Assembly (NCBI GenBank): GCA_017569305.1
Contig: CP069418.1
Span: 2,914,001-2,978,000 of the forward strand
Length of the DNA: 64,000 nt
Direction: 5' to 3'
Source: Clostridiales bacterium FE2011
GTDB taxonomy: Bacteria; Bacillota; Clostridia; Christensenellales; Aristaeellaceae
Part shown: piece after piece, positions 1 to 64,000 of the stretch
Position numbering within the stretch: position 1 is the first letter of the stretch
How the letters are laid out: each line of letters begins with the position of its first letter
Translations under genes and position numbers: made by a program
Notes under the pieces: generated by a model
Told to the model about the DNA's origin: nothing
What the model saw: only the letters and a program-made list of their open reading frames with translations
Databases searched by the model: none

Positions 1-492
1 GGGCTGATGGTGGTTGCCAAGACACCGCATACGCAGCATCTCCTGCAGCGGGAACTGCATACGCCGGCATTCAGGAGACGCTATCTGGCGTTGACAGACG
101 GAATGCCGGCTGAAAAGGAAGGCATTCTGGATTTCCCGATTGACAAGGTGCCGGGTGCGACCATCAAGCGGATGATCAGTCCTGACGGGAAACCCTCCAG
201 GACCCGATACAGGGTGCTGAAGGAACAGGGCAAAGGTGCGCTGATCCTGCTGGAACTGGAAACAGGCAGAACACATCAGATCCGGGTGCACCTGAGCTAT
301 ATCGGATGCCCGGTGAGGGGCGATTTCCTTTACGGGCAGGAGCAGCCAGCAGAGTTTCCGGGCTGCTTTGCCCTGCACAGCGCCATGGTGGAACTGCGGC
401 ACCCGATTACAGGAGAGATCATCCGCCTGACCAGTCTTCCGGAATGGGCAGACGGGATGGAACCTTCTGTTCTTTTCATGGACTTTAATTGA
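1..492 (+). CDS. RluA-family pseudouridine synthase, C-terminal part
   Basis: This is the end of a pseudouridine synthase, which isomerises chosen uridines in rRNA or tRNA. The frame is already open at base 1 (codons for G-L-M-V-V-A-K), so the ATG at 7 is internal. The start and the catalytic Asp motif (R-L-D-x-x-T-S-G-L) lie before the window; the visible GLMVVAK is what normally follows that motif. Family marks present are RRYLALTDG near the edge and the conserved TGRTHQIRVH motif about residues 88-97 of the visible part, then GDFLYG. The C-terminus (HPITGEIIRLTSLP) is typical. RluA, RluC and RluD types cannot be told apart without the N-terminal half (an S4 domain would help). The stop codon overlaps a TTGACA box that may serve the next gene. 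Confidence 0.9.
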   Translation, partial: GLMVVAKTPHTQHLLQRELHTPAFRRRYLALTDGMPAEKEGILDFPIDKVPGATIKRMISPDGKPSRTRYRVLKEQGKGALILLELETGRTHQIRVHLSYIGCPVRGDFLYGQEQPAEFPGCFALHSAMVELRHPITGEIIRLTSLPEWADGMEPSVLFMDFN

Positions 493-517
493 CATTTCAT
501 AATTCATAATTCATAAT
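489..517 (+). promoter_or_regulatory. Candidate promoter, -10 supplied by heptad repeat
   Basis: TTGACA (489-494) lies 17 bp before CATAAT (512-517). The -35 overlaps the stop codon of the preceding gene and the -10 is one unit of a CATAATT heptad array. It would serve the CoA ligase at 617. Spacing is ideal and the -35 perfect; the -10 has one mismatch. Confidence 0.4.
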
Positions 518-525
518 TCACAATT
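498..525 (+). repeat. Heptad array, CATAATT type
   Basis: Four 7-nt units: CATAATT three times, then CACAATT. It lies directly after a stop codon. One of about 17 arrays in the window with the same 7-nt period. Confidence 0.85.
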
Positions 526-616
526 ACAGGATTCTCATTCTCATGAATATGGCGGACGCCCGTTTTTTGAGGATGAGATTTCAGTATGTGCAAAAAGACA
601 AGGGGATTTAACACTT

Positions 617-2251
617 ATGACCATTATTGAATTGTTGGAAAGAAATGCCAGAGAATGGCCTGACGATACCGCACTGGTTGAGATTAACCCCGATCAGCCT
701 GAAACCAGACGGGTTACCTGGCACGATTTTGAACTGGTGGAACCCAGCGCAAAACAGAAGCACTACCGCCGGGAAATTACCTGGGCGGTTTTTGATGAAA
801 AGGCCAACCGGGTGGCCAATATGCTCCGGAGCCACGGCATCGGCAAGGGCAAGAAGGTTGCCATCCTGATGATGAACTGCATTGACTGGCTTCCGATCTA
901 CTTCGGTATCCTGAAGACCGGCGCGGTGGTGGTTCCCATGAACTTCCGCTATGCATCCAATGAAATTGAGTACTGCCTGAACCTGTCCGAAAGCAATATG
1001 CTCATTTTCGGACCGGAATTCATCGGCCGTATTGAAGAAATAGCAGACAAGATTCCCCATGTGGCACTGGTGTTTGAAGGCCCCGGCTGTCCGAGCTTTG
1101 CGGATGACCTGATGGAGCTGATCAACGAGAGCAGCTCCAGCTTCCCGAAGTGCGACCTGACAGAGGATGACGACGCTGCGATTTACTTCTCTTCCGGCAC
1201 CACCGGCTTTCCGAAGGCAATCCTGCATAAGCATCGCAGCCTGATCCATTCCGCACGGGTGGAGCAGGCCCATCACGGCCAGACGAAGGATGACTGCTTC
1301 CTTTGCATTCCGCCGCTGTATCACACCGGCGCGAAGATGCACTGGTTCGGCAGCCTGATCTCCGGCGGCAAAGCCGTGATCCTGAAGGGTACCCGCCCCC
1401 AGACAATCCTGGAGGCAGTCAGCAGCGAACAGTGCACAATTGTGTGGCTGCTGGTTCCGTGGGCACAGGACGTGCTGACGGCGCTGGACAGCGGAGAACT
1501 GAAACTGTCCGACTATAAACTGGATCAGTGGCGGCTGATGCACATCGGCGCACAGCCGGTGCCCCAGAGCCTGATCCACCGCTGGCTGGAATATTTCCCG
1601 AACCATCAGTATGACACCAACTACGGCCTGAGCGAGTCCATCGGCCCCGGTGCGGTACACCTGGGCATTGAGAACGTCCGCAAGGTCGGTGCAATCGGCA
1701 TTCCCGGATACGGATGGGAGACGAAGATTATCCGTCCGGACGGCGCGGAAGTGGCACCGGGTGAAGTCGGTGAACTGTGCCTGAAAGGACCTGGCGTAAT
1801 GGTCTGCTACTACAACAACCCCCAGGCAACAGCCGAAACCCTGAAGGATGGCTGGCTGCTGACGGGCGATATGGCACGGCAGGATGAAGAAGGCTTCATC
1901 TACCTGGTGGATCGGAAGAAGGATGTGGTTATCACCGGCGGTGAAAACCTGTATCCTGTTGAAATTGAGAACTTTATGGCGGCCTATCCGCCGATCAAGG
2001 ACGTGGCCGTGATCGGTCTCCCGGACGCACGCCTGGGCGAAATTGCCGCGGCGATTGTGGAACTGGTACCGGGCAGTACCGCCACAGTGGAAGATATCCA
2101 GGAGTTCTGCCTGGGCATGCCGCGGTATAAGCGGCCGAGGAAGATCATCCTGGCTCCCGTGCCGCGGAACGCGACAGGGAAGATTGAAAAGCCCAAGCTT
2201 CGCCGGATGTACGGCGGAGAAGGGCTGGTTGATTCTCAGAACCGCAGTTAA
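617..2251 (+). CDS. AMP-forming acyl/aryl-CoA ligase
   Basis: A 544-residue class I adenylate-forming enzyme: carboxylic acid plus ATP gives acyl-AMP, then acyl-CoA. The ATP-grasping loop SSGTTGFPK is at about residues 191-199, the YGLSE motif at about 335, the LTGD...DRKKD hinge at about 414-432, and the C-terminal catalytic Lys in NATGKIEK near 520. An AAGGGG ribosome binding site precedes the ATG at 617. Only 64 bp separate it from iorA, so an operon with iorA-iorB is likely. That context suggests an arylacetate such as phenylacetate or indoleacetate as substrate, since IOR makes or consumes the matching arylacetyl-CoA; this is inference. A medium-chain fatty acid is the main alternative. 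There is no signal peptide, so it is cytoplasmic. Confidence 0.85.
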   Translation: MTIIELLERNAREWPDDTALVEINPDQPETRRVTWHDFELVEPSAKQKHYRREITWAVFDEKANRVANMLRSHGIGKGKKVAILMMNCIDWLPIYFGILKTGAVVVPMNFRYASNEIEYCLNLSESNMLIFGPEFIGRIEEIADKIPHVALVFEGPGCPSFADDLMELINESSSSFPKCDLTEDDDAAIYFSSGTTGFPKAILHKHRSLIHSARVEQAHHGQTKDDCFLCIPPLYHTGAKMHWFGSLISGGKAVILKGTRPQTILEAVSSEQCTIVWLLVPWAQDVLTALDSGELKLSDYKLDQWRLMHIGAQPVPQSLIHRWLEYFPNHQYDTNYGLSESIGPGAVHLGIENVRKVGAIGIPGYGWETKIIRPDGAEVAPGEVGELCLKGPGVMVCYYNNPQATAETLKDGWLLTGDMARQDEEGFIYLVDRKKDVVITGGENLYPVEIENFMAAYPPIKDVAVIGLPDARLGEIAAAIVELVPGSTATVEDIQEFCLGMPRYKRPRKIILAPVPRNATGKIEKPKLRRMYGGEGLVDSQNRS

Positions 2252-2270
2252 GCGATTCTGGGAATCAACA

Positions 2271-2298
2271 ATGAAGAATGAAAAATGAAGAATTAATG
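2271..2298 (+). repeat. Heptad array, ATGAAGA type
   Basis: Units ATGAAGA, ATGAAAA, ATGAAGA, ATTAATG in register, between the ligase stop and iorA. The first 21 bases recur exactly at 17175-17195. Confidence 0.8.
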
Positions 2299-2315
2299 GT
2301 TGAGGATGGCATGTC

Positions 2316-4073
2316 ATGAAGAAACTGTTAATTGGTAATGAAGCAGTGGCCTGGGGCCTTTACAACGGCGGAATCGGCCTGGTGAGCAGTTATCCGGGTA
2401 CTCCGAGTACGGAGATCACGGAATTCCTTGCCAAGCATGATGATATCCACAGCGAGTGGGCACCGAATGAGAAAGTGGCTATGGAAGCGGCTTTCGGTGC
2501 GAGCCTGGCGGGGATGCGGAGTGTCTGCGCCATGAAGCACGTGGGACTGAACGTGGCGGCGGACCCGCTGTTCACGCTGAGCTATACAGGCGTGACCGGC
2601 GGTATGGTGGTGTGCGTGGCGGACGATCCGGCGATGCATTCCAGCCAGAACGAGCAGGATTCCCGGCATTATGCCATTGCGGCGAAGGTGCCGATGCTGG
2701 AGCCTTCCGATTCCGCGGAAGCTTATGCATTTGCCCGTTCCGCTTTTGAACTGAGCGAAAAATATGACACGCCGGTACTGCTCCGGATGTGCACGCGCAT
2801 CGCTCACAGCCAGTGCGTGGTAGACATCGGCGAGCGGGAAGAAGTGCCGCTGAAGGAATATGTGAAGCAGCCTTCCAAGTATATTATGATGCCCGGTTAT
2901 GCCAAACAGCGCCATCCCATTGTGGAAGAACGGACAGAGAAGCTGAAGGCGCTGGCGGAAGACTGCATGTATAACAAGGTCGAGCTGGCGGACAACCGCG
3001 AGATCGGCATTATCACTTCCGGCTGCAGCTATCTGTATGTGAAGGAAGTCTTCGGTGACGACGTGAGCGTGCTGAAGATCGGCATGCCCAATCCGCTGCC
3101 GGAGAAGATGATCCGGGACTTTGCGGCACAGGTGAAGAAGCTTTATGTGATTGAAGAGCTGGATCCGGTGATCGAAAACCATGTGAAGGCGCTGGGCATT
3201 GCCGTAACCGGCAAGAGCCTGTTCTCCGCCATCGGCGAGTTCAGCCAGAAGACGATCCGCGAAGCTTTCCTGAAGGAGGGCTATGCGGTAAAGGATATTC
3301 CGGAAGCCCAGGGAGATGCTCCCGCAGTTCCCGGCCGCCCGCCGATGATGTGCTCCGGCTGCCCGCACCGCGGTATGTATTACACACTGGTGAAGAACCA
3401 TATCACCGTACTGGGTGATATCGGCTGCTATACGCTGGGCGCGGTTGCACCGCTGAACGCGCTGGATTCCACCCTGTGCATGGGTGCCAGCATTTCCGGT
3501 ATTCATGGATTCAATGCAGCCCGCGGCAAGGAAACGGAGAAAAAGACTGTGGCCGTGATCGGCGACAGCACCTTCATGCACAGCGGTATGACCGGACTGG
3601 TTAACATTGCCTACAACGCAACCAACTCCACGGTGATTATCCTGGATAACTCCATCACCGGCATGACCGGCCACCAGCAGAACCCCACGACCGGATACAA
3701 CATCAAAGGCGATCCGGCGGCAAAGGTGAACCTGGAAGCCCTGTGTAAAGCGCTGGGCATCAACCGGGTGCGGGTCGTGGATCCCTATGACCTGAAGGCC
3801 TGCGAAGAAGCGGTGCTGGAAGAGCTGGCTGTTGAGGAGCCGAGCGTCATCATTTCCCGCCGGCCCTGCGTGTTGCTGAAATATGTGAAGCCGAAAACAC
3901 CGCTGCAGGTGGATACGGATAAGTGCCGGGGCTGCAAAAAGTGCATGAAGATGGGCTGCCCGTCCATCAGCTTCAAGGAAGGCAAAGCCCGGATTGACAA
4001 GACACTTTGTGTAGGCTGCGGCGTGTGCGAACAGCTGTGTGCCTTCGGCGCGATCGGAGGTAAAAACGAATGA
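2316..4073 (+). CDS. iorA: Indolepyruvate:ferredoxin oxidoreductase, alpha subunit
   Basis: Large subunit (585 aa) of the thiamine-pyrophosphate enzyme that oxidatively decarboxylates aryl pyruvates to aryl-acetyl-CoA while reducing ferredoxin; the reaction is reversible in anaerobes. An N-terminal pyruvate-ferredoxin-oxidoreductase pyrimidine-type domain begins near residue 10 (SSYPGTPSTEI). The TPP-binding domain holds GDIGCYTLG at about 367 and GDSTFMHSG...IILDN at about 415-443. Two C-terminal [4Fe-4S] motifs follow: CRGCKKC near 537 and CVGCGVC near 565. Length and order match IorA exactly. It overlaps iorB by 4 bp (ATGA), so the two are translationally coupled. The upstream CoA ligase is probably co-transcribed. 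Confidence 0.95.
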   Translation: MKKLLIGNEAVAWGLYNGGIGLVSSYPGTPSTEITEFLAKHDDIHSEWAPNEKVAMEAAFGASLAGMRSVCAMKHVGLNVAADPLFTLSYTGVTGGMVVCVADDPAMHSSQNEQDSRHYAIAAKVPMLEPSDSAEAYAFARSAFELSEKYDTPVLLRMCTRIAHSQCVVDIGEREEVPLKEYVKQPSKYIMMPGYAKQRHPIVEERTEKLKALAEDCMYNKVELADNREIGIITSGCSYLYVKEVFGDDVSVLKIGMPNPLPEKMIRDFAAQVKKLYVIEELDPVIENHVKALGIAVTGKSLFSAIGEFSQKTIREAFLKEGYAVKDIPEAQGDAPAVPGRPPMMCSGCPHRGMYYTLVKNHITVLGDIGCYTLGAVAPLNALDSTLCMGASISGIHGFNAARGKETEKKTVAVIGDSTFMHSGMTGLVNIAYNATNSTVIILDNSITGMTGHQQNPTTGYNIKGDPAAKVNLEALCKALGINRVRVVDPYDLKACEEAVLEELAVEEPSVIISRRPCVLLKYVKPKTPLQVDTDKCRGCKKCMKMGCPSISFKEGKARIDKTLCVGCGVCEQLCAFGAIGGKNE

Positions 4074-4642
4074 AAACAACGAGCGTAATGATCGTCGGCG
4101 TCGGCGGACAGGGAAGCCTGCTGGCCTCCAGACTGCTGGGTACCCTGCTGACGGATGAAGGCTATGACGTGAAGGTCAGCGAAGTGCACGGCATGAGCCA
4201 GCGCGGCGGCAGCGTCGTGACCTATGTGCGATTCGGAGAGAAAGTATACAGCCCCATCGTGACCGAGGGCGAGTGCGACTATATCATCAGCTTCGAAAAA
4301 CTGGAAGCTGCCCGTTACGCGGGATGCCTGCGCAAGGGCGGCAAGATTATCGTAAACACCCAGGAAATTGATCCGATGCCGGTGATTACCGGCGCCGCGG
4401 AATATCCGGCAGGCGTGCTGGAAGAACTGAAGGCAAAGGGATTTGATATTGATGACTTTGATGCGCTGACACCCGCGGTGGAAGCGGGAAGCTCCAAGGC
4501 AGTCAATATTGTGCTGATGGGACACTTCGCGAAGTGTACTGAGATCCCGAAGGAAAAGTGGCTGGCGGCCCTGGAAAAGGTCATCAATCCGAAGTTCCTT
4601 GAAATGAATAAGGCTGCTTTTGACCGCGGCTATGAAGCATAA
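4070..4642 (+). CDS. iorB: Indolepyruvate:ferredoxin oxidoreductase, beta subunit
   Basis: Small (gamma-domain) subunit of IOR, 190 aa, the usual size. The N-terminus VMIVGVGGQGSLLAS is the glycine-rich motif of the family, followed by EVHGMSQRGGSVVTYVRFG, which is diagnostic for 2-oxoacid:acceptor oxidoreductase gamma domains. It partners IorA in an alpha2-beta2 or alpha-beta assembly and has no Fe-S motif of its own. The start ATG overlaps the iorA stop. A strong bidirectional terminator follows at 4652-4690. Confidence 0.95.
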   Translation: MKTTSVMIVGVGGQGSLLASRLLGTLLTDEGYDVKVSEVHGMSQRGGSVVTYVRFGEKVYSPIVTEGECDYIISFEKLEAARYAGCLRKGGKIIVNTQEIDPMPVITGAAEYPAGVLEELKAKGFDIDDFDALTPAVEAGSSKAVNIVLMGHFAKCTEIPKEKWLAALEKVINPKFLEMNKAAFDRGYEA

Positions 4643-4651
4643 GACGATATG

Positions 4652-4690
4652 AAAAACCGGCGAAGCTGAATGAAAGCTTCGCCGGTTTTT
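4652..4690. terminator. Bidirectional intrinsic terminator
   Basis: Perfect 16-bp stem (4652-4667 with 4675-4690), A-run on one side and T-run on the other, between the convergent iorB and the diacylglycerol-kinase-like gene. It can end transcription in both directions. Confidence 0.9.
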
Positions 4691-4707
4691 ACGTTGAAAG
4701 TATGAAG

Positions 4708-5595
4708 TTACCTGCACAGCAGGGTGACGGCATTGTGGATGTTGCGGACTTCAACCGCGGGCGTTCCCTCTGCTTCCTCACCATCCAGGGTCCACTTGAC
4801 ATCGGATGAACCGGAGAAAGTGAACACTGAAGCCCGAAGGAAAAGCAGGGAAGGATCATCGTAATGACGCGTACGCAGGGCTGTGATGATCCGGTTCAGG
4901 GCAATCAGGTCCTGGGGGAAGGGAATGAGCAGTGCCTCGAAAAGACCGTCGCTCATATGGACCTCGGTATCGTCCAGCTTCAGGACGCCGCCCAGGGAAG
5001 TGGAATTGCACACGGCACCGAAGATGTAGTCATCCTCATATTCCCGGCCGTCAGCGCTGATCTTCATGTGAATGGGATGGATATCCGCCAGGGAACGAAT
5101 CCCTTCCAGGATATAGGCGGCGTGGCCGATCACGTTTTTCACATTCTGGGGTGTGGACCAGGCGACGCTGGTGAAAGCACCGAAGGAGGCTGTATAGCTG
5201 AAATAGCGGTCGGCACCGAAGAGACCTATATCCAGGGGACGAGGCTGGCCGAAAATAATGGAATCGCAGGCGGGAAGCGGCTCCAGGGGCAGATCGAGGC
5301 CGTTGGCAAAGTCGTTGGTGCTGCCGCAGGGGATGTATCCCAGCGGAGTCTTATATCCGCCCTGAAGCAGGCCGGTGATGACCTCATTCAGGGTGCCGTC
5401 GCCGCCGCAGGCAACAACCAGATCAGTTTCTCCGCCATGAAGGCGGGCAAAGTCTGTGGCATCGCCGCGCTTCTCCGTGACATAAACAGAGCAAAGCCAG
5501 TCTGCCCGGTTGAACAGGGAGATCATTTCCGGCAGGAAACGACGCGCCTGACGCATGCCGGCGTTGGGGTTGATGATAAGGTGAAGGGATTTCAT
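4708..5595 (-). CDS. Diacylglycerol/lipid kinase family protein (YegS/DgkB type)
   Basis: A 295-residue soluble kinase of the DAGK catalytic family, which phosphorylates lipid hydroxyls with ATP at the membrane face. The ATP-site motif GGDGTLNEVITGL is at about residues 63-75, the N-terminus has INPNAG, and the PLGYIPCGSTNDFANGL block follows, all standard for YegS/DgkB/BmrU proteins. I place the start at 5595 because GGAGG lies 6 bases before that ATG; an in-frame ATG eight codons further upstream has no site. It is monocistronic, convergent to iorB and divergent from the ABC exporter. The substrate (diacylglycerol or another lipid) cannot be read from sequence. Confidence 0.88.
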   Translation of the reverse strand: MKSLHLIINPNAGMRQARRFLPEMISLFNRADWLCSVYVTEKRGDATDFARLHGGETDLVVACGGDGTLNEVITGLLQGGYKTPLGYIPCGSTNDFANGLDLPLEPLPACDSIIFGQPRPLDIGLFGADRYFSYTASFGAFTSVAWSTPQNVKNVIGHAAYILEGIRSLADIHPIHMKISADGREYEDDYIFGAVCNSTSLGGVLKLDDTEVHMSDGLFEALLIPFPQDLIALNRIITALRTRHYDDPSLLFLRASVFTFSGSSDVKWTLDGEEAEGTPAVEVRNIHNAVTLLCR

Positions 5596-5610
5596 AGAAT
5601 CCTCCAATGT

Positions 5611-5638
5611 ATAATGCATAATGCAAAATGCATAATGA
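5611..5638 (+). repeat. Heptad array, ATAATGC type
   Basis: Units ATAATGC, ATAATGC, AAAATGC, ATAATGA in the divergent intergenic region, right upstream of the leftward kinase gene. Confidence 0.8.
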
Positions 5639-5698
5639 AATAGTCTGTGGCTACAGGGAGATTATAGAATAAGAACGGGAGAAAGACAATAAAGATAG

Positions 5699-5726
5699 GT
5701 AGGAGGTAGGAAGTAGGAGGGAGGAG
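5699..5726 (+). repeat. Heptad array, GTAGGAG type
   Basis: Units GTAGGAG, GTAGGAA, GTAGGAG, GGAGGAG. Same unit type as at 17923 and 21672. Confidence 0.85.
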
Positions 5727-5744
5727 ATGCCGCCTGATGGCGGA

Positions 5745-5772
5745 GTGTATAGTGAAGAGTGAAGAGTGTACA
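5745..5772 (+). repeat. Heptad array, GTGAAGA type
   Basis: Units GTGTATA, GTGAAGA, GTGAAGA, GTGTACA. This is the third distinct heptad array within 170 bp. Confidence 0.8.
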
Positions 5773-5797
5773 GTTGCCCTGCGGGCAGTGAAGAGTT

Positions 5798-5854
5798 GTT
5801 GTCAAGGCGCAAGAATCATTCTGCCTTGACAACCGGGCGGGATAAGACTAAATT
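5798..5854 (+). promoter_or_regulatory. Promoter with palindromic operator
   Basis: An 11-bp perfect inverted repeat (5798-5808 and 5823-5833) has TTGACA (5826-5831) inside its right arm. TAAATT (5849-5854) sits 17 bp further on. The arrangement fits a repressor-controlled promoter for the exporter genes; MarR-family control is common for this exporter type, but no MarR gene is in the window. The hairpin alone could instead be an RNA structure from upstream transcription. Confidence 0.6.
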
Positions 5855-5896
5855 GGTTTCGACATATATTTGTACGTACCGGAAGGAGATGTCCTT

Positions 5897-7630
5897 TTGA
5901 GAAACTGGATGAAATATATCAAGCCGTACAAGGCCTGGTTTATTCTCGGTCCGCTGTGCATGATCGTGGAAGTCATCGGTGAAGTGCTGATGCCCATGCT
6001 TCTGGCACGCGTGATTAACGCCGGGAATATGGGAACGCTGACGGTCGGGTCCAGCATCGGGACGGCAGGACTGATGATCCTGATCGCTGTTTTCATGATG
6101 GCTGGCGGCATCGGCGGATGTTATTTCAGTTCCAAAGCCAGTATTGCTTTTGCCGGCGATATCCGCAACGATCTGTACAGCAAGATCCAGAGATTCTCTT
6201 TTGGCAATATTGACCGGTTTTCCACCGGTTCCCTTGTGACGCGGGTGACCAATGACGTGACGCAGATGCAGAACTTTGTGGCAATGCTGATGCGGATGGC
6301 GCTGCGGGCCCCCGGCATGATGATCGGCGGCCTGATCATGGCGATCCGCCTGCGGCCTGACCTGGCGACGATCTTCTGGGTCAGTATTCCAGCGCTGCTT
6401 CTGTTTGTGGGCGGAAACATCCTGACCGCTTTCCCGCGCTTCAAGGAAGTGCAAGCCAAAGTGGACGGACTGAACTCCACCGTGCAGGAAAACATCACCA
6501 ATGTGCGGGTGGTGAAATCCTTTGTACGGGAAGAAGATGAAATCAAGAAATTCGGCAAAGCCAACAGCGACCTGAAAAATGCGGCGATGCGCGCCATGCG
6601 GATTGTGATCCAGATGCAGCCGGTCACGACACTGATGATGTATATCACGGTGATCGGGGTAGCCTGGCAGGGCCACGCGCTTGTGCTGAACGGCGAGATG
6701 GCCGTTGGCGATCTGTCCGCGTTTGTCAACTATGTGATTCAGATCCTGTCCTCCCTGATCATGGTCACCTTCCTGTTCATGATGTCTTCCCGTGCTATGG
6801 CGAGCGCCAAGCGCATCCGTGAAGTGCTGGAAGAGGAACCGGACCTGAACGATAATGACGCGAGACGGAAAGAACTGACCGTGAAGGAAGGCCGCGTCGA
6901 ATTCCGCCATGTATCCTTCCGGTACTACAAGCACAGCGAAGACAGCGTGCTGGAAGATATCAACCTGAAGATTGAACCCGGCACCATTGTGGGCATCATC
7001 GGGTCCACCGGCTGCGGAAAGAGCACACTGGTCTCCATGATCCCGCGGCTGTATGATCCGGATGAGGGTGAAATCCTGGTGGACGGCGTGAACGTAAAAG
7101 ACTACAGCCTGTACAACCTGCGTGAGGGCGTGGGCATGGTGCTGCAGAAGAACGTGCTGTTCTCCGGCACCGTGGCGGAAAACCTGCGCTGGGGCGATGA
7201 AAATGCCACGGACGAGGAGATGATTGCCGCTGCGAAGTCCTCCCAGGCGGATAAGTTTGTCTCTTCTTTTGCAGACGGATATGAAAGCAACCTGGACAAG
7301 GGCGGCAACAACCTGTCCGGCGGCCAGAAGCAGCGGCTCTGTATTGCCCGGGCACTGCTGAAGAAACCGAAGATCCTGATCCTTGACGACTCCACATCCG
7401 CCGTGGACACGGCGACAGAGGCGCAGATCCGTAATGCCTTCTCCAATGAACTGGCTGGAAGCACAAAGATCATCATCGCGCAGCGGATTGCCTCCGTGAT
7501 GGACGCGGATCAGATTATCGTAATGAATGAAGGCCGGATCACCGGTGTGGGCACTCATGATGAACTGCTGGCCTCCAATACGGAATACCGTGAGATTGCC
7601 GAGTCCCAGCTCGGAAAGAAGGGGGCGTAA
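5897..7630 (+). CDS. ABC exporter half-transporter (heterodimer subunit 1)
   Basis: A 577-residue fused membrane-ATPase protein: six transmembrane helices, then a nucleotide-binding domain with Walker A GSTGCGKST, signature LSGGQKQR, and Walker B ILILDDSTSAVDT. The usual catalytic Glu after Walker B is Asp here, the mark of the degenerate-site partner in BmrC/BmrD (YheI/YheH)-type heterodimers. I choose TTG at 5897 because GGAAGGAG (5881-5888) is correctly spaced to it; the ATG at 5870 has no site and would overlap the site itself. The gene is 3 bp from the second subunit. Substrates are probably drugs or lipids, unproven. Confidence 0.88.
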   Translation: MRNWMKYIKPYKAWFILGPLCMIVEVIGEVLMPMLLARVINAGNMGTLTVGSSIGTAGLMILIAVFMMAGGIGGCYFSSKASIAFAGDIRNDLYSKIQRFSFGNIDRFSTGSLVTRVTNDVTQMQNFVAMLMRMALRAPGMMIGGLIMAIRLRPDLATIFWVSIPALLLFVGGNILTAFPRFKEVQAKVDGLNSTVQENITNVRVVKSFVREEDEIKKFGKANSDLKNAAMRAMRIVIQMQPVTTLMMYITVIGVAWQGHALVLNGEMAVGDLSAFVNYVIQILSSLIMVTFLFMMSSRAMASAKRIREVLEEEPDLNDNDARRKELTVKEGRVEFRHVSFRYYKHSEDSVLEDINLKIEPGTIVGIIGSTGCGKSTLVSMIPRLYDPDEGEILVDGVNVKDYSLYNLREGVGMVLQKNVLFSGTVAENLRWGDENATDEEMIAAAKSSQADKFVSSFADGYESNLDKGGNNLSGGQKQRLCIARALLKKPKILILDDSTSAVDTATEAQIRNAFSNELAGSTKIIIAQRIASVMDADQIIVMNEGRITGVGTHDELLASNTEYREIAESQLGKKGA

Positions 7631-7633
7631 GGC

Positions 7634-9598
7634 ATGGCAAGGTCACTTGAAAGACTGAGAAAGCAATACGCGTCCAAACCCGGGGATATGAGAAAAATGG
7701 GAGGAGGTCCCCGCGGAGGCCCGCCCGGCCGCGGCATGACAGGCAAACCCAAGAATGCGGGACAGACCATCAGAAGGCTGCTGGGCTACGTGGGCAAGTA
7801 CTGGTACAAGCTGGTGCTGGTGCTGCTGTGCATGCTGGTTACCACGGTGACGAGCCTGTGCGGCGGTTACCTGATGGCGCCGATTGTCGACCACCTGGCA
7901 CTGGCAGTGAATCCGGATACAGTGATTACCATGAGCCCGATTGAGAAAATCGCGGACGGGATTCTGTCGAAGATCACCGCAGGTGAAATGGTGCAGAACT
8001 GGATCGCTTCCGGTACGATCCAGGCTGTGTCCGCCTATGTGGCGGTTGCGCTGATTGTATTGGCCATCATCTACCTGGTGGGCGTGTGCACCACCTATCT
8101 GCAGGCGCGGCTGATGATGTCTGTTTCCCTGAAGGTGATCGAGACGATCCGGAATGATCTGTTCCGGAAGATGCAGAGCCTGCCGGTACGCTATTATGAC
8201 GGGCATCCGACGGGTGAACTGATGAGCCGATACACCAACGATATCGACAACATCGATACAATGATCAACAACTCCCTGGTGGGCCTGGTATCCGGTCTGA
8301 TTACCCTGATCGGTACATTCATCTTTATGATCACCACCAGTTGGATCCTGACGCTGATCACGATCCTGTTCATCCCGGTGTTCCTGTTCGGCGGAATGAC
8401 CATCGCGAAGAAGAGCGCCAAGTACTATGCCTGGCAGCAGGCGGCGCTGGGCGCGGTGAACGGCTATATCGAAGAGACTGTAACCGGTGCGAAGGTTATC
8501 AAGGTCTTCAACCACGAGAGCGAGTGCGAGGAAGAGTTCAGCCTGCTGAACGGCGACTTGAAGGATAAACAGTTCGGCGCCCAGTTCTGGGGCGGCATCA
8601 TGTGGCCGGTGATGGGCAACGTGGGTCAGGTGACCTATGCGGTGACCATCGGTGTGGGCGGCATCCTGATGTGCACAGGCGGATTCACTCCCGGCGCACT
8701 GACAGTCTTTGCCGGATACAGCCGGCAGTTCTCCATGCCGATTAACCAGATGTCCCAGCAGGCGACCACCATCCTGGCGGCACTGGCCGGAGCGGAACGC
8801 GTTTTCGCGGTGATGGATGCGGAACCGGAAGTTCCGGACAGGGAAGGAGTCGAAGAGACTGAAATCCGCGGTGACGTGGTGGTTGAGCATGTAACCTTCG
8901 GCTATGTGCCGGATAAGATCGTGCTGAAAGACATCTCACTGTATGCCCATCCCGGTCAGAAGATTGCTTTTGTCGGTTCCACCGGCGCGGGCAAGACCAC
9001 GGTGACGAATCTGCTGAACCGCTTCTATGATATAGAAGAGGGAATCATCACCATTGACGGGAAGGATATCAAGGATTATCCGAGGGAATGGCTGCGGAAG
9101 AACATTGCCATGGTCCTGCAGGATACCCATCTGTTTACCGGTACGGTAAGAGAGAATATCCGCTACGGCCGGCTGGATGCCACAGATGAGGAAGTGGAGG
9201 CGGCAGCCAAGCTGGCCAGTGCCCACAGCTTTATCATGCGGCTGGAGCACGGCTATGACACGATGCTGGAAGGCGACGGTGCCAACCTGAGCCAGGGCCA
9301 GCGCCAGCTGCTGAATATCGCGCGGGCAGCTGTGAGCAAGGCACCGATCCTGGTGCTGGACGAAGCAACCAGCAGTGTTGACACCCGTACGGAGCGCCAT
9401 ATTGAACATGGTATGGACCGGCTGATGAAGAACCGGACAACCTTTGTGATTGCCCACCGGCTGAGTACAGTCCGGAACGCGAATGCCATCATGGTACTGG
9501 AGAAAGGCGAAATCATCGAACGCGGAACGCATGACGATCTGCTGGAGATGAAGGGAAGGTACTATGAGCTGTACACGGGGAAGAAAGAGCTTGATTGA
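7634..9598 (+). CDS. ABC exporter half-transporter (heterodimer subunit 2)
   Basis: Partner of the previous gene, 654 aa. It has a Gly/Pro/Arg-rich N-terminal extension (about residues 20-45), then six transmembrane helices and an ATPase domain with Walker A GSTGAGKTT, Walker B VLVLDEATSSVDT (catalytic Glu present) and an altered signature LSQGQRQ. Walker-B loss in one subunit and signature change in the other both fall on one composite ATP site, as is known for heterodimeric exporters. A long loop after transmembrane helix 1 resembles the extracellular insertion of BmrD-type subunits. The pair is followed by a long intergenic region holding a structured repeat element. Confidence 0.88.
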   Translation: MARSLERLRKQYASKPGDMRKMGGGPRGGPPGRGMTGKPKNAGQTIRRLLGYVGKYWYKLVLVLLCMLVTTVTSLCGGYLMAPIVDHLALAVNPDTVITMSPIEKIADGILSKITAGEMVQNWIASGTIQAVSAYVAVALIVLAIIYLVGVCTTYLQARLMMSVSLKVIETIRNDLFRKMQSLPVRYYDGHPTGELMSRYTNDIDNIDTMINNSLVGLVSGLITLIGTFIFMITTSWILTLITILFIPVFLFGGMTIAKKSAKYYAWQQAALGAVNGYIEETVTGAKVIKVFNHESECEEEFSLLNGDLKDKQFGAQFWGGIMWPVMGNVGQVTYAVTIGVGGILMCTGGFTPGALTVFAGYSRQFSMPINQMSQQATTILAALAGAERVFAVMDAEPEVPDREGVEETEIRGDVVVEHVTFGYVPDKIVLKDISLYAHPGQKIAFVGSTGAGKTTVTNLLNRFYDIEEGIITIDGKDIKDYPREWLRKNIAMVLQDTHLFTGTVRENIRYGRLDATDEEVEAAAKLASAHSFIMRLEHGYDTMLEGDGANLSQGQRQLLNIARAAVSKAPILVLDEATSSVDTRTERHIEHGMDRLMKNRTTFVIAHRLSTVRNANAIMVLEKGEIIERGTHDDLLEMKGRYYELYTGKKELD

Positions 9599-9639
9599 TT
9601 TCCCAGGGGGGGAAAAAAATCAATCAAGTAATGAATAAT

Positions 9640-9745
9640 TTGCGATCGCTGTATTCCATTTCTTCGTCGCCTACAGCTCGCAGAAATGGACGGCTGTAGC
9701 ATGGCAGTTGTTACTCAAATCAAGATTTGGACAACTGCTCAATAA
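9640..9745 (+). repeat. Two-hairpin intergenic element, copy A
   Basis: Conserved core GCGATCGCTGT (9642-9652), hairpin 1 (9655-9662 with 9683-9690), conserved core GCTGTAGCATGG (9693-9704), bipartite hairpin 2 (outer stem 9705-9711 with 9731-9737, inner stem 9716-9721 with 9724-9729), then CTCAA (9738-9742). Copy B at 15764-15866 has the same cores at the same places but different stem sequences. It may be a structured RNA or a foldback mobile element such as an IS200/IS605-type derivative. No transposase is nearby. Confidence 0.7.
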
Positions 9746-9770
9746 CTTAAAACTTAAAAATGATGGAGAA

Positions 9771-9802
9771 CACAGCTTCCGATTTTCGGAAGCTGTGTTT
9801 TT
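9771..9802 (+). terminator. Intrinsic terminator
   Basis: 12-bp perfect stem (9771-9782 with 9786-9797) and a T-run. It ends the exporter transcript after element A. The region 9599-10001 otherwise holds only element A and the xpt promoter. Confidence 0.88.
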
Positions 9803-9929
9803 GATTTGAAATAAATGGATGGGGGACAAAGTTTTGCTGATAAATGTATACAATGCTGGGGAAGTGAGGTGATATAAGGGTTCCTTCGGATTTTGGATGG
9901 ATTGTAACACTTTTGGCATATAATCTTCA

Positions 9930-9958
9930 TTGAATTATGCGGTTAAATGGCGTATAAT
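9930..9958 (+). promoter_or_regulatory. Promoter of xpt
   Basis: TTGAAT (9930-9935), 17-bp spacer, TATAAT (9953-9958). The start site would be near 9965, leaving a leader of under 40 nt. That is too short for the purine riboswitch that often controls xpt, and I see none of its conserved cores. Confidence 0.75.
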
Positions 9959-10001
9959 TTTGCCTATCCCAAGAGGGAATGTTCGTGTTTTTGGAGGCAC
10001 C

Positions 10002-10586
10002 ATGGAAGCACTGCGCCGGATGATCCTGGAAAAAGGCAAGGGAATCGGGAACGATATCGTCAAAGTGGATATGTTCCTGAATCATCGGATCGATACGGCC
10101 CTGCTGTTCCAGATGGGCGAAGCATGGGCGGACGAATTCAGGAATGAAAAACCGGAAATTGTGCTGACTGTGGAAGCAAGCGGCATTGCCATGGCTGTGG
10201 CCGCAGCCCACGCACTGGGCGATATCCCGGTGGTGTTTGCCAAGAAGAGCGCGACCGCGGTGCAGAATGACGAGACGGTCCAGGCACCTGTTTATTCTTT
10301 CACCCATAAGAAACAGAACATTATCCGCATTGAAAAACAATACCTGCCGGAAGGTACAAGAGTACTGATCATCGACGATTTCCTGGCGGACGGGCAGGCG
10401 GTACACGGCCTGATGAGCCTGTGCGAACAGCAGAAAGCTACAGTCGTCGGCGTGGGTATCGCTGTTGAAAAGGGGTTCCAGCCCGGTGGCAAAGCCCTGA
10501 GGGAGTCCGGCATTCATCTTAAGTCTTTGGCAGTTGTGGAAGGCATTGAGAACGGAAACATCGTTCTCCGGCCGGAGGACGACTGA
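10002..10586 (+). CDS. xpt: Xanthine phosphoribosyltransferase
   Basis: Converts xanthine plus PRPP to XMP (purine salvage, cytosol). The start at 10002 gives 194 residues, the standard Xpt length, with TTGGAGG 7 bases upstream; upstream in-frame codons are read only because the frame stays open into the promoter. Family features are MEALRRMILEKGKGI at the N-terminus, DMFLNHRIDTALL, the PRPP-binding loop VLIIDDFLADGQA at about residues 119-131, and EKGFQPGG near 160. Its neighbour, 56 bp on with no clear promoter between, is a BMP-family nucleoside/purine importer, so uptake and salvage are probably co-expressed. Confidence 0.95.
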   Translation: MEALRRMILEKGKGIGNDIVKVDMFLNHRIDTALLFQMGEAWADEFRNEKPEIVLTVEASGIAMAVAAAHALGDIPVVFAKKSATAVQNDETVQAPVYSFTHKKQNIIRIEKQYLPEGTRVLIIDDFLADGQAVHGLMSLCEQQKATVVGVGIAVEKGFQPGGKALRESGIHLKSLAVVEGIENGNIVLRPEDD

Positions 10587-10642
10587 TCCAATAGAAAAAA
10601 ACAAAACTCCGTAATCCAAAGAGTAAGAGGAGGAAAAACAAC

Positions 10643-11848
10643 ATGAAAAAGGTTCTTGCCCTGGTTCTGGCTCTGGCCCTGTGCCTGACCGCTTTTGCAG
10701 CTTTTGCTGACGGCGTTGCCAAGGAAGACATCAAACTGGGTGTCATCCTGCTGCACGACGAAGACTCCACCTATGACCTGAACTTCATCAACGGCGTGAA
10801 GGATGCCGCCGCTGCTCTGGGACTGTCTGATGACCAGGTGATCATCAAGCGCAACATTCCCGAATCCAATGACTGCTATGAAGCCGCTCTGGACCTGGCC
10901 GATGAAGGCTGCCAGATCGTTTTCGCCGACAGCTTCGGTCATGAGACCTTCATGCTGCAGGCTGCCAAGGATAAGCCCGAAGTGGACTTCTGCCACGCCA
11001 CCGGCACCATGGCTCACACCGAGAAGCTGGCTAACTTCCACAATGCTTTCGCCGCGATCTATGAAGGCCGCTATCTGGCTGGCGTTGCCGCCGGTCTGAA
11101 GCTGAACGAGATCAAGGAAGCCGGCAAGCTGAAGGGCGAAGTTCCCATGATGGGTTACGTCGGTGCCTTCACCTATGCTGAAGTGGTTTCCGGCTACACC
11201 AGCTTCTACCTGGGCGCCAAGAGCGTTTGCCCCGATGTTATCATGAAGGTTCAGTTCACCGGTTCCTGGTACGATGAGAAGGAAGAAAAGGCTGCTGCCG
11301 AAGCCCTGATCGCTGCCGGCGCTGACCTGATCTCCCAGCACGCTGACTCCATGGGTGCTCCCACTGCCTGCGAGAACGCCGGTATCCCGGATGTTTCCTA
11401 CAATGGCTCCACCGTGGAAAGCTGCCCCAACACCTTCATCGTGGCCAGCCGTATTGACTGGGCTCCCTACTTCCAGTACATCATCGGACAGAAGGTTGCC
11501 GGTGAAGCCATCGACACCGACTGGACCGGCACCATTGCTACCGGTTCTGTGAAGCTGACCGACGTGAACGAGCAGGCTGCTGCTGCCGGCACCGTTGAGA
11601 AGCTGGCTGAAGTGAAGGCTCAGTTCGAAGCCGGCACCCTGAAGGTGTTCGACACCGCTACCGAAGGCTTCATCACCAAGGACAAGGCTCCCCTGACCTC
11701 CTACCTGGCTGATGTTGATACCGATCCTGCCTACACTCCCGATACCGAAGTGGTTGCTGACGGCTACTTCCATGAATCCGAATTCCGCAGCGCTCCCTAC
11801 TTCGATGTGAACATCGACGGTATCGAACTGCTGAACACCGCTTTCTGA
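10643..11848 (+). CDS. BMP-family ABC transporter binding protein (nucleoside/purine)
   Basis: Extracellular binding protein of 401 aa in the BmpA/PnrA (basic membrane protein) family, which binds nucleosides or purines and hands them to an ABC importer. The Sec signal MKKVLALVLALALCLTAFA is followed by a likely cleavage before DGV. The Cys in the hydrophobic stretch is not in a good lipobox. Family blocks are GVILLHDEDSTYDLNFINGV, the FADSFGHE region and EGRYLAGVAAGL. Codon use is strongly biased (mostly CTG, GCC, GCT, AAG), which suggests high expression. A strong hairpin at 11873-11915 separates it from the ATPase and permease genes, which should favour binding-protein production. Excellent AGGAGG site. 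Confidence 0.92.
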   Translation: MKKVLALVLALALCLTAFAAFADGVAKEDIKLGVILLHDEDSTYDLNFINGVKDAAAALGLSDDQVIIKRNIPESNDCYEAALDLADEGCQIVFADSFGHETFMLQAAKDKPEVDFCHATGTMAHTEKLANFHNAFAAIYEGRYLAGVAAGLKLNEIKEAGKLKGEVPMMGYVGAFTYAEVVSGYTSFYLGAKSVCPDVIMKVQFTGSWYDEKEEKAAAEALIAAGADLISQHADSMGAPTACENAGIPDVSYNGSTVESCPNTFIVASRIDWAPYFQYIIGQKVAGEAIDTDWTGTIATGSVKLTDVNEQAAAAGTVEKLAEVKAQFEAGTLKVFDTATEGFITKDKAPLTSYLADVDTDPAYTPDTEVVADGYFHESEFRSAPYFDVNIDGIELLNTAF

Positions 11849-11872
11849 TGAAGAGAGCCCTGTGAAGTAAAT

Positions 11873-11915
11873 ATACGGACTGCCACTCATTTCCAGTGGC
11901 AGTCCGTATCCTTTT
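11873..11915 (+). terminator. Intra-operon terminator after binding-protein gene
   Basis: 15-bp perfect stem (11873-11887 with 11895-11909), 7-nt loop, then CCTTTT. The short T-run suggests partial readthrough into the ATPase gene. Confidence 0.8.
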
Positions 11916-11965
11916 ATGATAAGATAAAACGAGTACTATAGGACGCATTTTTCGGAGGACAGATC

Positions 11966-13669
11966 GTGGAGAAGCAGCTTGCGCTTCAAATGCGCGGAAT
12001 TACCAAAAGGTTCGGCCCGGTGGTGGCGAACAACCATGTGGACCTGGACGTTTACAGGGGAGAAATCCTGGCTGTTCTGGGAGAGAATGGCTGCGGCAAG
12101 ACTACCCTGATGAATATGATTGCCGGTATCTATTTCCCGGATGAAGGCCAGATCCTGATCGACGGGAAAGAAGTCGTGATCCGCTCTCCAAAGGATGCGT
12201 TTGAGCATAAGATTGGTATGATTCACCAGCATTTCAAACTGGTGGATCTGTTTACGGCTGCCGAGAATGTGGTGCTCGGTACAGAGTCGAAGGAAAAGTA
12301 TAATCTGAAGGCCGTTAATGCCCAGGTGGCCCAGATTGCGGAACGCTACGGCTTCCGGCTGGATCCGGCCAAGAAGATTTATGACATGTCTGTTTCCGAG
12401 AAGCAGACAGTGGAAATCATCAAAGTGCTGTACCGCGGCGCGGATATCCTGATCCTGGATGAGCCGACCGCCGTACTGACGCCCCAGGAAATCACCCGGC
12501 TGTTTGACGTGCTGCGCCGGATGAAGGAAGACGGCAAGAGCATCATTATCATTACCCACAAACTGAATGAAGTAATGGAAGTCAGCGACAGAGTGGCCAT
12601 CCTGCGCCGGGGTGAGCATGTTGCCACCGTCAATACGGCGGAGACCTCTGAAGCAGAACTGACAGAGATGATGGTCGGTAAGAAGATCGACCTGAATATT
12701 CACCGTTCCACGCCGGTAAATGCGATTCCGCGCCTGGTGGTGGAGGACCTGAACCTGTACAACGCAGAAGGCATCCATGTGCTGAAGGATATTTCCTTTA
12801 CCGCCAATGGCGGGGAAATCCTGGGCATTGCCGGCATCGCCGGCAGCGGGCAGAAGGAATTGCTGGAATCCATTTCCGGCCTGCAGCCAGTTGAAAGCGG
12901 AAAGATCACTTTCTATAACCCGAAAAAAGACCGGCCTGTCAGTTTCTTCCACAAGAGCATGAAACAAGTCAGGGCGCTGGCCGAAAAAGGCGCGTTTCAT
13001 GACCGGAACCTGAATGACGTTACTTTCCATGGCATGAGCAACAAGGCCGTCCGGAAGTGGGTACAGAACGGGGACGTGCTGTTCCGTGAGGATGAAGTCA
13101 TGAACCTGCGGGACAAGACGCCGCTGGAGATCCGTCAGCTGGGCGTTCACCTGAGCTTTGTGCCGGAAGACCGGCTGGGCATGGGCCTGGTCGGCAGCAT
13201 GGATATTACAGATAACATGATGCTGCGCAGTTACCGGAAGGGCAAGCTGGGCTTCCTGAACCGGAAAAAGCCGAAGGCGCAGGCTGAAGAGATTATCCGG
13301 GAGCTGGAAGTTTCCACACCCGGCGTTTCCACACCGGTGCGCCGTTTGTCCGGCGGTAATGTCCAGAAGGTACTGGTAGGCCGGGAAATTGCCTACACCC
13401 CCAAAGTGCTGATGGCTGCCTATCCCGTGCGCGGACTGGATATCAACTCCAGCTATACGATTTACAACCTGCTGAACCGGCAGAAGGAAAACGGAGTAGC
13501 TGTGATCTACGTCGGTGAGGACCTGGACGTGCTGCTGGAGCTGTGCGACCGGATTATGGTCATCAACGGCGGCGCAATTACAGGTATTGTCGATGCCAGA
13601 ACAACCACGAAAGAAGAAATCGGTCTGCTGATGACCAAAACGGATGAGCGGAAGGAGGAGGACGCGTGA
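11966..13669 (+). CDS. Nucleoside ABC importer ATPase (two fused NBDs)
   Basis: A 567-residue double ATPase of the NupA/sugar-importer class. NBD1 has Walker A GENGCGKTT, a family-typical weak signature (SVSEKQTVEI) and Walker B ILILDEPTAVL. NBD2 has GIAGSGQKELLE in place of Walker A and signature LSGGNVQKVLVG. Its Walker B region reads MAAYPVRGLD, where family members commonly have AAQPTRG. A Lys/Arg/Phe-rich insertion of about 55 residues after NBD2 Walker A (around 315-370) makes it longer than the usual near-510 residues. The start is GTG at 11966 behind CGGAGGA. It overlaps the first permease gene by 4 bp. Confidence 0.9.
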   Translation: MEKQLALQMRGITKRFGPVVANNHVDLDVYRGEILAVLGENGCGKTTLMNMIAGIYFPDEGQILIDGKEVVIRSPKDAFEHKIGMIHQHFKLVDLFTAAENVVLGTESKEKYNLKAVNAQVAQIAERYGFRLDPAKKIYDMSVSEKQTVEIIKVLYRGADILILDEPTAVLTPQEITRLFDVLRRMKEDGKSIIIITHKLNEVMEVSDRVAILRRGEHVATVNTAETSEAELTEMMVGKKIDLNIHRSTPVNAIPRLVVEDLNLYNAEGIHVLKDISFTANGGEILGIAGIAGSGQKELLESISGLQPVESGKITFYNPKKDRPVSFFHKSMKQVRALAEKGAFHDRNLNDVTFHGMSNKAVRKWVQNGDVLFREDEVMNLRDKTPLEIRQLGVHLSFVPEDRLGMGLVGSMDITDNMMLRSYRKGKLGFLNRKKPKAQAEEIIRELEVSTPGVSTPVRRLSGGNVQKVLVGREIAYTPKVLMAAYPVRGLDINSSYTIYNLLNRQKENGVAVIYVGEDLDVLLELCDRIMVINGGAITGIVDARTTTKEEIGLLMTKTDERKEEDA

Positions 13670-14799
13670 GCACAGTCAAGAAAAATGAAGTCCGTGAACC
13701 GCTGATCCACCTCAGTAAACGGACTTCCGTCAATCCGGTGAGGGCGTGGGCGATCCGCATCGCGGCTATCGCGCTGGGCCTGATTGTCTGCGGACTGGTG
13801 GCTTTCCTGCTGATTGAAAAGCTGAATGCACACCCGGAGAAGATCGGCGATTTCTATGCCGCATTTATCAAAGGATCTTTTTCAACCAGCCGTAAACTAT
13901 GGAAATTCCTGAAAAATATCGCAATCCTGCTTTGTGTTTCCCTGGCGCTGACTCCGGCTTTCCGGATGCGCTTCTGGAACATCGGCGGAGAAGGACAGAC
14001 GCTGGTCGGCGTACTGGGCGCGATCGCGGTGGACTTCTACCTGGGCGGTAAGATCCCGGAGTGGCTGCTGCTGATCCTGATGTTTATTGCGGCACTGCTG
14101 ACCGGTGCGGTATGGGGTGTGATTCCGGCGCTGTTCAGGGCGAAGTGGGGAACGAATGAGACCCTGTTTACCCTGATGATGAACTATGTGGCAACATTCC
14201 TGGTGAGCTATTTCCTGGTGGTCTGGGTGCCGAGCGGATCTTCTTCCCTGGGCAAGCTGAAATACGGCAAGCTGCCTTCCATCGGCAATGATTACCTGCT
14301 GATTATCCTGGTTGTGGTGGCGCTGGCCGTCGCACTGTATATCTACCTGAACTATACCAAGCACGGATATGAGATTAACGTAGTGGGTGAAAGCGTACGG
14401 ACAGCCCAGTACGTCGGCATCAACGAAAAGAAGGTTATTATCCGGACCATGATCCTTTCCGGTGCACTGTGCGGACTGGCCGGATACCTGATTGCTGCCG
14501 GCCTGGACCAGACGGTGACAACGGAGTCCGCCGGAGGACAGGGATTCACCGGCATTATGGTTGCCTGGCTCGGCAAATTCAATCCGCTGGCGATGATCCT
14601 GACAGCCGGACTAATTCAGCTGCTGAATCAGGGTGCTGCCCAGATCAGCCAGGATTTCGACGTGTCCGGTGCTTTCCCGAACGTCATTGTCGGCATTATC
14701 CTGTTCTTTATTATCGGCAGTGAATTCTTTATCAACTATGAGATTCATTTCCGCGGACATCACAGCCACGCGGAAGCCGGAAAGGAGGCCGTCAAATGA
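13666..14799 (+). CDS. Nucleoside ABC importer permease 1
   Basis: Hydrophobic permease of 377 aa in the BPD_transp_2 family (NupB/YufP type). The cytoplasmic N-terminus is about 30 residues, followed by about eight to ten membrane segments. The family motif region NIGGEGQTLVGVLGAI is at about residues 105-120, and the coupling-helix region GVIPALFRAKWGTNETLFTLMMNYVA near 150-175. It pairs with the next permease to form the channel served by the double ATPase. GTG start, 4-bp overlap with the ATPase gene at one end and with permease 2 (ATGA) at the other. Confidence 0.9.
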   Translation: MSTVKKNEVREPLIHLSKRTSVNPVRAWAIRIAAIALGLIVCGLVAFLLIEKLNAHPEKIGDFYAAFIKGSFSTSRKLWKFLKNIAILLCVSLALTPAFRMRFWNIGGEGQTLVGVLGAIAVDFYLGGKIPEWLLLILMFIAALLTGAVWGVIPALFRAKWGTNETLFTLMMNYVATFLVSYFLVVWVPSGSSSLGKLKYGKLPSIGNDYLLIILVVVALAVALYIYLNYTKHGYEINVVGESVRTAQYVGINEKKVIIRTMILSGALCGLAGYLIAAGLDQTVTTESAGGQGFTGIMVAWLGKFNPLAMILTAGLIQLLNQGAAQISQDFDVSGAFPNVIVGIILFFIIGSEFFINYEIHFRGHHSHAEAGKEAVK

Positions 14800-15749
14800 A
14801 TATCTGGCTGAACTTTCTGATTGACTCGCTGGCTTTTGGCGCGACATTTATGTACGGCTCCACGGGCGAAATCCTGACGGAGAAAGCCGGACACCTGAAC
14901 CTGGGTATTCCCGGTATCATGTGCATGGGCGGCGCTGGCGGGTGCCTGATCCTGAACATGATCGGCAAGAGCGGCCTTCCGCCGTTCCTGATTGTGCTCC
15001 TGGGGATCCTGGGCTCCGTGCTCCTGTCCATGCTCTGCGGCCTGATCTATTCTTTCCTGACGGTAACGCTCCGGGCAAACCAGAATGTGACCGGCCTGGC
15101 TCTGACCACCTTTGGCGTAGGCCTGATGAAGGTGATCATGAGCAAACTGGACGCGACTGTATACCTGATCGGACCGAAAATGATGTATCGCTGGCCTTTC
15201 GCAGGCAGGCAGGATAGTCTGCAGTGCCTTGGCGTACTCTTTTTCCTGGCGATTATTATCGTACTGCTGAGCAGCTGGGTGCTGTTCCGTACCCGGGTCG
15301 GGCTGCAGCTACGTGCTGTGGGTGAAAACCCGGCGACTGCGGACGCGGTGGGCATTAACGTGACCCGTTATAAATACATGGCCACCTGCATAGGAAGCGG
15401 TATTGCCGGCCTGGGAGGATTCTACTACATTATCGACTATATGGTGTCCCAGGAAGCATATCTGAGCCTGGAAGCCTTTGGATGGCTGAGCATCGCGCTG
15501 GTTATCTTTGCGCTGTGGCGGCCGCATCTGACGATTATCGGATCCTTTGTGTTCGGGTTCCTGTTCTCTTGCTCCAGCTATATCACCAATATCAGCTGGA
15601 TTCAGGTGACCATGGCCACCAAACCGCTGTTGAAGATGCTGCCGTATGTGGTAACCATTATTGTGCTGGTGATTTCCAGCATCCGGAACAAGCGGGAGAA
15701 TCAACCGCCGGCTTCTCTTGGATTGAGTTATTTCCGCGAGGAAAGGTAA
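14796..15749 (+). CDS. Nucleoside ABC importer permease 2
   Basis: Second channel subunit, 317 aa, BPD_transp_2 family (NupC/YufQ type). The N-terminal ATFMYGSTGEILTEKAGHLNLGIPG block is diagnostic of the family, and the central TVTLRANQNVTGLALTTFG segment is typical. About eight membrane segments end in a short basic tail. Together with the binding protein, the ATPase and permease 1 it completes a BmpA-NupABC importer. The gene is followed by copy B of the two-hairpin intergenic element, and no conventional terminator is visible before DegV. Confidence 0.9.
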   Translation: MNIWLNFLIDSLAFGATFMYGSTGEILTEKAGHLNLGIPGIMCMGGAGGCLILNMIGKSGLPPFLIVLLGILGSVLLSMLCGLIYSFLTVTLRANQNVTGLALTTFGVGLMKVIMSKLDATVYLIGPKMMYRWPFAGRQDSLQCLGVLFFLAIIIVLLSSWVLFRTRVGLQLRAVGENPATADAVGINVTRYKYMATCIGSGIAGLGGFYYIIDYMVSQEAYLSLEAFGWLSIALVIFALWRPHLTIIGSFVFGFLFSCSSYITNISWIQVTMATKPLLKMLPYVVTIIVLVISSIRNKRENQPPASLGLSYFREER

Positions 15750-15763
15750 ATATAATTCAGAAT

Positions 15764-15866
15764 TCTGCGATCGCTGTTACCAAAATGCCATTGGCATTTT
15801 GACAGCTGGAGCATGGGAGTCATTAGCCGTGCTAAAGCACGGATGACTCCTCAACAATTAATACTT
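15764..15866 (+). repeat. Two-hairpin intergenic element, copy B
   Basis: Core GCGATCGCTGT (15767-15777), hairpin 1 (15781-15789 with 15793-15801), core GCTGGAGCATGG (15805-15816), hairpin 2 (outer 15817-15823 with 15843-15849, inner 15827-15833 with 15836-15842), then CTCAA (15850-15854). The outer stem abuts both flanking cores exactly as in copy A at 9640-9745, while stem sequences differ compensatingly. Confidence 0.7.
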
Positions 15867-15898
15867 CATCCTGCTGCAGTAGGATACGGGGGAAATTT

Positions 15899-16756
15899 AT
15901 GAAGATCAGAATGACCGCAGACAGCACATGCGACCTGACGCCGGACTGGATCCGGAAGTATCAGATCGGTGTTGCACCGCTGAGCGTAATCATTGACGGA
16001 CAAGTATTCCATGACGGAGTGGACGTGACACCCCGGGATATCTTCCGTGCGACTGAAGCCGGTAAGTCTGTCCGTACGGCCGCAGTAAATACGTACGAGT
16101 ACAAGGAATTCTTCAAAGAACAGCTGAAAAACTGCGATCAGCTGGTGCATATCTGCCTGAGCAGTGAGTTTTCCACGAGCTATGGCGACGCTGTGGAAGC
16201 CAGCAAGGAAGTCGGCAATGTGTTTGTGGTGGACAGCCGCAATCTTTCCACGGGCAGTGGACTGCTGGTGCTGGAGGGCATTAAAATGATCCAGGAGGGT
16301 GCGGACGACGGAGCAGCCATTGCTGAAGCGCTTCGCGCCAAGACCGGCCTGGTCTGCTCCAGCTTCGTGGTCAGGACAATCGACTACCTGCGGCGCGGAG
16401 GCCGCTGCAGCGGACTGGAGGCGCTGGGCGCAAAGATGCTGCATATCCGTCCTTCCATTGTGGTTGCGGATGGCAAAATGCATCCCGGCCAGAAGTACCG
16501 CGGACGGTATGAACATTACCTGAAGCATTACATCCGGGACGTACTGGAGAATGATCAGAATATCGACTTCAGCCGGGTCGTGGTGGTTCATTCTCCCAGC
16601 GAGGAAGGCCTGGTACGGTTTGCCATTGATACGGTGAAGAGCTACGGTCTGTTCCGGGAAGTGCTGGAGGCCATGGCAGGCTGCACGATTTGCACCCACT
16701 GCGGACCGGACACCCTTGGACTGATGTTCATGCGGAAAGAAGAAAAGGACAGCTGA
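15899..16756 (+). CDS. DegV family fatty-acid-binding protein
   Basis: A 285-residue cytosolic protein of the DegV family; members bind a fatty acid and some (FakB) present it to the kinase FakA. The start KIRMTADSTCDLTPDWI and the DGVDVTPRDIF block are standard, as are the VRTAAVN loop and the LSSEFSTSYG region. YLRRGGRCSGLEALGAKMLHIRP, about residues 163-185, carries the conserved Arg and lipid-binding residues. No FakA is in the window. It is transcribed with, and ends 3 bp before, the next gene. Copy B of the structured element and an imperfect palindrome at 15868-15885 lie just ahead of the start. Confidence 0.93.
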   Translation: MKIRMTADSTCDLTPDWIRKYQIGVAPLSVIIDGQVFHDGVDVTPRDIFRATEAGKSVRTAAVNTYEYKEFFKEQLKNCDQLVHICLSSEFSTSYGDAVEASKEVGNVFVVDSRNLSTGSGLLVLEGIKMIQEGADDGAAIAEALRAKTGLVCSSFVVRTIDYLRRGGRCSGLEALGAKMLHIRPSIVVADGKMHPGQKYRGRYEHYLKHYIRDVLENDQNIDFSRVVVVHSPSEEGLVRFAIDTVKSYGLFREVLEAMAGCTICTHCGPDTLGLMFMRKEEKDS

Positions 16757-16759
16757 TTG

Positions 16760-17185
16760 ATGAACAAGAATCCGAAGATGATTGCTGGAATTGCCGGGCT
16801 GGCAGTGATGCTGATCCTGGCTGTTGTCCTGGCAACTTATATGATTCCGACCATTGGTGAGGTCCGGCGGGAAATGAGCCTGACACCGACACCACTGCCG
16901 CCTGTGCCTGGTTCGGTACGTGCTGCGGGCTATGTGGAGCAGGACACTCCGGAACCGGCACTGGGGACAGGATCCAGGGGAGACAAGGTAACCAGGCTGC
17001 AGGAACGGCTGAAGGCCCTGGGATACTATGACGGCGAGATCGACGGCCAGTTCGGACAGGGGACACAGGAGGCTGTCATTGCGTTCCAGATGAAGAACGG
17101 GCTTGATGCTGACGGCTATGCAGGGGAAAAGACGCAAGCCTTGCTATACAGCGATGAAGCAGTCAGAAATGACAATGAAGAATGA
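16760..17185 (+). CDS. Membrane-anchored peptidoglycan-binding-domain protein
   Basis: A 141-residue protein with an N-terminal membrane segment (about residues 7-30), a Pro/Thr-rich linker (LTPTPLPPVPGS) and one PG_binding_1 domain. That domain is shown by GDKVTRLQERLKALGYYDGEIDG and the following FGQGTQEAVIAFQ, about residues 73-110. It should sit outside the cell and bind cell-wall peptidoglycan; no catalytic domain is present. I start at ATG 16760; a TTG directly before it is also possible. The last two codons and the stop fall within a heptad array (17175-17195), so the array has shaped the C-terminus. Confidence 0.82.
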   Translation: MNKNPKMIAGIAGLAVMLILAVVLATYMIPTIGEVRREMSLTPTPLPPVPGSVRAAGYVEQDTPEPALGTGSRGDKVTRLQERLKALGYYDGEIDGQFGQGTQEAVIAFQMKNGLDADGYAGEKTQALLYSDEAVRNDNEE

Positions 17186-17195
17186 AAAATGAAGA
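17175..17195 (+). repeat. Heptad array, ATGAAGA type
   Basis: ATGAAGA, ATGAAAA, ATGAAGA, identical to 2271-2291. It overlaps the end and stop codon of the preceding gene. Confidence 0.8.
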
Positions 17196-17199
17196 TGAA

Positions 17200-17229
17200 G
17201 ACCCGCTCCGGAAAACTCCGGAGCGGGTC
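17200..17229. terminator. Hairpin between convergent genes
   Basis: 13-bp perfect GC-rich stem (17200-17212 with 17217-17229), loop AAAC. It lacks a good T-run on either strand, so termination efficiency is uncertain. Confidence 0.6.
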
Positions 17230-17232
17230 TTA

Positions 17233-17253
17233 GTGTAGAGTGTAGAGTGAAAA
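17233..17253 (+). repeat. Heptad array, GTGTAGA type
   Basis: GTGTAGA, GTGTAGA, GTGAAAA between two hairpins at the convergent junction. Confidence 0.75.
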
Positions 17254-17254
17254 G

Positions 17255-18613
17255 TTATGTTTTGGATTCTTTTGGTTCTGCGAATGAGAGAGCCAAAAGA
17301 ATCCAAAACATAGGAGCAACAAGGCAAACAGGATAGGAAAAGATGCCCTGGATTGCATAGCACAAAACGGACGCGGAACAGGGGGTAAGAAGCGGAAGGC
17401 ATCTGTCGTGCCTGCGGAATATGGACAGGAGCAGGAGCAGGACGAACAGGATCAGGGCAGGCAGCCCGTGATTGACCAGCTGGTTCAGATACTCACTATG
17501 AGGAGCATCAAAGACATTCGGCAGGGGATGCCCATCCTGTTCGGCGGGAATGATCAGATTGTTTTCTTGTATGAAGTGATTGAAGCGGGAAGCGAACGTG
17601 CCCGAACCGCCGCCGGTGAGAAGACTTTCCCCTGAAAGGAGCAGGCTGTAGTACCAGACAGCAATCCGGTCGCTGCCGAAGGAAAGACGTATCCGTCCGT
17701 GAAGGATTTCATGAAGTTCCCAGATGCCGCCGCCATACAATGGCCAGAACCAGACGACGAGCAGGACGGCGATAATCAGCAGGATGAATACCAGCAGGCG
17801 ATACTTTTTCGGTATAAAGCGCAGCAAGGTAACCAGGAACAGGACGGCCAGGGAAATGACACCAAACTGGACATCCATGGTGATGATCAGATAGAGGGAG
17901 AGGAGAAAAGCAATAGAAAAAGGTAGGAGGTAGGAGGTAGGAGGTAGGATGTAGGAAGTTTGACGGGAGTTGTTGGATGTGTGGAATTTGGGAAGATTTG
18001 ACAGCAGCCCATAGAGAAAGAGACCTGCGAGGAGCAGGAGATAGCCGGTGCCCATATCGATGTTGCCGATGGTGCCCTGAAACTCCGGATTCATCGCATA
18101 GCTTCTTCCGGGCGGGTATAGCCCCAAAGGATTTTCGCCGCTTCGCTGCAGCATAACAATGACAAAGAAAACGGCTACACCGGCGGCTGCGGAAAGCAGG
18201 ACGGGTTTCAGATGTACGCGTGAAAAGAAAAAACAAATAAAAAGGGAAAAATAGCACAGCTGTGAAGCCAGCCCCTCATAATGTACGGGTTTTCCCCGCC
18301 ACCAGACATCCGGATCATAGGAGCCGGTACAGAGCAGGCAGGTGATCAAGATCCAAAGGATGTGTAAAGAAGCGATGATGGCAGGGAAGACGTCACGAAA
18401 CGACAGCTTCCGGCCGGGTTCTTTATTCAGGATACGGTCCCGGACCAGGTCAAAGAGAAAACAAGGCAGGGTTATGCCAGTCAGGATCAGCATGATGATC
18501 CATTTATTGTATGTGATATGGGCATAGGATCCGCCCAGCAGCGGAAACAGCCCAAGCCAGAGACAGGCGGAAAGGGTCATTCCATATCCGTATTTTGACT
18601 GTGCGGATCGCAT
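17255..18613 (-). CDS. O-antigen ligase/polymerase-like membrane protein
   Basis: A 452-residue polytopic protein with about ten to twelve membrane segments and the Wzy_C (O-antigen ligase family) pattern. The extracellular loop near the C-terminus has GGGSGTFASRFNHF followed by APHSEYLNQLVNHGLPALI. Members polymerise or transfer lipid-linked glycans at the outer face of the membrane. I start at 18613 (MRSAQSKYGYG), behind AAAGGA, rather than at the longest open frame 18 codons upstream. An in-frame run of GTAGGAG heptads (17923-17957) encodes a Thr-Ser-Tyr-Leu-Pro-rich stretch (TSYILPPTSYLLP) and looks like an insertion. The last codons and stop form half of an 18-bp hairpin. Confidence 0.8.
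   Translation of the reverse strand: MRSAQSKYGYGMTLSACLWLGLFPLLGGSYAHITYNKWIIMLILTGITLPCFLFDLVRDRILNKEPGRKLSFRDVFPAIIASLHILWILITCLLCTGSYDPDVWWRGKPVHYEGLASQLCYFSLFICFFFSRVHLKPVLLSAAAGVAVFFVIVMLQRSGENPLGLYPPGRSYAMNPEFQGTIGNIDMGTGYLLLLAGLFLYGLLSNLPKFHTSNNSRQTSYILPPTSYLLPFSIAFLLSLYLIITMDVQFGVISLAVLFLVTLLRFIPKKYRLLVFILLIIAVLLVVWFWPLYGGGIWELHEILHGRIRLSFGSDRIAVWYYSLLLSGESLLTGGGSGTFASRFNHFIQENNLIIPAEQDGHPLPNVFDAPHSEYLNQLVNHGLPALILFVLLLLLSIFRRHDRCLPLLTPCSASVLCYAIQGIFSYPVCLVAPMFWILLALSFAEPKESKT
17258..17310 (-). terminator. Terminator overlapping the gene end
   Basis: Perfect 18-bp inverted repeat (17258-17275 with 17293-17310). Read leftward it spans the final codons of the ligase-like gene up to its TAA and is followed by a modest T-rich stretch. 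Confidence 0.65.
17923..17957 (+). repeat. Heptad array inside a coding sequence, GTAGGAG type
   Basis: Five units: GTAGGAG three times, GTAGGAT, GTAGGAA. It lies within the leftward ligase-like gene without breaking its frame, in a loop between membrane segments. Confidence 0.9.
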
Positions 18614-18631
18614 ACGGGACCATCCTTTCCG

Positions 18632-18660
18632 TTGTTTTTCCAGCCATGATATGGTAAAAT
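18632..18660 (+). promoter_or_regulatory. Candidate promoter of CUT1 sugar importer
   Basis: TTGTTT (18632-18637), 17-bp spacer, TAAAAT (18655-18660), in the divergent region ahead of the ATPase gene. Confidence 0.5.
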
Positions 18661-18736
18661 CAAGCAAAGTAAGTATACATCATCCGAACCTTTCCGCACA
18701 AGAGCGCGGAGGGATTGTCGAAAGGAAGCGGATGCC

Positions 18737-19825
18737 ATGAAAGTAGTGCTGGAAAACCTGACAAAGTGTTTCCCGTCCCGAAATAAGAAGGGGGCGGAGG
18801 TCATTGCTGTCAACAATTTCAATTTTGAAATCCCGGACGGTAAGCTGATCGGCCTGCTGGGCCCCAGCGGTTGCGGAAAAAGCACGACGCTGAACCTGAT
18901 CAGCGGACTGGAGACGCCGACAAAGGGAAAGATATACTTCGGGGATGAAGACGTGACGAACCTTCCGCCGGAAGAGCGGGGCGTCGGTCTTGTATTCCAG
19001 AATTATGCCCTTTATCCGCATATGACGGTGGAGGAGAACATCATCTTTCCGCTGCAGAACCTGAAGGGCGCACAGAAGATGTCCAAGGAAGCCATGCACC
19101 AGAAGGCGGTGGAGACCGCGAAACTGGTGCAGCTGGATGGCCTTATGGAACGGAAACCGAAGGAGCTTTCCGGCGGCCAGCAGCAGCGCGTGGCCATTGC
19201 CCGGGCCCTGGTGAAAATCCCGAAGGTTCTGCTGCTGGATGAGCCGCTGAGCAACCTGGATGCCAGGTTGAGGCTGCAGACGCGGGAAGAACTCCGCCGG
19301 ATTCAGCGGGAGACAGGGGTTACCACGATTTTCGTGACGCATGACCAGGAAGAAGCCATGAGCATCAGTGACCTGATCATCGTTATGAAGGACGGCGTGG
19401 TGCACCAGATCGGGAAGCCCCAGGATGTTTATGATGAGCCTGCGAACCTGTTTGTGGCCCAGTTCCTGGGGACGCCGCAGATTAATGTGTTCCATGGCGA
19501 GGTGAAAAACGAAAAGCTGTATATCGGTGAGGAAGACGTACTGGACGTGCCCGGACGGAAGGACATGCCTGTATGGGTCGGCATCCGGCCGGAAGGCTTT
19601 ATCCCGGACGCGAATGAAGGGCGCATGACCTGCCAGATGGACCGGGTGGAAGTGATGGGACGGGACGTGAGCGTTGTTTCCACACATCCGCAGATGACAG
19701 GCAGGAGTATCCGTTCCATTGTCAGCGCCGAAAACAAATTCGATCCGGACCAGAAAACCGTGCGTTTCAACCTGAAACCGTATAAGGTTTTCCTGTTTGA
19801 CAAGGAGAGCGAGGAACGGGTATGA
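18737..19825 (+). CDS. CUT1 sugar ABC importer ATPase (UgpC/MsmK-like)
   Basis: ATPase subunit of 362 aa with one NBD and a C-terminal TOBE/OB regulatory domain, as in MalK, UgpC and MsmK. Walker A GPSGCGKST is at about residues 40-48, Q-loop QNYALYPHMTV near 84, signature LSGGQQQR near 138, Walker B VLLLDEPLSNLDA, and the H-loop FVTHDQEEAM. A 12-residue insert near the N-terminus (CFPSRNKKGAEVIAV) lengthens the first strand-loop. It is the first gene of a four-gene operon whose next gene overlaps it by 4 bp. The substrate would be an oligosaccharide or glycerol-phosphate-type compound and cannot be fixed from sequence. Confidence 0.93.
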   Translation: MKVVLENLTKCFPSRNKKGAEVIAVNNFNFEIPDGKLIGLLGPSGCGKSTTLNLISGLETPTKGKIYFGDEDVTNLPPEERGVGLVFQNYALYPHMTVEENIIFPLQNLKGAQKMSKEAMHQKAVETAKLVQLDGLMERKPKELSGGQQQRVAIARALVKIPKVLLLDEPLSNLDARLRLQTREELRRIQRETGVTTIFVTHDQEEAMSISDLIIVMKDGVVHQIGKPQDVYDEPANLFVAQFLGTPQINVFHGEVKNEKLYIGEEDVLDVPGRKDMPVWVGIRPEGFIPDANEGRMTCQMDRVEVMGRDVSVVSTHPQMTGRSIRSIVSAENKFDPDQKTVRFNLKPYKVFLFDKESEERV

Positions 19826-20715
19826 AAAAGAACAACCTGAAGGCCTGGCTGTATCTGCTGCCGGCGATCCTTTTTCTGGGCGTGTTCATGGTCTATCCGC
19901 TGATCGACGTATGCTTCTATTCCGTTGAGGAAAACTACCAATCCATTGCACAAACCTATACCGGCATCGGACTGGGCAATTTCGGCCATGTGCTGAGCGA
20001 TCCGTTCTTTATCCAGGCGCTGAAGAATACCCTGATCCTGGTGGCTATTACAGTGCCTGTGAGCACAGGAATCTCCCTGCTGATCGCCTTGGGCCTCAGC
20101 TCAATCAAAACGCTGAAAAAAGCTTTCCAGACCATTTACTTCCTGCCGTATGTGACCAATACGCTGGCTGTCGGCCTGGTGTTCATGATCCTGTTCGCAC
20201 GGACGGAATACACGGATGGCCTGATCAACGCGCTGATCAGTTCGATGGGATATGACATGGTTGACTTCATTAACGGACCGTACTGGGCAAAGATGCTGGT
20301 GACCTGCCTGTATACGGTCTGGATTGTTATGCCTTTCAAGATCCTGATCCTGACAAGCGCGCTGGCAAGCGTCAACCAGGATTATTACAAAGCTGCCAAG
20401 GTGGACGGGGCAAGCAGCGGACGGATTTTCCGGAAGATTACCCTGCCCATGATCAGCCCGACTGTTTTCTATCTCGTCATTACCGGCTTTATCGGAGCCT
20501 TCAAGGCTTACAGCGACGAGGTCGCGCTGTTTGGCGTAAATCTGAATGAAGCAGGCATGAACACGATAGTCGGTTATGTCTATGACATGCTGTACAGCGA
20601 TAAGGGAGGATATCCCGGCTACGCGGCGGCAGCGGCATTGATCCTGTTTGCTATTGTGTTTACGATTACCTACATTAACCTGAAGTTCAGCAGAAACAAG
20701 GTACAGTATATGTAA
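19822..20715 (+). CDS. CUT1 sugar ABC importer permease (MalF/UgpA type)
   Basis: Membrane permease of 297 aa with six predicted helices and the BPD_transp_1 EAA coupling motif, here YYKAAKVDGASSGRIFRKITLPMISP at about residues 192-217. The EAA loop contacts the ATPase of the previous gene. The N-terminal LKAWLYLLPAILFLGVFMVYPL is typical of UgpA/LacF-type subunits. ATGA overlap with the ATPase gene. It pairs with the permease at 20814. Confidence 0.93.
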   Translation: MKKNNLKAWLYLLPAILFLGVFMVYPLIDVCFYSVEENYQSIAQTYTGIGLGNFGHVLSDPFFIQALKNTLILVAITVPVSTGISLLIALGLSSIKTLKKAFQTIYFLPYVTNTLAVGLVFMILFARTEYTDGLINALISSMGYDMVDFINGPYWAKMLVTCLYTVWIVMPFKILILTSALASVNQDYYKAAKVDGASSGRIFRKITLPMISPTVFYLVITGFIGAFKAYSDEVALFGVNLNEAGMNTIVGYVYDMLYSDKGGYPGYAAAAALILFAIVFTITYINLKFSRNKVQYM

Positions 20716-20722
20716 ATCAATT

Positions 20723-20750
20723 CATAATTCACAATTCATAATTCATCATT
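20723..20750 (+). repeat. Heptad array, CATAATT type
   Basis: CATAATT, CACAATT, CATAATT, CATCATT between the two permease genes of one operon, so transcription must cross it. Confidence 0.85.
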
Positions 20751-20813
20751 ATGAATGGAATCCTGACCATGAGCTGCGAAGATGAGTATACAGGTGTTTG
20801 GGGATGAAGAAAT

Positions 20814-21665
20814 ATGATTGAGAAAAAGAACGCAAGGGTATCACGGGGACTGATTTACCTGTTCCTGGTGATCTGGGCGGTTATCGTTCTGTTTCCCTTT
20901 TACTGGATGGTGCTGACCAGCGTCAAAAACACCGCATCCTACAACAATGAAAAAACCCCTGAGTTCATCACCATGGAACCGACAGGGGAGAACTACGTCA
21001 AAGCCTTTACTGAGGTCAGCCTCGGAAGGTATTTTGCGAATACTTTGATTTTCACTGTGGCGACTACGGGATTGATGATGCTGGTGATTGTGCCGGCGGC
21101 ATTCGCATTCTCCAGACTGGAATTCAAGGGGAAAAACCTGCTGTTTGCTTTGTTCCTGAGCCTGATGATGATTCCTACGGAGCTGGTGATTATCACCAAC
21201 TATGTGACGATCGTCAACTGGGGATTCCAGAAGGGCGACCTGACCTACCTTGGCCTGATCCTTCCTTCGGTAACCAGTGTGTTCTATATCTACCTGCTGA
21301 AGGAAAACTTTGAAGCCATTCCGGACGAACTGTACAATGCGGCAAAGGTGGACGGCACCAGCGACCTGAAGTACCTGCTTAAGGTGATGGTGCCCATCAG
21401 CCAGCCGACGATTGTGACCATAGCCATCCTGAAAGTAATTGAATGCTGGAACAGCTATGTATGGCCGAGACTGATTACCAAAGAATCAAAGTATTTCCTG
21501 GTATCAAACGGCATCCAGGCGATCCGGGAAAGCGGATTCGGCCGTCAGGATATTCCGGCGATGATGGCGGCTGTGGTGGTCGTCAGCGTCCCGCTGATTG
21601 TGCTTTTCCTGGTGTTCCGTGACAAGATTATGGCGGGAGTTTCCAGGGGAGGAACAAAGGGATAA
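20814..21665 (+). CDS. CUT1 sugar ABC importer permease (MalG/UgpE type)
   Basis: Second permease, 283 aa, six helices, with the EAA motif ELYNAAKVDGTSDLKYLLKVMVPISQP at about residues 179-203. The N-terminal basic segment then FPFYWMVLTSVKN is standard for MalG/UgpE. It is separated from the first permease by a 98-bp gap filled mainly with heptads, an unusual spacer within such an operon. The binding protein follows 43 bp downstream, again behind a heptad array. Confidence 0.92.
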   Translation: MIEKKNARVSRGLIYLFLVIWAVIVLFPFYWMVLTSVKNTASYNNEKTPEFITMEPTGENYVKAFTEVSLGRYFANTLIFTVATTGLMMLVIVPAAFAFSRLEFKGKNLLFALFLSLMMIPTELVIITNYVTIVNWGFQKGDLTYLGLILPSVTSVFYIYLLKENFEAIPDELYNAAKVDGTSDLKYLLKVMVPISQPTIVTIAILKVIECWNSYVWPRLITKESKYFLVSNGIQAIRESGFGRQDIPAMMAAVVVVSVPLIVLFLVFRDKIMAGVSRGGTKG

Positions 21666-21671
21666 GTTGAG

Positions 21672-21699
21672 GCAGGAGGTAGGAAGTAGGAAGTAGGAG
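21672..21699 (+). repeat. Heptad array supplying a ribosome binding site, GTAGGAG type
   Basis: GCAGGAG, GTAGGAA, GTAGGAA, GTAGGAG. The last unit provides AGGAGG at 21695-21700, 8 bases before the GTG start at 21709. Confidence 0.88.
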
Positions 21700-21708
21700 G
21701 TACAGGCA

Positions 21709-23325
21709 GTGAAGAGAAAGAATGTAAAGCGGATCGCAGTTTGTGCGATGCTTGTTATATCACTGATTCTGCTGTCCGGATGCCATGGACGGCTGGAGAG
21801 CCGGGAAGCGACGGGAGCCGGGAATGCGAAGATCCCGGAAGCGTTTGATGATTCCAAGCCGATTGAACTGGTCTTCTGGGCCAAGAATGATACCAACAAG
21901 GTGCAGACGGCTGTTTATACGAACGCCATCAAAGAATTTGAAGAAATGTATCCGAATGTGAAGATTAATCTGCGCCTGTACGCGGATTACGGGCGGATCT
22001 TTGCTGACGTGATTACCAATATTGCGACGAAAACAACACCGAATGTATGCATTACCTATCCGGACCATATCGCCACGTATATGACAGGCCAGGACGTTGT
22101 GCTGCAGATGGATGACTGGATGAAAGACAGCCGGTACGGGCTTGGGGGAAGCGAGGTCCGCTTTGATTCCCCGAAACAGGAGGAGATTGTACCGGAATTC
22201 CTGGCAGAGTGCGTGCTGGAAGACCATTATTACGCTATGCCCTATATGCGCTCCACAGAAGCCCTGTACGTCAATGAGGATATGGTAAAGAAGCTGGGAT
22301 ACGAACTGCCTGAAGTGGTAACCTGGGACTTTGTGTGGGAAGTCAGCGAAAAGGCCATGGAGAAAAACGAAGACGGCACCTTTAAGATTAACGGCCAGAA
22401 GGTGATGATTCCCTTTATCTACAAGAGCACGGACAATATGATGATTACCATGCTCAAACAGCTGGACGCTCCGTATTCCACAGCGGAGGGGGAAGTGCTG
22501 CTCTTTAACGACACCACCAAGGGACTGCTGGAAGAAATCTATAAGCACGCAAAGAGCCGGGCGTTCTCCACGTTTGCTATCAGCAGCTACCCGGGCAACT
22601 TCCTCAATGCCGGGCAGTGCATCTTTGCGATCGACTCCACTGCCGGCGCTACCTGGATGGGAAGCGAAGCGCCGATGCTGGACATTCATGAGGAACAGGT
22701 GGTTCCGTTCAATATCCGGGTGATGCCGATTCCGCAGTTCAAACCGGAAGAACCGAAGATGATCAGCCAGGGTCCCAGCATCTGTATCTTCAACAAGGAT
22801 GATCCCCAGGAAGTGCTGGCCAGCTGGCTGTTTACCCAGTATCTGATCAGCAATAAGGTTCAGCTGGGTTATGCGGAGACAGAAGGTTATCTGCCGGTGA
22901 CCCTGAAGGCTCAGCAAAGCGCAGAGTATCAGGATTACCTGAGCAGGAAAGGCGAGGACGACGACCATTATTCCGTGAAGATTGAAGCCAGCGAGCTGCT
23001 GCAAAAGTACACCTCGGATACCTTTGTTACGCCGGTGTTCAACGGCAGCAACAGCCTGCGTTCCGCTGCCGGACAGCTGATTGAAAGCACTGCGAAAAGC
23101 GCACGCCGGAAAGAAAAGATGAGCGACGCGTATATCGAAAAGCTGTACGCTGACGTGACCAGCCTTTTCCAGCTGGATCAGATTGAAGTCAAAGCAGGGA
23201 AGAAGGTGTCCTTCGGGGAGCTTCCTTCAGAATCAAAAACGCTGCTGATTGTCATTCCGTGCATCTGGATCCTGATTGGTCTGTACGCATTCCTGACCAA
23301 GCGGAAGAACCGTAAGAAAACGTAA
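21709..23325 (+). CDS. Extracellular solute-binding lipoprotein with C-terminal membrane helix
   Basis: Sugar-binding protein (538 aa) of the importer encoded just upstream (family 1 solute-binding fold). The signal peptide ends in a lipobox, ILLSGC, with Cys at about residue 24. The mature part shows the family layout from LVFWAKNDTNKVQTAVYTNAIKEFE through the hinge region PYMRSTEALYVNEDMVKKLGY near 190. Unusually, the C-terminus has a hydrophobic helix (about residues 510-527, LLIVIPCIWILIGLYAFL) and a basic tail, so the protein could be anchored at both ends. The GTG start is set by a heptad-derived AGGAGG. It is about 100 residues longer than typical. Confidence 0.87.
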   Translation: MKRKNVKRIAVCAMLVISLILLSGCHGRLESREATGAGNAKIPEAFDDSKPIELVFWAKNDTNKVQTAVYTNAIKEFEEMYPNVKINLRLYADYGRIFADVITNIATKTTPNVCITYPDHIATYMTGQDVVLQMDDWMKDSRYGLGGSEVRFDSPKQEEIVPEFLAECVLEDHYYAMPYMRSTEALYVNEDMVKKLGYELPEVVTWDFVWEVSEKAMEKNEDGTFKINGQKVMIPFIYKSTDNMMITMLKQLDAPYSTAEGEVLLFNDTTKGLLEEIYKHAKSRAFSTFAISSYPGNFLNAGQCIFAIDSTAGATWMGSEAPMLDIHEEQVVPFNIRVMPIPQFKPEEPKMISQGPSICIFNKDDPQEVLASWLFTQYLISNKVQLGYAETEGYLPVTLKAQQSAEYQDYLSRKGEDDDHYSVKIEASELLQKYTSDTFVTPVFNGSNSLRSAAGQLIESTAKSARRKEKMSDAYIEKLYADVTSLFQLDQIEVKAGKKVSFGELPSESKTLLIVIPCIWILIGLYAFLTKRKNRKKT

Positions 23326-23354
23326 AAACGGATGAGGTCCGTTGTGTTTTTACG
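23321..23354 (+). terminator. Candidate terminator of CUT1 operon
   Basis: 9-bp outer stem (23321-23329 with 23346-23354) plus an inner 5-bp stem. It overlaps the stop codon, and its 3' arm carries a T-run. Confidence 0.5.
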
Positions 23355-23370
23355 ATGTTTGATGTATGAT
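23342..23370 (+). promoter_or_regulatory. Candidate promoter
   Basis: TTGTGT (23342-23347), 17-bp spacer, TATGAT (23365-23370), upstream of the secreted protein gene. The -35 lies in the hairpin of the preceding terminator. Confidence 0.4.
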
Positions 23371-23428
23371 AAACCCGGAAAGCGGAGGGGGGAATCCCTC
23401 CTGGAATAATGAAAGGAGAACAGCTATT

Positions 23429-24160
23429 ATGAAAAAGATTATCAGCCTGATTCTGGTTCTTGCCCTTGCACTGTGCCTGGTTCCTGTGCTGGCTGAAGAA
23501 GAAGCCGCCGATGAGGAAGCGAGCGAACTGGTACTGATGTCCCATGAGGATTATGTTCTGGCCGAGATGGACGCTCCCGTGTATGTGGAGACCTATGTGC
23601 AGGCACACCAGAACTGGTGGAACGACAAGATGACCATTTATGCCCAGAGCGAAGACGGTGCATATTTCATCTATGAACTGGGCATCTCAGAGGATGAAGC
23701 TGCCAAGCTGGTTCCCGGCACCAAGATTGCCGTGAAGGGCTTCAAGGGCGAGTGGAGCGGCGAGGTTGAAATCCTCGATGCGACTTATGAAATCCTTGAG
23801 GGCGATCCCTTCATCGCGACCGCTACCGATGTGACCGCTCTGCTGGGCACTGACGAACTGATCAATCATCAGAACGAACTGGTGGCTTTCAAGGGCATGA
23901 CTGTGGAAGCTTATGACGACAGCGGCGCTGCTTTTGCTTACAAAGATGCAGAAGGCAAGACCGATGACCTGTACTTCAAGGTTTCCAAGGATGGACAGAC
24001 CTATGATTTCTGCGTTGAGTTCTATCTCTGCGGCAATGATACTGAAGTGTACAAGGCTGTGGAAGCCCTGAAGGTCGGCGATGTGGTTGATCTGGAAGGA
24101 TTCCTTTACTGGTACAATGGTGCTAACCCCCATATCACCAGCGTAACCGCCGCACAGTAA
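23429..24160 (+). CDS. Secreted protein of unknown function, possible OB-fold domains
   Basis: Protein of 243 aa with a Sec signal (MKKIISLILVLALALCLVPVLA) and an acidic mature part. Two similar beta-rich segments can be seen. The first (about residues 45-125) runs from VYVETYVQAHQNWW through KIAVKGFKGEWSGEVEI. The second (about 145-240) runs from ELVAFKGMTVEAY to VGDVVDLEGFLYWY. The recurring pattern of a strand, V-x-V-x-G-F/L and W-S/Y resembles OB-fold modules, but I cannot name a family. The start at 23429 follows AAAGGAG. It stands alone, with its own promoter and a good terminator. Ligand and partner are unknown. Confidence 0.7.
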   Translation: MKKIISLILVLALALCLVPVLAEEEAADEEASELVLMSHEDYVLAEMDAPVYVETYVQAHQNWWNDKMTIYAQSEDGAYFIYELGISEDEAAKLVPGTKIAVKGFKGEWSGEVEILDATYEILEGDPFIATATDVTALLGTDELINHQNELVAFKGMTVEAYDDSGAAFAYKDAEGKTDDLYFKVSKDGQTYDFCVEFYLCGNDTEVYKAVEALKVGDVVDLEGFLYWYNGANPHITSVTAAQ

Positions 24161-24174
24161 AAGCGTTTATTTCA

Positions 24175-24212
24175 GCCTCCGGACAGAAATGTCCGGGGGC
24201 TTATATTTTTTT
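24175..24212 (+). terminator. Intrinsic terminator
   Basis: 10-bp stem with one G-T pair (24175-24184 with 24191-24200), then a T-rich tail including seven Ts. Confidence 0.88.
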
Positions 24213-24214
24213 GC

Positions 24215-24243
24215 TTGACATTTTAATCCGGGTCATGTATTAT
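24215..24243 (+). promoter_or_regulatory. tRNA promoter
   Basis: TTGACA (24215-24220), 17-bp spacer, TATTAT (24238-24243), 28 bp before the first tRNA. It probably drives both tRNAs. Confidence 0.8.
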
Positions 24244-24270
24244 ATCCCTTGCGCTCGCAGGAGCGGATGA

Positions 24271-24346
24271 CGCGGGGTGGAGCAGTTGGCAGCTCGTCGG
24301 GCTCATAACCCGGAGGTCGGGGGTTCAAATCCCTCCCCCGCAACCA
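24271..24346 (+). tRNA. Initiator tRNA-fMet (CAT)
   Basis: A complete 76-nt cloverleaf with encoded CCA. Anticodon CAT is at 24304-24306. Two marks identify the initiator: the unpaired C1-A72 end of the acceptor stem (CGCGGGG against CCCCGCA) and three G-C pairs stacked under the anticodon loop. It starts protein synthesis with formyl-methionine. It lies 3 bp before the next tRNA. Confidence 0.96.
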
Positions 24347-24349
24347 TAT

Positions 24350-24423
24350 GGCTCAATAGCTCAGTTGGCTAGAGCATTCGGTTCATACCCGGAGTGTCAT
24401 AGGTTCGAGTCCTATTTGAGCCA
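24350..24423 (+). tRNA. Elongator tRNA-Met (CAT)
   Basis: A 74-nt cloverleaf: acceptor GGCTCAA with TTGAGCC, D-arm GCTC/GAGC, anticodon CAT at 24384-24386 in CGGTTCATACCCG (typical of elongator Met rather than tRNA-Ile2), T-arm ATAGG/CCTAT with TTCGAGT. CCA is not encoded (the discriminator A is followed by CAT), in contrast to its neighbour, so it needs CCA addition. Its 3' half recurs in inverted orientation at 24468-24494. Confidence 0.93.
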
Positions 24424-24424
24424 C

Positions 24425-24467
24425 ATAAGAAAACAGACCCTTCAAGGGTCTGTTTTCTTATGTTTTT
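24425..24467 (+). terminator. tRNA terminator
   Basis: 16-bp perfect stem (24425-24440 with 24446-24461), loop TTCAA, then ATG and five Ts. Confidence 0.9.
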
Positions 24468-24494
24468 GGCTCAAAAGGACTCGACCTATGACAC
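24468..24494 (-). repeat. Inverted partial copy of tRNA-Met 3' half
   Basis: The reverse complement matches the tRNA-Met segment from the variable loop through the acceptor stem (GTGTCATAGG, TCGAGTCC, TTTGAGCC), with one base missing and one substituted. It lies directly after the tRNA terminator. Confidence 0.85.
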
Positions 24495-24601
24495 GACGGG
24501 ACCCGGGGGACAGCCGCCGAGGACTGCCAGTGGCAGAAATTTCGTCGGCAGCTGTCTCAACCGAAACGAGCGATCTGTCCGGGGGACAGTCGCGACGATT
24601 G

Positions 24602-24700
24602 AGGTTGCGGGATAGGTTCGAGTCCGTGCCGGATATCAGGTTGCGTGGATAGGTTCGAGTCCGTGTCGGATATCAGGTTGCGGGACAGGTTCGACTCATA
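24602..24700 (+). repeat. Tandem T-arm-like repeat, 2.7 units
   Basis: Units of 36 and 37 bp (24602-24637, 24638-24674) and a third decayed one (from 24675). Each contains AGGTTGCG and ATAGGTTCGAGTCC, the latter equal to the T-arm of the neighbouring tRNA-Met. Between 24495 and 24601 lies GC-rich sequence with two related GGGGGACAG segments and no gene. Confidence 0.85.
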
Positions 24701-24716
24701 TCTACCCCAAACAATA

Positions 24717-24746
24717 AAACGAGACCTTCATGGTCTCGTTTTTTAT
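24717..24746 (+). terminator. Intrinsic terminator
   Basis: 10-bp perfect stem (24717-24726 with 24732-24741) and a T-run. It closes the repeat region before the comEB-like gene. Confidence 0.88.
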
Positions 24747-24774
24747 TGACCAATTGTTTTCCTTCTTCTATAAT
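24746..24774 (+). promoter_or_regulatory. Promoter of dCMP deaminase gene
   Basis: TTGACC (24746-24751), 17-bp spacer, perfect TATAAT (24769-24774). Confidence 0.8.
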
Positions 24775-24826
24775 AAAAAAGATAAGTCAAGACAATCATC
24801 AACACAACTGCAAAGGTGGGAAATAC

Positions 24827-25282
24827 ATGGATAAATGGGACAAGCGGTTCATGCAGATGGCGTTTACAATCGCAGACTGGTCCAGCTGCTTTCGCGCAGG
24901 TCGCAAAATTGGCTGTGTGATCGTCAAAGACAAGCGGATCATGACCACCGGATATAACGGAGCACCGGCGGGTATCAAAACATGCCGGGACAAGGGCGTA
25001 TGCCTTCGGGATAAACTGGGGATTCCCAGCGGCACGCAGATGGAAACCTGCTATGCAGTGCATGCGGAGCAGAACGCGATTGTTCAGGCTGCCAAGCTGG
25101 GTGTTTCCATTGACGGTGCCACGCTGTACTGCACCCATCAGCCCTGTTCCATGTGCTGCAAGATGATTATCAATTCCGGTATCCGGAGAGTGATTTACAA
25201 AGAAGGCTATCCGGATCCCTTCACGCTGGAACTGTTTGCGGAGGCAGGCGTACAGCTGGAGAGATTCGAAGAGGACATCTGA
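24827..25282 (+). CDS. dCMP deaminase (ComEB-like)
   Basis: A zinc enzyme of 151 aa that deaminates dCMP to dUMP, feeding dTMP synthesis. The catalytic HAE motif (HAEQNAIVQAA) is near residue 74, and the zinc-binding PCSMC near 108. A Cys/Thr-rich segment between them (CRDKGVCLRDKLGIPSG) matches the ComEB/dCMP deaminase family. I start at ATG 24827, since the open frame upstream includes the promoter -35. The next gene begins 26 bp downstream and is likely co-transcribed. Confidence 0.9.
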   Translation: MDKWDKRFMQMAFTIADWSSCFRAGRKIGCVIVKDKRIMTTGYNGAPAGIKTCRDKGVCLRDKLGIPSGTQMETCYAVHAEQNAIVQAAKLGVSIDGATLYCTHQPCSMCCKMIINSGIRRVIYKEGYPDPFTLELFAEAGVQLERFEEDI

Positions 25283-25308
25283 ATTCAGAGAAAAAGGTTG
25301 GACAATAA

Positions 25309-26088
25309 GTGAGATATCATATCGACACAATTCCTGTATGGGATGCCATGAAACTGGACGGTGAGTGCTTTCTCTGTGCCCTGGAGCGCAAGACGGAGCT
25401 GGGGGAAGCAGATCGTTATCTGGGCGCGTCAGTTATGGAACCAGACGTGCGTGTAAAGGTAAATGACCGGGGCTTCTGCAGGAAGCATCATGCTATGCTT
25501 TTCTCCATGAGCAACCGCCTGGGTCATGCCCTGATGCTGGAAAGCCACACCATTGAAATCCGGGAGAAACTGGCCGGGATTTCCGATAAACTGGAGAAAA
25601 CCGCAGCTCAGCTGAAGAATGCCGGAATCGGGGATAAGCTGAGCGGAAAAACAAAAACTGCTACAGATGAAATCCTGAAGCAGGCGCAGGCAGTGAACGA
25701 AATGGCAGGAAGCTGCCTGATGTGTGATACCATTGAAGAGAACATGAACCGGTATCTTCATACCTTCTTCCATCTTTATCAGAATGACGGGGAATTCCGC
25801 AGCCGGTTTGAGCAAAGCAAGGGACTGTGCCTGCCGCATTTGGGGAAACTGCTGGAGACCGCGACGCAGGAGCTTGGTGCCAAGGATCTGGGCCGGTTTG
25901 TTGAGACACTGACAAAGATGGAAAAGGAAAACATGGACCGGATACAGGAGGACATCTCCTGGTTCATCAAAAAGTTTGACTACCGGTATGAAAACGAAAG
26001 CTGGAAGAACAGCAAAGATGCGGTTGAACGCACGGTGAACAAGGTGCGAGGCTGGTGCGTAGGGAAAGAACCAAACAACAATGAATAA
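25309..26088 (+). CDS. DUF6062-like protein with two Cys/His modules
   Basis: A 259-residue cytosolic protein of unknown function that I recognise only as resembling DUF6062 proteins of Clostridia. It contains the same metal-site pattern twice: C20-x2-C23 with C57-x2-H60 (GFCRKHH), and about C136-x2-C139 with C174-x2-H177 (GLCLPHLG). Charged helical sequence lies between, partly coiled-coil-like (about residues 80-130). The duplication suggests two bound metal ions, probably zinc or an Fe-S cluster; this is inference. GTG start. Heptad-like sequence follows the stop. Confidence 0.65.
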   Translation: MRYHIDTIPVWDAMKLDGECFLCALERKTELGEADRYLGASVMEPDVRVKVNDRGFCRKHHAMLFSMSNRLGHALMLESHTIEIREKLAGISDKLEKTAAQLKNAGIGDKLSGKTKTATDEILKQAQAVNEMAGSCLMCDTIEENMNRYLHTFFHLYQNDGEFRSRFEQSKGLCLPHLGKLLETATQELGAKDLGRFVETLTKMEKENMDRIQEDISWFIKKFDYRYENESWKNSKDAVERTVNKVRGWCVGKEPNNNE

Positions 26089-26136
26089 TTAACAATGACC
26101 ATTGCGTGTCCCGGAAATGAGAAGGGAGAATGCCAG

Positions 26137-26511
26137 ATGATGACCATCAGGGAAGTCATGGAAATTGTGGATGGAAAGGTGCTTGTCGGGGCAGACAGAC
26201 TGGATGAACGGGTGGATACGGCCTGCGGATCCGACCTGATGAGCGACGTGCTGGCTTTTGTGAAAGAAAAAGCCGTGCTGATCACAGGACTGATTAATCC
26301 CCATGTGCTCCGGACATCTGAGATGCTGGACATTACCTGCATCGTCTTCTCGCGGGGGAAAATGCCCAGCGAAGAGATGCTGGAGATGGCGGAGGAAATC
26401 GGTATCACGGTGATTTCCAGTCCGCTGACAACTTATACCGCGTGCGGAGAACTGTATGTTCACGGCCTGCCTGGTACGAAAAGGAAGACAGGCGTAACAG
26501 AGGGGGTGTAA
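26137..26511 (+). CDS. DRTGG-domain protein 1
   Basis: Small protein of 124 aa made of one DRTGG-type domain, the domain of unknown function found beside CBS domains and in phosphotransacetylase N-termini. The start VMEIVDGKVLVGADRLDERVDTACGSDLMSDVLAF and the end GITVISSPLTTYTACGELYVHGLPG are typical. Start at 26137, with AGAAGGGAGA upstream. It is 3 bp from the RsbW-like gene and is the first gene of the hydrogenase-linked signalling cluster. A paralogue lies at 28872. Ligand unknown; nucleotide or redox-metabolite sensing has been suggested for such domains in general. Confidence 0.75.
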   Translation: MMTIREVMEIVDGKVLVGADRLDERVDTACGSDLMSDVLAFVKEKAVLITGLINPHVLRTSEMLDITCIVFSRGKMPSEEMLEMAEEIGITVISSPLTTYTACGELYVHGLPGTKRKTGVTEGV

Positions 26512-26514
26512 GCG

Positions 26515-26943
26515 TTGGCGTACATCCTTGAGAAAAGCTTTCCTGTGGAAGCAGGCGCATATACCACAGCCGGCGAGGCATCCACAACCATCAAAAGGAC
26601 TCTGAAACAGCTTGGCATCAGTGCGGAAGTGCTTCGGCGTGTGTCTGTTGCCTGCTATGAGGTGGAGCTGAACCTGGTTATCCACTCACTGGGCGGAACG
26701 CTGACGCTTCTGGTGGATCCGGAAAAGGTGACGCTAATATCCAAGGACGTGGGTCCCGGCATTCCGGATATTGATATGGCCATGACGGAGGGATTCTCCA
26801 CAGCCAGTGCGGAGGCACGGACGCTGGGATTCGGCGCCGGCATGGGCTTGCCGAATATGAAGCGGAACGCGACAGAATTCGATATCCAGAGTGAAGTGGG
26901 CGTCGGAACGACGATAACGATGTCGTTTGCTCTTGCAGGATAA
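26515..26943 (+). CDS. RsbW/SpoIIAB-like ATP-binding protein
   Basis: A 142-residue GHKL ATPase domain standing alone, like anti-sigma serine kinases. Conserved boxes are the N-box region VACYEVELNLVIHS (about 44-57), the G1 box DVGPGIPDIDMAM (about 77-89), and GFGAGMGLPNMKRNATEFDIQSEVGVGTTI (about 102-131). It lacks a His-kinase phosphoacceptor helix. It could phosphorylate a partner Ser/Thr or act as a switch, and no anti-anti-sigma partner is adjacent. The TTG start at 26515 is 3 bp after the DRTGG gene, behind GAGGGGG. It belongs to the cluster leading to the sensory hydrogenase. Confidence 0.8.
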   Translation: MAYILEKSFPVEAGAYTTAGEASTTIKRTLKQLGISAEVLRRVSVACYEVELNLVIHSLGGTLTLLVDPEKVTLISKDVGPGIPDIDMAMTEGFSTASAEARTLGFGAGMGLPNMKRNATEFDIQSEVGVGTTITMSFALAG

Positions 26944-26945
26944 TT

Positions 26946-26966
26946 CATCATTCACAATTCATAATT
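26946..26966 (+). repeat. Heptad array, CATAATT type
   Basis: CATCATT, CACAATT, CATAATT between two genes of the hydrogenase cluster. Confidence 0.75.
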
Positions 26967-27086
26967 TGAAGTATTGTCTGGAGATTGAGTATTAAGCAAA
27001 GACAGAGAATAAGATGAGTAACTCCGAAGGTGATTCTTTTCCCCAGGGTGAACAGATCATCAATTCGGTTATACAGGAGACAGGCT

Positions 27087-28382
27087 ATGGAACAGAAACG
27101 GTTTCATTCGGTGAGGCTGGAAGGCGATAAATGCAGGGGCTGTACGAACTGTCTGAAGCGGTGCCCGACAGAGGCAATCCGCGTCAGAGGCGGACGGGCG
27201 CACATTATTGATGAGCGCTGCATTGACTGCGGCGAATGTATCCGCGTGTGCGGTTATCATGCCAAGGTGGCCGTGACGGATCCGCTGTCCTCCATCAGCG
27301 GCTTCAAGTATAAGATTGCACTGCCCGCACCGAGCCTGTATGGACAGTTCCAGAACCTGAAGAGCATCAGCCAGGTGCTGAACGGCCTGAAACAGATGGG
27401 TTTTGATGACGCGTTTGAGGTGGCGAGGGGAGCGGACGTTGTATCCCAGGCTATCCGGGAACGCCTGAAGAATCCGGATCTGCCCAGACCGGTGATCTCT
27501 TCTGCCTGTCCTGCTATCGTGCGACTGATCCAGGTCCGTTTCCCGGATCTGCTGGATCATATTGTGGACGTACGCCAGCCGATGGAAGTGGCGGCTATGA
27601 TTGCCAAGCGGGAATATGCCCGTTCGCACGGTGTGAAGGAAGAAGAAATTGGCTGTTTCTTTATTACTCCCTGTCCGGCAAAGGTGACGGCAATCCGCAG
27701 ACCGATCGGCCACGCGAAGAGCGCGGTGGATGGAGCCATTTCCGTGCTCGAGATCTATGGCTTGCTTTCCAGCCAGATCCGGAATGCTCCGGTGGATATC
27801 AGTCTGGAAACAGCATCGGACCTGGGCGTGGGCTGGGCCAGAAGCGGCGGCGAATGCAATGCTGTAAGCCCGGAGAACTCCATGTCTGTGGACGGAATTG
27901 AAAACTGTATCCATGTGCTGGAAGAAATTGAAGATAACAGGTTGAAACACCTTGAGTTCTTTGAGGGCGCTGCCTGCACAGGCGGCTGTGTGGGCGGACC
28001 GCTGAACTTTGAAAACAACTATGTGGCACGGTCCAACGTCCGTCGCCTTGCCAGCCGGGATCAGAACCCGGAACTCAACGTGGACAATGGTATGATGACG
28101 AAGTATCCGCTGTACGACGACCTGAGCATCCTGCCGAACTCCGCGATGAAGCTGGATGAAGATCTGATGGAAGCCATGCGCAAGATGGAACGCATTGACA
28201 AGATCTATAAGGAACTGCCGGGCTTCGACTGCGGAAGCTGCGGAAGTCCGACGTGCAGGACGTTTGCAGAAGACGTTGTTCAAGGCGTTGCAACCAAAAT
28301 GGATTGTATACACATGATGAAGGAACAACTTCGTGTAATGGCCCAGCAGATGGTTGATCTTGCGAAAACAACGCGCGAGTGA
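27087..28382 (+). CDS. Putative sensory [FeFe]-hydrogenase (HydS-like)
   Basis: Protein of 431 aa. Two N-terminal [4Fe-4S] motifs (CRGCTNC, CIDCGEC; about residues 12-60) precede a hydrogenase large-subunit domain and a C-terminal Fe-S module, CGSCGSPTC with FAEDVV (about 378-395). The four H-cluster cubane cysteines appear kept: Cys141 (SSACP), Cys196 (TPCPAK), Cys297 and Cys301 (ACTGGC). The neighbouring proton-shuttle Cys of catalytic enzymes is Ala140. That substitution is known for putative sensory [FeFe]-hydrogenases (groups C/D). It has no PAS or kinase domain, so signalling must pass through neighbours. Start at ATG 27087 behind CAGGAGA. Alternative: a non-H2 redox protein of the same fold. 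Confidence 0.8.
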   Translation: MEQKRFHSVRLEGDKCRGCTNCLKRCPTEAIRVRGGRAHIIDERCIDCGECIRVCGYHAKVAVTDPLSSISGFKYKIALPAPSLYGQFQNLKSISQVLNGLKQMGFDDAFEVARGADVVSQAIRERLKNPDLPRPVISSACPAIVRLIQVRFPDLLDHIVDVRQPMEVAAMIAKREYARSHGVKEEEIGCFFITPCPAKVTAIRRPIGHAKSAVDGAISVLEIYGLLSSQIRNAPVDISLETASDLGVGWARSGGECNAVSPENSMSVDGIENCIHVLEEIEDNRLKHLEFFEGAACTGGCVGGPLNFENNYVARSNVRRLASRDQNPELNVDNGMMTKYPLYDDLSILPNSAMKLDEDLMEAMRKMERIDKIYKELPGFDCGSCGSPTCRTFAEDVVQGVATKMDCIHMMKEQLRVMAQQMVDLAKTTRE

Positions 28383-28404
28383 TCGCGACGTTGCTTTCGC
28401 GAAT

Positions 28405-28432
28405 GCATAATGCATAATGCATAATGCATAAT
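28405..28432 (+). repeat. Heptad array, GCATAAT type (left of inserted gene)
   Basis: Four perfect units of GCATAAT just before the four-helix-bundle gene. The array after that gene (28831-28851) has the same unit in reverse complement. Confidence 0.9.
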
Positions 28433-28466
28433 TACAGATGGTCAGCCGCCAGAAGTGGAGGACAAG

Positions 28467-28829
28467 ATGAAAACGGATAATCTGATTGTTGACAAAAGCA
28501 AAGAATTTGCGATCAGAGTGATTCGTTTGTACCAGCATCTTGAAGACAAAAAGCAAGGATTTGTTTTGTCAAAACAAATCCTTAGAAGCGGAACCAGCAT
28601 TGGTGCGAATGTAAAAGAAGCATCCAGAGCACAAAGCAAGGCGGATTTTATTGCAAAGATGCAGATAGCTCTGAAAGAAGCAAGTGAAACAGAATATTGG
28701 ATCGAATTGCTGATGGAAACGCAATATATTACTGAAAAAGCTGGAGCGAGCCTGCTTGAAGACTGTCAGGAACTCATCAAGATGATAATGACTATTGTCA
28801 AAACAGCAAAGGATAATCAAAGTAAATAA
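28467..28829 (+). CDS. Four-helix-bundle protein (23S rRNA intervening-sequence protein family)
   Basis: A 120-residue helical protein of the S23/IVP family (TIGR02436-like), related to the Avd accessory proteins of diversity-generating retroelements. Hallmarks are VDKSKEFAIRVIRLYQHL at the start, QILRSGTSIGANVKEASRAQSKADFIAKMQIALKEASETEYWIELL in the middle, and DCQELIKMIMTIVKTAK at the end. It is much more A+T-rich than all neighbouring genes, and it interrupts a signalling/hydrogenase gene cluster. It is bracketed by oppositely oriented heptad arrays, which suggests recent insertion as a cassette. Start at 28467 after GGAGGA. The function of free-standing members is unknown; an RNA-binding or basic-surface oligomer is likely. 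Confidence 0.85.
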   Translation: MKTDNLIVDKSKEFAIRVIRLYQHLEDKKQGFVLSKQILRSGTSIGANVKEASRAQSKADFIAKMQIALKEASETEYWIELLMETQYITEKAGASLLEDCQELIKMIMTIVKTAKDNQSK

Positions 28830-28830
28830 C

Positions 28831-28851
28831 ATTATGCATTGTGCATTATGC
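28831..28851 (-). repeat. Heptad array, inverted GCATAAT type (right of inserted gene)
   Basis: ATTATGC, ATTGTGC, ATTATGC, the reverse complement of the array at 28405-28432. Confidence 0.85.
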
Positions 28852-28871
28852 GTTTGGGGGAGGATACGACC

Positions 28872-29225
28872 ATGACTGTTAAGGAACTGTGCGAGCTGAT
28901 TGAAGCGAAGGATATGACGCCGGAAGCGGATAAGAGCGTGGAGGTTTCCTGCGGGTATACCTGCGACCTGCTGAGCTGGGTGATGGCTCACGGTACAGCA
29001 GGGATGGCGTGGGTGACTGTGCAGACTCATATGAACGTTATTGCTGTAGCCAGCCTGATGGAGATGGCTGCAGTGATTATCCCCGAAGATATTGAGATGG
29101 AAGCACCCTCGCTGGAAAAAGCCCAGAGTGAAGGAATCAACGTGCTTCAGACGCCGCTGACGGCCTATGAGATCTGCGCGCGGCTGGCGGAGGCAGGATT
29201 GCCCGGAAAGAACCGGGAGGTATAA
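28872..29225 (+). CDS. DRTGG-domain protein 2
   Basis: Second DRTGG-type protein of the cluster, 117 aa, distantly similar to the one at 26137 (shared layout ending INVLQTPLTAYEICARLAEAGLPG). The N-terminal half MTVKELCELIEAKDMTPEADKSVEVSCGYTCDLLSWVMAH carries two Cys in CGYTC. Start ATG 28872 behind GGGAGGA. It ends 3 bp before the PHP gene, so both are translated from one message. Such proteins recur next to hydrogenase genes in Clostridia and Thermotogae, but their ligand is not known. Confidence 0.72.
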   Translation: MTVKELCELIEAKDMTPEADKSVEVSCGYTCDLLSWVMAHGTAGMAWVTVQTHMNVIAVASLMEMAAVIIPEDIEMEAPSLEKAQSEGINVLQTPLTAYEICARLAEAGLPGKNREV

Positions 29226-29228
29226 AAT

Positions 29229-29921
29229 ATGTGGGTGGATCTTCATATTCACTCCTGTCTCAGTCCCTGCGCGGATGACGACATGACGCCGGCGAATATC
29301 TGCGGCATGGCGCATATCAAGGGACTGGACGCGATTGCGGTGACAGACCATAATACAGCCCGGAATCTGCCTTTTGTGAAAGAGGCAGCGGATTATTACG
29401 GCCTGATACTGCTGCCGGGAATGGAGATCACCACAAAGGAAGAAGTGCACCTGCTGGGATATTTCCGTGATGTGGATACAGCTGTGGAGGTCGGGGAGAT
29501 CTTTTCCAGCCATCTGCCGCCGATGAAAAACAAGCCGGATTTCTTTGGTAATCAGCTGGTGATGAACACGGACGATGAAACGGTTGACGTGGAAGAACGG
29601 CTGCTGATCGGTGCGACTGACCTGGACCTGGCGGAATGTACCCGGATTATCCGGGAACACGGCGGCGCGGCGGTACCGGCGCATATCAACCGGGGCCACG
29701 GGCTGCTGGTGAACCTGGGACTTTTTCCGGAAGAACCGGATTTCCCGGTGGTGGAGGTACGGCCGGAACTGCCGGTCAACGAAAAACTGATCGCCGGGAA
29801 AAAGCGGCTGTGGTCTTCAGACGCCCATCATTTAGGGGATATCCTGGAGGCAGTGAGCGAGCTTGATACTGACCGTTTTTCACTGGGCGGATTGTTTGAT
29901 CTAATCAGAAATGAAAAATGA
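29229..29921 (+). CDS. PHP-domain metal-dependent phosphoesterase
   Basis: A PHP-fold hydrolase of 230 aa. Metal-binding motifs are DLHIHSCLSPC at the N-terminus, VTDHNTARN near 39-47, the LLPGMEITTKEEVHLLGYF block near 62-80, PAHINRGHGL near 155, and SSDAHHLGDI near 198-207. Family members hydrolyse phosphoesters of nucleotides or small metabolites. In this cluster it could remove a phosphoryl group in a signalling pathway, which is inference. The stop codon falls in an ATGAAAA/ATGAAGA heptad run (29911-29924). A 12-bp hairpin at 29959-29992 probably terminates this transcript before hydC. Confidence 0.82.
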   Translation: MWVDLHIHSCLSPCADDDMTPANICGMAHIKGLDAIAVTDHNTARNLPFVKEAADYYGLILLPGMEITTKEEVHLLGYFRDVDTAVEVGEIFSSHLPPMKNKPDFFGNQLVMNTDDETVDVEERLLIGATDLDLAECTRIIREHGGAAVPAHINRGHGLLVNLGLFPEEPDFPVVEVRPELPVNEKLIAGKKRLWSSDAHHLGDILEAVSELDTDRFSLGGLFDLIRNEK

Positions 29922-29924
29922 AGA
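29911..29924 (+). repeat. Heptad array supplying a stop codon, ATGAAGA type
   Basis: ATGAAAA then ATGAAGA, followed in register by GTTAAGA. The TGA stop of the PHP gene (29919-29921) is part of it. Confidence 0.65.
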
Positions 29925-29958
29925 GTTAAGATACAGATAATGTACAGGGGTTATTGTT

Positions 29959-30001
29959 GAGGCGTGCCGGGCGAGGATGACCGGCGCGCCTCCTGCGTTT
30001 T
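29959..30001 (+). terminator. Hairpin, likely terminator
   Basis: 12-bp stem with one G-T pair (29959-29970 with 29981-29992), followed by a weak T-run (29997-30001). It separates the signalling genes from hydC. The remainder, up to 30195, holds a dyad (30044-30059), an imperfect AT-rich dyad (30066-30080) and a possible -10 (30115-30120). Confidence 0.5.
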
Positions 30002-30043
30002 GGACAGGAGCGAAGGCCGGAAGCCTTGAAAAACAAGGGGTTA

Positions 30044-30059
30044 GTTAGTCGCGTCTAAC
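30044..30059. promoter_or_regulatory. Candidate operator upstream of hydC
   Basis: GTTAGTCGCGTCTAAC is a 16-bp dyad with 14 of 16 symmetric positions, about 55 bp before the likely -10 of the hydrogenase genes. The size and GTTAG/CTAAC arms fit a dimeric repressor site. The cognate regulator is unknown. Confidence 0.4.
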
Positions 30060-30195
30060 CAAAAAGTTTAATATTTCAACCGTTAAAGCCCTTTTCTTTC
30101 AAGGGCGAATATGATAAAATCAATCGGATAGCTGTAATGGGCAGAGTCTGCCTTTACATAAGTCTCAAAAACATCCCAAGGAGGTCAAGGACTGT

Positions 30196-30666
30196 ATGCC
30201 TGACAACAAGGAAAAGTATGCAAAGCTGCAGGAAGTGATCGAGAAGCACAAGGGTGAACGCGGTGCCGTGATGCCCTGCCTGCAGGAGGCCATGAACATT
30301 TTCGGCTATGTGCCGCAGGATGTTCAGGAAATGATCGCGGACGGACTGGGCGTAACCCTGTCTGAAGTCTACGGTGTTTCCACTTTCTATTCCCAGTTCT
30401 CCCTGAAGCCTAAGGGAAAACACGTGATCGGTGTGTGCCTGGGCACGGCCTGCTACGTCAAGGGAAGCCAGAAGATCATCGAAAAGCTTTCCGAGGAGCT
30501 GAAAATCCAGCCCGGAGATACCACGGACGACGGTCTGTTCACACTGAACGCTACCCGTTGCCTGGGTGCCTGCGGTCTTGCTCCCGTTATGATGATCGGC
30601 GAAGAGGTATACGGCCGGCTGACGCCGGATCAGGTCCCCGGTATTCTCGAAACCTATCGTGCGTGA
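30196..30666 (+). CDS. hydC: Bifurcating [FeFe] hydrogenase subunit HydC (NuoE-like)
   Basis: A 156-residue thioredoxin-fold [2Fe-2S] protein equivalent to NuoE. The cluster cysteines lie in CLGTACYVKGS (about 82 and 87) and CLGACGLAP (about 122 and 126), and the N-terminal LQEAMNIFGYVPQDVQEMIADGLGVTLSEVYGVSTFY is typical. With HydA and HydB it forms the electron-bifurcating hydrogenase that couples NADH and reduced ferredoxin oxidation to H2 formation, or the reverse. Start at 30196 with AAGGAGG upstream. It overlaps the next gene by 8 bp. Confidence 0.93.
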   Translation: MPDNKEKYAKLQEVIEKHKGERGAVMPCLQEAMNIFGYVPQDVQEMIADGLGVTLSEVYGVSTFYSQFSLKPKGKHVIGVCLGTACYVKGSQKIIEKLSEELKIQPGDTTDDGLFTLNATRCLGACGLAPVMMIGEEVYGRLTPDQVPGILETYRA

Positions 30667-31216
30667 TCTGAGTCTTCACCTGCTGGATCTGGCGCAGAAC
30701 AGTATCACAGCCGGCGCGAGCCTGGTGACCATCCGTCTGACCCTGGAAGAGAACGGGATGCTGACCATGGAACTCGCGGATAACGGTAAAGGAATGAGCC
30801 CGGAGCTGCTGGCCCGGGTAACCAGTCCTTTTGCCACAACCAGGACAACCCGCAAGGTTGGACTGGGAATTCCCATGATGAAGGAGAACGCCGAAAGAGC
30901 CGGAGGCACTTTCCATCTGGAAAGTGAGGAAGGAAAGGGAACAACCCTGACCTGTTCCATGGATACCGGCAACATCGACTGTCTTCCGCTTGGGGATTTA
31001 TCCGGTACTTTGCTGAGTCTGATGCTGACCAATCCGTTGTTTCCGGATTTCCTTTTCGAGGGTAAAAGCCCGAAAGGAGAGGGAAGCTTCGATACGAGAG
31101 AGGTCAGGAATGCGCTGGGCAGCGACATCCCCTTTAACGAGCCTTCCGTGGCCGCATGGCTGAAGGAAGCGCTGGACGAGGAAATCAACTCAATCTTTGG
31201 AGGTGTATTGATATGA
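30659..31216 (+). CDS. Stand-alone GHKL ATP-binding protein in hydrogenase operon
   Basis: A 185-residue protein whose first about 105 residues form a histidine-kinase-type ATPase domain: N-box LLDLAQNSITAG, G1 ADNGKGMSPELL, a TSPFATTRTTRKVGLGIPMMKENAERAGG lid/G2 region, and EEGKGTTLTC. There is no dimerisation/phosphoacceptor helix. The C-terminal about 75 residues have no family I can name. Genes like this are known in bifurcating-hydrogenase operons of Clostridia and Thermotogae but have no established role. Alternatives are a serine kinase, a chaperone-like factor or a regulator. The GTG start overlaps hydC, and the stop overlaps the next start (ATGA). Confidence 0.82.
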   Translation: MRDLSLHLLDLAQNSITAGASLVTIRLTLEENGMLTMELADNGKGMSPELLARVTSPFATTRTTRKVGLGIPMMKENAERAGGTFHLESEEGKGTTLTCSMDTGNIDCLPLGDLSGTLLSLMLTNPLFPDFLFEGKSPKGEGSFDTREVRNALGSDIPFNEPSVAAWLKEALDEEINSIFGGVLI

Positions 31217-31581
31217 AATCTTTGGCAGATCTGGAAGCCATCCGCGCAAAGACGCTGGAAAGCATTAACATGCGCAAGGACACGGACGCCTGCCGCGTTG
31301 TAATCGGCATGGCCACCTGCGGTATTGCCGCCGGCGCCCGCCCCGTGATGCTTGCCTTTATGGAAGAAATCCAGAAGCGGAACCTGCAGCACGTGACCGT
31401 GAGCCAGACCGGCTGCATCGGTATGTGCCGTTATGAGCCTATGCTGGACGTGATCCTGCCCGGCAAGGAAAAGGTTACCTACATCCACGTGAAGCCTGAA
31501 ATGGTGCCGCGGATCGTAGCTGAGCACATTGTTAACGGTCAGCCTGTGGAAGAATATACCATCGGCGCCGCAAAAGACTAA
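31213..31581 (+). CDS. Thioredoxin-like [2Fe-2S] ferredoxin
   Basis: Protein of 122 aa resembling the N-terminal [2Fe-2S] domain of NuoF/HydB. Candidate cluster ligands are in MATCGIAAGARP (about residue 37), CIGMC (about 70-74) and a Cys near 27. It lies between the ATP-binding gene and hydB with 4-bp and 27-bp junctions, and may add an electron-transfer site or interact with HydB. The start at ATG 31213 overlaps the preceding stop; the frame is open 19 codons further upstream, but within the previous gene. Confidence 0.85.
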   Translation: MKSLADLEAIRAKTLESINMRKDTDACRVVIGMATCGIAAGARPVMLAFMEEIQKRNLQHVTVSQTGCIGMCRYEPMLDVILPGKEKVTYIHVKPEMVPRIVAEHIVNGQPVEEYTIGAAKD

Positions 31582-31608
31582 TTAACGACAAAGAGGAGGA
31601 AAACCCAG

Positions 31609-33405
31609 ATGGAGCTTTATCGTTCTCATGTGCTGGTCTGCGGCGGCACCGGCTGTTCTTCTTCCGGTTCCGCGAAGCTGATTGAACGCTTCGAGGAGCA
31701 GCTGAAGGAAAAGGGCCTTGACAAGGAAGTCAAGGTAGTCCGCACGGGCTGCTTCGGACTGTGCGAAGCCGGTCCCGTTGTTATCGTTTATCCCGAAGGA
31801 ACTTTCTACAGCCGCGTTAAGGAAGAAGACGTGGATGAGATCGTATCCGAGCACCTGCTGAAGGGCCGTAAGGTTCAGCACCTGGTCTATGTGGATCACA
31901 AGACCCACGAGAGCAGCGTTCAGAAGAGCCTGAATGAGATCGGCTTCTACAAGCAGCAGCAGCGCGTCGCACTACGGAACTGCGGTGTGATCGATCCTGA
32001 AAACATCGATGAATACATTGCCTTCGACGGCTATAAGGCCCTGGCAAAGGCCCTGACCGAAATGACTCCTGAGCAGGTTTGCCAGGAAGTGCTGGATTCC
32101 GGTCTGCGCGGCCGCGGCGGCGCCGGTTTCCCCACCGGTAAGAAGTGGCAGTTCGCCCGTGCCAGCCAGGCTGAGCACAAGTACTTCGTCTGTAACGCTG
32201 ACGAAGGCGACCCCGGCGCGTTCATGGACCGCTCCCTGCTGGAAGGCGATCCCCACGCGATCCTGGAAGCCATGGCCATCGGCGGCTACGCCATCGGCGC
32301 TGATGAAGGCTGGATTTACGTCCGTGCTGAGTACCCCATCGCCGTGAAACGCCTGGAGAAGGCCATCGAGCAGGCTCATGAATACGGCCTGCTGGGTGAG
32401 AATATCTTCGGCACCGGCTTCAACTTTGACATTCACATCCGCCTGGGCGCCGGCGCGTTCGTGTGCGGCGAAGAAACCGCTCTGATGGCCTCCATCGAAG
32501 GCAAGCGCGGCGAGCCCCGTCCGAAGCCCCCGTTCCCGGCTGTGAAGGGTCTGTTTGAGAGCCCCACCAACATCAACAACGTTGAAACCCTGGGCAACAT
32601 CGCCCAGATCATCCTGAAGGGTGCGGACTGGTTTAAGTCCATTGGTATTCCTTCCTCCACCGGTACAAAAGTTTTCGCCCTGGGCGGCAAGATCAACAAC
32701 ACCGGTCTGGTGGAAGTTCCCATGGGTATCCCGCTGCGCACCATCATCGAAGACATCGGCGGCGGCTGCCCGAACGGCAAGAAGTTCAAGGCCGTTCAGA
32801 CCGGCGGTCCTTCCGGCGGATGTATCCCCGCCAGCATGCTGGACATCTCCGTGGACTATGACAGCCTGACCAAGATCGGCGCCATGATGGGTTCCGGCGG
32901 TATGATCGTCATGGACGAAGACAACTGTATGGTGGACATCGCCCGCTTCTTCCTCGACTTCACAGTTGATGAGAGCTGCGGTAAGTGCACACCCTGCCGC
33001 GTTGGTACCCGCCGCATGCTGGAGATCCTTGAACGGATCACCCAGGGCAAGGGCGAAGAAGGCGACATCGAGAAGCTGGAAACCCTGGCCGAAAACATCA
33101 AGAGCAGCGCTCTGTGCGGTCTGGGCCAGACGGCTCCGAACCCGGTGCTTTCCACCATCAAGTACTTCCGCGATGAGTATGAAGCGCACATCAAGGAAAA
33201 GCGCTGCCCGGCACATCACTGCCAGGCCCTGCTGAACTACAAGATCACCGACGCCTGCCGCGGCTGTACTGCCTGCGCCCGCAAGTGCCCGGTGAACGCG
33301 ATCACCGGCAACGTCAAGGAACAGCACGTGATCGACCAGAACAAGTGCATCAAGTGCGGAAGCTGCATGGCGACATGTAAGTTCGGCGCTATCATCAAGG
33401 AATAA
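31609..33405 (+). CDS. hydB: Bifurcating [FeFe] hydrogenase subunit HydB (NuoF-like)
   Basis: Flavin subunit of 598 aa. Domains in order: thioredoxin-like [2Fe-2S] (CGGTGC at 11-16, GCFGLC near 46-51); NuoF core with LRGRGGAGFPTGKKW near 165-179 for NADH/FMN and GAFVCGEETAL near 281-291; a [4Fe-4S] site in ESCGKCTPCRVGTRRM near 453-468; and a C-terminal two-cluster ferredoxin (CRGCTACARKC near 550, CIKCGSCMATC near 580). FMN here is the expected bifurcation site with NAD(H). The strong GAGGAGG site and highly biased codon use indicate high expression. Confidence 0.95.
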   Translation: MELYRSHVLVCGGTGCSSSGSAKLIERFEEQLKEKGLDKEVKVVRTGCFGLCEAGPVVIVYPEGTFYSRVKEEDVDEIVSEHLLKGRKVQHLVYVDHKTHESSVQKSLNEIGFYKQQQRVALRNCGVIDPENIDEYIAFDGYKALAKALTEMTPEQVCQEVLDSGLRGRGGAGFPTGKKWQFARASQAEHKYFVCNADEGDPGAFMDRSLLEGDPHAILEAMAIGGYAIGADEGWIYVRAEYPIAVKRLEKAIEQAHEYGLLGENIFGTGFNFDIHIRLGAGAFVCGEETALMASIEGKRGEPRPKPPFPAVKGLFESPTNINNVETLGNIAQIILKGADWFKSIGIPSSTGTKVFALGGKINNTGLVEVPMGIPLRTIIEDIGGGCPNGKKFKAVQTGGPSGGCIPASMLDISVDYDSLTKIGAMMGSGGMIVMDEDNCMVDIARFFLDFTVDESCGKCTPCRVGTRRMLEILERITQGKGEEGDIEKLETLAENIKSSALCGLGQTAPNPVLSTIKYFRDEYEAHIKEKRCPAHHCQALLNYKITDACRGCTACARKCPVNAITGNVKEQHVIDQNKCIKCGSCMATCKFGAIIKE

Positions 33406-33428
33406 TCGCGCGAGGAGGAACAACACAA

Positions 33429-35177
33429 ATGGAAAATCTCGTTAAGCTTACGATTGACGGCGTCAGTGTTGAAGTTCCGGCCGGCACGACGGTTCTGGAA
33501 GCGGCGAAAAAAGCCGGGATCAACATCCCCACGCTGTGCTACCTGAAGGATATCAACCAGATCGGCGCCTGCCGTATGTGTATCGTTGACACCGGTGCCC
33601 GCGCGTTCGGCGCGGCCTGCGTGCTGCCCGTGAGCAACGGCATGAACGTCAAGACCAACACCCCCAAGATCCGGGAAGCCCGCCGGGTGAACCTGGAACT
33701 GCTGCTGAGCAACCATGACAAGAAGTGCCTGGACTGCGCCCGCAACCAGAAGTGTGAACTGCAGCAGATGTGCCAGGACCTGGGCGTGGATGACGTGGAC
33801 AAGTACAAGGGCAAGATGAACGAATATGACATTGACGATCTGAGCCCCTCCATCGTCCGCAACAACAACAAGTGCATCCTGTGCCGCCGCTGCGTGGCCG
33901 CCTGTAACAACACCCAGGCCGTCGGCGTGATCGGCCCCATGGGACGCGGCTTCAAGACCAAGATCGGCAGCGCCTGGGAGCAGCCCCTGAACGACGTGGC
34001 CTGCATCAACTGCGGTCAGTGTATCGCGGCCTGCCCGACCGGCGCTCTGTATGAGAAGGATTCCACCAAGGCTGTCTGGGATCTGCTGAATGACGAAACC
34101 AAGACAGTGGTTGTGCAGCCCGCTCCCGCGGTCCGCGCCGCCCTGGGTGAAGAGTTCGGCATCCCGATGGGCACTGCTGTGACCGGCAAAATGGCCGCTG
34201 CCCTGCGCCGCCTGGGATTCAACAAGGTGTTTGACACCGACTGGGCTGCTGACCTGACCATCATGGAAGAAGGCACCGAGTTCATCGGCCGCCTGACCAA
34301 CGGCGGTGTGCTGCCGATGATCACCAGCTGCTCTCCCGGATGGATCAAGTTCTGCGAAACCTACTATCCGGACTTCATTCCGAACCTGTCTTCCTGCAAA
34401 TCTCCCCACGAGATGGAAGGCGCGATGATCAAGACCTACTGGGCGGAGAAGGTCGGCATCGATCCCAAGGACATCAAGGTTGTGTCCGTGATGCCCTGTA
34501 CCGCCAAGAAGTTCGAGGCGAAGCGTCCCGAACTGGGCCACAACGGCCTGGCAGACGTTGATGAAGTCATCACCACCCGTGAACTGGCCAAGATGATCAA
34601 GGAAGCCGGTATCGACTTCGCAAACCTGCCCGATGAAGACTTTGATCCCGTCCTCGGCGAAAGCACGGGCGCGGGCGTCATCTTCGGCGCGACTGGCGGC
34701 GTTATGGAAGCTGCCCTGCGTACCGTCTATGAAATCGTGACCAAGGAAACGCTGGACAAGGTCGACTTCACAGCGGTCCGCGGTATCGAAGGCGTGAAGG
34801 AAGCCACCATCAAGGTGGGCGATCTGGACGTCAACGTGGCGGTTGCCCACGGCACTGCCAACGCGGCGAAGCTGCTGGACAGCGTCCGCAGCGGTGAGAA
34901 AACCTACCACTTCATCGAGGTCATGGGATGCCCCGGCGGCTGCGTGACCGGCGGCGGTCAGCCCATCGTATCCGCCCAGAAGCGGATGGAATGCGATCCC
35001 AAGACCCTGCGTGCCGCGGCCCTGTACAACGAGGACGCGAACAAGCCGCAGCGGAAGTCCCACGAGAACGCTTCCATCATGGCGGTTTACAAAGACTACC
35101 TGGGCGAGCCCAACAGCCATCTGGCTCACGAGCTGCTGCATACCCACTATACAGCCCGCCCGAAGTACAAGAAGTAA
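33429..35177 (+). CDS. hydA: Bifurcating [FeFe] hydrogenase catalytic subunit HydA
   Basis: Catalytic subunit (582 aa) making or consuming H2. The N-terminal [2Fe-2S] domain has Cys37, Cys48 and Cys51. Next come a His-Cys [4Fe-4S] motif (NHDKKCLDCARNQKC, near 95-109) and two [4Fe-4S] motifs (CILCRRC, CINCGQC). The H-cluster domain then shows L1 TSCSPGW (299-305), L2 MPCTAKKFE (355-363) and L3 EVMGCPGGCVTGGG (497-510). L1 has Ser302 where the textbook motif has its second Cys; this variant is found in other anaerobes, but its effect is not obvious. The C-terminal small-subunit region ends in LLHTHYTARPKY. No maturase genes (hydEFG) are in the window. Confidence 0.95.
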   Translation: MENLVKLTIDGVSVEVPAGTTVLEAAKKAGINIPTLCYLKDINQIGACRMCIVDTGARAFGAACVLPVSNGMNVKTNTPKIREARRVNLELLLSNHDKKCLDCARNQKCELQQMCQDLGVDDVDKYKGKMNEYDIDDLSPSIVRNNNKCILCRRCVAACNNTQAVGVIGPMGRGFKTKIGSAWEQPLNDVACINCGQCIAACPTGALYEKDSTKAVWDLLNDETKTVVVQPAPAVRAALGEEFGIPMGTAVTGKMAAALRRLGFNKVFDTDWAADLTIMEEGTEFIGRLTNGGVLPMITSCSPGWIKFCETYYPDFIPNLSSCKSPHEMEGAMIKTYWAEKVGIDPKDIKVVSVMPCTAKKFEAKRPELGHNGLADVDEVITTRELAKMIKEAGIDFANLPDEDFDPVLGESTGAGVIFGATGGVMEAALRTVYEIVTKETLDKVDFTAVRGIEGVKEATIKVGDLDVNVAVAHGTANAAKLLDSVRSGEKTYHFIEVMGCPGGCVTGGGQPIVSAQKRMECDPKTLRAAALYNEDANKPQRKSHENASIMAVYKDYLGEPNSHLAHELLHTHYTARPKYKK

Positions 35178-35194
35178 TCCGGAGATTACTCCAG

Positions 35195-35226
35195 GCAGCG
35201 CATTTGCAAAAATGCGCTGCTTTTTT
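35195..35226 (+). terminator. Terminator of hydrogenase operon
   Basis: 11-bp perfect stem (35195-35205 with 35210-35220), GCAA loop, six Ts. Confidence 0.93.
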
Positions 35227-35297
35227 GTGTAAAAAAATAAACGGACAGCAGCCATAAGTGCTGACTGGCTTGGAAACAGGATATGTACCGCCTTTTC

Positions 35298-35326
35298 TTG
35301 CCGGATTTGTATGAATCGTGTAAAAT
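35298..35326 (+). promoter_or_regulatory. Promoter of TetR-family gene
   Basis: TTGCCG (35298-35303), 17-bp spacer, TAAAAT (35321-35326), with a perfect palindrome over the -10 (next entry). Confidence 0.6.
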
Positions 35327-35332
35327 TTTACA
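35319..35332. promoter_or_regulatory. Perfect palindrome over the -10, candidate TetR operator
   Basis: TGTAAAATTTTACA, a 14-bp perfect palindrome covering the -10 of the regulator's own promoter. It suggests autorepression. No second copy is seen before the exporter genes at 36132. Confidence 0.5.
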
Positions 35333-35409
35333 GTGCTCCATCATCTCCCTGCGGGATCAGGAACTGAAGCACGAGAAGGGATTAACCTGGCACAAAAGGG
35401 GGCTGTCCT

Positions 35410-35946
35410 GTGGACCAGAGAAACGAATACTCGAAGAAGGCAATCCGCGAAGCGCTGATTCGGCTGTCCCGAACCAAGCCCTATACTGAAATTTCCGTCA
35501 GGGAGTTATGCCGGGAAGCAAAAGTGTCCCGCTCCACGTTTTACAACAATTACCGCTTTTTCAATGATGTGGTTGTGGAAATGAGCGAAGCATATATGGA
35601 AAAGCTCCGGGGCAGGCGCCTGACCAGGGAATTCTTTGATTCTTTGAAGGACGAAGGCGACGAGCTGAAACTGCTGCTGGACAGCGGTATGTTCGGGCGG
35701 GAATTCAGCCTGTATCTGCGTGAGATCGTTCAGGAAGAGATTTCAGCCATACATCAGCGGGATCCCGGGGATATCTCCGTCAACGTCGCTACGCTTTACC
35801 ATGCTTTCGGCATCTTCGGCGTGCTGCAGAATCTGCTGGCTGTTCAGGGTGAACCGCGGATCAAAGAGGAGGTCTACCGAAGGGGAATTGACACGCTGAT
35901 GGAGATCATAGAAAGCTTTACCGATCCGCCCTCTATGCTTCCGTAA
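35410..35946 (+). CDS. TetR/AcrR-family transcriptional regulator
   Basis: A 178-residue regulator. The N-terminal helix-turn-helix is at about residues 28-49 (ISVRELCREAKVSRSTFYNNY), preceded by the usual first helix SKKAIREALIRLSRTK. The ligand-binding C-terminal domain is divergent, like the DhaS/YxbF-type TetR_C group in Clostridia. GTG start at 35410 after AAAAGGGGG. It is followed by its own promoter-separated ABC exporter pair, which it probably controls; a perfect palindrome over its own -10 is a candidate operator. Its ligand is unknown. Confidence 0.85.
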   Translation: MDQRNEYSKKAIREALIRLSRTKPYTEISVRELCREAKVSRSTFYNNYRFFNDVVVEMSEAYMEKLRGRRLTREFFDSLKDEGDELKLLLDSGMFGREFSLYLREIVQEEISAIHQRDPGDISVNVATLYHAFGIFGVLQNLLAVQGEPRIKEEVYRRGIDTLMEIIESFTDPPSMLP

Positions 35947-35987
35947 ACGCGGTTGACGGCTGCGCGGGGGAATAGTATCTGGAGTTA

Positions 35988-36016
35988 TTGAACACTTTTT
36001 CGTGTTTCGGTACGAT
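35988..36016 (+). promoter_or_regulatory. Promoter of exporter-glycosidase operon
   Basis: TTGAAC (35988-35993), 17-bp spacer, TACGAT (36011-36016), 116 bp before the start of the first exporter gene. Confidence 0.65.
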
Positions 36017-36057
36017 AAAACCGGGATAGGTTTTGCTTCAACAATGAATATGATAGG

Positions 36058-36108
36058 ATATCCGCAGGAAGAGTCGAAAACTGTTCGACGATTAATGCGG
36101 ATATTTTT
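36058..36108 (+). terminator. Leader terminator/attenuator
   Basis: 9-bp outer stem (36058-36066 with 36096-36104), an inner 6-bp stem (36073-36078 with 36084-36089), then a T-run. It lies between the promoter and the first exporter gene, so it is either an attenuator or stops readthrough. Confidence 0.65.
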
Positions 36109-36131
36109 GATGAATGCTTGAGGGGATTCAA

Positions 36132-37883
36132 ATGACAGAGACAAGGAATCAATCCATCTGGAAAAACTTTATCCACTTAATCCGACAGATCCGGCTGCCT
36201 GTTTTATTCCTTGCGTCTGCGTTTCTGCTCAATTTGGGTAAAGCTGCAATTGAGCTGACAATTCCTGAAAAAATCGCCGGTCTGGCTGACCTGGAGTTTA
36301 CCGCCGTAAACAGTCCTGTGGTAAAAACCGCGGTCAGTATCTGCCTTACGCTTTTTGCCCTGGCCCTGGCAGAGTTTGTCGGCGGACTTGTTTCGACTTA
36401 TATTACCTATATCGCCAAGGCACGCATCCATCGGAACTTTCAGGCGGCGGCTTCCCGCAAGGTGTTTTCCCTGACTGCCGCGGAGGCGGAGGCACGTGAT
36501 CCCAAGGAATTCATCTCCCGCATCACGACGGATACCGGCTTTGTAAGTGATTTTCTGATTGATCTGCTGGTCATTGAGATTCCAAGACTGTATTTCATCA
36601 CAAGTACGCTTGTGAAGGTTTCCCGTATGGGCAACGGATCGCTTTTGCTTGGCTTTATCCTGATTATTCCGGTCATTGTTCTCGGCGCCCTCTGGTCCGG
36701 CCGCGTAACATACAAAAGCCAGACCCGGCTTCAAAACTCCATTGCCCGCCTGACAGCCAGGCTTGCCGAAAAGGTGGAGCATGTGGAGATCATCAAGGCA
36801 TACAACAAGACCGAGGATGAGATTGCAGACGGAGACGGCTTCATTGACGAGATGAAGGCTGCGCAGAAGAAGACCACGCTGGCCGCCGCTTTCAACCAGC
36901 TGATCGCAAACATCCTGTACGCAGTGCCGACGCTGATCATTATGACGGCCGGTGCAATCCTGCTTCTGGGCGGGGATATCACTACGGCTCAGTTTATCGC
37001 ATACTTCGGCCTCGGCGCGACCTATCAGAGGTATATTGCGGACCATCTTACCCTGTGGGTGCTGGGCAAGAAAGCACAGGGCGCAACACTGCGTATTTCT
37101 GAAATCCTGACGCTCAATGAGGACAGCGGCGGTGAACAGAAGGCTGGCCGGCCGGATGATCTCAGGTTTGAACATGTTAGCTTCTCCCGCGGCGGAACTA
37201 AAACGCTTTCAGATGTCTCCTTCACGGTGAAGAACGGCAGCAAGTTTGCCATTGTGGGCGGAAGCGGAGCCGGGAAATCAACGCTGCTGAACCTGATTGA
37301 ACAGTTTTACCGTCCGGAGCAGGGCCGTATCACACTGGGCGGCGTGGATATACGCGAATTTGAGATCAGCAGCTACCGGAACCTGTTTTCCTATCTTCCG
37401 CAGAATGCCCCGGGCTTTGACGGAACCGTGCGCGATTTTCTTTGCTACGGATCCGGGACGCCTCATTCCGATGAGGAACTGAACAAGTTCCTGAAGGAAG
37501 TCGATATGCTGGAGGCAGTCGAGCTGAACGGCGGCCTGGATTACGAGGTCGGGCCGGGAGCGTCGAAGCTCTCCGGCGGACAGAGACAGCGGCTGGCCGT
37601 GGCCAGAATGCTGCTGGCAGGAACTAAAATGGTTCTTGCGGATGAGGCTACGAGCGCGCTGGATTATGAAGGGTCCGGGCGTATTGCCGCGCTGATCGAC
37701 CGATACGCGGCAGGGAAGACAAGGATCATTGTTGCGCACGATCTTTCCACCGTGCAGGACGCGGACACGATCCTGGTGCTTAACAAGGGCCGTGTTATGG
37801 GCTGCGGATCCCATGAAGAGCTGAAGAACTGCTGTCCGGAATACCGGAGCCTGCTGTCGGCCGGAGAGGGGGCGAAACAATGA
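36132..37883 (+). CDS. ABC exporter half-transporter A
   Basis: Type IV exporter subunit of 583 aa: N-terminal membrane domain (about residues 15-305) with coupling-helix sequences around EHVEIIKAYNKTEDE, then an ATPase domain. The latter has Walker A GGSGAGKST (about 377-385), signature LSGGQRQR (about 482-489), Walker B MVLADEATSALD and H-loop VAHD. All catalytic residues are canonical, unlike the exporter at 5897. Start at 36132 after GAGGGGA. It overlaps the partner gene by 4 bp. The cargo may relate to the carbohydrate enzymes encoded after it. Confidence 0.87.
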   Translation: MTETRNQSIWKNFIHLIRQIRLPVLFLASAFLLNLGKAAIELTIPEKIAGLADLEFTAVNSPVVKTAVSICLTLFALALAEFVGGLVSTYITYIAKARIHRNFQAAASRKVFSLTAAEAEARDPKEFISRITTDTGFVSDFLIDLLVIEIPRLYFITSTLVKVSRMGNGSLLLGFILIIPVIVLGALWSGRVTYKSQTRLQNSIARLTARLAEKVEHVEIIKAYNKTEDEIADGDGFIDEMKAAQKKTTLAAAFNQLIANILYAVPTLIIMTAGAILLLGGDITTAQFIAYFGLGATYQRYIADHLTLWVLGKKAQGATLRISEILTLNEDSGGEQKAGRPDDLRFEHVSFSRGGTKTLSDVSFTVKNGSKFAIVGGSGAGKSTLLNLIEQFYRPEQGRITLGGVDIREFEISSYRNLFSYLPQNAPGFDGTVRDFLCYGSGTPHSDEELNKFLKEVDMLEAVELNGGLDYEVGPGASKLSGGQRQRLAVARMLLAGTKMVLADEATSALDYEGSGRIAALIDRYAAGKTRIIVAHDLSTVQDADTILVLNKGRVMGCGSHEELKNCCPEYRSLLSAGEGAKQ

Positions 37884-39601
37884 AGAACAAGTCCAGCCTT
37901 GCAATGGAAAACGTCACGATCAGGACGAAGAAGCCATTGAGAACCCTCTATCAGGGCGTGAAGCTGCCCGTGCTCCGTACCTTGTTCGGATCGCTGCTGT
38001 ACCTGGTCGGTACACTGATTGTTGCGTCGCAGGCTGACACTGTGGCCGCGATCTCTGTCGGTAAATTCCAGAATTTTTCGCCCATTGTCACCTATGCGCT
38101 GATGTGTATCCTCGGCTATGTGTTTTCCTATGCCAGCGTGGTGGCTGATCTCGGCTTTGTGGAGCTGGCGGCAAATATCCGGAAAAAGATCTGGAAGAAA
38201 GTTATGCGGCTCCCGTTCAGCTACTACGACCGGGAAAGCCCCAACAGGGTTCTGAGCCGCGTCACATCAGACCCGGAGTATTCCTATCTGCCTTTTAAAC
38301 TGCTCCAGCTCATTTTTACTTTGCTGGCTTTCCTTCCGATTGTGCTGGCGGGTGAGGCGGCCATCGGGGAACTGACTCCGTACCTGCTCATCGGCTTTAT
38401 CGCCACCATTGGCATTATGCTTTTCTCCGCCCGCTTCAGCGAACGGGGGGCTGTGTATGTGGCCGGAAAACTTGCCGCTTTTACCGCCTTTCTTGCAGAA
38501 CGCTTCGGCAGAATCCGCTTCATCAAAGCCATGAACAGCGAGGAAAAGGAGAATGCGGCAGGTCTTCGCTGTATTGAGGATCGTTACGAGGCGGACAAAT
38601 ACAACGCCATGGCCAATACCCTTGTTATGTTCGGCCAGACTTTTCTGATCTTCGTTCTGTTTACCGTTGCTTTTCTCATCGGCAGCATGCTCATCCGGAA
38701 CGGCCGTGTTCAGTCCGGTGCGGCGCTGGCTGCGTTCTATGCTTACGGAAACAATCTGGTTCTGGTGTTTCAGTTCTTCGCTCAGTTCCCGTCCGTGTTC
38801 TCCGCTACAAAGGGCGGTAGCAAAAAGATCGTCTCCATCCTGGAGGAAGAAGAAGAGGATCCGGATCAGGGAAAAAGTGAGTTTACGGCAGCCGGGGATC
38901 TGTGTATGGACAAGGTCTCCTTTGGCTACAACGACAGGGAAGTCATCCACGGCATCAGTACGCATATCCCCAAAGGAAAGATTACAGCGATTGTCGGCCC
39001 GAACGGCAGCGGCAAAACAACAGTATTGCGCCTGCTGAATCGCCTGTATCCGGATTTCGGCGGAAACATCCGGATCGGCGAGGACGGAAACGAGGTGTCC
39101 CTGCGCGCCTGGCGTGACCGCTTCGGCGTTGTCAGCCAGAACGCCGGCCTTTTCGAAGGAAGTATCCGCGACAATATCTGCTATGGCGTCAGGGATGTTA
39201 AGGAAGAGGAGCTGCAGGCTGTCATCTCCCTGGCCTGCCTGGAAGACCTGATCGCCTCCCATGAGGGAGGACTCGACTTCAACGTCGGTTTCAACGGAGA
39301 GAAGCTCTCCGGCGGCGAACAGCAGCGGATCGCCATTGCCAGGGCGATGCTGAAAAATCCGGACTATCTGATCCTGGACGAGGCGACCGCCAACCTGGAC
39401 CCCGTGACGGAAGAAAAGATCCGGACCGGTATGAAGGCCCTTATCCAGGGCAGGACAGCCATCATCGTTGCACATAACTATCGGACCGTAGCCGAGGCCC
39501 AGCATGTGATCGTGATGCGCAACGGAACCGTCGAGGATGAAGGGACCGTTGAGGAATTAAAGGACAGGAATGCATTTTTCAAGGCGTTTGCCGGGCATTG
39601 A
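37880..39601 (+). CDS. ABC exporter half-transporter B
   Basis: Partner subunit, 573 aa: membrane domain followed by an ATPase domain with Walker A GPNGSGKTT (about 374-382), signature LSGGEQQR (about 476-483), Walker B YLILDEATANLD and H-loop VAHN. Both composite ATP sites of the pair thus look active. The N-terminal about 30 residues are basic and cytoplasmic. It is followed 12 bp later by the esterase gene, which points to a single operon of exporter, esterase and glycosidase. Confidence 0.87.
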   Translation: MKNKSSLAMENVTIRTKKPLRTLYQGVKLPVLRTLFGSLLYLVGTLIVASQADTVAAISVGKFQNFSPIVTYALMCILGYVFSYASVVADLGFVELAANIRKKIWKKVMRLPFSYYDRESPNRVLSRVTSDPEYSYLPFKLLQLIFTLLAFLPIVLAGEAAIGELTPYLLIGFIATIGIMLFSARFSERGAVYVAGKLAAFTAFLAERFGRIRFIKAMNSEEKENAAGLRCIEDRYEADKYNAMANTLVMFGQTFLIFVLFTVAFLIGSMLIRNGRVQSGAALAAFYAYGNNLVLVFQFFAQFPSVFSATKGGSKKIVSILEEEEEDPDQGKSEFTAAGDLCMDKVSFGYNDREVIHGISTHIPKGKITAIVGPNGSGKTTVLRLLNRLYPDFGGNIRIGEDGNEVSLRAWRDRFGVVSQNAGLFEGSIRDNICYGVRDVKEEELQAVISLACLEDLIASHEGGLDFNVGFNGEKLSGGEQQRIAIARAMLKNPDYLILDEATANLDPVTEEKIRTGMKALIQGRTAIIVAHNYRTVAEAQHVIVMRNGTVEDEGTVEELKDRNAFFKAFAGH

Positions 39602-39613
39602 GAGGAGAAGTCT

Positions 39614-43750
<4,137 letters not shown>

Positions 43751-43798
43751 TATGCGTCCTTTATGATAAAATAACCTGTATGGAAGGAGTGAAACGGC

Positions 43799-44599
43799 AT
43801 GATTCAGGAGATTAGAATTACGACACTGGAAGACCTGATGCCGCTGCTTTCTGAACAGGATTACAGACCGGAACTGAAACGGAACCGGTCCGGTTTTCTG
43901 TACCGGGGAATGCCGGATTCCGAGTACAAAATGGCGACCAGCCTGAGCCGCTGCTGCAAGGAAAAACAGAAAACGCTGGAACCGGCTATCCTGAACAATT
44001 TTGCCAAATATGCTGTACGGGAGGATCCTACGGTAGCCCGGAACGTCTGGTACCAGATGATTACCGGACAGCACAACGGCCTGCCGACAAGGCTGCTGGA
44101 CTGGACCCATTCCGCACTGGTGGCGCTGCATTTCGCCATGACAGAAGAATGCCTGGAGGAAATGGACGCCCATGACTGCGTGGTATGGCGGATTGACATG
44201 AATGAGCAGATTGAACACCTGCCGGAGAAGTACAGGCTGGCCATCGGGCGGGAACAGACGACGCTGTTCTCCGTGGAGATGCTGACGAAGATTACGGACA
44301 GCCTGTACCAGTATGACGAAGATATGGGAGACCGGTCCATGGTCATTATCGAACCGCCGAGCACGAATGACCGGATCATCATGCAGTATTCCTTCTTCTC
44401 GGTGATCCCGATGGGCATGACAGACATTGAGGCATTCCTGGACGCATATACGCAGCATACGGTCAAATATGTGATTGACCGGCAGTTGCGGTGGCGGGTG
44501 CGGGATATGCTGGACAGCCTGAACATCAGCGAGCGGCTGCTGTATCCCGGACTGGAAGGACTGAGTAAATGGATCGCGCGGCATTATTATGTGAAATGA
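43799..44599 (+). CDS. FRG-domain protein
   Basis: A 266-residue cytosolic protein with an FRG domain, named for its F-x-R-G motif, here LYRGMPDSEYKMATSLSR near residues 34-51. The second conserved block, GLPTRLLDWTHSALVALHFAM, is near 98-118. The rest is variable and helical. The biochemical role is unknown; members occur on prophages and in defence or toxin contexts as well as alone. Here it stands alone behind AAGGAG, between a GH2 operon and a CotH protein. Nothing nearby indicates a toxin-antitoxin partner. Confidence 0.85.
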   Translation: MIQEIRITTLEDLMPLLSEQDYRPELKRNRSGFLYRGMPDSEYKMATSLSRCCKEKQKTLEPAILNNFAKYAVREDPTVARNVWYQMITGQHNGLPTRLLDWTHSALVALHFAMTEECLEEMDAHDCVVWRIDMNEQIEHLPEKYRLAIGREQTTLFSVEMLTKITDSLYQYDEDMGDRSMVIIEPPSTNDRIIMQYSFFSVIPMGMTDIEAFLDAYTQHTVKYVIDRQLRWRVRDMLDSLNISERLLYPGLEGLSKWIARHYYVK

Positions 44600-44610
44600 A
44601 AAGACTAATT

Positions 44611-44638
44611 CACAATTCATAATTCATAATTCATAATG
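44611..44638 (+). repeat. Heptad array, CATAATT type
   Basis: CACAATT, CATAATT, CATAATT, CATAATG. Confidence 0.85.
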
Positions 44639-44674
44639 ATATATTGTTATACCAATACGAAAGGGGTCAGGCAG

Positions 44675-46672
44675 ATGAAGATCAAACAAGGGGTGGGCAT
44701 TGTCATCTGTCTGTTTTTATTTGCAGCTGTTCTGGGATTTGCCAGCGCAGCACGGGCGGATGTGATCATCAATGAGGTGATGGCCTCCAACGGATATTAT
44801 GAGAACGGACATGCCTGGGACTGGGTGGAACTGTATAACGACGGAGACAGCACGGAAAATCTTTCCGGCTGGGGTTTTACAGACAGCAAGAAGGATCTGT
44901 TCAAGTTTACGTTTCCGGAAGGAACAAAAATCAAGGCGGGAGAATACCTGACCCTCTGGTGTACCGGGACGGAAAACAAAACACCCGGCAAGGGGGATAC
45001 CTTCTACGCTGATTTCAAGATTTCTTCCAGCGGGGAGACGCTGAGGCTGACGGATCGGGACGAGGAGGAAGTCCAGAAGCTGAAAATGCCGGAGCAGTAC
45101 GGCAACGTCAGCTACGGACTGCCGTCCGGGGGCGGGGAGTACGGATTCTTTGAAAACCCGACCCGGGGGAAAAAGAATGAAGCGGAAGCTTTTTCCGGGC
45201 GGCTGCAGGAGCCGGAGATTATCACGGCTGCCGGATTCTATGAAGGCGGCGTGACAGTGGAAGTCCGGGGAGAAGACGGGACAGAGCTTTACTACACCAC
45301 GGACGGAGAAACCCCAACGAAAAAGAGCAAACCTTTCCCGGCAGAGGGACTGAAACTGAAAAAAACCACCCCTCTGCGGGTGAAAGCCTTCCGGAAGAAC
45401 GCGGTGTCGTCACCGGTTGCCGGGGCTACCTATTTTATTGATGACGCGCCTAAAACCGCAATTGTATCCCTGATTTCAGACGACAAATACCTGTTCAGCA
45501 AAAAGACGGGTATGCTGGTAAAGGGAACAGGCAGCGTGCCCAATTATTCCAAGGGGTATGAGTATCCGGTCCATATTGAATATTTCAACAGTGACGGAAA
45601 GCAGGAGATCAGCCAGACGGGGACGATGACCTGCTCCGGACACAGCGCACGGATCAACAGCCAGAAGAGTATTGCCCTGTATGCCCGGAAAGCCTGGGGA
45701 GCGGATCAGTTTGCATTCAATCCTTTCCCGACGAGGGACTATGCGGGATACAAGAGCCTGCTCCTGCGGGCGGCCAACAGCGATACCTACGCGACGCGGC
45801 TGCGGGATATTGTCGCCAGCAGCCTGGCGGAGGGACAGGACATCCTGTACCAGGATCATGAGGTGATCCAGGTCTATATCAACGGCCGGTACTGGGGGCA
45901 CTACAACCTGCGGGAAAAGATCAACAAATACTTTGTTGCGGCTTATGAAGGTGTGACAGAGGAAGCGGATATCGACAATATTGATATCCTGGCGCGAACA
46001 GGGACGGACGAATTCCTGCAGAACGGGGATAACAAGGACTGGCTTGAACTGTGTGACTTCTGCAAAAAGAACGACCTGAACAAACCGGAGAACCTGTCCT
46101 GGCTGGAGGAACGGCTGGATATTGACAATATGTTCACCCATGCCGCCTACGAGATTATCCTGGGCAATGTGGACTTTACAAACGTCCGGGTGTACCGGGT
46201 GCCCGGCGGCAAATGGAAATACCTGCTCTTTGACGTGGAGGCCTGCTGGCGGAACCTTGATCCCACACCGATTGAATACTATATCAAACCCCTGAATGCC
46301 AAAATCCAGGGCTTCCGCCATGAACCGCTGAACGCACTGTTCAAGGTGCCGGAAATGAAGGCACGTTTCCTGAACAGAGTAAGCGAACTGCTGGCCGGGG
46401 TGTTCCGCTGGGACAACGTGGAAAAGCATTTTGACGATGTGATCGACGTGCTTAAGCCGATTCTTCCGAGACACATAGAGCGCTGGAAGAATATGAAGAT
46501 GGAAAACTGGAAAAAGAATATTCATGCCACAAAGTACTATGCCAGGGTGAGACCGAAGAAGATCCCGGAGATGCTGAAGAAAGCCATGAAGCTGACGAAC
46601 GCGGAAGTGGAAGAGTATTTCGGTGAGACGCTGAAGCTGCTGGAAGAAACGAATAAGAAGCCGGAAGAGTGA
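44675..46672 (+). CDS. Secreted lamin-tail-domain / CotH-kinase-family protein
   Basis: Extracellular protein of 665 aa. The signal peptide is about 27 residues, cleaved after ARA. A lamin-tail domain follows (about 28-150; IINEVMASNG...DWVELYN, LSGWGFTD). A chitobiase C-terminal-like beta-sandwich follows (about 180-260; TELYYTTDGETPT). Then comes a CotH domain (about 270-600) with SGHSARINSQKSIALYAR, INGRYWGHYNLREKINKYF and KYLLFDVEACW. CotH proteins are atypical protein kinases in spore coats, and in gut bacteria they occur fused to surface modules. The kinase motif region is present, but activity is unproven. Start at 44675 after AAAGGGG. It is probably co-expressed with the esterase downstream. 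Confidence 0.88.
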   Translation: MKIKQGVGIVICLFLFAAVLGFASAARADVIINEVMASNGYYENGHAWDWVELYNDGDSTENLSGWGFTDSKKDLFKFTFPEGTKIKAGEYLTLWCTGTENKTPGKGDTFYADFKISSSGETLRLTDRDEEEVQKLKMPEQYGNVSYGLPSGGGEYGFFENPTRGKKNEAEAFSGRLQEPEIITAAGFYEGGVTVEVRGEDGTELYYTTDGETPTKKSKPFPAEGLKLKKTTPLRVKAFRKNAVSSPVAGATYFIDDAPKTAIVSLISDDKYLFSKKTGMLVKGTGSVPNYSKGYEYPVHIEYFNSDGKQEISQTGTMTCSGHSARINSQKSIALYARKAWGADQFAFNPFPTRDYAGYKSLLLRAANSDTYATRLRDIVASSLAEGQDILYQDHEVIQVYINGRYWGHYNLREKINKYFVAAYEGVTEEADIDNIDILARTGTDEFLQNGDNKDWLELCDFCKKNDLNKPENLSWLEERLDIDNMFTHAAYEIILGNVDFTNVRVYRVPGGKWKYLLFDVEACWRNLDPTPIEYYIKPLNAKIQGFRHEPLNALFKVPEMKARFLNRVSELLAGVFRWDNVEKHFDDVIDVLKPILPRHIERWKNMKMENWKKNIHATKYYARVRPKKIPEMLKKAMKLTNAEVEEYFGETLKLLEETNKKPEE

Positions 46673-46674
46673 TT

Positions 46675-46688
46675 CATAATTCATCATT
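46675..46688 (+). repeat. Heptad pair, CATAATT type
   Basis: CATAATT, CATCATT, then ATGAAAG in register, between the CotH and esterase genes. Confidence 0.6.
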
Positions 46689-46708
46689 ATGAAAGGGCAA
46701 CCTGGACG

Positions 46709-47767
46709 ATGAGTAACAAAATGGAGATAAAGACTTTAGGACATATTGTGGATGACGGGGAAGCACTGTGGTTGCTCTCGTCGGCAGCGGAGATCGGGTT
46801 CCGGGTGACAGACGCTACACAGGTGAAGCTGGTCCTGGGAGCAGATGACACGGTGCTGAATCCGGCTATGGAAACGATACTGCCGCGCTTTGCGGTGAGG
46901 GTGGACGGGGAGAAGGTCCTGGACGCCCGGATGACCGCAAAGGAAAAAACAGTGACGGCTTTTGCCGGAGAAGAAAAGCGGAGCGTGGAGGTCCGGCTGA
47001 TCAAGCTGAGCGAGTGCACCCAGAGCCTGATGTGCCTGAAGCAGATTGAGACGGACGGCAGCATTGAACCGCTGCCGGCAAAACCGCTGAAAATGGAATT
47101 TATCGGTGATTCCATTACCTGCGGATACGGGGTGGAAGGGAAGAGCGAAGCGGAAAACTTCACCACTGCCACGGAAAACGCCGAGAAAGGATATGCCTGC
47201 CTCACAGCGGAAGCCCTGGGAGCAGACGCGGTGATGACCTGCTTTTCCGGCCACGGCATTGTATCCGGCTATACGGGAGATCCTTCTGTCTGCAACGGAT
47301 CGGAGCTGCTTCCTCCCTACTATGAGAAAGAGGGAAGAAACGGATACCGGCTGGCAAACGGAAAGCTTCCGGAGGAAATCAGCCGGGATTTCAGCGCGTT
47401 CCAGCCGGATTACATTGTGATCAACCTGGGAACAAACGACATGAGCTGGTGCGGAACGGACGAGTCGAGAGGCACACAGTACGCGGAAGGATATGTCCGG
47501 CTCCTGAAAGTGGTGCGGAAATATAATCCCCAAGCCAGGATCCTGTGCGCGCTGGGTGTGATGGGCACCCTCCTGAACCCGAAACTGGAACAGGCAGTCG
47601 GACAGTATCGCAGGGAAACCGGGGATGACCGGATCCGCCTGCTGCTGCTGGAAGACCAGAATGCCGCCAGGGATGGCTACGGCTCCGATTACCATCCTAA
47701 CGAAATCACCCAGCGCCTGCTGGCACAGAAAGTGACGGAATCGATCAGACTATGGATGAACGAATGA
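46709..47767 (+). CDS. CE2-like SGNH carbohydrate esterase
   Basis: A 352-residue protein with an N-terminal jelly-roll (about 1-120) and a C-terminal SGNH hydrolase domain, the layout of family CE2 acetylxylan esterases. Catalytic Ser is in EFIGDSITCGYG near 134-145, the Asn block in VINLGTNDMSW near 235, and the Asp/His pair in GSDYHPN near 326-332. It would remove acetyl groups from xylan or glucomannan sugars. No signal peptide is present, so it acts on imported acetylated oligosaccharides in the cytosol. The next gene overlaps it by 4 bp. Confidence 0.87.
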   Translation: MSNKMEIKTLGHIVDDGEALWLLSSAAEIGFRVTDATQVKLVLGADDTVLNPAMETILPRFAVRVDGEKVLDARMTAKEKTVTAFAGEEKRSVEVRLIKLSECTQSLMCLKQIETDGSIEPLPAKPLKMEFIGDSITCGYGVEGKSEAENFTTATENAEKGYACLTAEALGADAVMTCFSGHGIVSGYTGDPSVCNGSELLPPYYEKEGRNGYRLANGKLPEEISRDFSAFQPDYIVINLGTNDMSWCGTDESRGTQYAEGYVRLLKVVRKYNPQARILCALGVMGTLLNPKLEQAVGQYRRETGDDRIRLLLLEDQNAARDGYGSDYHPNEITQRLLAQKVTESIRLWMNE

Positions 47768-48423
47768 AACTGAAATATCCCTGCCTGGTGCTGGATCATG
47801 ACGATACCACGGTGAATTCCACCGCGACGGTTCATTATCCCTGCTTTGTCGAGTACATGGAAAAATACTTTCCGAATGTCCACCTGACGCTGGAGGAATA
47901 CTTCCGGTACAACTTTGACCCGGGCGTGATCGAGCTGTTCACAAACATCTGTGGGATGACCTGGGAGCAGATGATGGATGAGGAAGAATATTGGAAGGAA
48001 TATGTGAAGCATCATATTCCCAAAGCCTATCCCGGCATCCGGGAGATCCTGCTGGAGCAGAAGAGAAGGGGCGGGAAGATCTGCGTAGTGAGCCATTCCT
48101 TCGCAGACTATATCAGGCGGGATTACCGGGAAAACAACCTGCCGGAACCGGATCTGATCTTCGGTTGGGAATGCCCGCCGGAACAGCGTAAGCCGTCCGT
48201 TTATCCGCTGGAACAGATCATGAAAAATTACGGATTGAAACCGGAAGAACTACTGGTTGTGGATGACCTGAAGCCCGGCTATGACATGGCAAAGGCAGCC
48301 GGCGTTCCTTTCGCCGCAGCCGGATGGGCCAACGATATTCCACAGATTGAAACCTTCATGAAAACAAACTGCGGTCTCTATTTCAAAACGGTGGATGAAC
48401 TGCACAGATACCTGTTCGACTGA
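47764..48423 (+). CDS. HAD-family hydrolase
   Basis: A haloacid-dehalogenase phosphatase of about 219 aa. Motif I is LVLDHDDTTVNS (nucleophile Asp, with His in place of the usual hydrophobic residue between the two Asp), motif II CVVSHS, motif III Lys in RKPSVYPL, and motif IV VVDDLKPGYDMAKAAG. The cap between motifs I and II is helical and rich in Tyr/Glu, so this is a class I HAD of the phosphoglycolate-phosphatase-like group. I start at ATG 47764 (ATGA overlap with the esterase stop); an in-frame ATG at 47752 is possible. The substrate is probably a small sugar phosphate. Confidence 0.82.
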   Translation: MKLKYPCLVLDHDDTTVNSTATVHYPCFVEYMEKYFPNVHLTLEEYFRYNFDPGVIELFTNICGMTWEQMMDEEEYWKEYVKHHIPKAYPGIREILLEQKRRGGKICVVSHSFADYIRRDYRENNLPEPDLIFGWECPPEQRKPSVYPLEQIMKNYGLKPEELLVVDDLKPGYDMAKAAGVPFAAAGWANDIPQIETFMKTNCGLYFKTVDELHRYLFD

Positions 48424-48437
48424 TTACTCAGAAAAAG

Positions 48438-48497
48438 GGTATAAGCTTTTTATACCAGGTATAAGCTTTTTATACCTGGTATATGTTTTTTCTACCC
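48438..48497 (+). repeat. Three tandem 20-bp palindromic units
   Basis: Units 48438-48457 and 48458-48477 are identical, each folding as GGTATAA with TTATACC. The third unit, 48478-48497, is decayed. They lie in the 257-bp gap between the HAD gene and a sugar-importer operon; the gap also holds a 7-bp-stem hairpin and promoter at 48541-48577. Confidence 0.85.
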
Positions 48498-48540
48498 GGC
48501 GCGTCGAATGAAAACAAACCAAACCAATAATATTCAACTT

Positions 48541-48564
48541 GCGGTTCGTTGAACCGCATTTTTG
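48541..48564 (+). terminator. Hairpin, terminator or operator
   Basis: 7-bp perfect stem GCGGTTC/GAACCGC (48541-48547 with 48551-48557) plus a T-run. It overlaps the -35 of the next promoter, so it may act as operator instead. Confidence 0.6.
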
Positions 48565-48577
48565 CGTCTGTTATAAT
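48549..48577 (+). promoter_or_regulatory. Promoter of sugar-importer operon
   Basis: TTGAAC (48549-48554), 17-bp spacer, TATAAT (48572-48577). The -35 is inside the preceding hairpin. Confidence 0.72.
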
Positions 48578-48680
48578 TTTACTAAATCAAACGGATGGAT
48601 CAAATTCATACAGAGCGCCTTCAGTGGAGATGATCTATCTTCGTTTAACAGTATCATAATCAACAAGGAGGACAAGTATT

Positions 48681-49799
48681 ATGAAAAAGATCATTGCTCT
48701 CGTACTCGCACTGTCAATGGTGCTCGGCCTCGTCGGCGCCGTTCATGCGGAAGACAAAATCAAGATCGGTATCTCCATCTGGAGTTCCACTGACACCCTG
48801 GGCAGCGAATGCAAGCGCCTGATTGACGCCGCTGCCGACGCGCTGGGCGTTGAAACCCAGTGGGTTGACCAGGCTCACATCTCTGAGCAGGTGACTGCTT
48901 CCGCCGAAACCCTGGCGATGGCTGACTGCGATGGTATCATCATCTGCAACTCCGCCTCCGCTGAAATGGGCTCTGTTATCAAGACCTGCGATGAGAACGA
49001 AGTGTATGTCGCCCAGTTCTTCCGCGTCATCAACGAAGAAGCCAACCCCGATGAATATGCTCAGGCCAAGGCTTCCAAGTACTATGTGGGCGCTGTGCAT
49101 GAATCTGAATTCGACAATGGCAAAACCCTCGTGACCATCCTGGGCAACAAGGGCTGCCGCAAGATCGGCCTGGAAGGCTGGGAACCCGGCGATGCTACGT
49201 TCCTGGGCCGCTGGGAAGGCTACAAGGCCGGCGTTGAAGAGTGGAATGCCGCTCACGCTGATGATCAGATCGAACTGCTTGAGCCGCAGTACGGCCGTAC
49301 CACCACTGACACCGGCCGCCAGACCGCTGAAGCTATCATCGACGCCAATCCCGACATCGACGCTCTGATCGTTGCCGGCGGCGGCGGAGACACCCTGCTG
49401 GGCGCTATCGCCGGTATCGAAGCCAAGGGCCTGACCGGCAAGATCGCTGTGGTTTCCACCGACTTCCTGCCTGACCTGGACGCCAAGCTCGAAAGCGGCG
49501 CGATGGCTGCCGAATCCGGCGGACACTATGCTGACCCCTTCTTCGCCTTCCTGATGGTCTACAATGCCATCAAGGGCAACTATGCCACCAGCGAAGATGG
49601 TTTCTATGACATGGTATTCCCCTACATGTTCGTTGACTCTCCCGAAAGCTACGCCAACTATGCCGCGTACTTCACCGGAGACCAGCTGCCCTACACCGCT
49701 GACGAAATCAAGGCTCTGGCTGAGCTGTCCTACGACGACCTGGCTGCCGCCTGCGCCGGACTGTCTGTTGAAGACGTCGTGGCCCGTCACGCGAAATAA
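48681..49799 (+). CDS. CUT2 sugar ABC importer binding protein
   Basis: Extracellular sugar-binding protein of 372 aa with the periplasmic-binding type I (RbsB/LacI-like) fold. The Sec signal MKKIIALVLALSMVLGLVGAVHA has no lipobox Cys. The mature N-terminus KIKIGISIWSSTDTLGSECKRLID and the segments around GCRKIGLEGWEPGD and DIDALIVAGGGGDTLLGAIAGIEAKG are typical, though the match to named ribose or xylose binders is loose, so the ligand is open. GTCCGGGG-free biased codons suggest high expression. The AAGGAGG site is strong. A hairpin at 49811-49848 separates it from the permease and ATPase genes. Confidence 0.85.
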   Translation: MKKIIALVLALSMVLGLVGAVHAEDKIKIGISIWSSTDTLGSECKRLIDAAADALGVETQWVDQAHISEQVTASAETLAMADCDGIIICNSASAEMGSVIKTCDENEVYVAQFFRVINEEANPDEYAQAKASKYYVGAVHESEFDNGKTLVTILGNKGCRKIGLEGWEPGDATFLGRWEGYKAGVEEWNAAHADDQIELLEPQYGRTTTDTGRQTAEAIIDANPDIDALIVAGGGGDTLLGAIAGIEAKGLTGKIAVVSTDFLPDLDAKLESGAMAAESGGHYADPFFAFLMVYNAIKGNYATSEDGFYDMVFPYMFVDSPESYANYAAYFTGDQLPYTADEIKALAELSYDDLAAACAGLSVEDVVARHAK

Positions 49800-49810
49800 T
49801 CCGATTTGAT

Positions 49811-49848
49811 CCGGGCGGTCACCAGGCGCGGTGACCGTCCCGGTTTTT
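49811..49848 (+). terminator. Intra-operon terminator after binding-protein gene
   Basis: Stem 49811-49823 with 49830-49843 (one bulged base), loop of six, then five Ts. Confidence 0.85.
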
Positions 49849-49952
49849 CATGTTGACCTTTTCATGTTATACTGTACAGAGACCGATAAAAACTTCACAG
49901 GTTCAGATTATCAGGCCGGCTGTTTACGCCGGAGCCAAAGGGAGCGAAGCAC

Positions 49953-50903
49953 ATGCCCACCAAACTGCAGAAGCTGAAGGGAACAAAAGCTTACGGCGTC
50001 ATGATGCTGGCGGCGATGGTTTTGTTTTTCTACGCTGTATTCAAGATCCTGACACCGGATAATTTCGGTTCCCCCGCCAATCTTTACTCTTATCTGCAAT
50101 CGTCCATCATCTATTCAGTCGGCGGCTGCGGCCTGTATTTCATCGTGGTCATGGGCCTGTTTGACTTCGCAGTCGGTTCCAATATCGTACTGTCTTCCAT
50201 TGTGGGCGTGATCCTGTCACAGCACTTCGGCTATATCGGCTTTGTGGTCGGATGCCTGGGATGCGGTACGCTGATCGGCCTGCTGATCGGAACGCTGTAC
50301 AACCAGCTGAATGTGCCTTCCATGATTGTTACGGTGGGTCTGATGCTGATCTTCGAGTGTGTGGCTGTGATTGTGGCCGGCGGCGTAAAGCAGACGCTGG
50401 CGCCGGAACTGCGCTTCTTCAGCGGCGCACCCGGAAACATCATCCTGGCCGGACTGGCCTTCGGACTGATGTATTTCATCCTGAACTATACCAAGATCGG
50501 TACCTATTGCAACGCGATCGGCTCCAATGAGTTCACCGCGAAGAACATGGGTATCAGCGTGAAGAAGTACAAGCTGATCGGCTTTATGCTGCTTCACTTC
50601 TTCGTCGGGATCATGGCAATCCTGACGGTCTCTTACGGCACGACAATGACGGCATTGACCGGCATGAGCACCATGAGCCGTAACTTCCAGCCGCTGATGG
50701 GAACTTTCTTCGGCGTAGCGTTCAAAAAATACGGTATGCCGATTACCGCCATTGTGGTGGGTGAGTTCATCATCGCCATGATTTTCAGCGGCTTTGTGGC
50801 GCTGGGCGCACCGACCACCATCCAGAATGTGGTGACAGGCGCGGCGCTGCTGATTATCGTTGCCCTGACTGCCCGCGGCAGCAGAGGCAGCGTCGTAAAG
50901 TGA
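49953..50903 (+). CDS. CUT2 sugar ABC importer permease 1
   Basis: Permease of 316 aa, BPD_transp_2 family (RbsC-like), about eight to ten membrane segments. The typical [20 protein letters not shown] block is near 70-89 and the [22 protein letters not shown] block near 115-136. The conserved [24 protein letters not shown] segment near 190-213 corresponds to the coupling region. It differs from the second permease of the operon (52429), so the channel is probably a heterodimer. The ATPase start follows within 11 bp. Confidence 0.87.
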
Positions 50904-50914
50904 GGGCAGTGCGT

Positions 50915-52414
50915 ATGGAAAAGAAGACAATTCTCGTTGCCGAGCACATTGATAAGCGCTTCGGTATTACGCATGCCGTGAATGACGTATCCCTGACAGT
51001 GGCCGCAGGCGAGGTCCGGGGTCTGATCGGGGAGAACGGATCCGGCAAGAGCACCTTCTGCCAGATGCTGTGCGGGATCTACTCCATCGGCGGAGGCACC
51101 TTCACGCTGGACGGGAAGGAACTGAATATCCGCAATCAGGTGGATGCCAACAATGCAGGAATTGCGATCATCGTTCAGGAAATGGGCACGCTGTCCGGCC
51201 TGACGGTGGCTGAAAATATCTATCTGGGGCATGAAGAACCTTTCATGCACAAGGGAATCAAAGATACCCGCGCTATGAACCGGGAAGCACAGAAGCTGCT
51301 GGATGAATACGGCTTCGGACGGATCAAGGCGGGTGTGATGATAGACCACTACAACTTTGAAGACCGCAAGCTGGTGGAAATTGTCAAGGCAACCTATATG
51401 AAGCCCAAGATCCTGGTCATTGACGAGACGACGACGGCACTGAGCCAGAACGGCCGTCTGGAACTGTACAAGATTATGGACGCTGTCCGGGCGGACGGCC
51501 GCACAGTCATCTTTATCAGCCATGACCTGGGCGAGGTGCTGGCCCGTACAGACACGGTATCCGTGCTGCGGGACGGCGAGTATATTGATACCGTGGTTTC
51601 CTCGGAAGTCACAGAGGATGACCTGAAGCGCCTGATGGTGGGCCGGGAAATCGGTTCCGCCTATTACCGGACAGACTTCGGACAGCCGGTATCTGACGAG
51701 ACCGTGCTTTCCGTGAGGAATGTGACGGTGAACGGTGAACTGGAAGACGTGTCTTTTGACCTGCATAAGGGAGAGATCCTTGGCTTCGGCGGTTTGTCCG
51801 AATGCGGCATGCACGAGATCGGCAAGGCGGTTTTCGGAGCCTCCTGGAACCGGGAGGGTACGGTGACACTGGCGGATGGAACGGAAATCAACGACATTCC
51901 CACAGCCATTAAAAAGTCCATTGCCTATGCGTCCAAGGACAGGGACAATGAGTCCATTATCCTGAATGAATCCATCCGCAACAACGTGGTCCTGCCTTCC
52001 CTGGAGGACCTGTCCAACCATGGCCTGCTGAATGGACGGAAAATGACGCGCTTCGCGAATGAACAGGCGAAGAACATGCAGACCAAAATGCAGAACGTGA
52101 ACCAGTTTGTTTCCGATCTGTCCGGCGGCAACAAGCAGAAGGTTGTGCTGGCCCGATGGCTGGGCAAAGGCAGCCAGATCCTGGTACTGGATTCCCCGAC
52201 CCGCGGTATTGACGTGAAGGTAAAACAGGCAATATACGCACTGATGGCGGAACTGAAGGAACAGGGAAGATCCATCATCATGATCAGCGAAGAGATTCCG
52301 GAACTGCTGGGTATGTCGGACCGGATCCTCGTCATGAAGGACGGCAGGATCAACGGTGAATTCCAGCGGGATCCGGATCTGAATGAAGAAGCGCTGATTG
52401 CGAAGATGGTGTAA
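50915..52414 (+). CDS. CUT2 sugar ABC importer ATPase with one degenerate site
   Basis: A 499-residue double ATPase of the RbsA/MglA class. NBD1 has a normal Walker A (GENGSGKST) and Walker B with Glu ([11 protein letters not shown]), but its signature is lost ([10 protein letters not shown] instead of an LS-x-x-Q type). NBD2 has a good signature, LSGGNKQK. It lacks a usable Walker A ([11 protein letters not shown]), and its Walker B Glu is replaced by Ser ([10 protein letters not shown]). The lesions all fall on one composite site, leaving one normal site. I start at ATG 50915 with GAGGGC upstream; a GTG at 50900 overlapping the permease stop is possible. Confidence 0.87.
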
Positions 52415-52428
52415 AGGGGGCGGGAAGA

Positions 52429-53400
52429 ATGGACAAGAACAAAGTGGAAAAGAATGAACAATCCAAACTTCACGCTTTCCTGACAGGCGACCGCCTGAAA
52501 GCGCTGCTTCCGCTGATCGGCTTTGTGGTGATCCTGCTGGTCATGCATATCATGACAAACGGAAAGATCCTGACGCCGAAGAAGATGCGGCTGCTGCTGT
52601 CACAGATTTATTACCCGACAATCGTGGCGACCGGTGTGTTCTTTATCATGACACTGGGGTCCATCGACTTTACGGAAGGTTCCACGCTGGGCGTGGCTTC
52701 CATCGTGGTCAGCGCACTGTCCTTCTACAGCATCCCGCTGGCGATTGTCGGCGGTATCCTGACCGGTGCGCTCATCGGTGCTGTGAACGGATTCTTCCAT
52801 GTGAAGTTCAGATTGCCGAGCTTCATTGTTACCATTTGTACTATGTACCTGTTCCGCGGTGTCTGCGCATATTTCACGACAGAAACCGCTGTGCCCGCAA
52901 GCAACGCCATCAAGGCGCTGGATCAGGATTGGCTGAAGATTACCATTACCCTGGCAGTGCTGGTGATCGCCTTCTTCCTGTTTAAGTTTACCCGGATCGG
53001 CAACGATGTGAAGGCTGTCGGCTCCGGTGAAACCGCAGCCCGGTTCTCCGGTGTGCGGACCGCCCGGGTGAAGTTCCTGGCTTTTGTGAGTGCCGGTGCG
53101 CTGACCGGCCTGGCCGCTTTCGTCAACGTAATCAAAGTCGGTTCCATCACCGCAACAGCAGGCAACCAGCTGGAAACGCAGATCCTGATCTCCCTGGTGC
53201 TGGGCGGCCTGCCGATTACAGGCGGCGCAAAAGTGCGCTTCTCCAACATCGTGATCGGTACGCTGATGTATGCGGTACTCAACAGCGGCCTGTCCATTCT
53301 CGGTTATGAGCCGCAGGTGCAGCAGCTGATCAAGGGTATCGTGTTCCTGGTATTTGTTGCACTGACCATCGACCGCAAGGCACTGAAGGTCATTAAGTAA
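52429..53400 (+). CDS. CUT2 sugar ABC importer permease 2
   Basis: Second permease, 323 aa, RbsC-like. The block GSIDFTEGSTLGVASIVVSALSFYSIPLAIVGGILTG is near 78-115 and the RLPSFIVTICTMYLFRGVCAYFT block near 127-149. The C-terminal half carries RTARVKFLAFVSAGALTGLAAFVNVIKVGS and LVLGGLPITGGA, typical for the family. Start at 52429 after GGGGGCGGGAAG. It ends the operon; a terminator lies at 53438-53469. The 262-bp gap to mglB otherwise shows only AT-rich sequence with a possible TACAAT -10 at 53585. Confidence 0.87.
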   Translation: MDKNKVEKNEQSKLHAFLTGDRLKALLPLIGFVVILLVMHIMTNGKILTPKKMRLLLSQIYYPTIVATGVFFIMTLGSIDFTEGSTLGVASIVVSALSFYSIPLAIVGGILTGALIGAVNGFFHVKFRLPSFIVTICTMYLFRGVCAYFTTETAVPASNAIKALDQDWLKITITLAVLVIAFFLFKFTRIGNDVKAVGSGETAARFSGVRTARVKFLAFVSAGALTGLAAFVNVIKVGSITATAGNQLETQILISLVLGGLPITGGAKVRFSNIVIGTLMYAVLNSGLSILGYEPQVQQLIKGIVFLVFVALTIDRKALKVIK

Positions 53401-53437
53401 GCGTGTTAGCAGGGTATCCTCATATTCTTCTCCTTTT

Positions 53438-53469
53438 GGCTTCTCTCTGTGGTGGAGGGAAGCCTTTTT
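53438..53469 (+). terminator. Intrinsic terminator
   Basis: 10-bp stem with one G-T pair (53438-53447 with 53455-53464), then five Ts. Confidence 0.82.
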
Positions 53470-53662
53470 GTATGTACAATACAGAGACTAAATCACATAA
53501 AGAGAAACGTTACGTTTTTATTTGGCGAAAGTTCGAATTCATTCGCACTTGTCCAAAACGGTAGAATTGCCACCAAATGTATGTTACAATGCGTACCGAT
53601 TGATCCGGGTTTCAATGCGGTGGATCCGCATGAAAAAATAATATTTTTAAGGAGACGGTAAC

Positions 53663-54679
53663 ATGAAGAAGACCCTTGCTATCCTGTTGGCTGCTATCCT
53701 GGTGCTGAGCTGCTTCAGCTTCGCTTCCGCGGAAGCCAAGACCTACAAAGTCGGCGTATCCATCTATCAGTACACTGACAACTTTATGACCCTGTACCGG
53801 AATGAAATCGAAGCGTACTTCAAGACCCTCGAAACCGACGACGTGAAGTATGAAATCACCATGGCGGACGGCAAGAACGACATGGCTGAACAGACCAACC
53901 AGATCCGTAACTTCATTACCCAGGGCATGGACGTGATCATCCTGAACCTGGTGCAGACTTCTTCCGCTGACGCTGTCATCGATGAAATCGTGGCGGCTGG
54001 TATCCCGCTGGTGCTGATCAACCGTGAGCCCCTGGCTTATGACGCTGACGGCAACACGCTGGATGAGAAGTACGAAGGCATCCTGAACAACGCCCAGGTT
54101 TGCTACGTCGGCGCTGACGCCCGTCAGTCCGGTACCTACCAGGGTGAAATGATCGCCGCTCTGGACAATAAGGGCGACATCAACGGCGACGGAAAAGTTT
54201 CCTACATCATGATCGAAGGCGACCCGGAAAACATCGACGCTCAGTATCGTACCGAGTTCTCTGTGAAGGCGCTGACCGATGCCGGTATCGAAGTGGAATG
54301 CCTGGACGACCAGGTGGGCAACTGGGATCAGACCAAGGGGCAGGAACTGTGCGCGAACGCGCTGAGCAAGTACGGCGACAAGGTTGAAGTTGTGTTCTGC
54401 AACAACGACGGTATGGCGCTGGGCGCCCACACCGCCATTGTGGCCGCCGGCCGCAAAGTGGGCGAGGACATCTACCTGGTAGGCGTTGACGCTCTGCCCG
54501 AAGCGATCGACCTGATCAAGGAAGGCAACATGACCGGTACCGTGCTGAACGACCACATCGGCCAGAGCCATGCAGCGGTTGACGTTGCTGTGCAGCTGCT
54601 GAACGGCGAAGAAATCCAGAACTACTACTGGGTTAACTACGTGAAGGTCGACAAGGCCTATGCGGAAGCTAACTATTGA
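53663..54679 (+). CDS. mglB: Galactose/methyl-galactoside binding protein
   Basis: Extracellular binding protein of 338 aa (MglB type). The signal is MKKTLAILLAAILVLSCFSFASA; the Cys sits in a poor lipobox (VLSC). Mature sequence starts with KVGVSIYQYTDNFMTLYRNEIE and includes LVQTSSADAVIDEIVAAGIPLVLINREP. A calcium-binding EF-hand-like loop, D172-x-N174-x-D176 (DINGDGK), and the following EGDPENIDAQYRTEFSVKALTDAGI match MglB specifically. It delivers galactose or glucose to MglA-MglC. A strong hairpin (54713-54748) follows. The AAGGAG site is well placed. Confidence 0.9.
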   Translation: MKKTLAILLAAILVLSCFSFASAEAKTYKVGVSIYQYTDNFMTLYRNEIEAYFKTLETDDVKYEITMADGKNDMAEQTNQIRNFITQGMDVIILNLVQTSSADAVIDEIVAAGIPLVLINREPLAYDADGNTLDEKYEGILNNAQVCYVGADARQSGTYQGEMIAALDNKGDINGDGKVSYIMIEGDPENIDAQYRTEFSVKALTDAGIEVECLDDQVGNWDQTKGQELCANALSKYGDKVEVVFCNNDGMALGAHTAIVAAGRKVGEDIYLVGVDALPEAIDLIKEGNMTGTVLNDHIGQSHAAVDVAVQLLNGEEIQNYYWVNYVKVDKAYAEANY

Positions 54680-54712
54680 TCATCCGCTGAAGCAGATCAT
54701 TCAATGATTCGC

Positions 54713-54748
54713 AGGTGGGTGAGCCGGCTATTGGCTCACCCACCTTTT
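54713..54748 (+). terminator. Intra-operon terminator after mglB
   Basis: 13-bp perfect stem (54713-54725 with 54733-54745), then four Ts. Its right arm carries the -35 of a downstream promoter. Confidence 0.82.
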
Positions 54749-54759
54749 CGGAGTATAAT
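54731..54759 (+). promoter_or_regulatory. Internal promoter for mglA
   Basis: TTGGCT (54731-54736), 17-bp spacer, TATAAT (54754-54759). The -35 overlaps the terminator arm. Confidence 0.5.
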
Positions 54760-54856
54760 AGGACTATATTGAACAAAAGCGCCTTTTGATCCGTGCCCCG
54801 GAAGGACCCGGATCAAAGGGCACTGAACAGAACAAGATGAGAGGAGGCATGCCCTC

Positions 54857-56368
54857 ATGTCCGAATACGTACTGGAAATGACAGGCGTCAGCAAGTCTTT
54901 CCCGGGCGTTAAGGCGCTGGACAATGTGCAGCTGAAGCTCCGGCCCGGCAAGGTACACGCCCTGATGGGCGAGAATGGCGCCGGCAAATCCACCCTGATG
55001 AAGTGTATGTTCGGAATCTACAAGATGGATGAAGGACAGATCCTGATGGACGGGGAGCCTGTGACGATCAGCGACCCCATGGACGCCCTGAAAAAGGGGA
55101 TTGCCATGGTGCATCAGGAACTCCAGCCGATTCCCGCCCGGACGGTCGGGGAAAACATTTTCCTCGGACGGTATCCCATGAAAAAGGCTCTGGGCTTCAT
55201 TCCGATGGTGGATCATGCCAAGATGTACGCCGATACGGAGGACCTGCTGAAGAAGGTCAGGATGCACTTTGACCCGAAGCAGAAGGTGGGCGAGCTGAGC
55301 GTTTCCCAGATGCAGTCTGTGGAAATCGCAAAGGCGGTATCGGCCAACTGCCGGGTGCTGATCCTGGATGAGCCGACCTCTTCCCTGACAGCCAATGAGG
55401 TGGAGGCTCTATTCCGGATCATTGAAGACCTGAAGGCTGAAAATGTTGCCATCGTATATATCTCCCACAAGATGGATGAGATTCTCCGCATTGCGGATGA
55501 AGTCAGCATCATGCGGGACGGCAAATACATCGGTACCTGGGAAGCCAGCGAACTGACCACGGACAAGATCATTACCCTGATGGTGGGCCGGGAACTGACG
55601 AACCTGTATCCGAAACGGGAGAACGTTCCCGGGGAAGTGGTATTTGAGGTGAAGGATTTTACCTCCATCAATCCGCGGTCCTTCCGGAATGTCAGCTTCC
55701 AGCTGCGCAAAGGCGAAATCCTGGGTGTAGGCGGCCTGGTGGGTGCCCAGCGGACAGAGCTGATGGAAGGCCTGTTCGGAATCCGTTCCCACACTACCGG
55801 CCAGATTTTCTATAAAGGGAAAGAACTGACGATCAACCGGCCGAAGGACGCCATTGACCAGGGAATTGCGATGCTGACGGAGGACCGGCGCGGAAGCGGA
55901 ATCATGGGTGTCCTGAGCGTGGCGGATAATATTTCCATCTCCTCACTGAACCAGTACCTGGATCACGGATACTTTATCAACGGTAAAAAGGTGGAACAGC
56001 TGGTCCAGGACAACGTGAAGAAGATGAATATCAAAACCCCGTCGTCCAAAACGCTGATCAAATCCCTTTCCGGCGGCAACCAGCAGAAAGTGCTGGTAGG
56101 ACGCTGGCTGGCAAACAATCCGGACGTGCTGATCCTGGATGAGCCGACCCGCGGTATCGACGTCGGTGCCAAATACGAAATCTACTGCATTATCGCGGAA
56201 CTGGCCAAGGAAGGAAAGAGCATCATCATGATTTCTTCCGAGATGGGCGAACTGATCGGCATGTCGGACCGGATCATGGTCATGTGTGACGGCCGGGTAA
56301 CCGGTTTTGTGGACGGAGGTCAGGTTACGCAGGAAAGTATCATGACTTACGCGACGCAGTTTCAATAA
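54857..56368 (+). CDS. mglA: Galactose ABC importer ATPase
   Basis: Double ATPase of 503 aa (MglA). NBD1: Walker [10 protein letters not shown], family-type signature LSVSQMQSVEIAKAV, Walker [14 protein letters not shown]2: Walker A replaced by GGLVGAQRTELMEG as is normal for the family, signature [12 protein letters not shown], Walker [15 protein letters not shown]. The LFGIRSHTTGQIFYKGKELTINRPKDAIDQG linker is typical. The start at 54857 is 9 bases after GAGGAGG. Between mglB and this gene lie a terminator and a candidate internal promoter. Confidence 0.93.
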   Translation: MSEYVLEMTGVSKSFPGVKALDNVQLKLRPGKVHALMGENGAGKSTLMKCMFGIYKMDEGQILMDGEPVTISDPMDALKKGIAMVHQELQPIPARTVGENIFLGRYPMKKALGFIPMVDHAKMYADTEDLLKKVRMHFDPKQKVGELSVSQMQSVEIAKAVSANCRVLILDEPTSSLTANEVEALFRIIEDLKAENVAIVYISHKMDEILRIADEVSIMRDGKYIGTWEASELTTDKIITLMVGRELTNLYPKRENVPGEVVFEVKDFTSINPRSFRNVSFQLRKGEILGVGGLVGAQRTELMEGLFGIRSHTTGQIFYKGKELTINRPKDAIDQGIAMLTEDRRGSGIMGVLSVADNISISSLNQYLDHGYFINGKKVEQLVQDNVKKMNIKTPSSKTLIKSLSGGNQQKVLVGRWLANNPDVLILDEPTRGIDVGAKYEIYCIIAELAKEGKSIIMISSEMGELIGMSDRIMVMCDGRVTGFVDGGQVTQESIMTYATQFQ

Positions 56369-56385
56369 TCAAGGAGGAAATGAAG

Positions 56386-57402
56386 ATGGAAGCTAACAGA
56401 GAAATCGGTTTCGGAACGAAACTGGTAAAGATTGTCACCCGGAATCCCATCGTCTTCCTGCTGCTGATCGCGGCAATCATCGTGGGCTGTTCGGTGGAGA
56501 ACTTCTTCTCCTGGGGCAACCTCACAAACCTGCTCAGCAATACCGCCATCCGGTTCCTGATCGCGCTGGGCGTTTCCGGCTGCCTGATCACAAAGGGTAC
56601 GGACCTGTCCGCCGGCCGCCAGGTCGGTTTCGCGGCGGTTATCGCCGGCATTATGTGTCAGCGGGGTGATTATAACGGCCGCCTGTGGAAATTCCTGCCG
56701 GAAATGAACATCGGTCTGGTTTTCCTGGTTGTGGTTCTCTTCGGCGTAATCTGGGGCCTGATCAACGGCTTTATCGTGACAAAGCTCCATGTTCCGCCCT
56801 TTATTGCCACCTTGGGCACGCAGACCATCATTTACGGCATCTCCCTGGTCATTTCCGACGCCCAGCCTATCGGCGGATTCCAGAAGATCTATACTACCCT
56901 GATCAACGGCCGCATCGGCAACGTGAGGGGATTCCACCTGCCTTACCTGCTGTTTGTGGCCGCGGTATTCGGCCTTGTGTTCTGGTTTATCTACAATAAG
57001 ATGCGTTTCGGCAAGTACATGTACGCCATCGGCGGCAACGACGTGGCAGCGGAGGTTTCCGGTGTAAACACTACCCGGACCCTGATGCGGATCTATACCA
57101 CGGCGGGCATCATGTATGCTGTGGCCGGATACCTGCTTGCCGCAAAGTCCGGCGGCGCGTCCGCTTCCATGGGCCAGGGCTATGAACTGGAAGCCATCGC
57201 GGGCTGCACCATCGGCGGCGTTTCCACCACAGGCGGTATCGGTACGGTTCCCGGGATCCTGATCGGCGTGCTGGTGTTCGAACTGCTGAAGATCATCCTG
57301 CAGTTCCTGGGCGTCAACCCGTATTACAACTATGTGGTGCAGGGCCTGGTTATCGTACTGGCCGTCTCCCTGGATATCCGCAAGTATATTGCGAAGAAGT
57401 AA
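56386..57402 (+). CDS. mglC: Galactose ABC importer permease
   Basis: Permease of 338 aa (MglC). Family blocks are SAGRQVGFAAVIAGIMCQR near 80-98, LHVPPFIATLGTQTIIYGISLVISD near 130-154 and YAIGGNDVAAEVSGVNTTRT near 215-234. The C-terminus QFLGVNPYYNYVVQGLVIVLAVSLDIRKY is characteristic. I start at ATG 56386 because AAGGAGG (56371-56377) is 8 bases before it; the ATG at 56380 would be only 2 bases away. It is probably co-transcribed with the small coiled-coil membrane protein 5 bp downstream. Confidence 0.92.
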   Translation: MEANREIGFGTKLVKIVTRNPIVFLLLIAAIIVGCSVENFFSWGNLTNLLSNTAIRFLIALGVSGCLITKGTDLSAGRQVGFAAVIAGIMCQRGDYNGRLWKFLPEMNIGLVFLVVVLFGVIWGLINGFIVTKLHVPPFIATLGTQTIIYGISLVISDAQPIGGFQKIYTTLINGRIGNVRGFHLPYLLFVAAVFGLVFWFIYNKMRFGKYMYAIGGNDVAAEVSGVNTTRTLMRIYTTAGIMYAVAGYLLAAKSGGASASMGQGYELEAIAGCTIGGVSTTGGIGTVPGILIGVLVFELLKIILQFLGVNPYYNYVVQGLVIVLAVSLDIRKYIAKK

Positions 57403-57407
57403 GGCTT

Positions 57408-57653
57408 ATGGATAAGGAAAAGGAACTCGAACAGCGGGAAAAAGCGCTGGAAGAACGGGAAAAGAAACTGGAAAAGAAGGAAAAGGAGCTGGGCTTCTTT
57501 TCCCAGGCAGTCAAGGACAAGAAGGAATCCCTGTATGATCACGTCAACGTCAGCGTAAAGACGATGGACAAGGTTATCGGCGTAATCAGTCTTTTGCTGA
57601 TCATCGTGGTGATCCTGATTGTCCTGGAAGCCACCGGAGTGTTTAAACTGTAA
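57408..57653 (+). CDS. Small coiled-coil membrane protein
   Basis: An 81-residue protein: residues 1-28 are a highly charged Glu/Lys/Arg heptad-like coiled coil (KELEQREKALEEREKKLEKK), a polar middle follows, and a single membrane helix spans about 56-76 (VIGVISLLLIIVVILIVLEA). It begins 5 bp after mglC, so it is part of the mgl transcript. The family is unknown to me. An accessory of the importer or an independent membrane protein are both possible. A hairpin directly overlaps its stop region (57653-57669) and a terminator follows. Confidence 0.7.
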   Translation: MDKEKELEQREKALEEREKKLEKKEKELGFFSQAVKDKKESLYDHVNVSVKTMDKVIGVISLLLIIVVILIVLEATGVFKL

Positions 57654-57692
57654 ACCGCTTTACGCGGTTACGGCACAGAAGCTGTTATACAG

Positions 57693-57730
57693 GCGGTTCT
57701 TACCCGGAAGGGAAGAACCGCTTTCTGTTG
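57693..57730 (+). terminator. Terminator of mgl operon
   Basis: 9-bp perfect stem (57693-57701 with 57713-57721), then a T-rich tail. A smaller hairpin, AACCGC/GCGGTT, precedes it at 57653-57669. Confidence 0.8.
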
Positions 57731-57751
57731 CAGACAGATCAGTGGGCTGGC

Positions 57752-57779
57752 TTGCATTTGAATGAAATGCATGTAAAAT
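57752..57779 (+). promoter_or_regulatory. Candidate promoter
   Basis: TTGCAT (57752-57757), 16-bp spacer, TAAAAT (57774-57779), upstream of the small membrane protein gene. It makes the ATG at 57778 an unlikely start. Confidence 0.55.
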
Positions 57780-57819
57780 GGTACAAAAGAAGAAAAAACA
57801 GGATGGGATGTGTTCACTT

Positions 57820-58104
57820 ATGAATAACAATACGGGCAGATCTTCAATAATGGCTGTCGCCGGCGGTTATATTCTTTACCTGGCCTACGAGCTTCTGAAA
57901 AACCTGATCGATAATGTTCCGACGACCATGCCGCGTGCGGTACAGATTCTGGCTATCGTTTTCTTTGCCGGAGCCGGAGCAGCGCTGCTGGTTTTAGCAT
58001 GGAAAACCTGGAAAAAAGGAAGGGAAGATCAGGACCAGAATCCTGTAGACCTTGAGACACAAGAGACGGAAGCAAAAAGTGAGGAACAGGGTCCAAAATC
58101 GTGA
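57820..58104 (+). CDS. Small two-helix membrane protein, unknown
   Basis: A 94-residue protein with two membrane segments (about residues 8-24, IMAVAGGYILYLAYELL, and about 37-57, VQILAIVFFAGAGAALLVLAW), then a basic segment (KTWKKGRED) and an acidic, Gln/Glu-rich tail. It resembles small uncharacterised membrane proteins common in Clostridia, but I cannot name a family. Start at 57820 is a choice between 57808 and 57820; the longer frame begins inside the -10 box. It lies alone between the mgl and ChvE-type importers. Confidence 0.6.
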   Translation: MNNNTGRSSIMAVAGGYILYLAYELLKNLIDNVPTTMPRAVQILAIVFFAGAGAALLVLAWKTWKKGREDQDQNPVDLETQETEAKSEEQGPKS

Positions 58105-58179
58105 AAACGTTTGCCTCAAAAGCAAGGAAATACATAATTGTTTTCTTTCGGTATCGTTTCCAATTTTTTTGAAAAAGCC

Positions 58180-58208
58180 TTTACAAACGATATCTGAAAG
58201 TGTAAAAT
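58180..58208 (+). promoter_or_regulatory. Promoter of ChvE-type importer operon
   Basis: TTTACA (58180-58185), 17-bp spacer, TAAAAT (58203-58208). Inverted arms ATCGTTT (58153-58159) and AAACGAT (58185-58191) flank and touch the -35, a possible operator. Confidence 0.65.
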
Positions 58209-58271
58209 ATGGTCAGTTCATTTCCGGATGAACAATCCGGGAAAAAAATTAAAAAGGAGTGTACCCATACT

Positions 58272-59321
58272 ATGAAGAAGATTCTTGCTCTGGTACTCGC
58301 TCTGGCGCTGGTTCTGTCCTGTGCCTCCGCTCTGGCCGCCAAAGTTGGCGTGTCCATGCCCACCAAAGACCTGCAGCGCTGGAATCAGGACGGCGAATAC
58401 ATGGAAAAGCTGCTGACCGAAGCTGGCTTCGAAGCTGAACTCCAGTACGCCTCCAACGACGTTCCCACCCAGCTGAACCAGGTTGAAACCATGATCGACG
58501 ACGGTTGCGAAGTTATCGTTATCGCCGCTATCGAAGGTTCCTCCCTCGGCGCCGCTCTGGACAAGGCCGCTGAAAAGGGCGTCAAGGTTATCGCTTATGA
58601 CCGTCTGCTGATGGACAACGCGAACGTTGACTACTATGCCACCTTCGACAACTTCAAGGTTGGCGTCGTGCAGGGCGAATTTGTTGAAAAGGCTCTGGAC
58701 CTTGCGAATGCTGCTGGCCCCTTCACCTTCGAATTCACCGCCGGCGACCCCGGTGACAACAATGCGGGCTTCTTCTTCAAAGGCGCTATGTCCGTCCTGA
58801 AGAAGTACATCGACGAAGGCAAGATCGTTGTGACCTCCGGCCAGACCGAGTTCGCTGACGTTGCTACCCCCACCTGGAAGACCGACGTTGCTCAGAAGCG
58901 CGCTGAAGATATCCTGACCGCCAACTATGCTGACGGCAAGAAGATCGACGCTTGGGTCTGCTCCAACGACTCCACCGCTCTGGGCGTGACCAACGCTCTG
59001 GAAGACAACTACGATGTTGATACCCTGGGCTGGCCGATCATCACCGGTCAGGACTGCGACATCGCCAACACCAAGAACATGATCGCCGGCAAGCAGAGCA
59101 TGTCCGTGTTCAAGGACACCCGTACTCTGGCTGCTCAGGTTGTGAAGATGGTTGGCCAGATCCTGGCTGGCGAAACAGTTGACGTGAACGACGAGACGAC
59201 CTACAACAACAATGTGAAGGTTGTTCCTTCCTTCCTGTGCGATCCCGTGTTCGCGAACGCTGAAAACTACAAGGAAATCCTGATCGATTCCGGCTACTAC
59301 ACCGAGGATCAGCTTCAGTAA
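58272..59321 (+). CDS. ChvE/XylF-type sugar-binding protein
   Basis: Binding protein of 349 aa. Signal MKKILALVLALALVLSCASALA; the Cys is in a weak lipobox. The mature sequence follows ChvE closely: GVSMPTKDLQRWNQDG at the start, AYDRLLMDN with YYATFDNFKVGVVQG near 110-130, GDPGDNNAGFFFKGAMSVL near 155-175, and the very end GYYTEDQLQ. ChvE-type proteins bind aldoses such as glucose, galactose, arabinose and xylose. I start at 58272, since the longer frame begins at the -10 region and AAAAGGAG is upstream of 58272. Codons are highly biased. It is followed by a hairpin (59344-59376) and then its ATPase gene. Confidence 0.9.
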   Translation: MKKILALVLALALVLSCASALAAKVGVSMPTKDLQRWNQDGEYMEKLLTEAGFEAELQYASNDVPTQLNQVETMIDDGCEVIVIAAIEGSSLGAALDKAAEKGVKVIAYDRLLMDNANVDYYATFDNFKVGVVQGEFVEKALDLANAAGPFTFEFTAGDPGDNNAGFFFKGAMSVLKKYIDEGKIVVTSGQTEFADVATPTWKTDVAQKRAEDILTANYADGKKIDAWVCSNDSTALGVTNALEDNYDVDTLGWPIITGQDCDIANTKNMIAGKQSMSVFKDTRTLAAQVVKMVGQILAGETVDVNDETTYNNNVKVVPSFLCDPVFANAENYKEILIDSGYYTEDQLQ

Positions 59322-59343
59322 TGAATTCCCGGTAACCAATTAA

Positions 59344-59376
59344 GATGCAGGCGGGCCTGGCCCGCCTGCATCGTTT
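59344..59376 (+). terminator. Intra-operon hairpin after binding-protein gene
   Basis: 12-bp perfect stem (59344-59355 with 59361-59372), then GTTTA. The weak T-run suggests mRNA protection or partial termination. Confidence 0.7.
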
Positions 59377-59423
59377 AAGGAAAACATTTATTTTCCATCC
59401 AAATGAAAGGCTGGAGGAGAACA

Positions 59424-60968
59424 ATGGCAAAGATTTTGCTGGAAATGAGGAATATCACCAAGACATTCCCGGGCGTCAAGGCTCTTGACAACGTGAATTT
59501 CAAGGTTGAAGAAGGCGAGATCCACGCGCTGGTCGGGGAGAACGGCGCCGGAAAATCCACCCTGATGAATGTGCTGAGCGGTATTTATCCTTACGGCACT
59601 TATGAGGGAGATATCGTCTACGACGGAAATGTCTGCCAATTCCATAACATTAAAGATTCTGAGAAACTGGGCATCGTCATTATCCATCAGGAACTGGCGC
59701 TAGTTCCGGAAATGACGATTGGTGAGAATATGTATCTGGGCAATGAGCGCGGGCATAAACTTGCCATTGACTGGAATACCACTTATTCCGAAGCCGATAA
59801 ATACCTGAAGATGGTGGGCCTTTCCGAAAGCTCTAAGGTTCAGGTCAAGAATATCGGTACCGGTAAGCAGCAGCTGGTTGAAATCGCCAAGGCACTGGCT
59901 AAAAAAGCGAGACTGCTGATCCTGGATGAGCCCACATCCTCTCTGAACGAAGAAGATTCCCGCGCGCTGCTGGACCTCATGCTTGAGTTCAAGAAGCAGG
60001 GGATGACCATGATTATCATCTCCCATAAGCTCAATGAGGTTGCCTACGTAGCGGATACGATAACGGTGGTTCGCGATGGCGCGACCATCGAGACGATTGA
60101 CAACCACGGAACCGAGCAGGTTTCCGAAGAACGGATCATCAAGGGCATGGTCGGCCGCGAAATGACCAACCGTTTCCCGAAACGGGAAGGCGTCACCATT
60201 GGAGACGTTCAGCTGGAGATCAACAACTGGACAGTTCACCATCCGCTGTATCCGGAACGCAAGGTTGTGGACGACGTTTCCATGTACGTCCGCAAGGGCG
60301 AGGTTGTCGGTATCTACGGCCTGATGGGCGCCGGACGGACGGAACTGGCCATGAGTATTTTCGGCCAGAGCTACGGAACCAATATCTCCGGCGAAATGAA
60401 GATCGACGGAAAGCCGGTCAAGATGAAGAAGAGCGAAGCAGATGCCATCAAGCATAAGATCGCTTATGTTACAGAAGACCGTAAAGGTAACGGCCTGGTG
60501 CTGAGCCAGTCCATCAAGGTTAATACTTCTCTTGCTCACCTGGATGCGATCTCCAGTCACACGGTGATCGACGGTGATAAAGAATACGCCGTTGCAGAAG
60601 AATACCGTGACAAGCTGAAGATCAAGACCCCCACAGTTGAACAGCTGGTGGGCAACCTCTCCGGCGGTAACCAGCAGAAGGTGCTGCTGGCCAAGTGGAT
60701 GTTCGCCGAACCGGACATCATGCTGCTGGACGAGCCGACCCGCGGTATCGACGTCGGCGCGAAATACGAGATCTACTGCATCATCAATGACCTGGCAGCT
60801 GCCGGGAAGTCCGTGGTCATGATCTCTTCCGAGCTGCCGGAAGTGCTGGGTATGAGCGACCGGATCTATATCATGAACGAAGGTAAGTTTGTCGGCGAAA
60901 TGAAAGCGGAGGAAGCAACCCAGGAAAGCATCATGGCTGTAATCCTCCAGTCGGGAAGGGGTGCATAA
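59424..60968 (+). CDS. ChvE/Xyl-type sugar ABC importer ATPase (GguA/XylG-like)
   Basis: A 514-residue double ATPase. NBD1: Walker [10 protein letters not shown], the GguA/XylG-specific insert [14 protein letters not shown] just after, family signature [15 protein letters not shown], Walker [15 protein letters not shown]2: [13 protein letters not shown], signature [15 protein letters not shown], Walker [15 protein letters not shown]. All catalytic positions are normal for the class. Start at 59424 after GGAGGAG. The gap to the first permease is 2 bp. It energises the permease or permeases at 60971 and 62180. Confidence 0.92.
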
Positions 60969-60970
60969 CG

Positions 60971-62158
60971 ATGAATGAAAACAAGATGAGCGTTGGCGCT
61001 TTTTTCCAGAAATACACCATGGTAATCGCACTGGTGGTTGTGGTGATCTTCTTCGCCATTGCTACGGGCGGCGGCTCCCTCAAGCCCGGCAGTATCAACA
61101 ACCTGATCTCCCAGAACGGTTATGTGTTCGTACTGGCAGCCGGTATGCTGCTGTGTATCCTGACCGGTGGTAATATCGACCTGTCTGTTGGCTCTGTGGT
61201 CTGTTTTGCTGCGGCTGTCGGCTGCGTGCTGATGGACAACAAGGTGAACATGTGGATCGCTGTGATTGCTATGCTGGGCATCGGCCTTGCGATCGGTACT
61301 TTCCAGGGCTTCTGGATTGCTAAACTGCATGTGCCGGCATTCATTGCCACCCTGTCCGGTATGTACGCATTCCGCGGCCTGTCCAATGTGGTGCTGCAGG
61401 GATACCGGGTGGATATCACCAACAGTACTTTCCTGTTCCTCTTCGGCAGCGGCCGGACAAGCTATATTCCGGACTTTATCAAGCAAATGACGGGTTCGGA
61501 AAGCAGCCTGAACCTGACCTGTCTGATCTTTGGCATTGCAGCCACAGTGATCTATATCCTGATGACTGTCAGGAAGATCCTGGTTCAGAAGAAACTGAAC
61601 ATCCATCAGTCCATCATTGGACAGAGCATCACGACCCTTCTTATCTCTGCCGTGATTCTTTTCCTGACCTGGCAGATGGCAAGCTACAGAGGCATTCCCA
61701 TGGTGCTGATCTGGATTGCCCTGGTGCTTGGGATTTACCAGTACATTACGACCAAGACAGCTATGGGACGTCATCTCTACGCGGTCGGCGGCAATGAGAA
61801 GGCAACGGCTCTGTCCGGCGTCAAGACCCGGAACGTGTATTGGTTCGCTTATGCCAGCATCGGCCTGATGGCCGGTCTGGCCGGTATCCTGACTGCGGCC
61901 CGTGCCAAGGGTATTGACCCCACCTACGGTGAAGGCTATGAAATGGACGCTATCGCATCCTGCTTCATCGGTGGTGCTTCCGCATACGGCGGTGTCGGCA
62001 AGGTATCCGGTATGATTATCGGTGCTGTGCTGATGGGCGTTATCAACCAGGGCATGAATATGGTCGGCGTGGACTCCAACTACCAGAAGGTTGTTAAAGG
62101 ACTCGTGCTGCTGCTGGCGGTTGTCTTCGACGTGCTGTCCAAGCGGCAGAAGCGGTAA
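60971..62158 (+). CDS. ChvE/Xyl-type importer permease 1 (GguB/XylH-like)
   Basis: A 395-residue permease, the XylH/GguB length, with about ten to twelve membrane segments. Landmarks are LCILTGGNIDLSVGSVVCFAAAVG near 56-79, KLHVPAFIATLSGMYAFRGLSNVVLQGY near 117-144, and YAVGGNEKATALSGVKTRNVYWFAY near 270-294. The C-terminus ends in VVFDVLSKRQKR. It is clearly paralogous to the next gene (similar in length, order and motifs), which indicates tandem duplication. GGGAAGGGG lies upstream of the ATG. Confidence 0.9.
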   Translation: MNENKMSVGAFFQKYTMVIALVVVVIFFAIATGGGSLKPGSINNLISQNGYVFVLAAGMLLCILTGGNIDLSVGSVVCFAAAVGCVLMDNKVNMWIAVIAMLGIGLAIGTFQGFWIAKLHVPAFIATLSGMYAFRGLSNVVLQGYRVDITNSTFLFLFGSGRTSYIPDFIKQMTGSESSLNLTCLIFGIAATVIYILMTVRKILVQKKLNIHQSIIGQSITTLLISAVILFLTWQMASYRGIPMVLIWIALVLGIYQYITTKTAMGRHLYAVGGNEKATALSGVKTRNVYWFAYASIGLMAGLAGILTAARAKGIDPTYGEGYEMDAIASCFIGGASAYGGVGKVSGMIIGAVLMGVINQGMNMVGVDSNYQKVVKGLVLLLAVVFDVLSKRQKR

Positions 62159-62179
62159 GGAAAGGAGGATGGCAAGAAA

Positions 62180-63379
62180 ATGGAAGGAAAAGTTATCAAT
62201 CAATCCAATATCAGAAAAGCTGACCCGGTTTCCATGCTGAAAAAGAATGCCATGCTCATCATCCTGATCCTGGTGTTTATTTTCTTCACAATTATGACGA
62301 ACGGCCGGATGTTCAAACCGACCAGCTTCGCCTCCCTGATTAACCAGAACGCTTATGTTTACATCCTCGGCTGCGGTATGCTGATGTGCATGCTTACCGG
62401 CGGTAACATCGACCTGAGCTGCGGTGCGTTTGTCTGCCTGCTGGGTGCTATCGGCGGTATGATGATGGTCATCTGGGGATGGAGCACGGGAGTGTCCCTG
62501 GTAGCCATGCTGCTGGTCGGTATCATCTACGGATGCGGCCTGGGCGCCCTGATTGCTTATGTGCGTGTACCCCCGTGGATCGCGACTCTGGCCGGTTACC
62601 TGGCTTTCCGCGGCCTGGGAACTTCTATTCTCAGCGTATCCATTACGAATTCGATTTCCTTCAAGGATAAGCCTGATTTCCTGAACATCTTCTCCGGTGT
62701 GCTGTTCAAAACACCTGAAGGTCAGTTGAACGTGCCGTGCATGATTGTGGGCATCGTTGCCGCGCTGCTGGTTGTGCTTCTGATTTTCAAAAACAGGCTG
62801 ACGCGGCTGAAGAAAGGTTATGAAGTTGACACGATCGGTATGGACATCGTCAAGAGCGTGCTGGGCGCTGCTGTGATCCTGCTGGTTATGTTCAAACTGG
62901 CTTATGCCGGCGGTATTCCGACGGTTCTTCTGTGGGTTGCTGCGGTGGTTCTGTTCTACGCTTTCATTACGAGCAAGACCACGATCGGCCGTCACTTCTA
63001 TGTGGTGGGCGGCAATATCGAAGCGGCCCGCCTGTCCGGTGTAAACACCAAGAAGATCATGTTCATCGCTTACCTGAACATGGCAATCCTGACAGCAATC
63101 TCCGCTATGACGGTTGTTTCCCGGTATACCGCGGCAAACGCTGACGCCGGAAAGAACTTCGAAATGGATGCCATCTCCGCCTGCGTTGTGGGCGGCGTAT
63201 CTGCCAGCGGCGGAGCCGGATCCGTGCTGGGCATGGTGATCGGCGCTACTCTGATTGGCGTGATCAACCTGGGCATGTTCCAGATCAATCTGGACGCGAA
63301 CTATCAGCGTGTGGTCAAGGGCTTCGTGCTGCTGGCTGCCGTGGTGTTTGACATCCTGTCCAAGAAAAAGCAGCGCTGA
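62180..63379 (+). CDS. ChvE/Xyl-type importer permease 2 (paralogue)
   Basis: A 399-residue permease with the same landmarks as its neighbour: LMCMLTGGNIDLSCGAFVCLLGAIGG, RVPPWIATLAGYLAFRGLGTSIL, and YVVGGNIEAARLSGVNTKKIMFIAY. The C-terminus is VVFDILSKKKQR. GguB/XylH permeases normally act as homodimers, so two diverged copies with one ATPase and one binding protein suggest a heterodimeric channel or two alternative channels. An AAAGGAGG site precedes the ATG. It is the last gene of the operon, with a strong terminator after it. Confidence 0.9.
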   Translation: MEGKVINQSNIRKADPVSMLKKNAMLIILILVFIFFTIMTNGRMFKPTSFASLINQNAYVYILGCGMLMCMLTGGNIDLSCGAFVCLLGAIGGMMMVIWGWSTGVSLVAMLLVGIIYGCGLGALIAYVRVPPWIATLAGYLAFRGLGTSILSVSITNSISFKDKPDFLNIFSGVLFKTPEGQLNVPCMIVGIVAALLVVLLIFKNRLTRLKKGYEVDTIGMDIVKSVLGAAVILLVMFKLAYAGGIPTVLLWVAAVVLFYAFITSKTTIGRHFYVVGGNIEAARLSGVNTKKIMFIAYLNMAILTAISAMTVVSRYTAANADAGKNFEMDAISACVVGGVSASGGAGSVLGMVIGATLIGVINLGMFQINLDANYQRVVKGFVLLAAVVFDILSKKKQR

Positions 63380-63395
63380 TAAAGGTACTGTTTCA

Positions 63396-63426
63396 ACGGA
63401 AGAGCGGAAGCTCTTCCGTTTTTTGT
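63396..63426 (+). terminator. Intrinsic terminator
   Basis: 10-bp perfect stem (63396-63405 with 63410-63419), GGAA loop, six Ts. Confidence 0.93.
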
Positions 63427-63487
63427 TGCTTTTTTCGTCGCGATGACATATGCTTGTTAAAGAACAAAGCCTTGCAGAGGTGACAAC

Positions 63488-64000
63488 ATGAGTATGATAT
63501 GCAGACAATGCGGTAAAACCATTGAGAATGAAGAAGCAGCCTTCTGCCCGTACTGCGGAACAAAACTGGCAGCGGGAAAAGCTCCTGAGACTGTGAATGA
63601 GGAAGCGGAAAAGTGGATCCGTAAAGCACGGGCAATCAACAGTTATCCGGAAAAGAAGAAGATCCTGCTGAAAGGCCTGGAGGCATGTCCGGGAGATCGT
63701 GATATTGAGTGGGAACTCCTTTATATCGGAGAGGAAGGACCGAAAAAAGGCTGGGCGCTTGACTTTTCGATCATCAAATGCTGGGTGCTGGAATTATATC
63801 GCAAGCCTGGAGAATTCTCCGAGGAAAAGCGGAACAGCATGAGATCCCAGCTGTTTGAGGCACCGCAGCTGGTCAGCTGCCTGCAGAAGTTTGAGGATCC
63901 TAAACAAAAGCAGCAGGAATACCTGCTGCGGCTTTGCCGTGAGTATACGGAAATCTTCCTGGAGGGCGATAGCCAGGTCATGGGAAAGCTGTTTGGTTTT
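63488..64000 (+). CDS. Zinc-ribbon protein, N-terminal part (runs off the window)
   Basis: An open frame of 171 codons with no stop before the window ends. The N-terminus has a zinc ribbon: C5-x2-C8 (MICRQCGKTIE) and C20-x2-C23 (AFCPYCGTKL). A charged, helix-rich region follows (WIRKARAINSYPEKKKILLKGLEACPGDRDIEWELLYIG, TPR-like in spacing) and then further helical sequence. The start at 63488 lies behind GCAGAGGTGAC. Such zinc-ribbon proteins in Clostridia often carry repeats or membrane segments further on, which are not visible here. Function unknown. Confidence 0.75.
   Translation, partial: MSMICRQCGKTIENEEAAFCPYCGTKLAAGKAPETVNEEAEKWIRKARAINSYPEKKKILLKGLEACPGDRDIEWELLYIGEEGPKKGWALDFSIIKCWVLELYRKPGEFSEEKRNSMRSQLFEAPQLVSCLQKFEDPKQKQQEYLLRLCREYTEIFLEGDSQVMGKLFGF

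What the first reader, a model, noticed from the sequence alone, without database searches (positions are those of the whole stretch)
26137..35177. A possible hydrogen- or redox-sensing signalling system fused to the bifurcating hydrogenase locus
Seen: within 9 kb, two DRTGG proteins (26137, 28872), two GHKL ATP-binding proteins without phosphoacceptor helices (26515, 30659), a PHP phosphoesterase (29229) and a hydrogenase-like protein with H-cluster ligands but no proton-shuttle Cys (27087) precede or interleave with hydC, a [2Fe-2S] protein, hydB and hydA. Known: groups C/D of [FeFe]-hydrogenases are regarded as sensors; PHP proteins are phosphohydrolases; RsbW-like proteins are Ser kinases or anti-sigma factors. 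Inference: HydS senses H2 or ferredoxin potential and passes it through a kinase/phosphatase pair (GHKL and PHP), with DRTGG proteins as ligand-binding modules. Because HydS has no PAS or kinase domain, its output must run through partners, and these neighbours are the obvious ones. I know of no described mechanism for this set.
Basis: partly seen in the sequence, partly recalled or inferred. Interest (0 to 1): 0.8.

Follow-up and report, generated by a model that had tools for sequence, protein, structure and literature searches.

The report
Hydrogenase-like sensor's partner-gene module
A hydrogenase-like protein thought to sense hydrogen comes with a recurring set of partner genes in many anaerobic bacteria, and in some species neighbouring genes of the set are fused into single proteins, which hints at how the sensor passes on its signal.

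Summary
Window 26137-35177 holds DRTGG, GHKL, HydS, DRTGG and PHP genes, then hydC, GHKL, [2Fe-2S], hydB, hydA, on one strand. HydS fits the published group D (M2e) putative sensory [FeFe]-hydrogenases. The neighbours are not local accidents. In 398 sampled genomes of the phylum, 160 have group D HydS: 149 of these have the module-type PHP gene, 143 a strong DRTGG1 match, 135 both. In 730 kb of flanks more than 6 kb from HydS no module profile hits above 60 bits. Neighbours occur as natural fusions: DRTGG1-GHKL1, GHKL1-HydS, HydS-DRTGG2, PHP-GHKL2, GHKL2-[2Fe-2S]. Of 10 GHKL1 loci without HydS, 7 carry a CBS pair on GHKL1, 3 neither. Some modules sit before Rnf operons or beside Rex, so HydABC is only one partner. 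Best reading: a redox-signalling module with an exchangeable sensor (H-cluster or CBS), GHKL1 as receiver, paired DRTGG proteins with an invariant Asp-x-x-Ser loop as switch, and PHP with GHKL2 as the counter-acting half. Composition and linkage are shown; chemistry, direction and output are inferred. I found no description of the set in the held open-access library.

The parts
26137..26511 (+). DRTGG1: stand-alone DRTGG-domain protein with invariant Asp32-x-x-Ser35 loop
26515..26943 (+). GHKL1: SpoIIAB/RsbW-like ATPase domain without phosphoacceptor, proposed receiver of the HydS signal
   Evidence: HATPase_c and HATPase_c_2; nearest solved sequences SpoIIAB, then CheA and RsbW; one match in the genome; fused to DRTGG1, HydS or CBS elsewhere
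27087..28382 (+). HydS: group D (M2e)-type [FeFe]-hydrogenase-like sensor with C-terminal Cx2Cx4Cx16C FeS motif
   Evidence: Pfam, alignment, cysteine counts, published group features
28455..28829 (+). 23S_rRNA_IVP-type four-helix-bundle gene, lineage-specific insertion, not part of the module
   Evidence: PF05635 105.1 bits; at this place only in window, L060, L095 of 141 loci
28872..29225 (+). DRTGG2: paralogue of DRTGG1
   Evidence: profile-profile 99.8% probability with DRTGG1; D32, S35, T49 131/131; fused to HydS in L049 and L140
29229..29921 (+). PHP phosphoesterase with conserved His/Asp/Glu set
   Evidence: PF02811 28.8 bits; H6, H8, D40, H41, E66, H152, H200 128/128, D198 127/128; fused to GHKL2 in L160, L164, L166
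30196..30666 (+). hydC (NuoE-like [2Fe-2S] subunit)
   Evidence: PF01257 183.5 bits
30659..31216 (+). GHKL2: ATPase with MutL-like overall fold, same operon position as Acetobacterium woodii HydE and Cthe_0339
31213..31581 (+). [2Fe-2S] thioredoxin-like protein (HydD-like by position)
   Evidence: weak PF01257 19.6 bits, NF041612 39.4 bits, below its cut-off; fused to GHKL2 in L147
31609..33405 (+). hydB (NuoF-like subunit)
   Evidence: ORF; conserved in module loci
33429..35177 (+). hydA, catalytic [FeFe]-hydrogenase subunit
   Evidence: NCBIfam NF040763 (group A6) 918.4 bits, cut-off 765

Best explanation
The block is a conserved redox-signalling module of anaerobic Clostridia-type bacteria. 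Shown: DRTGG1, GHKL1, HydS, DRTGG2 and PHP, usually with GHKL2, form one genetic unit whose neighbouring members are fused in various lineages, so they very likely act as one complex or relay. Inferred: HydS registers H2 or ferredoxin potential through its H-cluster and passes the state through its C-terminal FeS domain to GHKL1. GHKL1, a SpoIIAB/RsbW-like ATPase or kinase, then changes the two DRTGG proteins, most likely by phosphorylating or conformationally binding their invariant Asp-x-x-Ser loop. PHP, fused in one family to GHKL2, undoes the change or removes a phosphorylated ligand, and GHKL2 carries the state to the ferredoxin/NAD(H) enzymes HydABC or Rnf or to their assembly. In some other members the H-cluster input is replaced by a CBS pair (adenylate sensing, by recalled CBS function), and Rex in the same directon adds NAD(H) control of transcription.
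For: Co-occurrence in 398 genomes: group D HydS 160, with PHP 149, with strong DRTGG1 143, all three 135, none 224 (thresholds set by me after seeing the score gaps). DRTGG and GHKL1 upstream plus DRTGG and PHP downstream of HydS in 41 of 56 phylum-sample loci and 50 of 58 named loci with enough flank; GHKL1 within 2.5 kb upstream in 58 of 59 and 75 of 76. Fusions: DRTGG1-GHKL1 in 5 loci, and by equal open-frame length in 10 sampled genomes, four of them among those loci; GHKL1-HydS in L172 and L200; HydS-DRTGG2 in L049 and L140; PHP-GHKL2 in L160, L164 and L166; GHKL2-[2Fe-2S] in L147. Sensor exchange: CBS-GHKL1 in 7 of 10 GHKL1 loci without HydS against 2 of 140 with HydS (Pfam for three proteins). 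Conserved features: HydS ligands, PHP His/Asp/Glu set, GHKL1 ATP-site residues and DRTGG Ser35 essentially invariant. Linked regulators in 160 loci, 20 of which I had picked as odd: Rex in 15, response regulator in 8, CheW in 4, Rnf in 4.
Against: No phosphorylation, binding or expression data exist here. GHKL2 resembles MutL-type ATPases and PHP resembles nucleases and phosphoesterases, which would also fit assembly or nucleotide turnover. No constant neighbour that looks like a sigma factor, STAS protein or response regulator was recognised by eye among the 45 largest neighbour clusters, so the output is unknown. 17 of 160 HydS genomes lack a strong DRTGG1, 11 lack PHP. Three loci (L195, L201, L202) have GHKL1 with neither HydS nor CBS, and CBS and HydS occur together in L054 and L178, so the exchange is not a strict rule; the HydS-less loci were fetched because they looked odd. 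DRTGG1's Ser35 loop is modelled with low confidence, block mean 60. The genome counts are not phylogenetically independent, and one search scored at most 4 candidates per genome, so HydS absences may be misses.
Confidence: 0.5

Rival explanations
1. Assembly or quality-control system: GHKL2 is a MutL/Hsp90-type ATPase clamp that, with PHP and the DRTGG proteins, helps assemble or activate the Fe-S complexes HydABC and Rnf; HydS reports cluster or redox readiness.
Against: 11 of 39 named full modules with 7 kb downstream have no hydB in the locus and no RnfC match within 3 kb; some lie beside Rex, histidine kinase-response regulator pairs, CheW or an MCP-fused hydrogenase domain; the CBS exchange speaks for sensing.
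Confidence: 0.22
2. Nucleotide-ligand system: the DRTGG proteins bind an adenine-nucleotide-type ligand (as the CBS-DRTGG region of pyrophosphatase does, recalled), PHP hydrolyses it, and the GHKL proteins are ATP-driven switches rather than kinases.
For: The only solved sequence relatives of DRTGG1 found are CBS-DRTGG regions of a pyrophosphatase; by fold also AF1212 and HPr kinase; PHP relatives are EndoQ, an exoribonuclease and phosphoesterases; a CBS pair, a nucleotide-sensor fold by recalled function, is fused to GHKL1 in some members.
Against: The Asp-x-x-Ser loop that is invariant here is not evident by eye in the genome's own pyrophosphatase DRTGG region, so ligand chemistry need not be shared; no nucleotide synthase was recognised by eye among the 45 largest neighbour clusters.
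Confidence: 0.18
3. Sigma or anti-sigma partner switching: GHKL1 is an RsbW-like anti-sigma factor that controls transcription of the hydrogenase operon.
For: SpoIIAB and RsbW are among the nearest solved sequences; HATPase_c_2 match.
Against: Far below the SpoIIAB family cut-off (44.9 against 135 bits); no STAS antagonist or sigma gene recognised by eye among the 45 largest neighbour clusters.
Confidence: 0.07
4. Operon hitchhiking: unrelated genes carried along with hydABC.
For: Many loci do lie next to hydABC.
Against: Five kinds of fusion between neighbours, separation from hydABC in part of the loci, recurring order, no background hits above 60 bits.
Confidence: 0.03

Closest known systems
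Group D (M2e) [FeFe]-hydrogenase TamHydS, Thermoanaerobacter mathranii (PMC8163306, passages read)
   Same: Two N-terminal [4Fe-4S] motifs, H-cluster ligands, no C299, M353 replaced by Ser or Thr, C-terminal Cx2Cx4Cx16C, no PAS, upstream of HydABC
   Different: [quoted passage not shown] the DRTGG pair, PHP, fusions, CBS exchange and Rnf link do not appear in what I read
Group C (M2f) sensory hydrogenases with a PAS domain (TmHydS, HfsB; PMC10055695, PMC11837493, passages read)
   Same: Hydrogenase domain used as putative sensor, near other hydrogenases
   Different: PAS on the same chain, and in the hfs operon a serine-phosphatase-like gene beside it; here no PAS, and the neighbours are GHKL1, DRTGG and PHP. 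The window's genome also carries a group C-like locus
HydE of Acetobacterium woodii (PMC3315566, passage read)
   Same: Histidine-kinase-like ATPase encoded within the hydrogenase operon, between hydC and hydD (order)
   Different: Its role was left open; here the same position holds GHKL2, which also occurs in modules without HydABC. Direct sequence comparison not done
SpoIIAB/RsbW partner switching (mechanism recalled)
   Same: GHKL ATPase of the same superfamily; small switch proteins with a conserved Ser (recalled for STAS)
   Different: DRTGG instead of STAS, PHP instead of PP2C, no sigma factor recognised nearby
CBS-DRTGG regulatory region of Mn pyrophosphatase (3l2b, 3l31)
   Same: DRTGG fold; CBS and DRTGG used together
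   Different: There one chain regulating a pyrophosphatase; here separate proteins around a GHKL ATPase

Membership tests
Group D (M2e) [FeFe]-hydrogenase | Two N-terminal [4Fe-4S] motifs and H-domain with four cluster cysteines | tested here: met
   Pfam; C141, C196, C297, C301 and eight N-terminal Cys 141/141
Group D (M2e) [FeFe]-hydrogenase | Proton-shuttle Cys (C299 CpI) absent; M353 replaced by Ser or Thr | tested here: met
   A140 and T194 in the window; 0/141 Cys and 138/141 Ser or Thr in the set (positions matched by motif); group criteria from PMC8163306
Group D (M2e) [FeFe]-hydrogenase | C-terminal Cx2Cx4Cx16C, no PAS | tested here: met
   C382, C385, C390, C407 141/141; PF04060 present and no PAS among the Pfam matches
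Group D (M2e) [FeFe]-hydrogenase | H2 turnover with high H2 affinity | not testable with these tools
   needs purified protein
Group C sensory hydrogenase | PAS domain on the hydrogenase chain | tested here: not met
   none among 13 Pfam families at E <= 0.1 for the window HydS
DRTGG domain family (PF07085) | Match above gathering score or same fold | tested here: met
   [not shown]
SpoIIAB anti-sigma F factor (TIGR01925) | Score above family cut-off | tested here: not met
   GHKL1 44.9 bits against 135
SpoIIAB/RsbW partner-switching system | STAS antagonist and sigma factor as partners | tested here: inconclusive
   none recognised by eye among the 45 largest neighbour clusters; genes elsewhere in the genome not examined
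Sensor histidine kinase | Phosphoacceptor and dimerisation domain next to HATPase_c | tested here: not met
   none among Pfam matches at E <= 0.1 in GHKL1 or GHKL2
PHP phosphoesterase | PHP domain with complete metal-site His/Asp/Glu set | tested here: met
   PF02811 28.8 bits; H6, H8, D40, H41, E66, H152, H200 128/128, D198 127/128; metal role recalled
A. woodii HydE | Sequence orthology to Awo_c27000 | not tested
   that sequence was not fetched; only position and domain type agree

The most novel reading that the evidence does not exclude
A separate class of bacterial signal relay in which DRTGG-domain proteins are the phospho-switch: a GHKL kinase whose sensor is exchangeable (H-cluster hydrogenase or CBS pair) phosphorylates an invariant Ser in two paralogous DRTGG proteins, a PHP phosphoesterase reverses it, and a MutL-like ATPase reads the state out onto ferredoxin/NAD(H) complexes (HydABC, Rnf), tuning redox balance in much of the anaerobic Clostridia.
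Probability: 0.25. Interest if true: 0.9.

Novelty: new variant of a known kind. Interest (0 to 1): 0.77.

Why it matters
Group D hydrogenases were proposed as H2 sensors without a known output (PMC8163306). This module names the likely partners, natural fusions suggest which ones touch, and in some members the sensor part is exchanged, so the open question of how H2 or redox state is passed on becomes directly testable. It concerns hydrogen and redox balance in gut, rumen and biofuel anaerobes.

Tried and rejected
Hitchhiking was rejected (fusions, stand-alone modules, background). A Rex operator (consensus recalled) near the operon: two weak matches in the window, chance expectation 0.99, rejected. 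Promoter scan: 5 found, 4.9 expected, uninformative; terminator-like sites 23 against 9.4 expected, one of them with 13 pairs just after hydA at 35193. Rfam at gathering: only two tRNAs, upstream. A fused DRTGG1-GHKL1 structure job: the alignment A7 placed fragments wrongly, so it was not submitted. Other phyla could not be surveyed. L122 (Spirochaetaceae) has GHKL1 and HydS but no DRTGG or PHP on its 12.7 kb contig. One search's first tally of HydS-less GHKL1 loci was 7 CBS of 8; on checking, L201 and L202 add two with neither, so 7 of 10 is reported; L204 ends at the place where HydS would be and is left out. In one search histidine kinases are not among the 50 rows shown; Foldseek's E-value order puts them first, so MutL likeness is a whole-chain statement only. 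The two locus sets overlap: L043 and L102 have equal contig length and gene order, perhaps others too. The 60 phylum-sample loci were chosen by me, one per genome, from 150 listed places (a capped list), skipping sister species; the 80 named loci are the tool's best 80 and favour close relatives. Literature: searches listed no paper joining DRTGG, PHP and group D hydrogenase; only open-licence PMC text is held, and Calusinska 2010 and Poudel 2016, which may show parts of these neighbourhoods, were not seen.
Full report
What is there. The window lies at 2,914,001-2,978,000 of a single-contig 3.56 Mb genome. From 26137 to 35177 the genes run on the + strand with mostly short gaps or overlaps; the longest gap, 274 bases, is between PHP and hydC. 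Pfam and NCBIfam assign DRTGG, a GHKL ATPase domain, an [FeFe]-hydrogenase-like protein with a C-terminal FeS domain, a four-helix-bundle gene, a second DRTGG-like protein, PHP, hydC, a second GHKL, a weakly matching [2Fe-2S] protein and hydA. The second DRTGG is below Pfam's cut-off by itself, but the two families match as profiles at 99.8%.

HydS. The window protein has the sequence features that PMC8163306 gives for group D/M2e (passages). In 141 sequences all sixteen FeS and H-cluster cysteines are invariant; the proton-shuttle position is Ala 120, Ser 18, Thr 3, never Cys; and the M353 position is Ser or Thr in 138. PMC3561251 (passages) already noted that group D enzymes usually lie upstream of bifurcating hydrogenases near kinases. 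So the sensor itself is not new. The maturase HydG is encoded in the genome (915.8 bits).

The set is conserved. I scanned 398 genomes of the phylum with HydS, DRTGG1, PHP and GHKL1. With thresholds at the visible score gaps (HydS E <= 1e-50, DRTGG1 <= 1e-30, PHP <= 1e-20 with two borderline hits, G037 and G084, dropped), 160 genomes have HydS, 155 DRTGG1 and 155 PHP. Overlaps are 143 (HydS and DRTGG1), 149 (HydS and PHP) and 135 (all three); 224 have none, and all 160 HydS genomes have a DRTGG match at E <= 1e-10. GHKL1 matches at E <= 1e-25 in 169 of 398. These counts are not phylogenetically independent, and one search scored at most four candidates per genome; by genus the tallies are 104, 94 and 101 of 267 for DRTGG1, PHP and GHKL1.

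The arrangement recurs. In 60 loci chosen down the ranking of the phylum scan and 80 named loci, GHKL1 is within 2.5 kb upstream of HydS in 58 of 59 and 75 of 76 with enough flank. A DRTGG domain is upstream in 48 of 58 and 66 of 70, a DRTGG domain downstream in 53 of 59 and 63 of 70, and PHP downstream in 46 of 58 and 57 of 65. All four together are present in 41 of 56 and 50 of 58. Further than 6 kb away the same profiles (and GHKL2's) give no hit above 60 bits in 730,322 bases. The usual order is DRTGG1-GHKL1-HydS-DRTGG2-PHP.

The set is separable from HydABC. hydB follows on the same strand in 30 of 38 and 28 of 39 full modules with at least 7 kb downstream. In L160, L164, L166, L175 and L129 the hydrogenase operon is divergent. 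In four loci the module or its parts precede Rnf genes (L177, L178, L193, L194). GHKL2 belongs to the module rather than only to the hydrogenase: in L180-L187 it follows PHP with no HydABC in the fetched stretch.

Fusions. DRTGG1-GHKL1 are one protein in L044, L045, L055, L108 and L155; ten sampled genomes of two families show both matches in open frames of equal length. GHKL1-HydS are one protein in L172 (601 aa) and L200 (635 aa); HydS-DRTGG2 in L049 (579 aa) and L140 (574 aa). PHP-GHKL2 are one protein in L160, L164 and L166 (425-434 aa); GHKL2-[2Fe-2S] in L147. Lengths are stop-to-stop frames. Thus adjacent pairs along DRTGG1-GHKL1-HydS-DRTGG2 and PHP-GHKL2-[2Fe-2S] are each fused somewhere. 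I take this as strong indirect evidence of contact.

Exchangeable input. Of 148 GHKL1 copies in L040-L199, 140 have HydS within 3.5 kb; of the 8 that do not, 7 carry an N-terminal CBS pair; 2 of the 140 carry CBS as well (Pfam PF00571 106.6-110.2 bits for three of them). Two loci fetched later, L201 and L202, hold a plain GHKL1 with neither HydS nor CBS, beside a Rex-like gene, so the figure is 7 of 10, and the exchange is a tendency, not a rule. Most of these loci were fetched because they looked discordant. Other links in L040-L199: Rex in 15, a response regulator in 8 (two weak; L043 and L102 are one place), CheW in 4, and in L043 a hydrogenase-FeS-MCPsignal protein next to HydS.

Mechanism. 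The simplest account is a sensor-relay module: HydS or CBS as input, GHKL1 as receiver, the DRTGG pair as switch, PHP with GHKL2 as the opposing or reading half, and ferredoxin/NAD(H) enzymes as the most frequent clients. The genetic unit, the contacts suggested by fusions and the sensor exchange in some members are shown. H2 or redox sensing follows from the published proposal for group D. Phosphorylation of Ser35, dephosphorylation by PHP and the output are inference. Assembly (GHKL2 as a clamp ATPase) and nucleotide turnover (PHP with DRTGG) remain live rivals.

Known and new. HydS as a putative sensor, its place before HydABC, a kinase-like neighbour, and HydE as an orphan ATPase (PMC3315566, passage) are published. 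The DRTGG pair, the PHP, the fusion chain, the CBS exchange and the Rnf and Rex links were not found in the held library, which lacks most subscription papers.

Noticed in passing
L209 3728-12419 (genome 2,729,727-2,738,418): The same genome has a second hydrogenase locus: Rex, AdhE-like, a group C-type hydrogenase with FeS and PAS-like tail, a PP2C/SpoIIE-like protein and a monomeric hydrogenase (names except Rex judged by eye).
   Followed up: partly
L043 7534-9447: A 637-aa protein joins a hydrogenase H-domain, FeS domain and MCPsignal domain and sits next to GHKL1-HydS with a long kinase-like gene and a response regulator-like gene; a similar-looking set with CheW is in L149.
   Followed up: partly
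window 28455-28829: A four-helix-bundle (23S_rRNA_IVP) gene inserted inside the module in this lineage only, of the loci seen.
   Followed up: partly
L193 9660-17057, L194: DRTGG1 and CBS-GHKL1 stand upstream of a [2Fe-2S] gene and an Rnf operon.
   Followed up: partly
L183-L187: DRTGG1, DRTGG2, PHP and GHKL2 without GHKL1 and HydS, with Rex beside them in four of the five (L183, L185, L186, L187); in four of these genomes GHKL1-HydS lie elsewhere beside a kinase-like and a response regulator-like gene.
   Followed up: partly
L201 5133-10616, L202 9452-14839: DRTGG1 and plain GHKL1 without HydS stand beside an RseC-like protein, Rex-like, a multihaem cytochrome-like and Nfn-like genes (judged by eye).
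   Followed up: partly
window 24271-24423: Two adjacent tRNA genes upstream of the locus.
   Followed up: no
window 35193-35222: Terminator-like hairpin (13 pairs, T tail) just after hydA, consistent with the end of the operon.
   Followed up: no
L111: Another IVP-type four-helix-bundle gene lies just after a module and hydrogenase operon, on the other strand.
   Followed up: no

What the first reader, a model, noticed from the sequence alone, without database searches (positions are those of the whole stretch)
26137..35177. A possible hydrogen- or redox-sensing signalling system fused to the bifurcating hydrogenase locus
Seen: within 9 kb, two DRTGG proteins (26137, 28872), two GHKL ATP-binding proteins without phosphoacceptor helices (26515, 30659), a PHP phosphoesterase (29229) and a hydrogenase-like protein with H-cluster ligands but no proton-shuttle Cys (27087) precede or interleave with hydC, a [2Fe-2S] protein, hydB and hydA. 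Known: groups C/D of [FeFe]-hydrogenases are regarded as sensors; PHP proteins are phosphohydrolases; RsbW-like proteins are Ser kinases or anti-sigma factors. Inference: HydS senses H2 or ferredoxin potential and passes it through a kinase/phosphatase pair (GHKL and PHP), with DRTGG proteins as ligand-binding modules. Because HydS has no PAS or kinase domain, its output must run through partners, and these neighbours are the obvious ones. I know of no described mechanism for this set.
Basis: partly seen in the sequence, partly recalled or inferred. Interest (0 to 1): 0.8.

Follow-up and report, generated by a model that had tools for sequence, protein, structure and literature searches.

The report
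Conserved hydrogen-sensor signalling gene cassette
A small set of genes next to a hydrogen-making enzyme looks like a self-contained switch that could tell the cell how full of hydrogen or electrons it is, and the same set turns up in many unrelated anaerobic bacteria.

Summary
They form a conserved cassette: DRTGG1, GHKL1, HydS, DRTGG2, PHP, often with GHKL2. In 398 same-phylum genomes HydS occurs in 157, GHKL1 in 169, both in 155 (Fisher 8e-91); HydS and PHP co-occur in 147 (3e-85). It also occurs in Bacteroidota, Spirochaetales, Anaerolineaceae and Coriobacteriales records, and as a free-standing six-gene operon (L019, L119). So it is not 'fused' to HydABC: it lies beside HydABC, beside Rnf, or alone. 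Natural fusions link DRTGG1-GHKL1, GHKL1-HydS, HydS-DRTGG2 and PHP-GHKL2. Some cassettes lack HydS; 6 of 12 such loci carry a CBS pair on GHKL1 instead. GHKL1 is SpoIIAB-like with an intact catalytic set; both DRTGG proteins carry a near-invariant Asp-x-x-Ser.

Best reading: an RsbT/SpoIIAB-like kinase switch with an exchangeable sensor (H2/redox HydS, or CBS), DRTGG proteins as its targets, PHP as eraser. The cassette is shown; phosphorylation and output are inferred. Neighbouring 'kinases' were in print by 2012; my searches showed no paper on the DRTGG/PHP set.

The parts
26137..26511 (+). DRTGG1, 124 aa: DRTGG-domain protein with module-specific Asp33-x-x-Ser36; proposed target or ligand domain of GHKL1
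   Evidence: Pfam PF07085 2.5e-10; S36 in 146 of 146, D33 in 144 of 146, T50 in 146 of 146 rows; fused to GHKL1 in 6 of the 161 loci read and across at least 94% of the fusion in each of the 120 listed hits (120 best of 4781)
26515..26943 (+). GHKL1, 142 aa: SpoIIAB/RsbT-like ATP-binding kinase domain without phosphoacceptor helix
27087..28382 (+). HydS, 431 aa: group D (M2e)-type [FeFe]-hydrogenase-like protein, putative H2/redox sensor, no PAS domain found
   Evidence: Pfam; H-cluster Cys 141, 196, 297, 301 in 138 of 138 rows; C382-x2-C385-x4-C390-x16-C407 (first three 138 of 138, C407 136 of 138); residue 140 Ala
28455..28829 (+). 23S_rRNA_IVP / TIGR02436 four-helix-bundle gene between HydS and DRTGG2; not part of the cassette
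   Evidence: not detected in close relatives L088-L090; five such genes in the genome
28872..29225 (+). DRTGG2, 117 aa: second DRTGG protein with invariant Asp32-x-x-Ser35
   Evidence: D32, S35, T49, N55 in 142 of 142 rows; fused to HydS in L020 and L062 and in 14 of 120 listed hits
29229..29921 (+). PHP-domain phosphoesterase, 230 aa, complete metal-ligand set; proposed phosphatase of the switch
   Evidence: Pfam; H6 131, H8 130, D40 H41 E66 H152 132, D198 and H200 131 of 132 rows; fused to GHKL2 in L012 and L067 and in 119 of 120 listed hits
30196..30666 (+). HydC (NuoE-like [2Fe-2S]), probable client complex
   Evidence: PF01257 2.5e-54
30659..31216 (+). GHKL2, 185 aa: second GHKL ATPase with its own conserved C-terminal region (D107, P110, G112)
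   Evidence: D107, P110, G112 in 122 of 122 rows; last gene of free-standing cassettes L019 and L119
31213..31581 (+). Small [2Fe-2S] ferredoxin-like protein of the hyd block
   Evidence: NF041612 6.9e-10, below that model's cut-off; fused to GHKL2 in L022
31609..33405 (+). HydB (NuoF-like), probable client complex
   Evidence: ORF; profile score 1051 bits
33429..35177 (+). HydA, NADH-dependent [FeFe]-hydrogenase group A6, probable client complex
   Evidence: NF040763 918 bits

Best explanation
DRTGG1-GHKL1-HydS-DRTGG2-PHP (with GHKL2) is one portable signalling cassette. Its heart is GHKL1, a SpoIIAB/RsbT-like Ser/Thr kinase. Input is exchangeable: in most cassettes HydS reads H2 or the ferredoxin-linked redox state at its H-cluster; in some HydS-less ones a CBS pair fused to GHKL1 probably reads adenylates. 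The two DRTGG proteins act as the kinase's partners and probable phosphoacceptors at the conserved Asp-x-x-Ser, and PHP removes the mark, much as RsbR/RsbS, RsbT and RsbX do in a stressosome (recalled). GHKL2 passes the state on to, or tunes, the ferredoxin/NAD enzymes HydABC or Rnf. Shown: gene set, adjacency, co-occurrence, fusions, intact catalytic residues, CBS on GHKL1 in part of the HydS-less cassettes. Inferred: kinase activity, phosphorylation of DRTGG, the role of PHP, the ligands, and control of HydABC/Rnf at protein level (no transcription factor was seen to recur widely beside the cassette).
For: Co-occurrence and adjacency; GHKL1-HydS adjacent in 131 of 135 same-strand pairs, DRTGG2-PHP in 129 of 130. 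Fusions. GHKL1 matches SpoIIAB by sequence and, in the model of fusion P0001, by fold, and keeps E49/N53/H57 in 154 of 154; among named hits, sources call the fusion proteins 'serine/threonine-protein kinase RsbT', 'anti-sigma regulatory factor', 'ATP-binding protein' or 'DRTGG domain-containing protein'. D-x-x-S in both DRTGG families (D 144 and S 146 of 146; both 142 of 142), absent from AF_1212 (alignment) and, by eye, from the genome's own DRTGG-bearing pyrophosphatase (sequence); that Ser lies at the start of a helix in the P0001 model. CBS-GHKL1 in 6 of 12 HydS-less loci against 3 of 142 others, p=4e-6, though the six come from three lineages. Clients: HydA A6 in 21 of 23 cassette genomes against 32 of 57 without (p=0.003); RnfC 18 of 23 against 22 of 57 (p=0.003) (no correction for relatedness). 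Related HydS-type proteins in the same loci are fused to sigma-54 activators or an MCP domain, so this sensor domain is joined to outputs elsewhere.
Against: PHP is missing from L043, L046 and L053, otherwise intact, and from L034 and L045, which also lack DRTGG1; those five genomes have no PHP hit at E<=1e-30. HydA A6 without a cassette is common (32 of 57), so the cassette is not needed for HydABC. Distance-matrix correlations do not single out kinase-partner pairs (GHKL1-HydS 0.53, GHKL1-DRTGG1 0.47, DRTGG1-DRTGG2 0.31, against HydS-HydA 0.77). pTM of the HydS-DRTGG2 fusion (0.75) does not show docking. No phosphoserine data; the D-x-x-S could be a ligand site. Fusions of neighbouring operon genes can arise by read-through. 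PMC13104023 (passages) reports that the C-terminal cluster of TamHydS is not reduced under H2, so the route of the signal inside HydS is unclear.
Confidence: 0.5

Rival explanations
1. Nucleotide-signal module: DRTGG (and CBS) bind a nucleotide, PHP makes or destroys it, and the GHKL proteins are ATP-driven conformational relays; no protein is phosphorylated.
For: DRTGG and CBS are neighbours in a regulatory pyrophosphatase (3L2B/3L31 are the best PDB hits of DRTGG1); PHP resembles a 3',5'-nucleoside bisphosphate phosphatase and EndoQ; CBS-GHKL1 fusions.
Against: GHKL1 keeps the SpoIIAB catalytic set in 154 of 154; PHP is missing in some lineages; the D-x-x-S motif is not seen in the DRTGG domain of the genome's own pyrophosphatase (by eye).
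Confidence: 0.22
2. Assembly or quality-control module: the GHKL ATPases and PHP help to mature, insert clusters into or repair FeS-rich HydABC and Rnf; HydS is a scaffold or cluster donor.
For: Maturase genes (HydG/HydF-like, recognised by eye) lie beside the cassette in part of the survey loci; GHKL2 and the small [2Fe-2S] gene sit inside the hydC-hydA block; GHKL2 has weak MutL similarity.
Against: Free-standing cassettes (L019, L119); HydA A6 without a cassette in 32 of 57 genomes; CBS input domain; Rnf has no H-cluster (recalled).
Confidence: 0.13
3. Transcription switch: GHKL1 is an anti-sigma factor, DRTGG1 its antagonist, and the cassette controls a sigma factor encoded elsewhere.
For: GHKL1's closest solved relative is the anti-sigma factor SpoIIAB; L072 carries Rex two genes from GHKL1.
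Against: Among neighbour clusters found in four or more loci I recognised only one regulator, an OmpR-like one in 4 loci (read by eye).
Confidence: 0.12
4. Ordinary operon hitch-hiking with no joint function.
For: Some wider synteny (ValS/FolC by eye; Maf, RadC, MreB) is plainly local.
Against: Concordant presence across 398 genomes; four kinds of fusion within the cassette; other phyla.
Confidence: 0.03

Closest known systems
Group D (M2e) putative sensory [FeFe]-hydrogenases, type TamHydS (PMC8163306, PMC13104023; passages)
   Same: Domain plan, no PAS, C-terminal C-x2-C-x4-C-x16-C, no proton-shuttle Cys, encoded upstream of a trimeric bifurcating hydrogenase with a histidine-kinase-like ATPase nearby
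   Different: The passages I read do not mention DRTGG or PHP partners, a free-standing cassette, the Rnf link, HydS-less cassettes or the fusions
Group C (M2f) sensory hydrogenases: HydDB C1 histidine-kinase-linked, C2 chemotactic, C3 phosphatase-linked (PMC5037454, passages); HfsB (PMC5707799, passages)
   Same: Same sensor core; proposed H2 sensing passed to signalling proteins; hfsB deletion changes fermentation
   Different: They are described with a PAS domain or classical signalling partners; here the partners are separate DRTGG, GHKL and PHP proteins
Stressosome / partner switch RsbR-RsbS-RsbT-RsbX and SpoIIAA-SpoIIAB-SpoIIE (recalled)
   Same: RsbT/SpoIIAB-type kinase, two paralogous small partners with a conserved Ser at a helix start, a phosphatase, exchangeable sensor
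   Different: DRTGG instead of STAS, PHP instead of PP2C, hydrogenase-like sensor; phosphorylation unproven
CBS-DRTGG inorganic pyrophosphatase (3L31, 3L2B) and HPr kinase/phosphatase N-domain (1KO7)
   Same: DRTGG fold (model of P0001)
   Different: No D-x-x-S seen in the own-genome pyrophosphatase; DRTGG is a stand-alone protein here

Membership tests
Group D / M2e [FeFe]-hydrogenase (HydS) | Two N-terminal [4Fe-4S] motifs, H-domain, C-terminal Cx2Cx4Cx16C, no PAS domain | tested here: met
   feature list from passages of PMC8163306
Group D / M2e [FeFe]-hydrogenase (HydS) | Loss of the proton-shuttle Cys | tested here: met
   Residue 140 is Ala; no Cys among the residues listed for the 138 rows; position assigned from recall of the group A motif
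Group D / M2e [FeFe]-hydrogenase (HydS) | Placement within the published group D tree | not tested
   No tree with named reference sequences was built
SpoIIAB/RsbW/RsbT kinase (GHKL1) | GHKL fold of SpoIIAB type without DHp helix | tested here: met
SpoIIAB/RsbW/RsbT kinase (GHKL1) | Catalytic Glu and Mg-binding Asn of the N box (roles recalled) | tested here: met
   E49 and N53 in 154 of 154, aligned to SpoIIAB
SpoIIAB/RsbW/RsbT kinase (GHKL1) | Phosphorylates a Ser of a STAS-domain partner | tested here: inconclusive
   No STAS gene was recognised among the recurring neighbours, but STAS was not searched for; activity untested
Stressosome (RsbRSTX) | STAS-domain RsbR/RsbS scaffold and PP2C-type RsbX | tested here: not met
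   The places are held by DRTGG and PHP proteins in the window; works-like claim only
DRTGG domain proteins | PF07085 over the curated cut-off / DRTGG fold | tested here: met
PHP phosphoesterase | Complete metal-ligand set (roles recalled) | tested here: met
   130 to 132 of 132 rows per position
Two-component histidine kinase | DHp helix with phosphoacceptor His and a response regulator | tested here: not met
   GHKL1 (142 aa) and GHKL2 (185 aa) match only ATPase domains; no response regulator in the cassette

The most novel reading that the evidence does not exclude
A previously unnamed class of bacterial signal switch in which DRTGG proteins replace STAS proteins and a PHP phosphoesterase replaces PP2C around an RsbT-like kinase, with interchangeable sensors (H2-reading HydS, or CBS) set to govern the ferredoxin/NAD enzymes HydABC and Rnf across several phyla of anaerobes.
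Probability: 0.35. Interest if true: 0.88.

Novelty: new variant of a known kind. Interest (0 to 1): 0.72.

Why it matters
[quoted passage not shown] The cassette names five specific partners, says which pairs should touch (from fusions), which residue to mutate (the D-x-x-S serine), and offers natural controls (HydS-less cassettes, CBS on GHKL1, PHP-less cassettes). If right, it links H2 and redox sensing to two major ferredoxin/NAD enzymes of many anaerobes.

Tried and rejected
Looked for a recurring transcription or sigma factor beside the cassette: among neighbour clusters in four or more loci, read by eye, only an OmpR-like regulator in 4 loci. Mirror-tree correlations gave no specific signal; I do not use them as support. 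The AF2 model of the HydS-DRTGG2 fusion has a low-confidence linker and pTM 0.75, which does not show docking. The DRTGG1-GHKL1 fusion model (pTM 0.77) hints at a fixed arrangement, but no PAE or coordinates were available. Promoter scan at chance level: 7 found, 6.9 expected. Diverged HydS of L149 and L154 checked for lost H-cluster cysteines: retained on inspection.

Literature, judged from search listings except where passages are cited: (3 of 4 terms; DRTGG and hydrogenase; one paper, unread; 4 of 6; 3 of 4; 4 of 6; 3 of 6; 2 of 5) showed no paper that describes the set. One search listed 10 of 118 papers, none with the word phosphoproteome. One search listed three papers with a hyd-locus tag of Clostridium thermocellum or Caldicellulosiruptor; I read passages only of PMC3561251, not of PMC3478167 or PMC3990059. 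Passages of PMC13277313, PMC4320612, PMC4374699 and PMC10407848 gave nothing on the partners. Most subscription papers are not held.

Rows dropped before counts: per-family score floors and one best hit per locus; one search counts rest on those. The 12 HydS-less loci (L068-L072, L075, L080, L082, L111, L145, L148, L150) exclude L073, L074, L078, L079, L149 and L154, where HydS is split, cut by a contig end or diverged. They were partly fetched because they lacked HydS, and the six CBS cases come from three lineages (family f128: L068, L069; genus g118: L070, L071, L080; L075). Of the 14 genomes with GHKL1 but no HydS hit, G001, G091 and G278 do have HydS, split or cut; G036, G117, G150, G321 and G340 are HydS-less at the loci read; G009, G090, G159, G236, G306 and G328 were not examined. 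Regions were chosen by hand for spread over families (60 regions; 20 atypical ones), so percentages are not a random sample; one search kept the best 80 of at least 575. The client tests used 80 of the 398 genomes, taken by number.
Full report
Observation. The weak case is DRTGG2 (28872), below the Pfam cut-off, but it belongs to a clear orthologous family. A 23S_rRNA_IVP gene (28455-28829) sits between HydS and DRTGG2 and was not detected in the three closest relatives.

Is it more than chance? HydS was sought in 398 genomes drawn evenly from the phylum: 157 hold it at E<=1e-70. The same genomes were searched with profiles of GHKL1 (169 at E<=1e-25) and PHP (155 at E<=1e-30). Overlaps are 155 (HydS and GHKL1), 147 (HydS and PHP) and 145 (all three); Fisher p 8e-91 and 3e-85. 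Shared ancestry alone is a poor explanation: in 11 families for which I could place genomes with and without HydS (f4, f17, f25, f32, f35, f39, f44, f45, f48, f58, f64), HydS and GHKL1 are present or absent together (the 15 negatives checked). Families f13, f21, f23, f30, f47, f50, f72, f76, f77, f92 and f122 hold the 16 discordant genomes, several of them explained by split or cut HydS. The best 80 include Bacteroidota (among them Parabacteroides gordonii), Spirochaetales, Coriobacteriales and Anaerolineaceae records by title; HydS is the neighbour of GHKL1 in 76 of these 80.

Anatomy. Over 161 loci read (chosen for spread, not at random), neighbours on the same strand are adjacent in 128 of 137 (DRTGG1-GHKL1), 131 of 135 (GHKL1-HydS), 120 of 124 (HydS-DRTGG2) and 129 of 130 (DRTGG2-PHP) cases. 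Of 138 HydS loci, GHKL1 is found in 136, DRTGG1 in 126, DRTGG2 in 126, PHP in 114, GHKL2 in 105 and HydA in 82; contig ends lower these numbers. In L019 and in P. gordonii (L119) the six genes stand alone between unrelated genes, as far as the DNA held reaches. In L071, L145 and L150 a HydS-less set precedes an RnfC-like gene, judged by HydB-profile similarity and size. In L072 GHKL1 is followed by RseC, Rex, a cytochrome, NfnAB-like genes, formate-THF ligase and RnfC; DRTGG1 was detected only in its look-alike L082. [quoted passage not shown] So the cassette is not a part of HydABC; it travels with enzymes that exchange electrons between ferredoxin and NAD. Among G001-G080, HydA A6 is in 21 of 23 genomes with GHKL1 and 32 of 57 without; RnfC in 18 of 23 and 22 of 57; either in 22 of 23 and 39 of 57.

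Fusions. Domain searches show DRTGG1-GHKL1 (six loci, two families), HydS-DRTGG2 (L020, L062), GHKL1-HydS (L045), PHP-GHKL2 (L012, L067) and GHKL2-Fdx2 (L022). In the protein database the 120 listed hits to the DRTGG1-GHKL1 fusion (best of 4781) all cover at least 94% of it, in two identity clusters; 14 of 120 listed hits (best of 7688) cover HydS-DRTGG2; 119 of 120 listed hits (best of 1002) cover at least 89% of PHP-GHKL2, the other 70%. Fusion of operon neighbours may start as read-through, but repeated, kept fusions point to partnership.

Exchange of sensors. GHKL1 carries two CBS domains (1.5e-28 and 1.5e-29 in two examples) in 6 of 12 loci without HydS and in 3 of 142 others; the six come from three lineages. 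Related HydS-type proteins in the same loci are fused to a sigma-54 activator (L031, L060) or an MCP domain (L037). HydDB lists histidine-kinase-linked, chemotactic and phosphatase-linked group C types; the words 'group D' do not occur in its text (PMC5037454, passages).

Mechanism. I commit to a kinase switch centred on GHKL1, with HydS (or CBS) as input, DRTGG1/2 as partners and likely phosphoacceptors, PHP as eraser and GHKL2 as link to HydABC or Rnf. The gene set, its independence and the pairings are shown; every enzymatic step is inferred. PHP-less cassettes (L043, L046, L053; also L034 and L045, which lack DRTGG1 too), modest tree correlations and an uninformative second model stand against parts of it.

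Prior art. Group D hydrogenases were classed as sensory because they lie near protein kinases and bifurcating hydrogenases (PMC3561251, passages). [quoted passage not shown] Its C-terminal cluster is not reduced even under H2 and its native partners are little known (PMC13104023, passages). Deletion of hfsB, a PAS-bearing relative, raises ethanol yield (PMC5707799, passages). My searches (listings) showed no paper that describes DRTGG and PHP as partners; the library lacks most subscription papers, including PMC4248817, PMC3438948 and PMC3591994, which I could not read.

The overlaps and the G001-G080 table were recounted from the listings by script and stood. Mended on checking: the PHP-less list, the L072 gene order, the lineage origin of the CBS cases, the discordant families, and what was seen of each paper.

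Noticed in passing
window 28402-28432 (+) and 28831-28854 (-): Heptad repeats (AATGCAT)n bracket the inserted 23S_rRNA_IVP gene in opposite orientations; the 17-bp pattern occurs 19 times in the window with up to 3 mismatches against 0.16 expected. Of two other IVP loci read, only L171 has one match.
   Followed up: partly
window 30045-30058: Palindrome TTAGTCGCGTCTAA about 140 bp upstream of hydC; the pattern's only exact copy in the genome, one other site with one mismatch, against 14 for the reversed control pattern. Possible regulator site of the hydC-hydA block.
   Followed up: partly
L007:8132-12419 (genome C1 2734131-2738418): The same genome holds an hfs-like cluster: a second HydS-type protein (564 aa, no PAS hit at 1e-5), a SpoIIE-type phosphatase and a ferredoxin-type [FeFe]-hydrogenase, so two sensor types coexist.
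   Followed up: partly
L031:1110-3332, L060:15486-18140, L037:8821-10731: HydS-type sensor domains fused to a sigma-54 activator (two loci) and to an MCP signalling domain, beside cassettes or a GHKL1-HydS pair.
   Followed up: no
L037, L054, L059, L139: GHKL1-HydS pairs without DRTGG or PHP in the DNA held; in family f86 DRTGG1 and PHP, with DRTGG2 and GHKL2 where detected, lie elsewhere (L076, L077, L086), in a layout like L068, where Maf, RadC and MreB were identified.
   Followed up: partly
L149, L154: Diverged HydS in Erysipelotrichaceae/Solobacterium records: H-cluster cysteines kept, but the conserved G-W-x-x-x-G-G-E region is lost.
   Followed up: no
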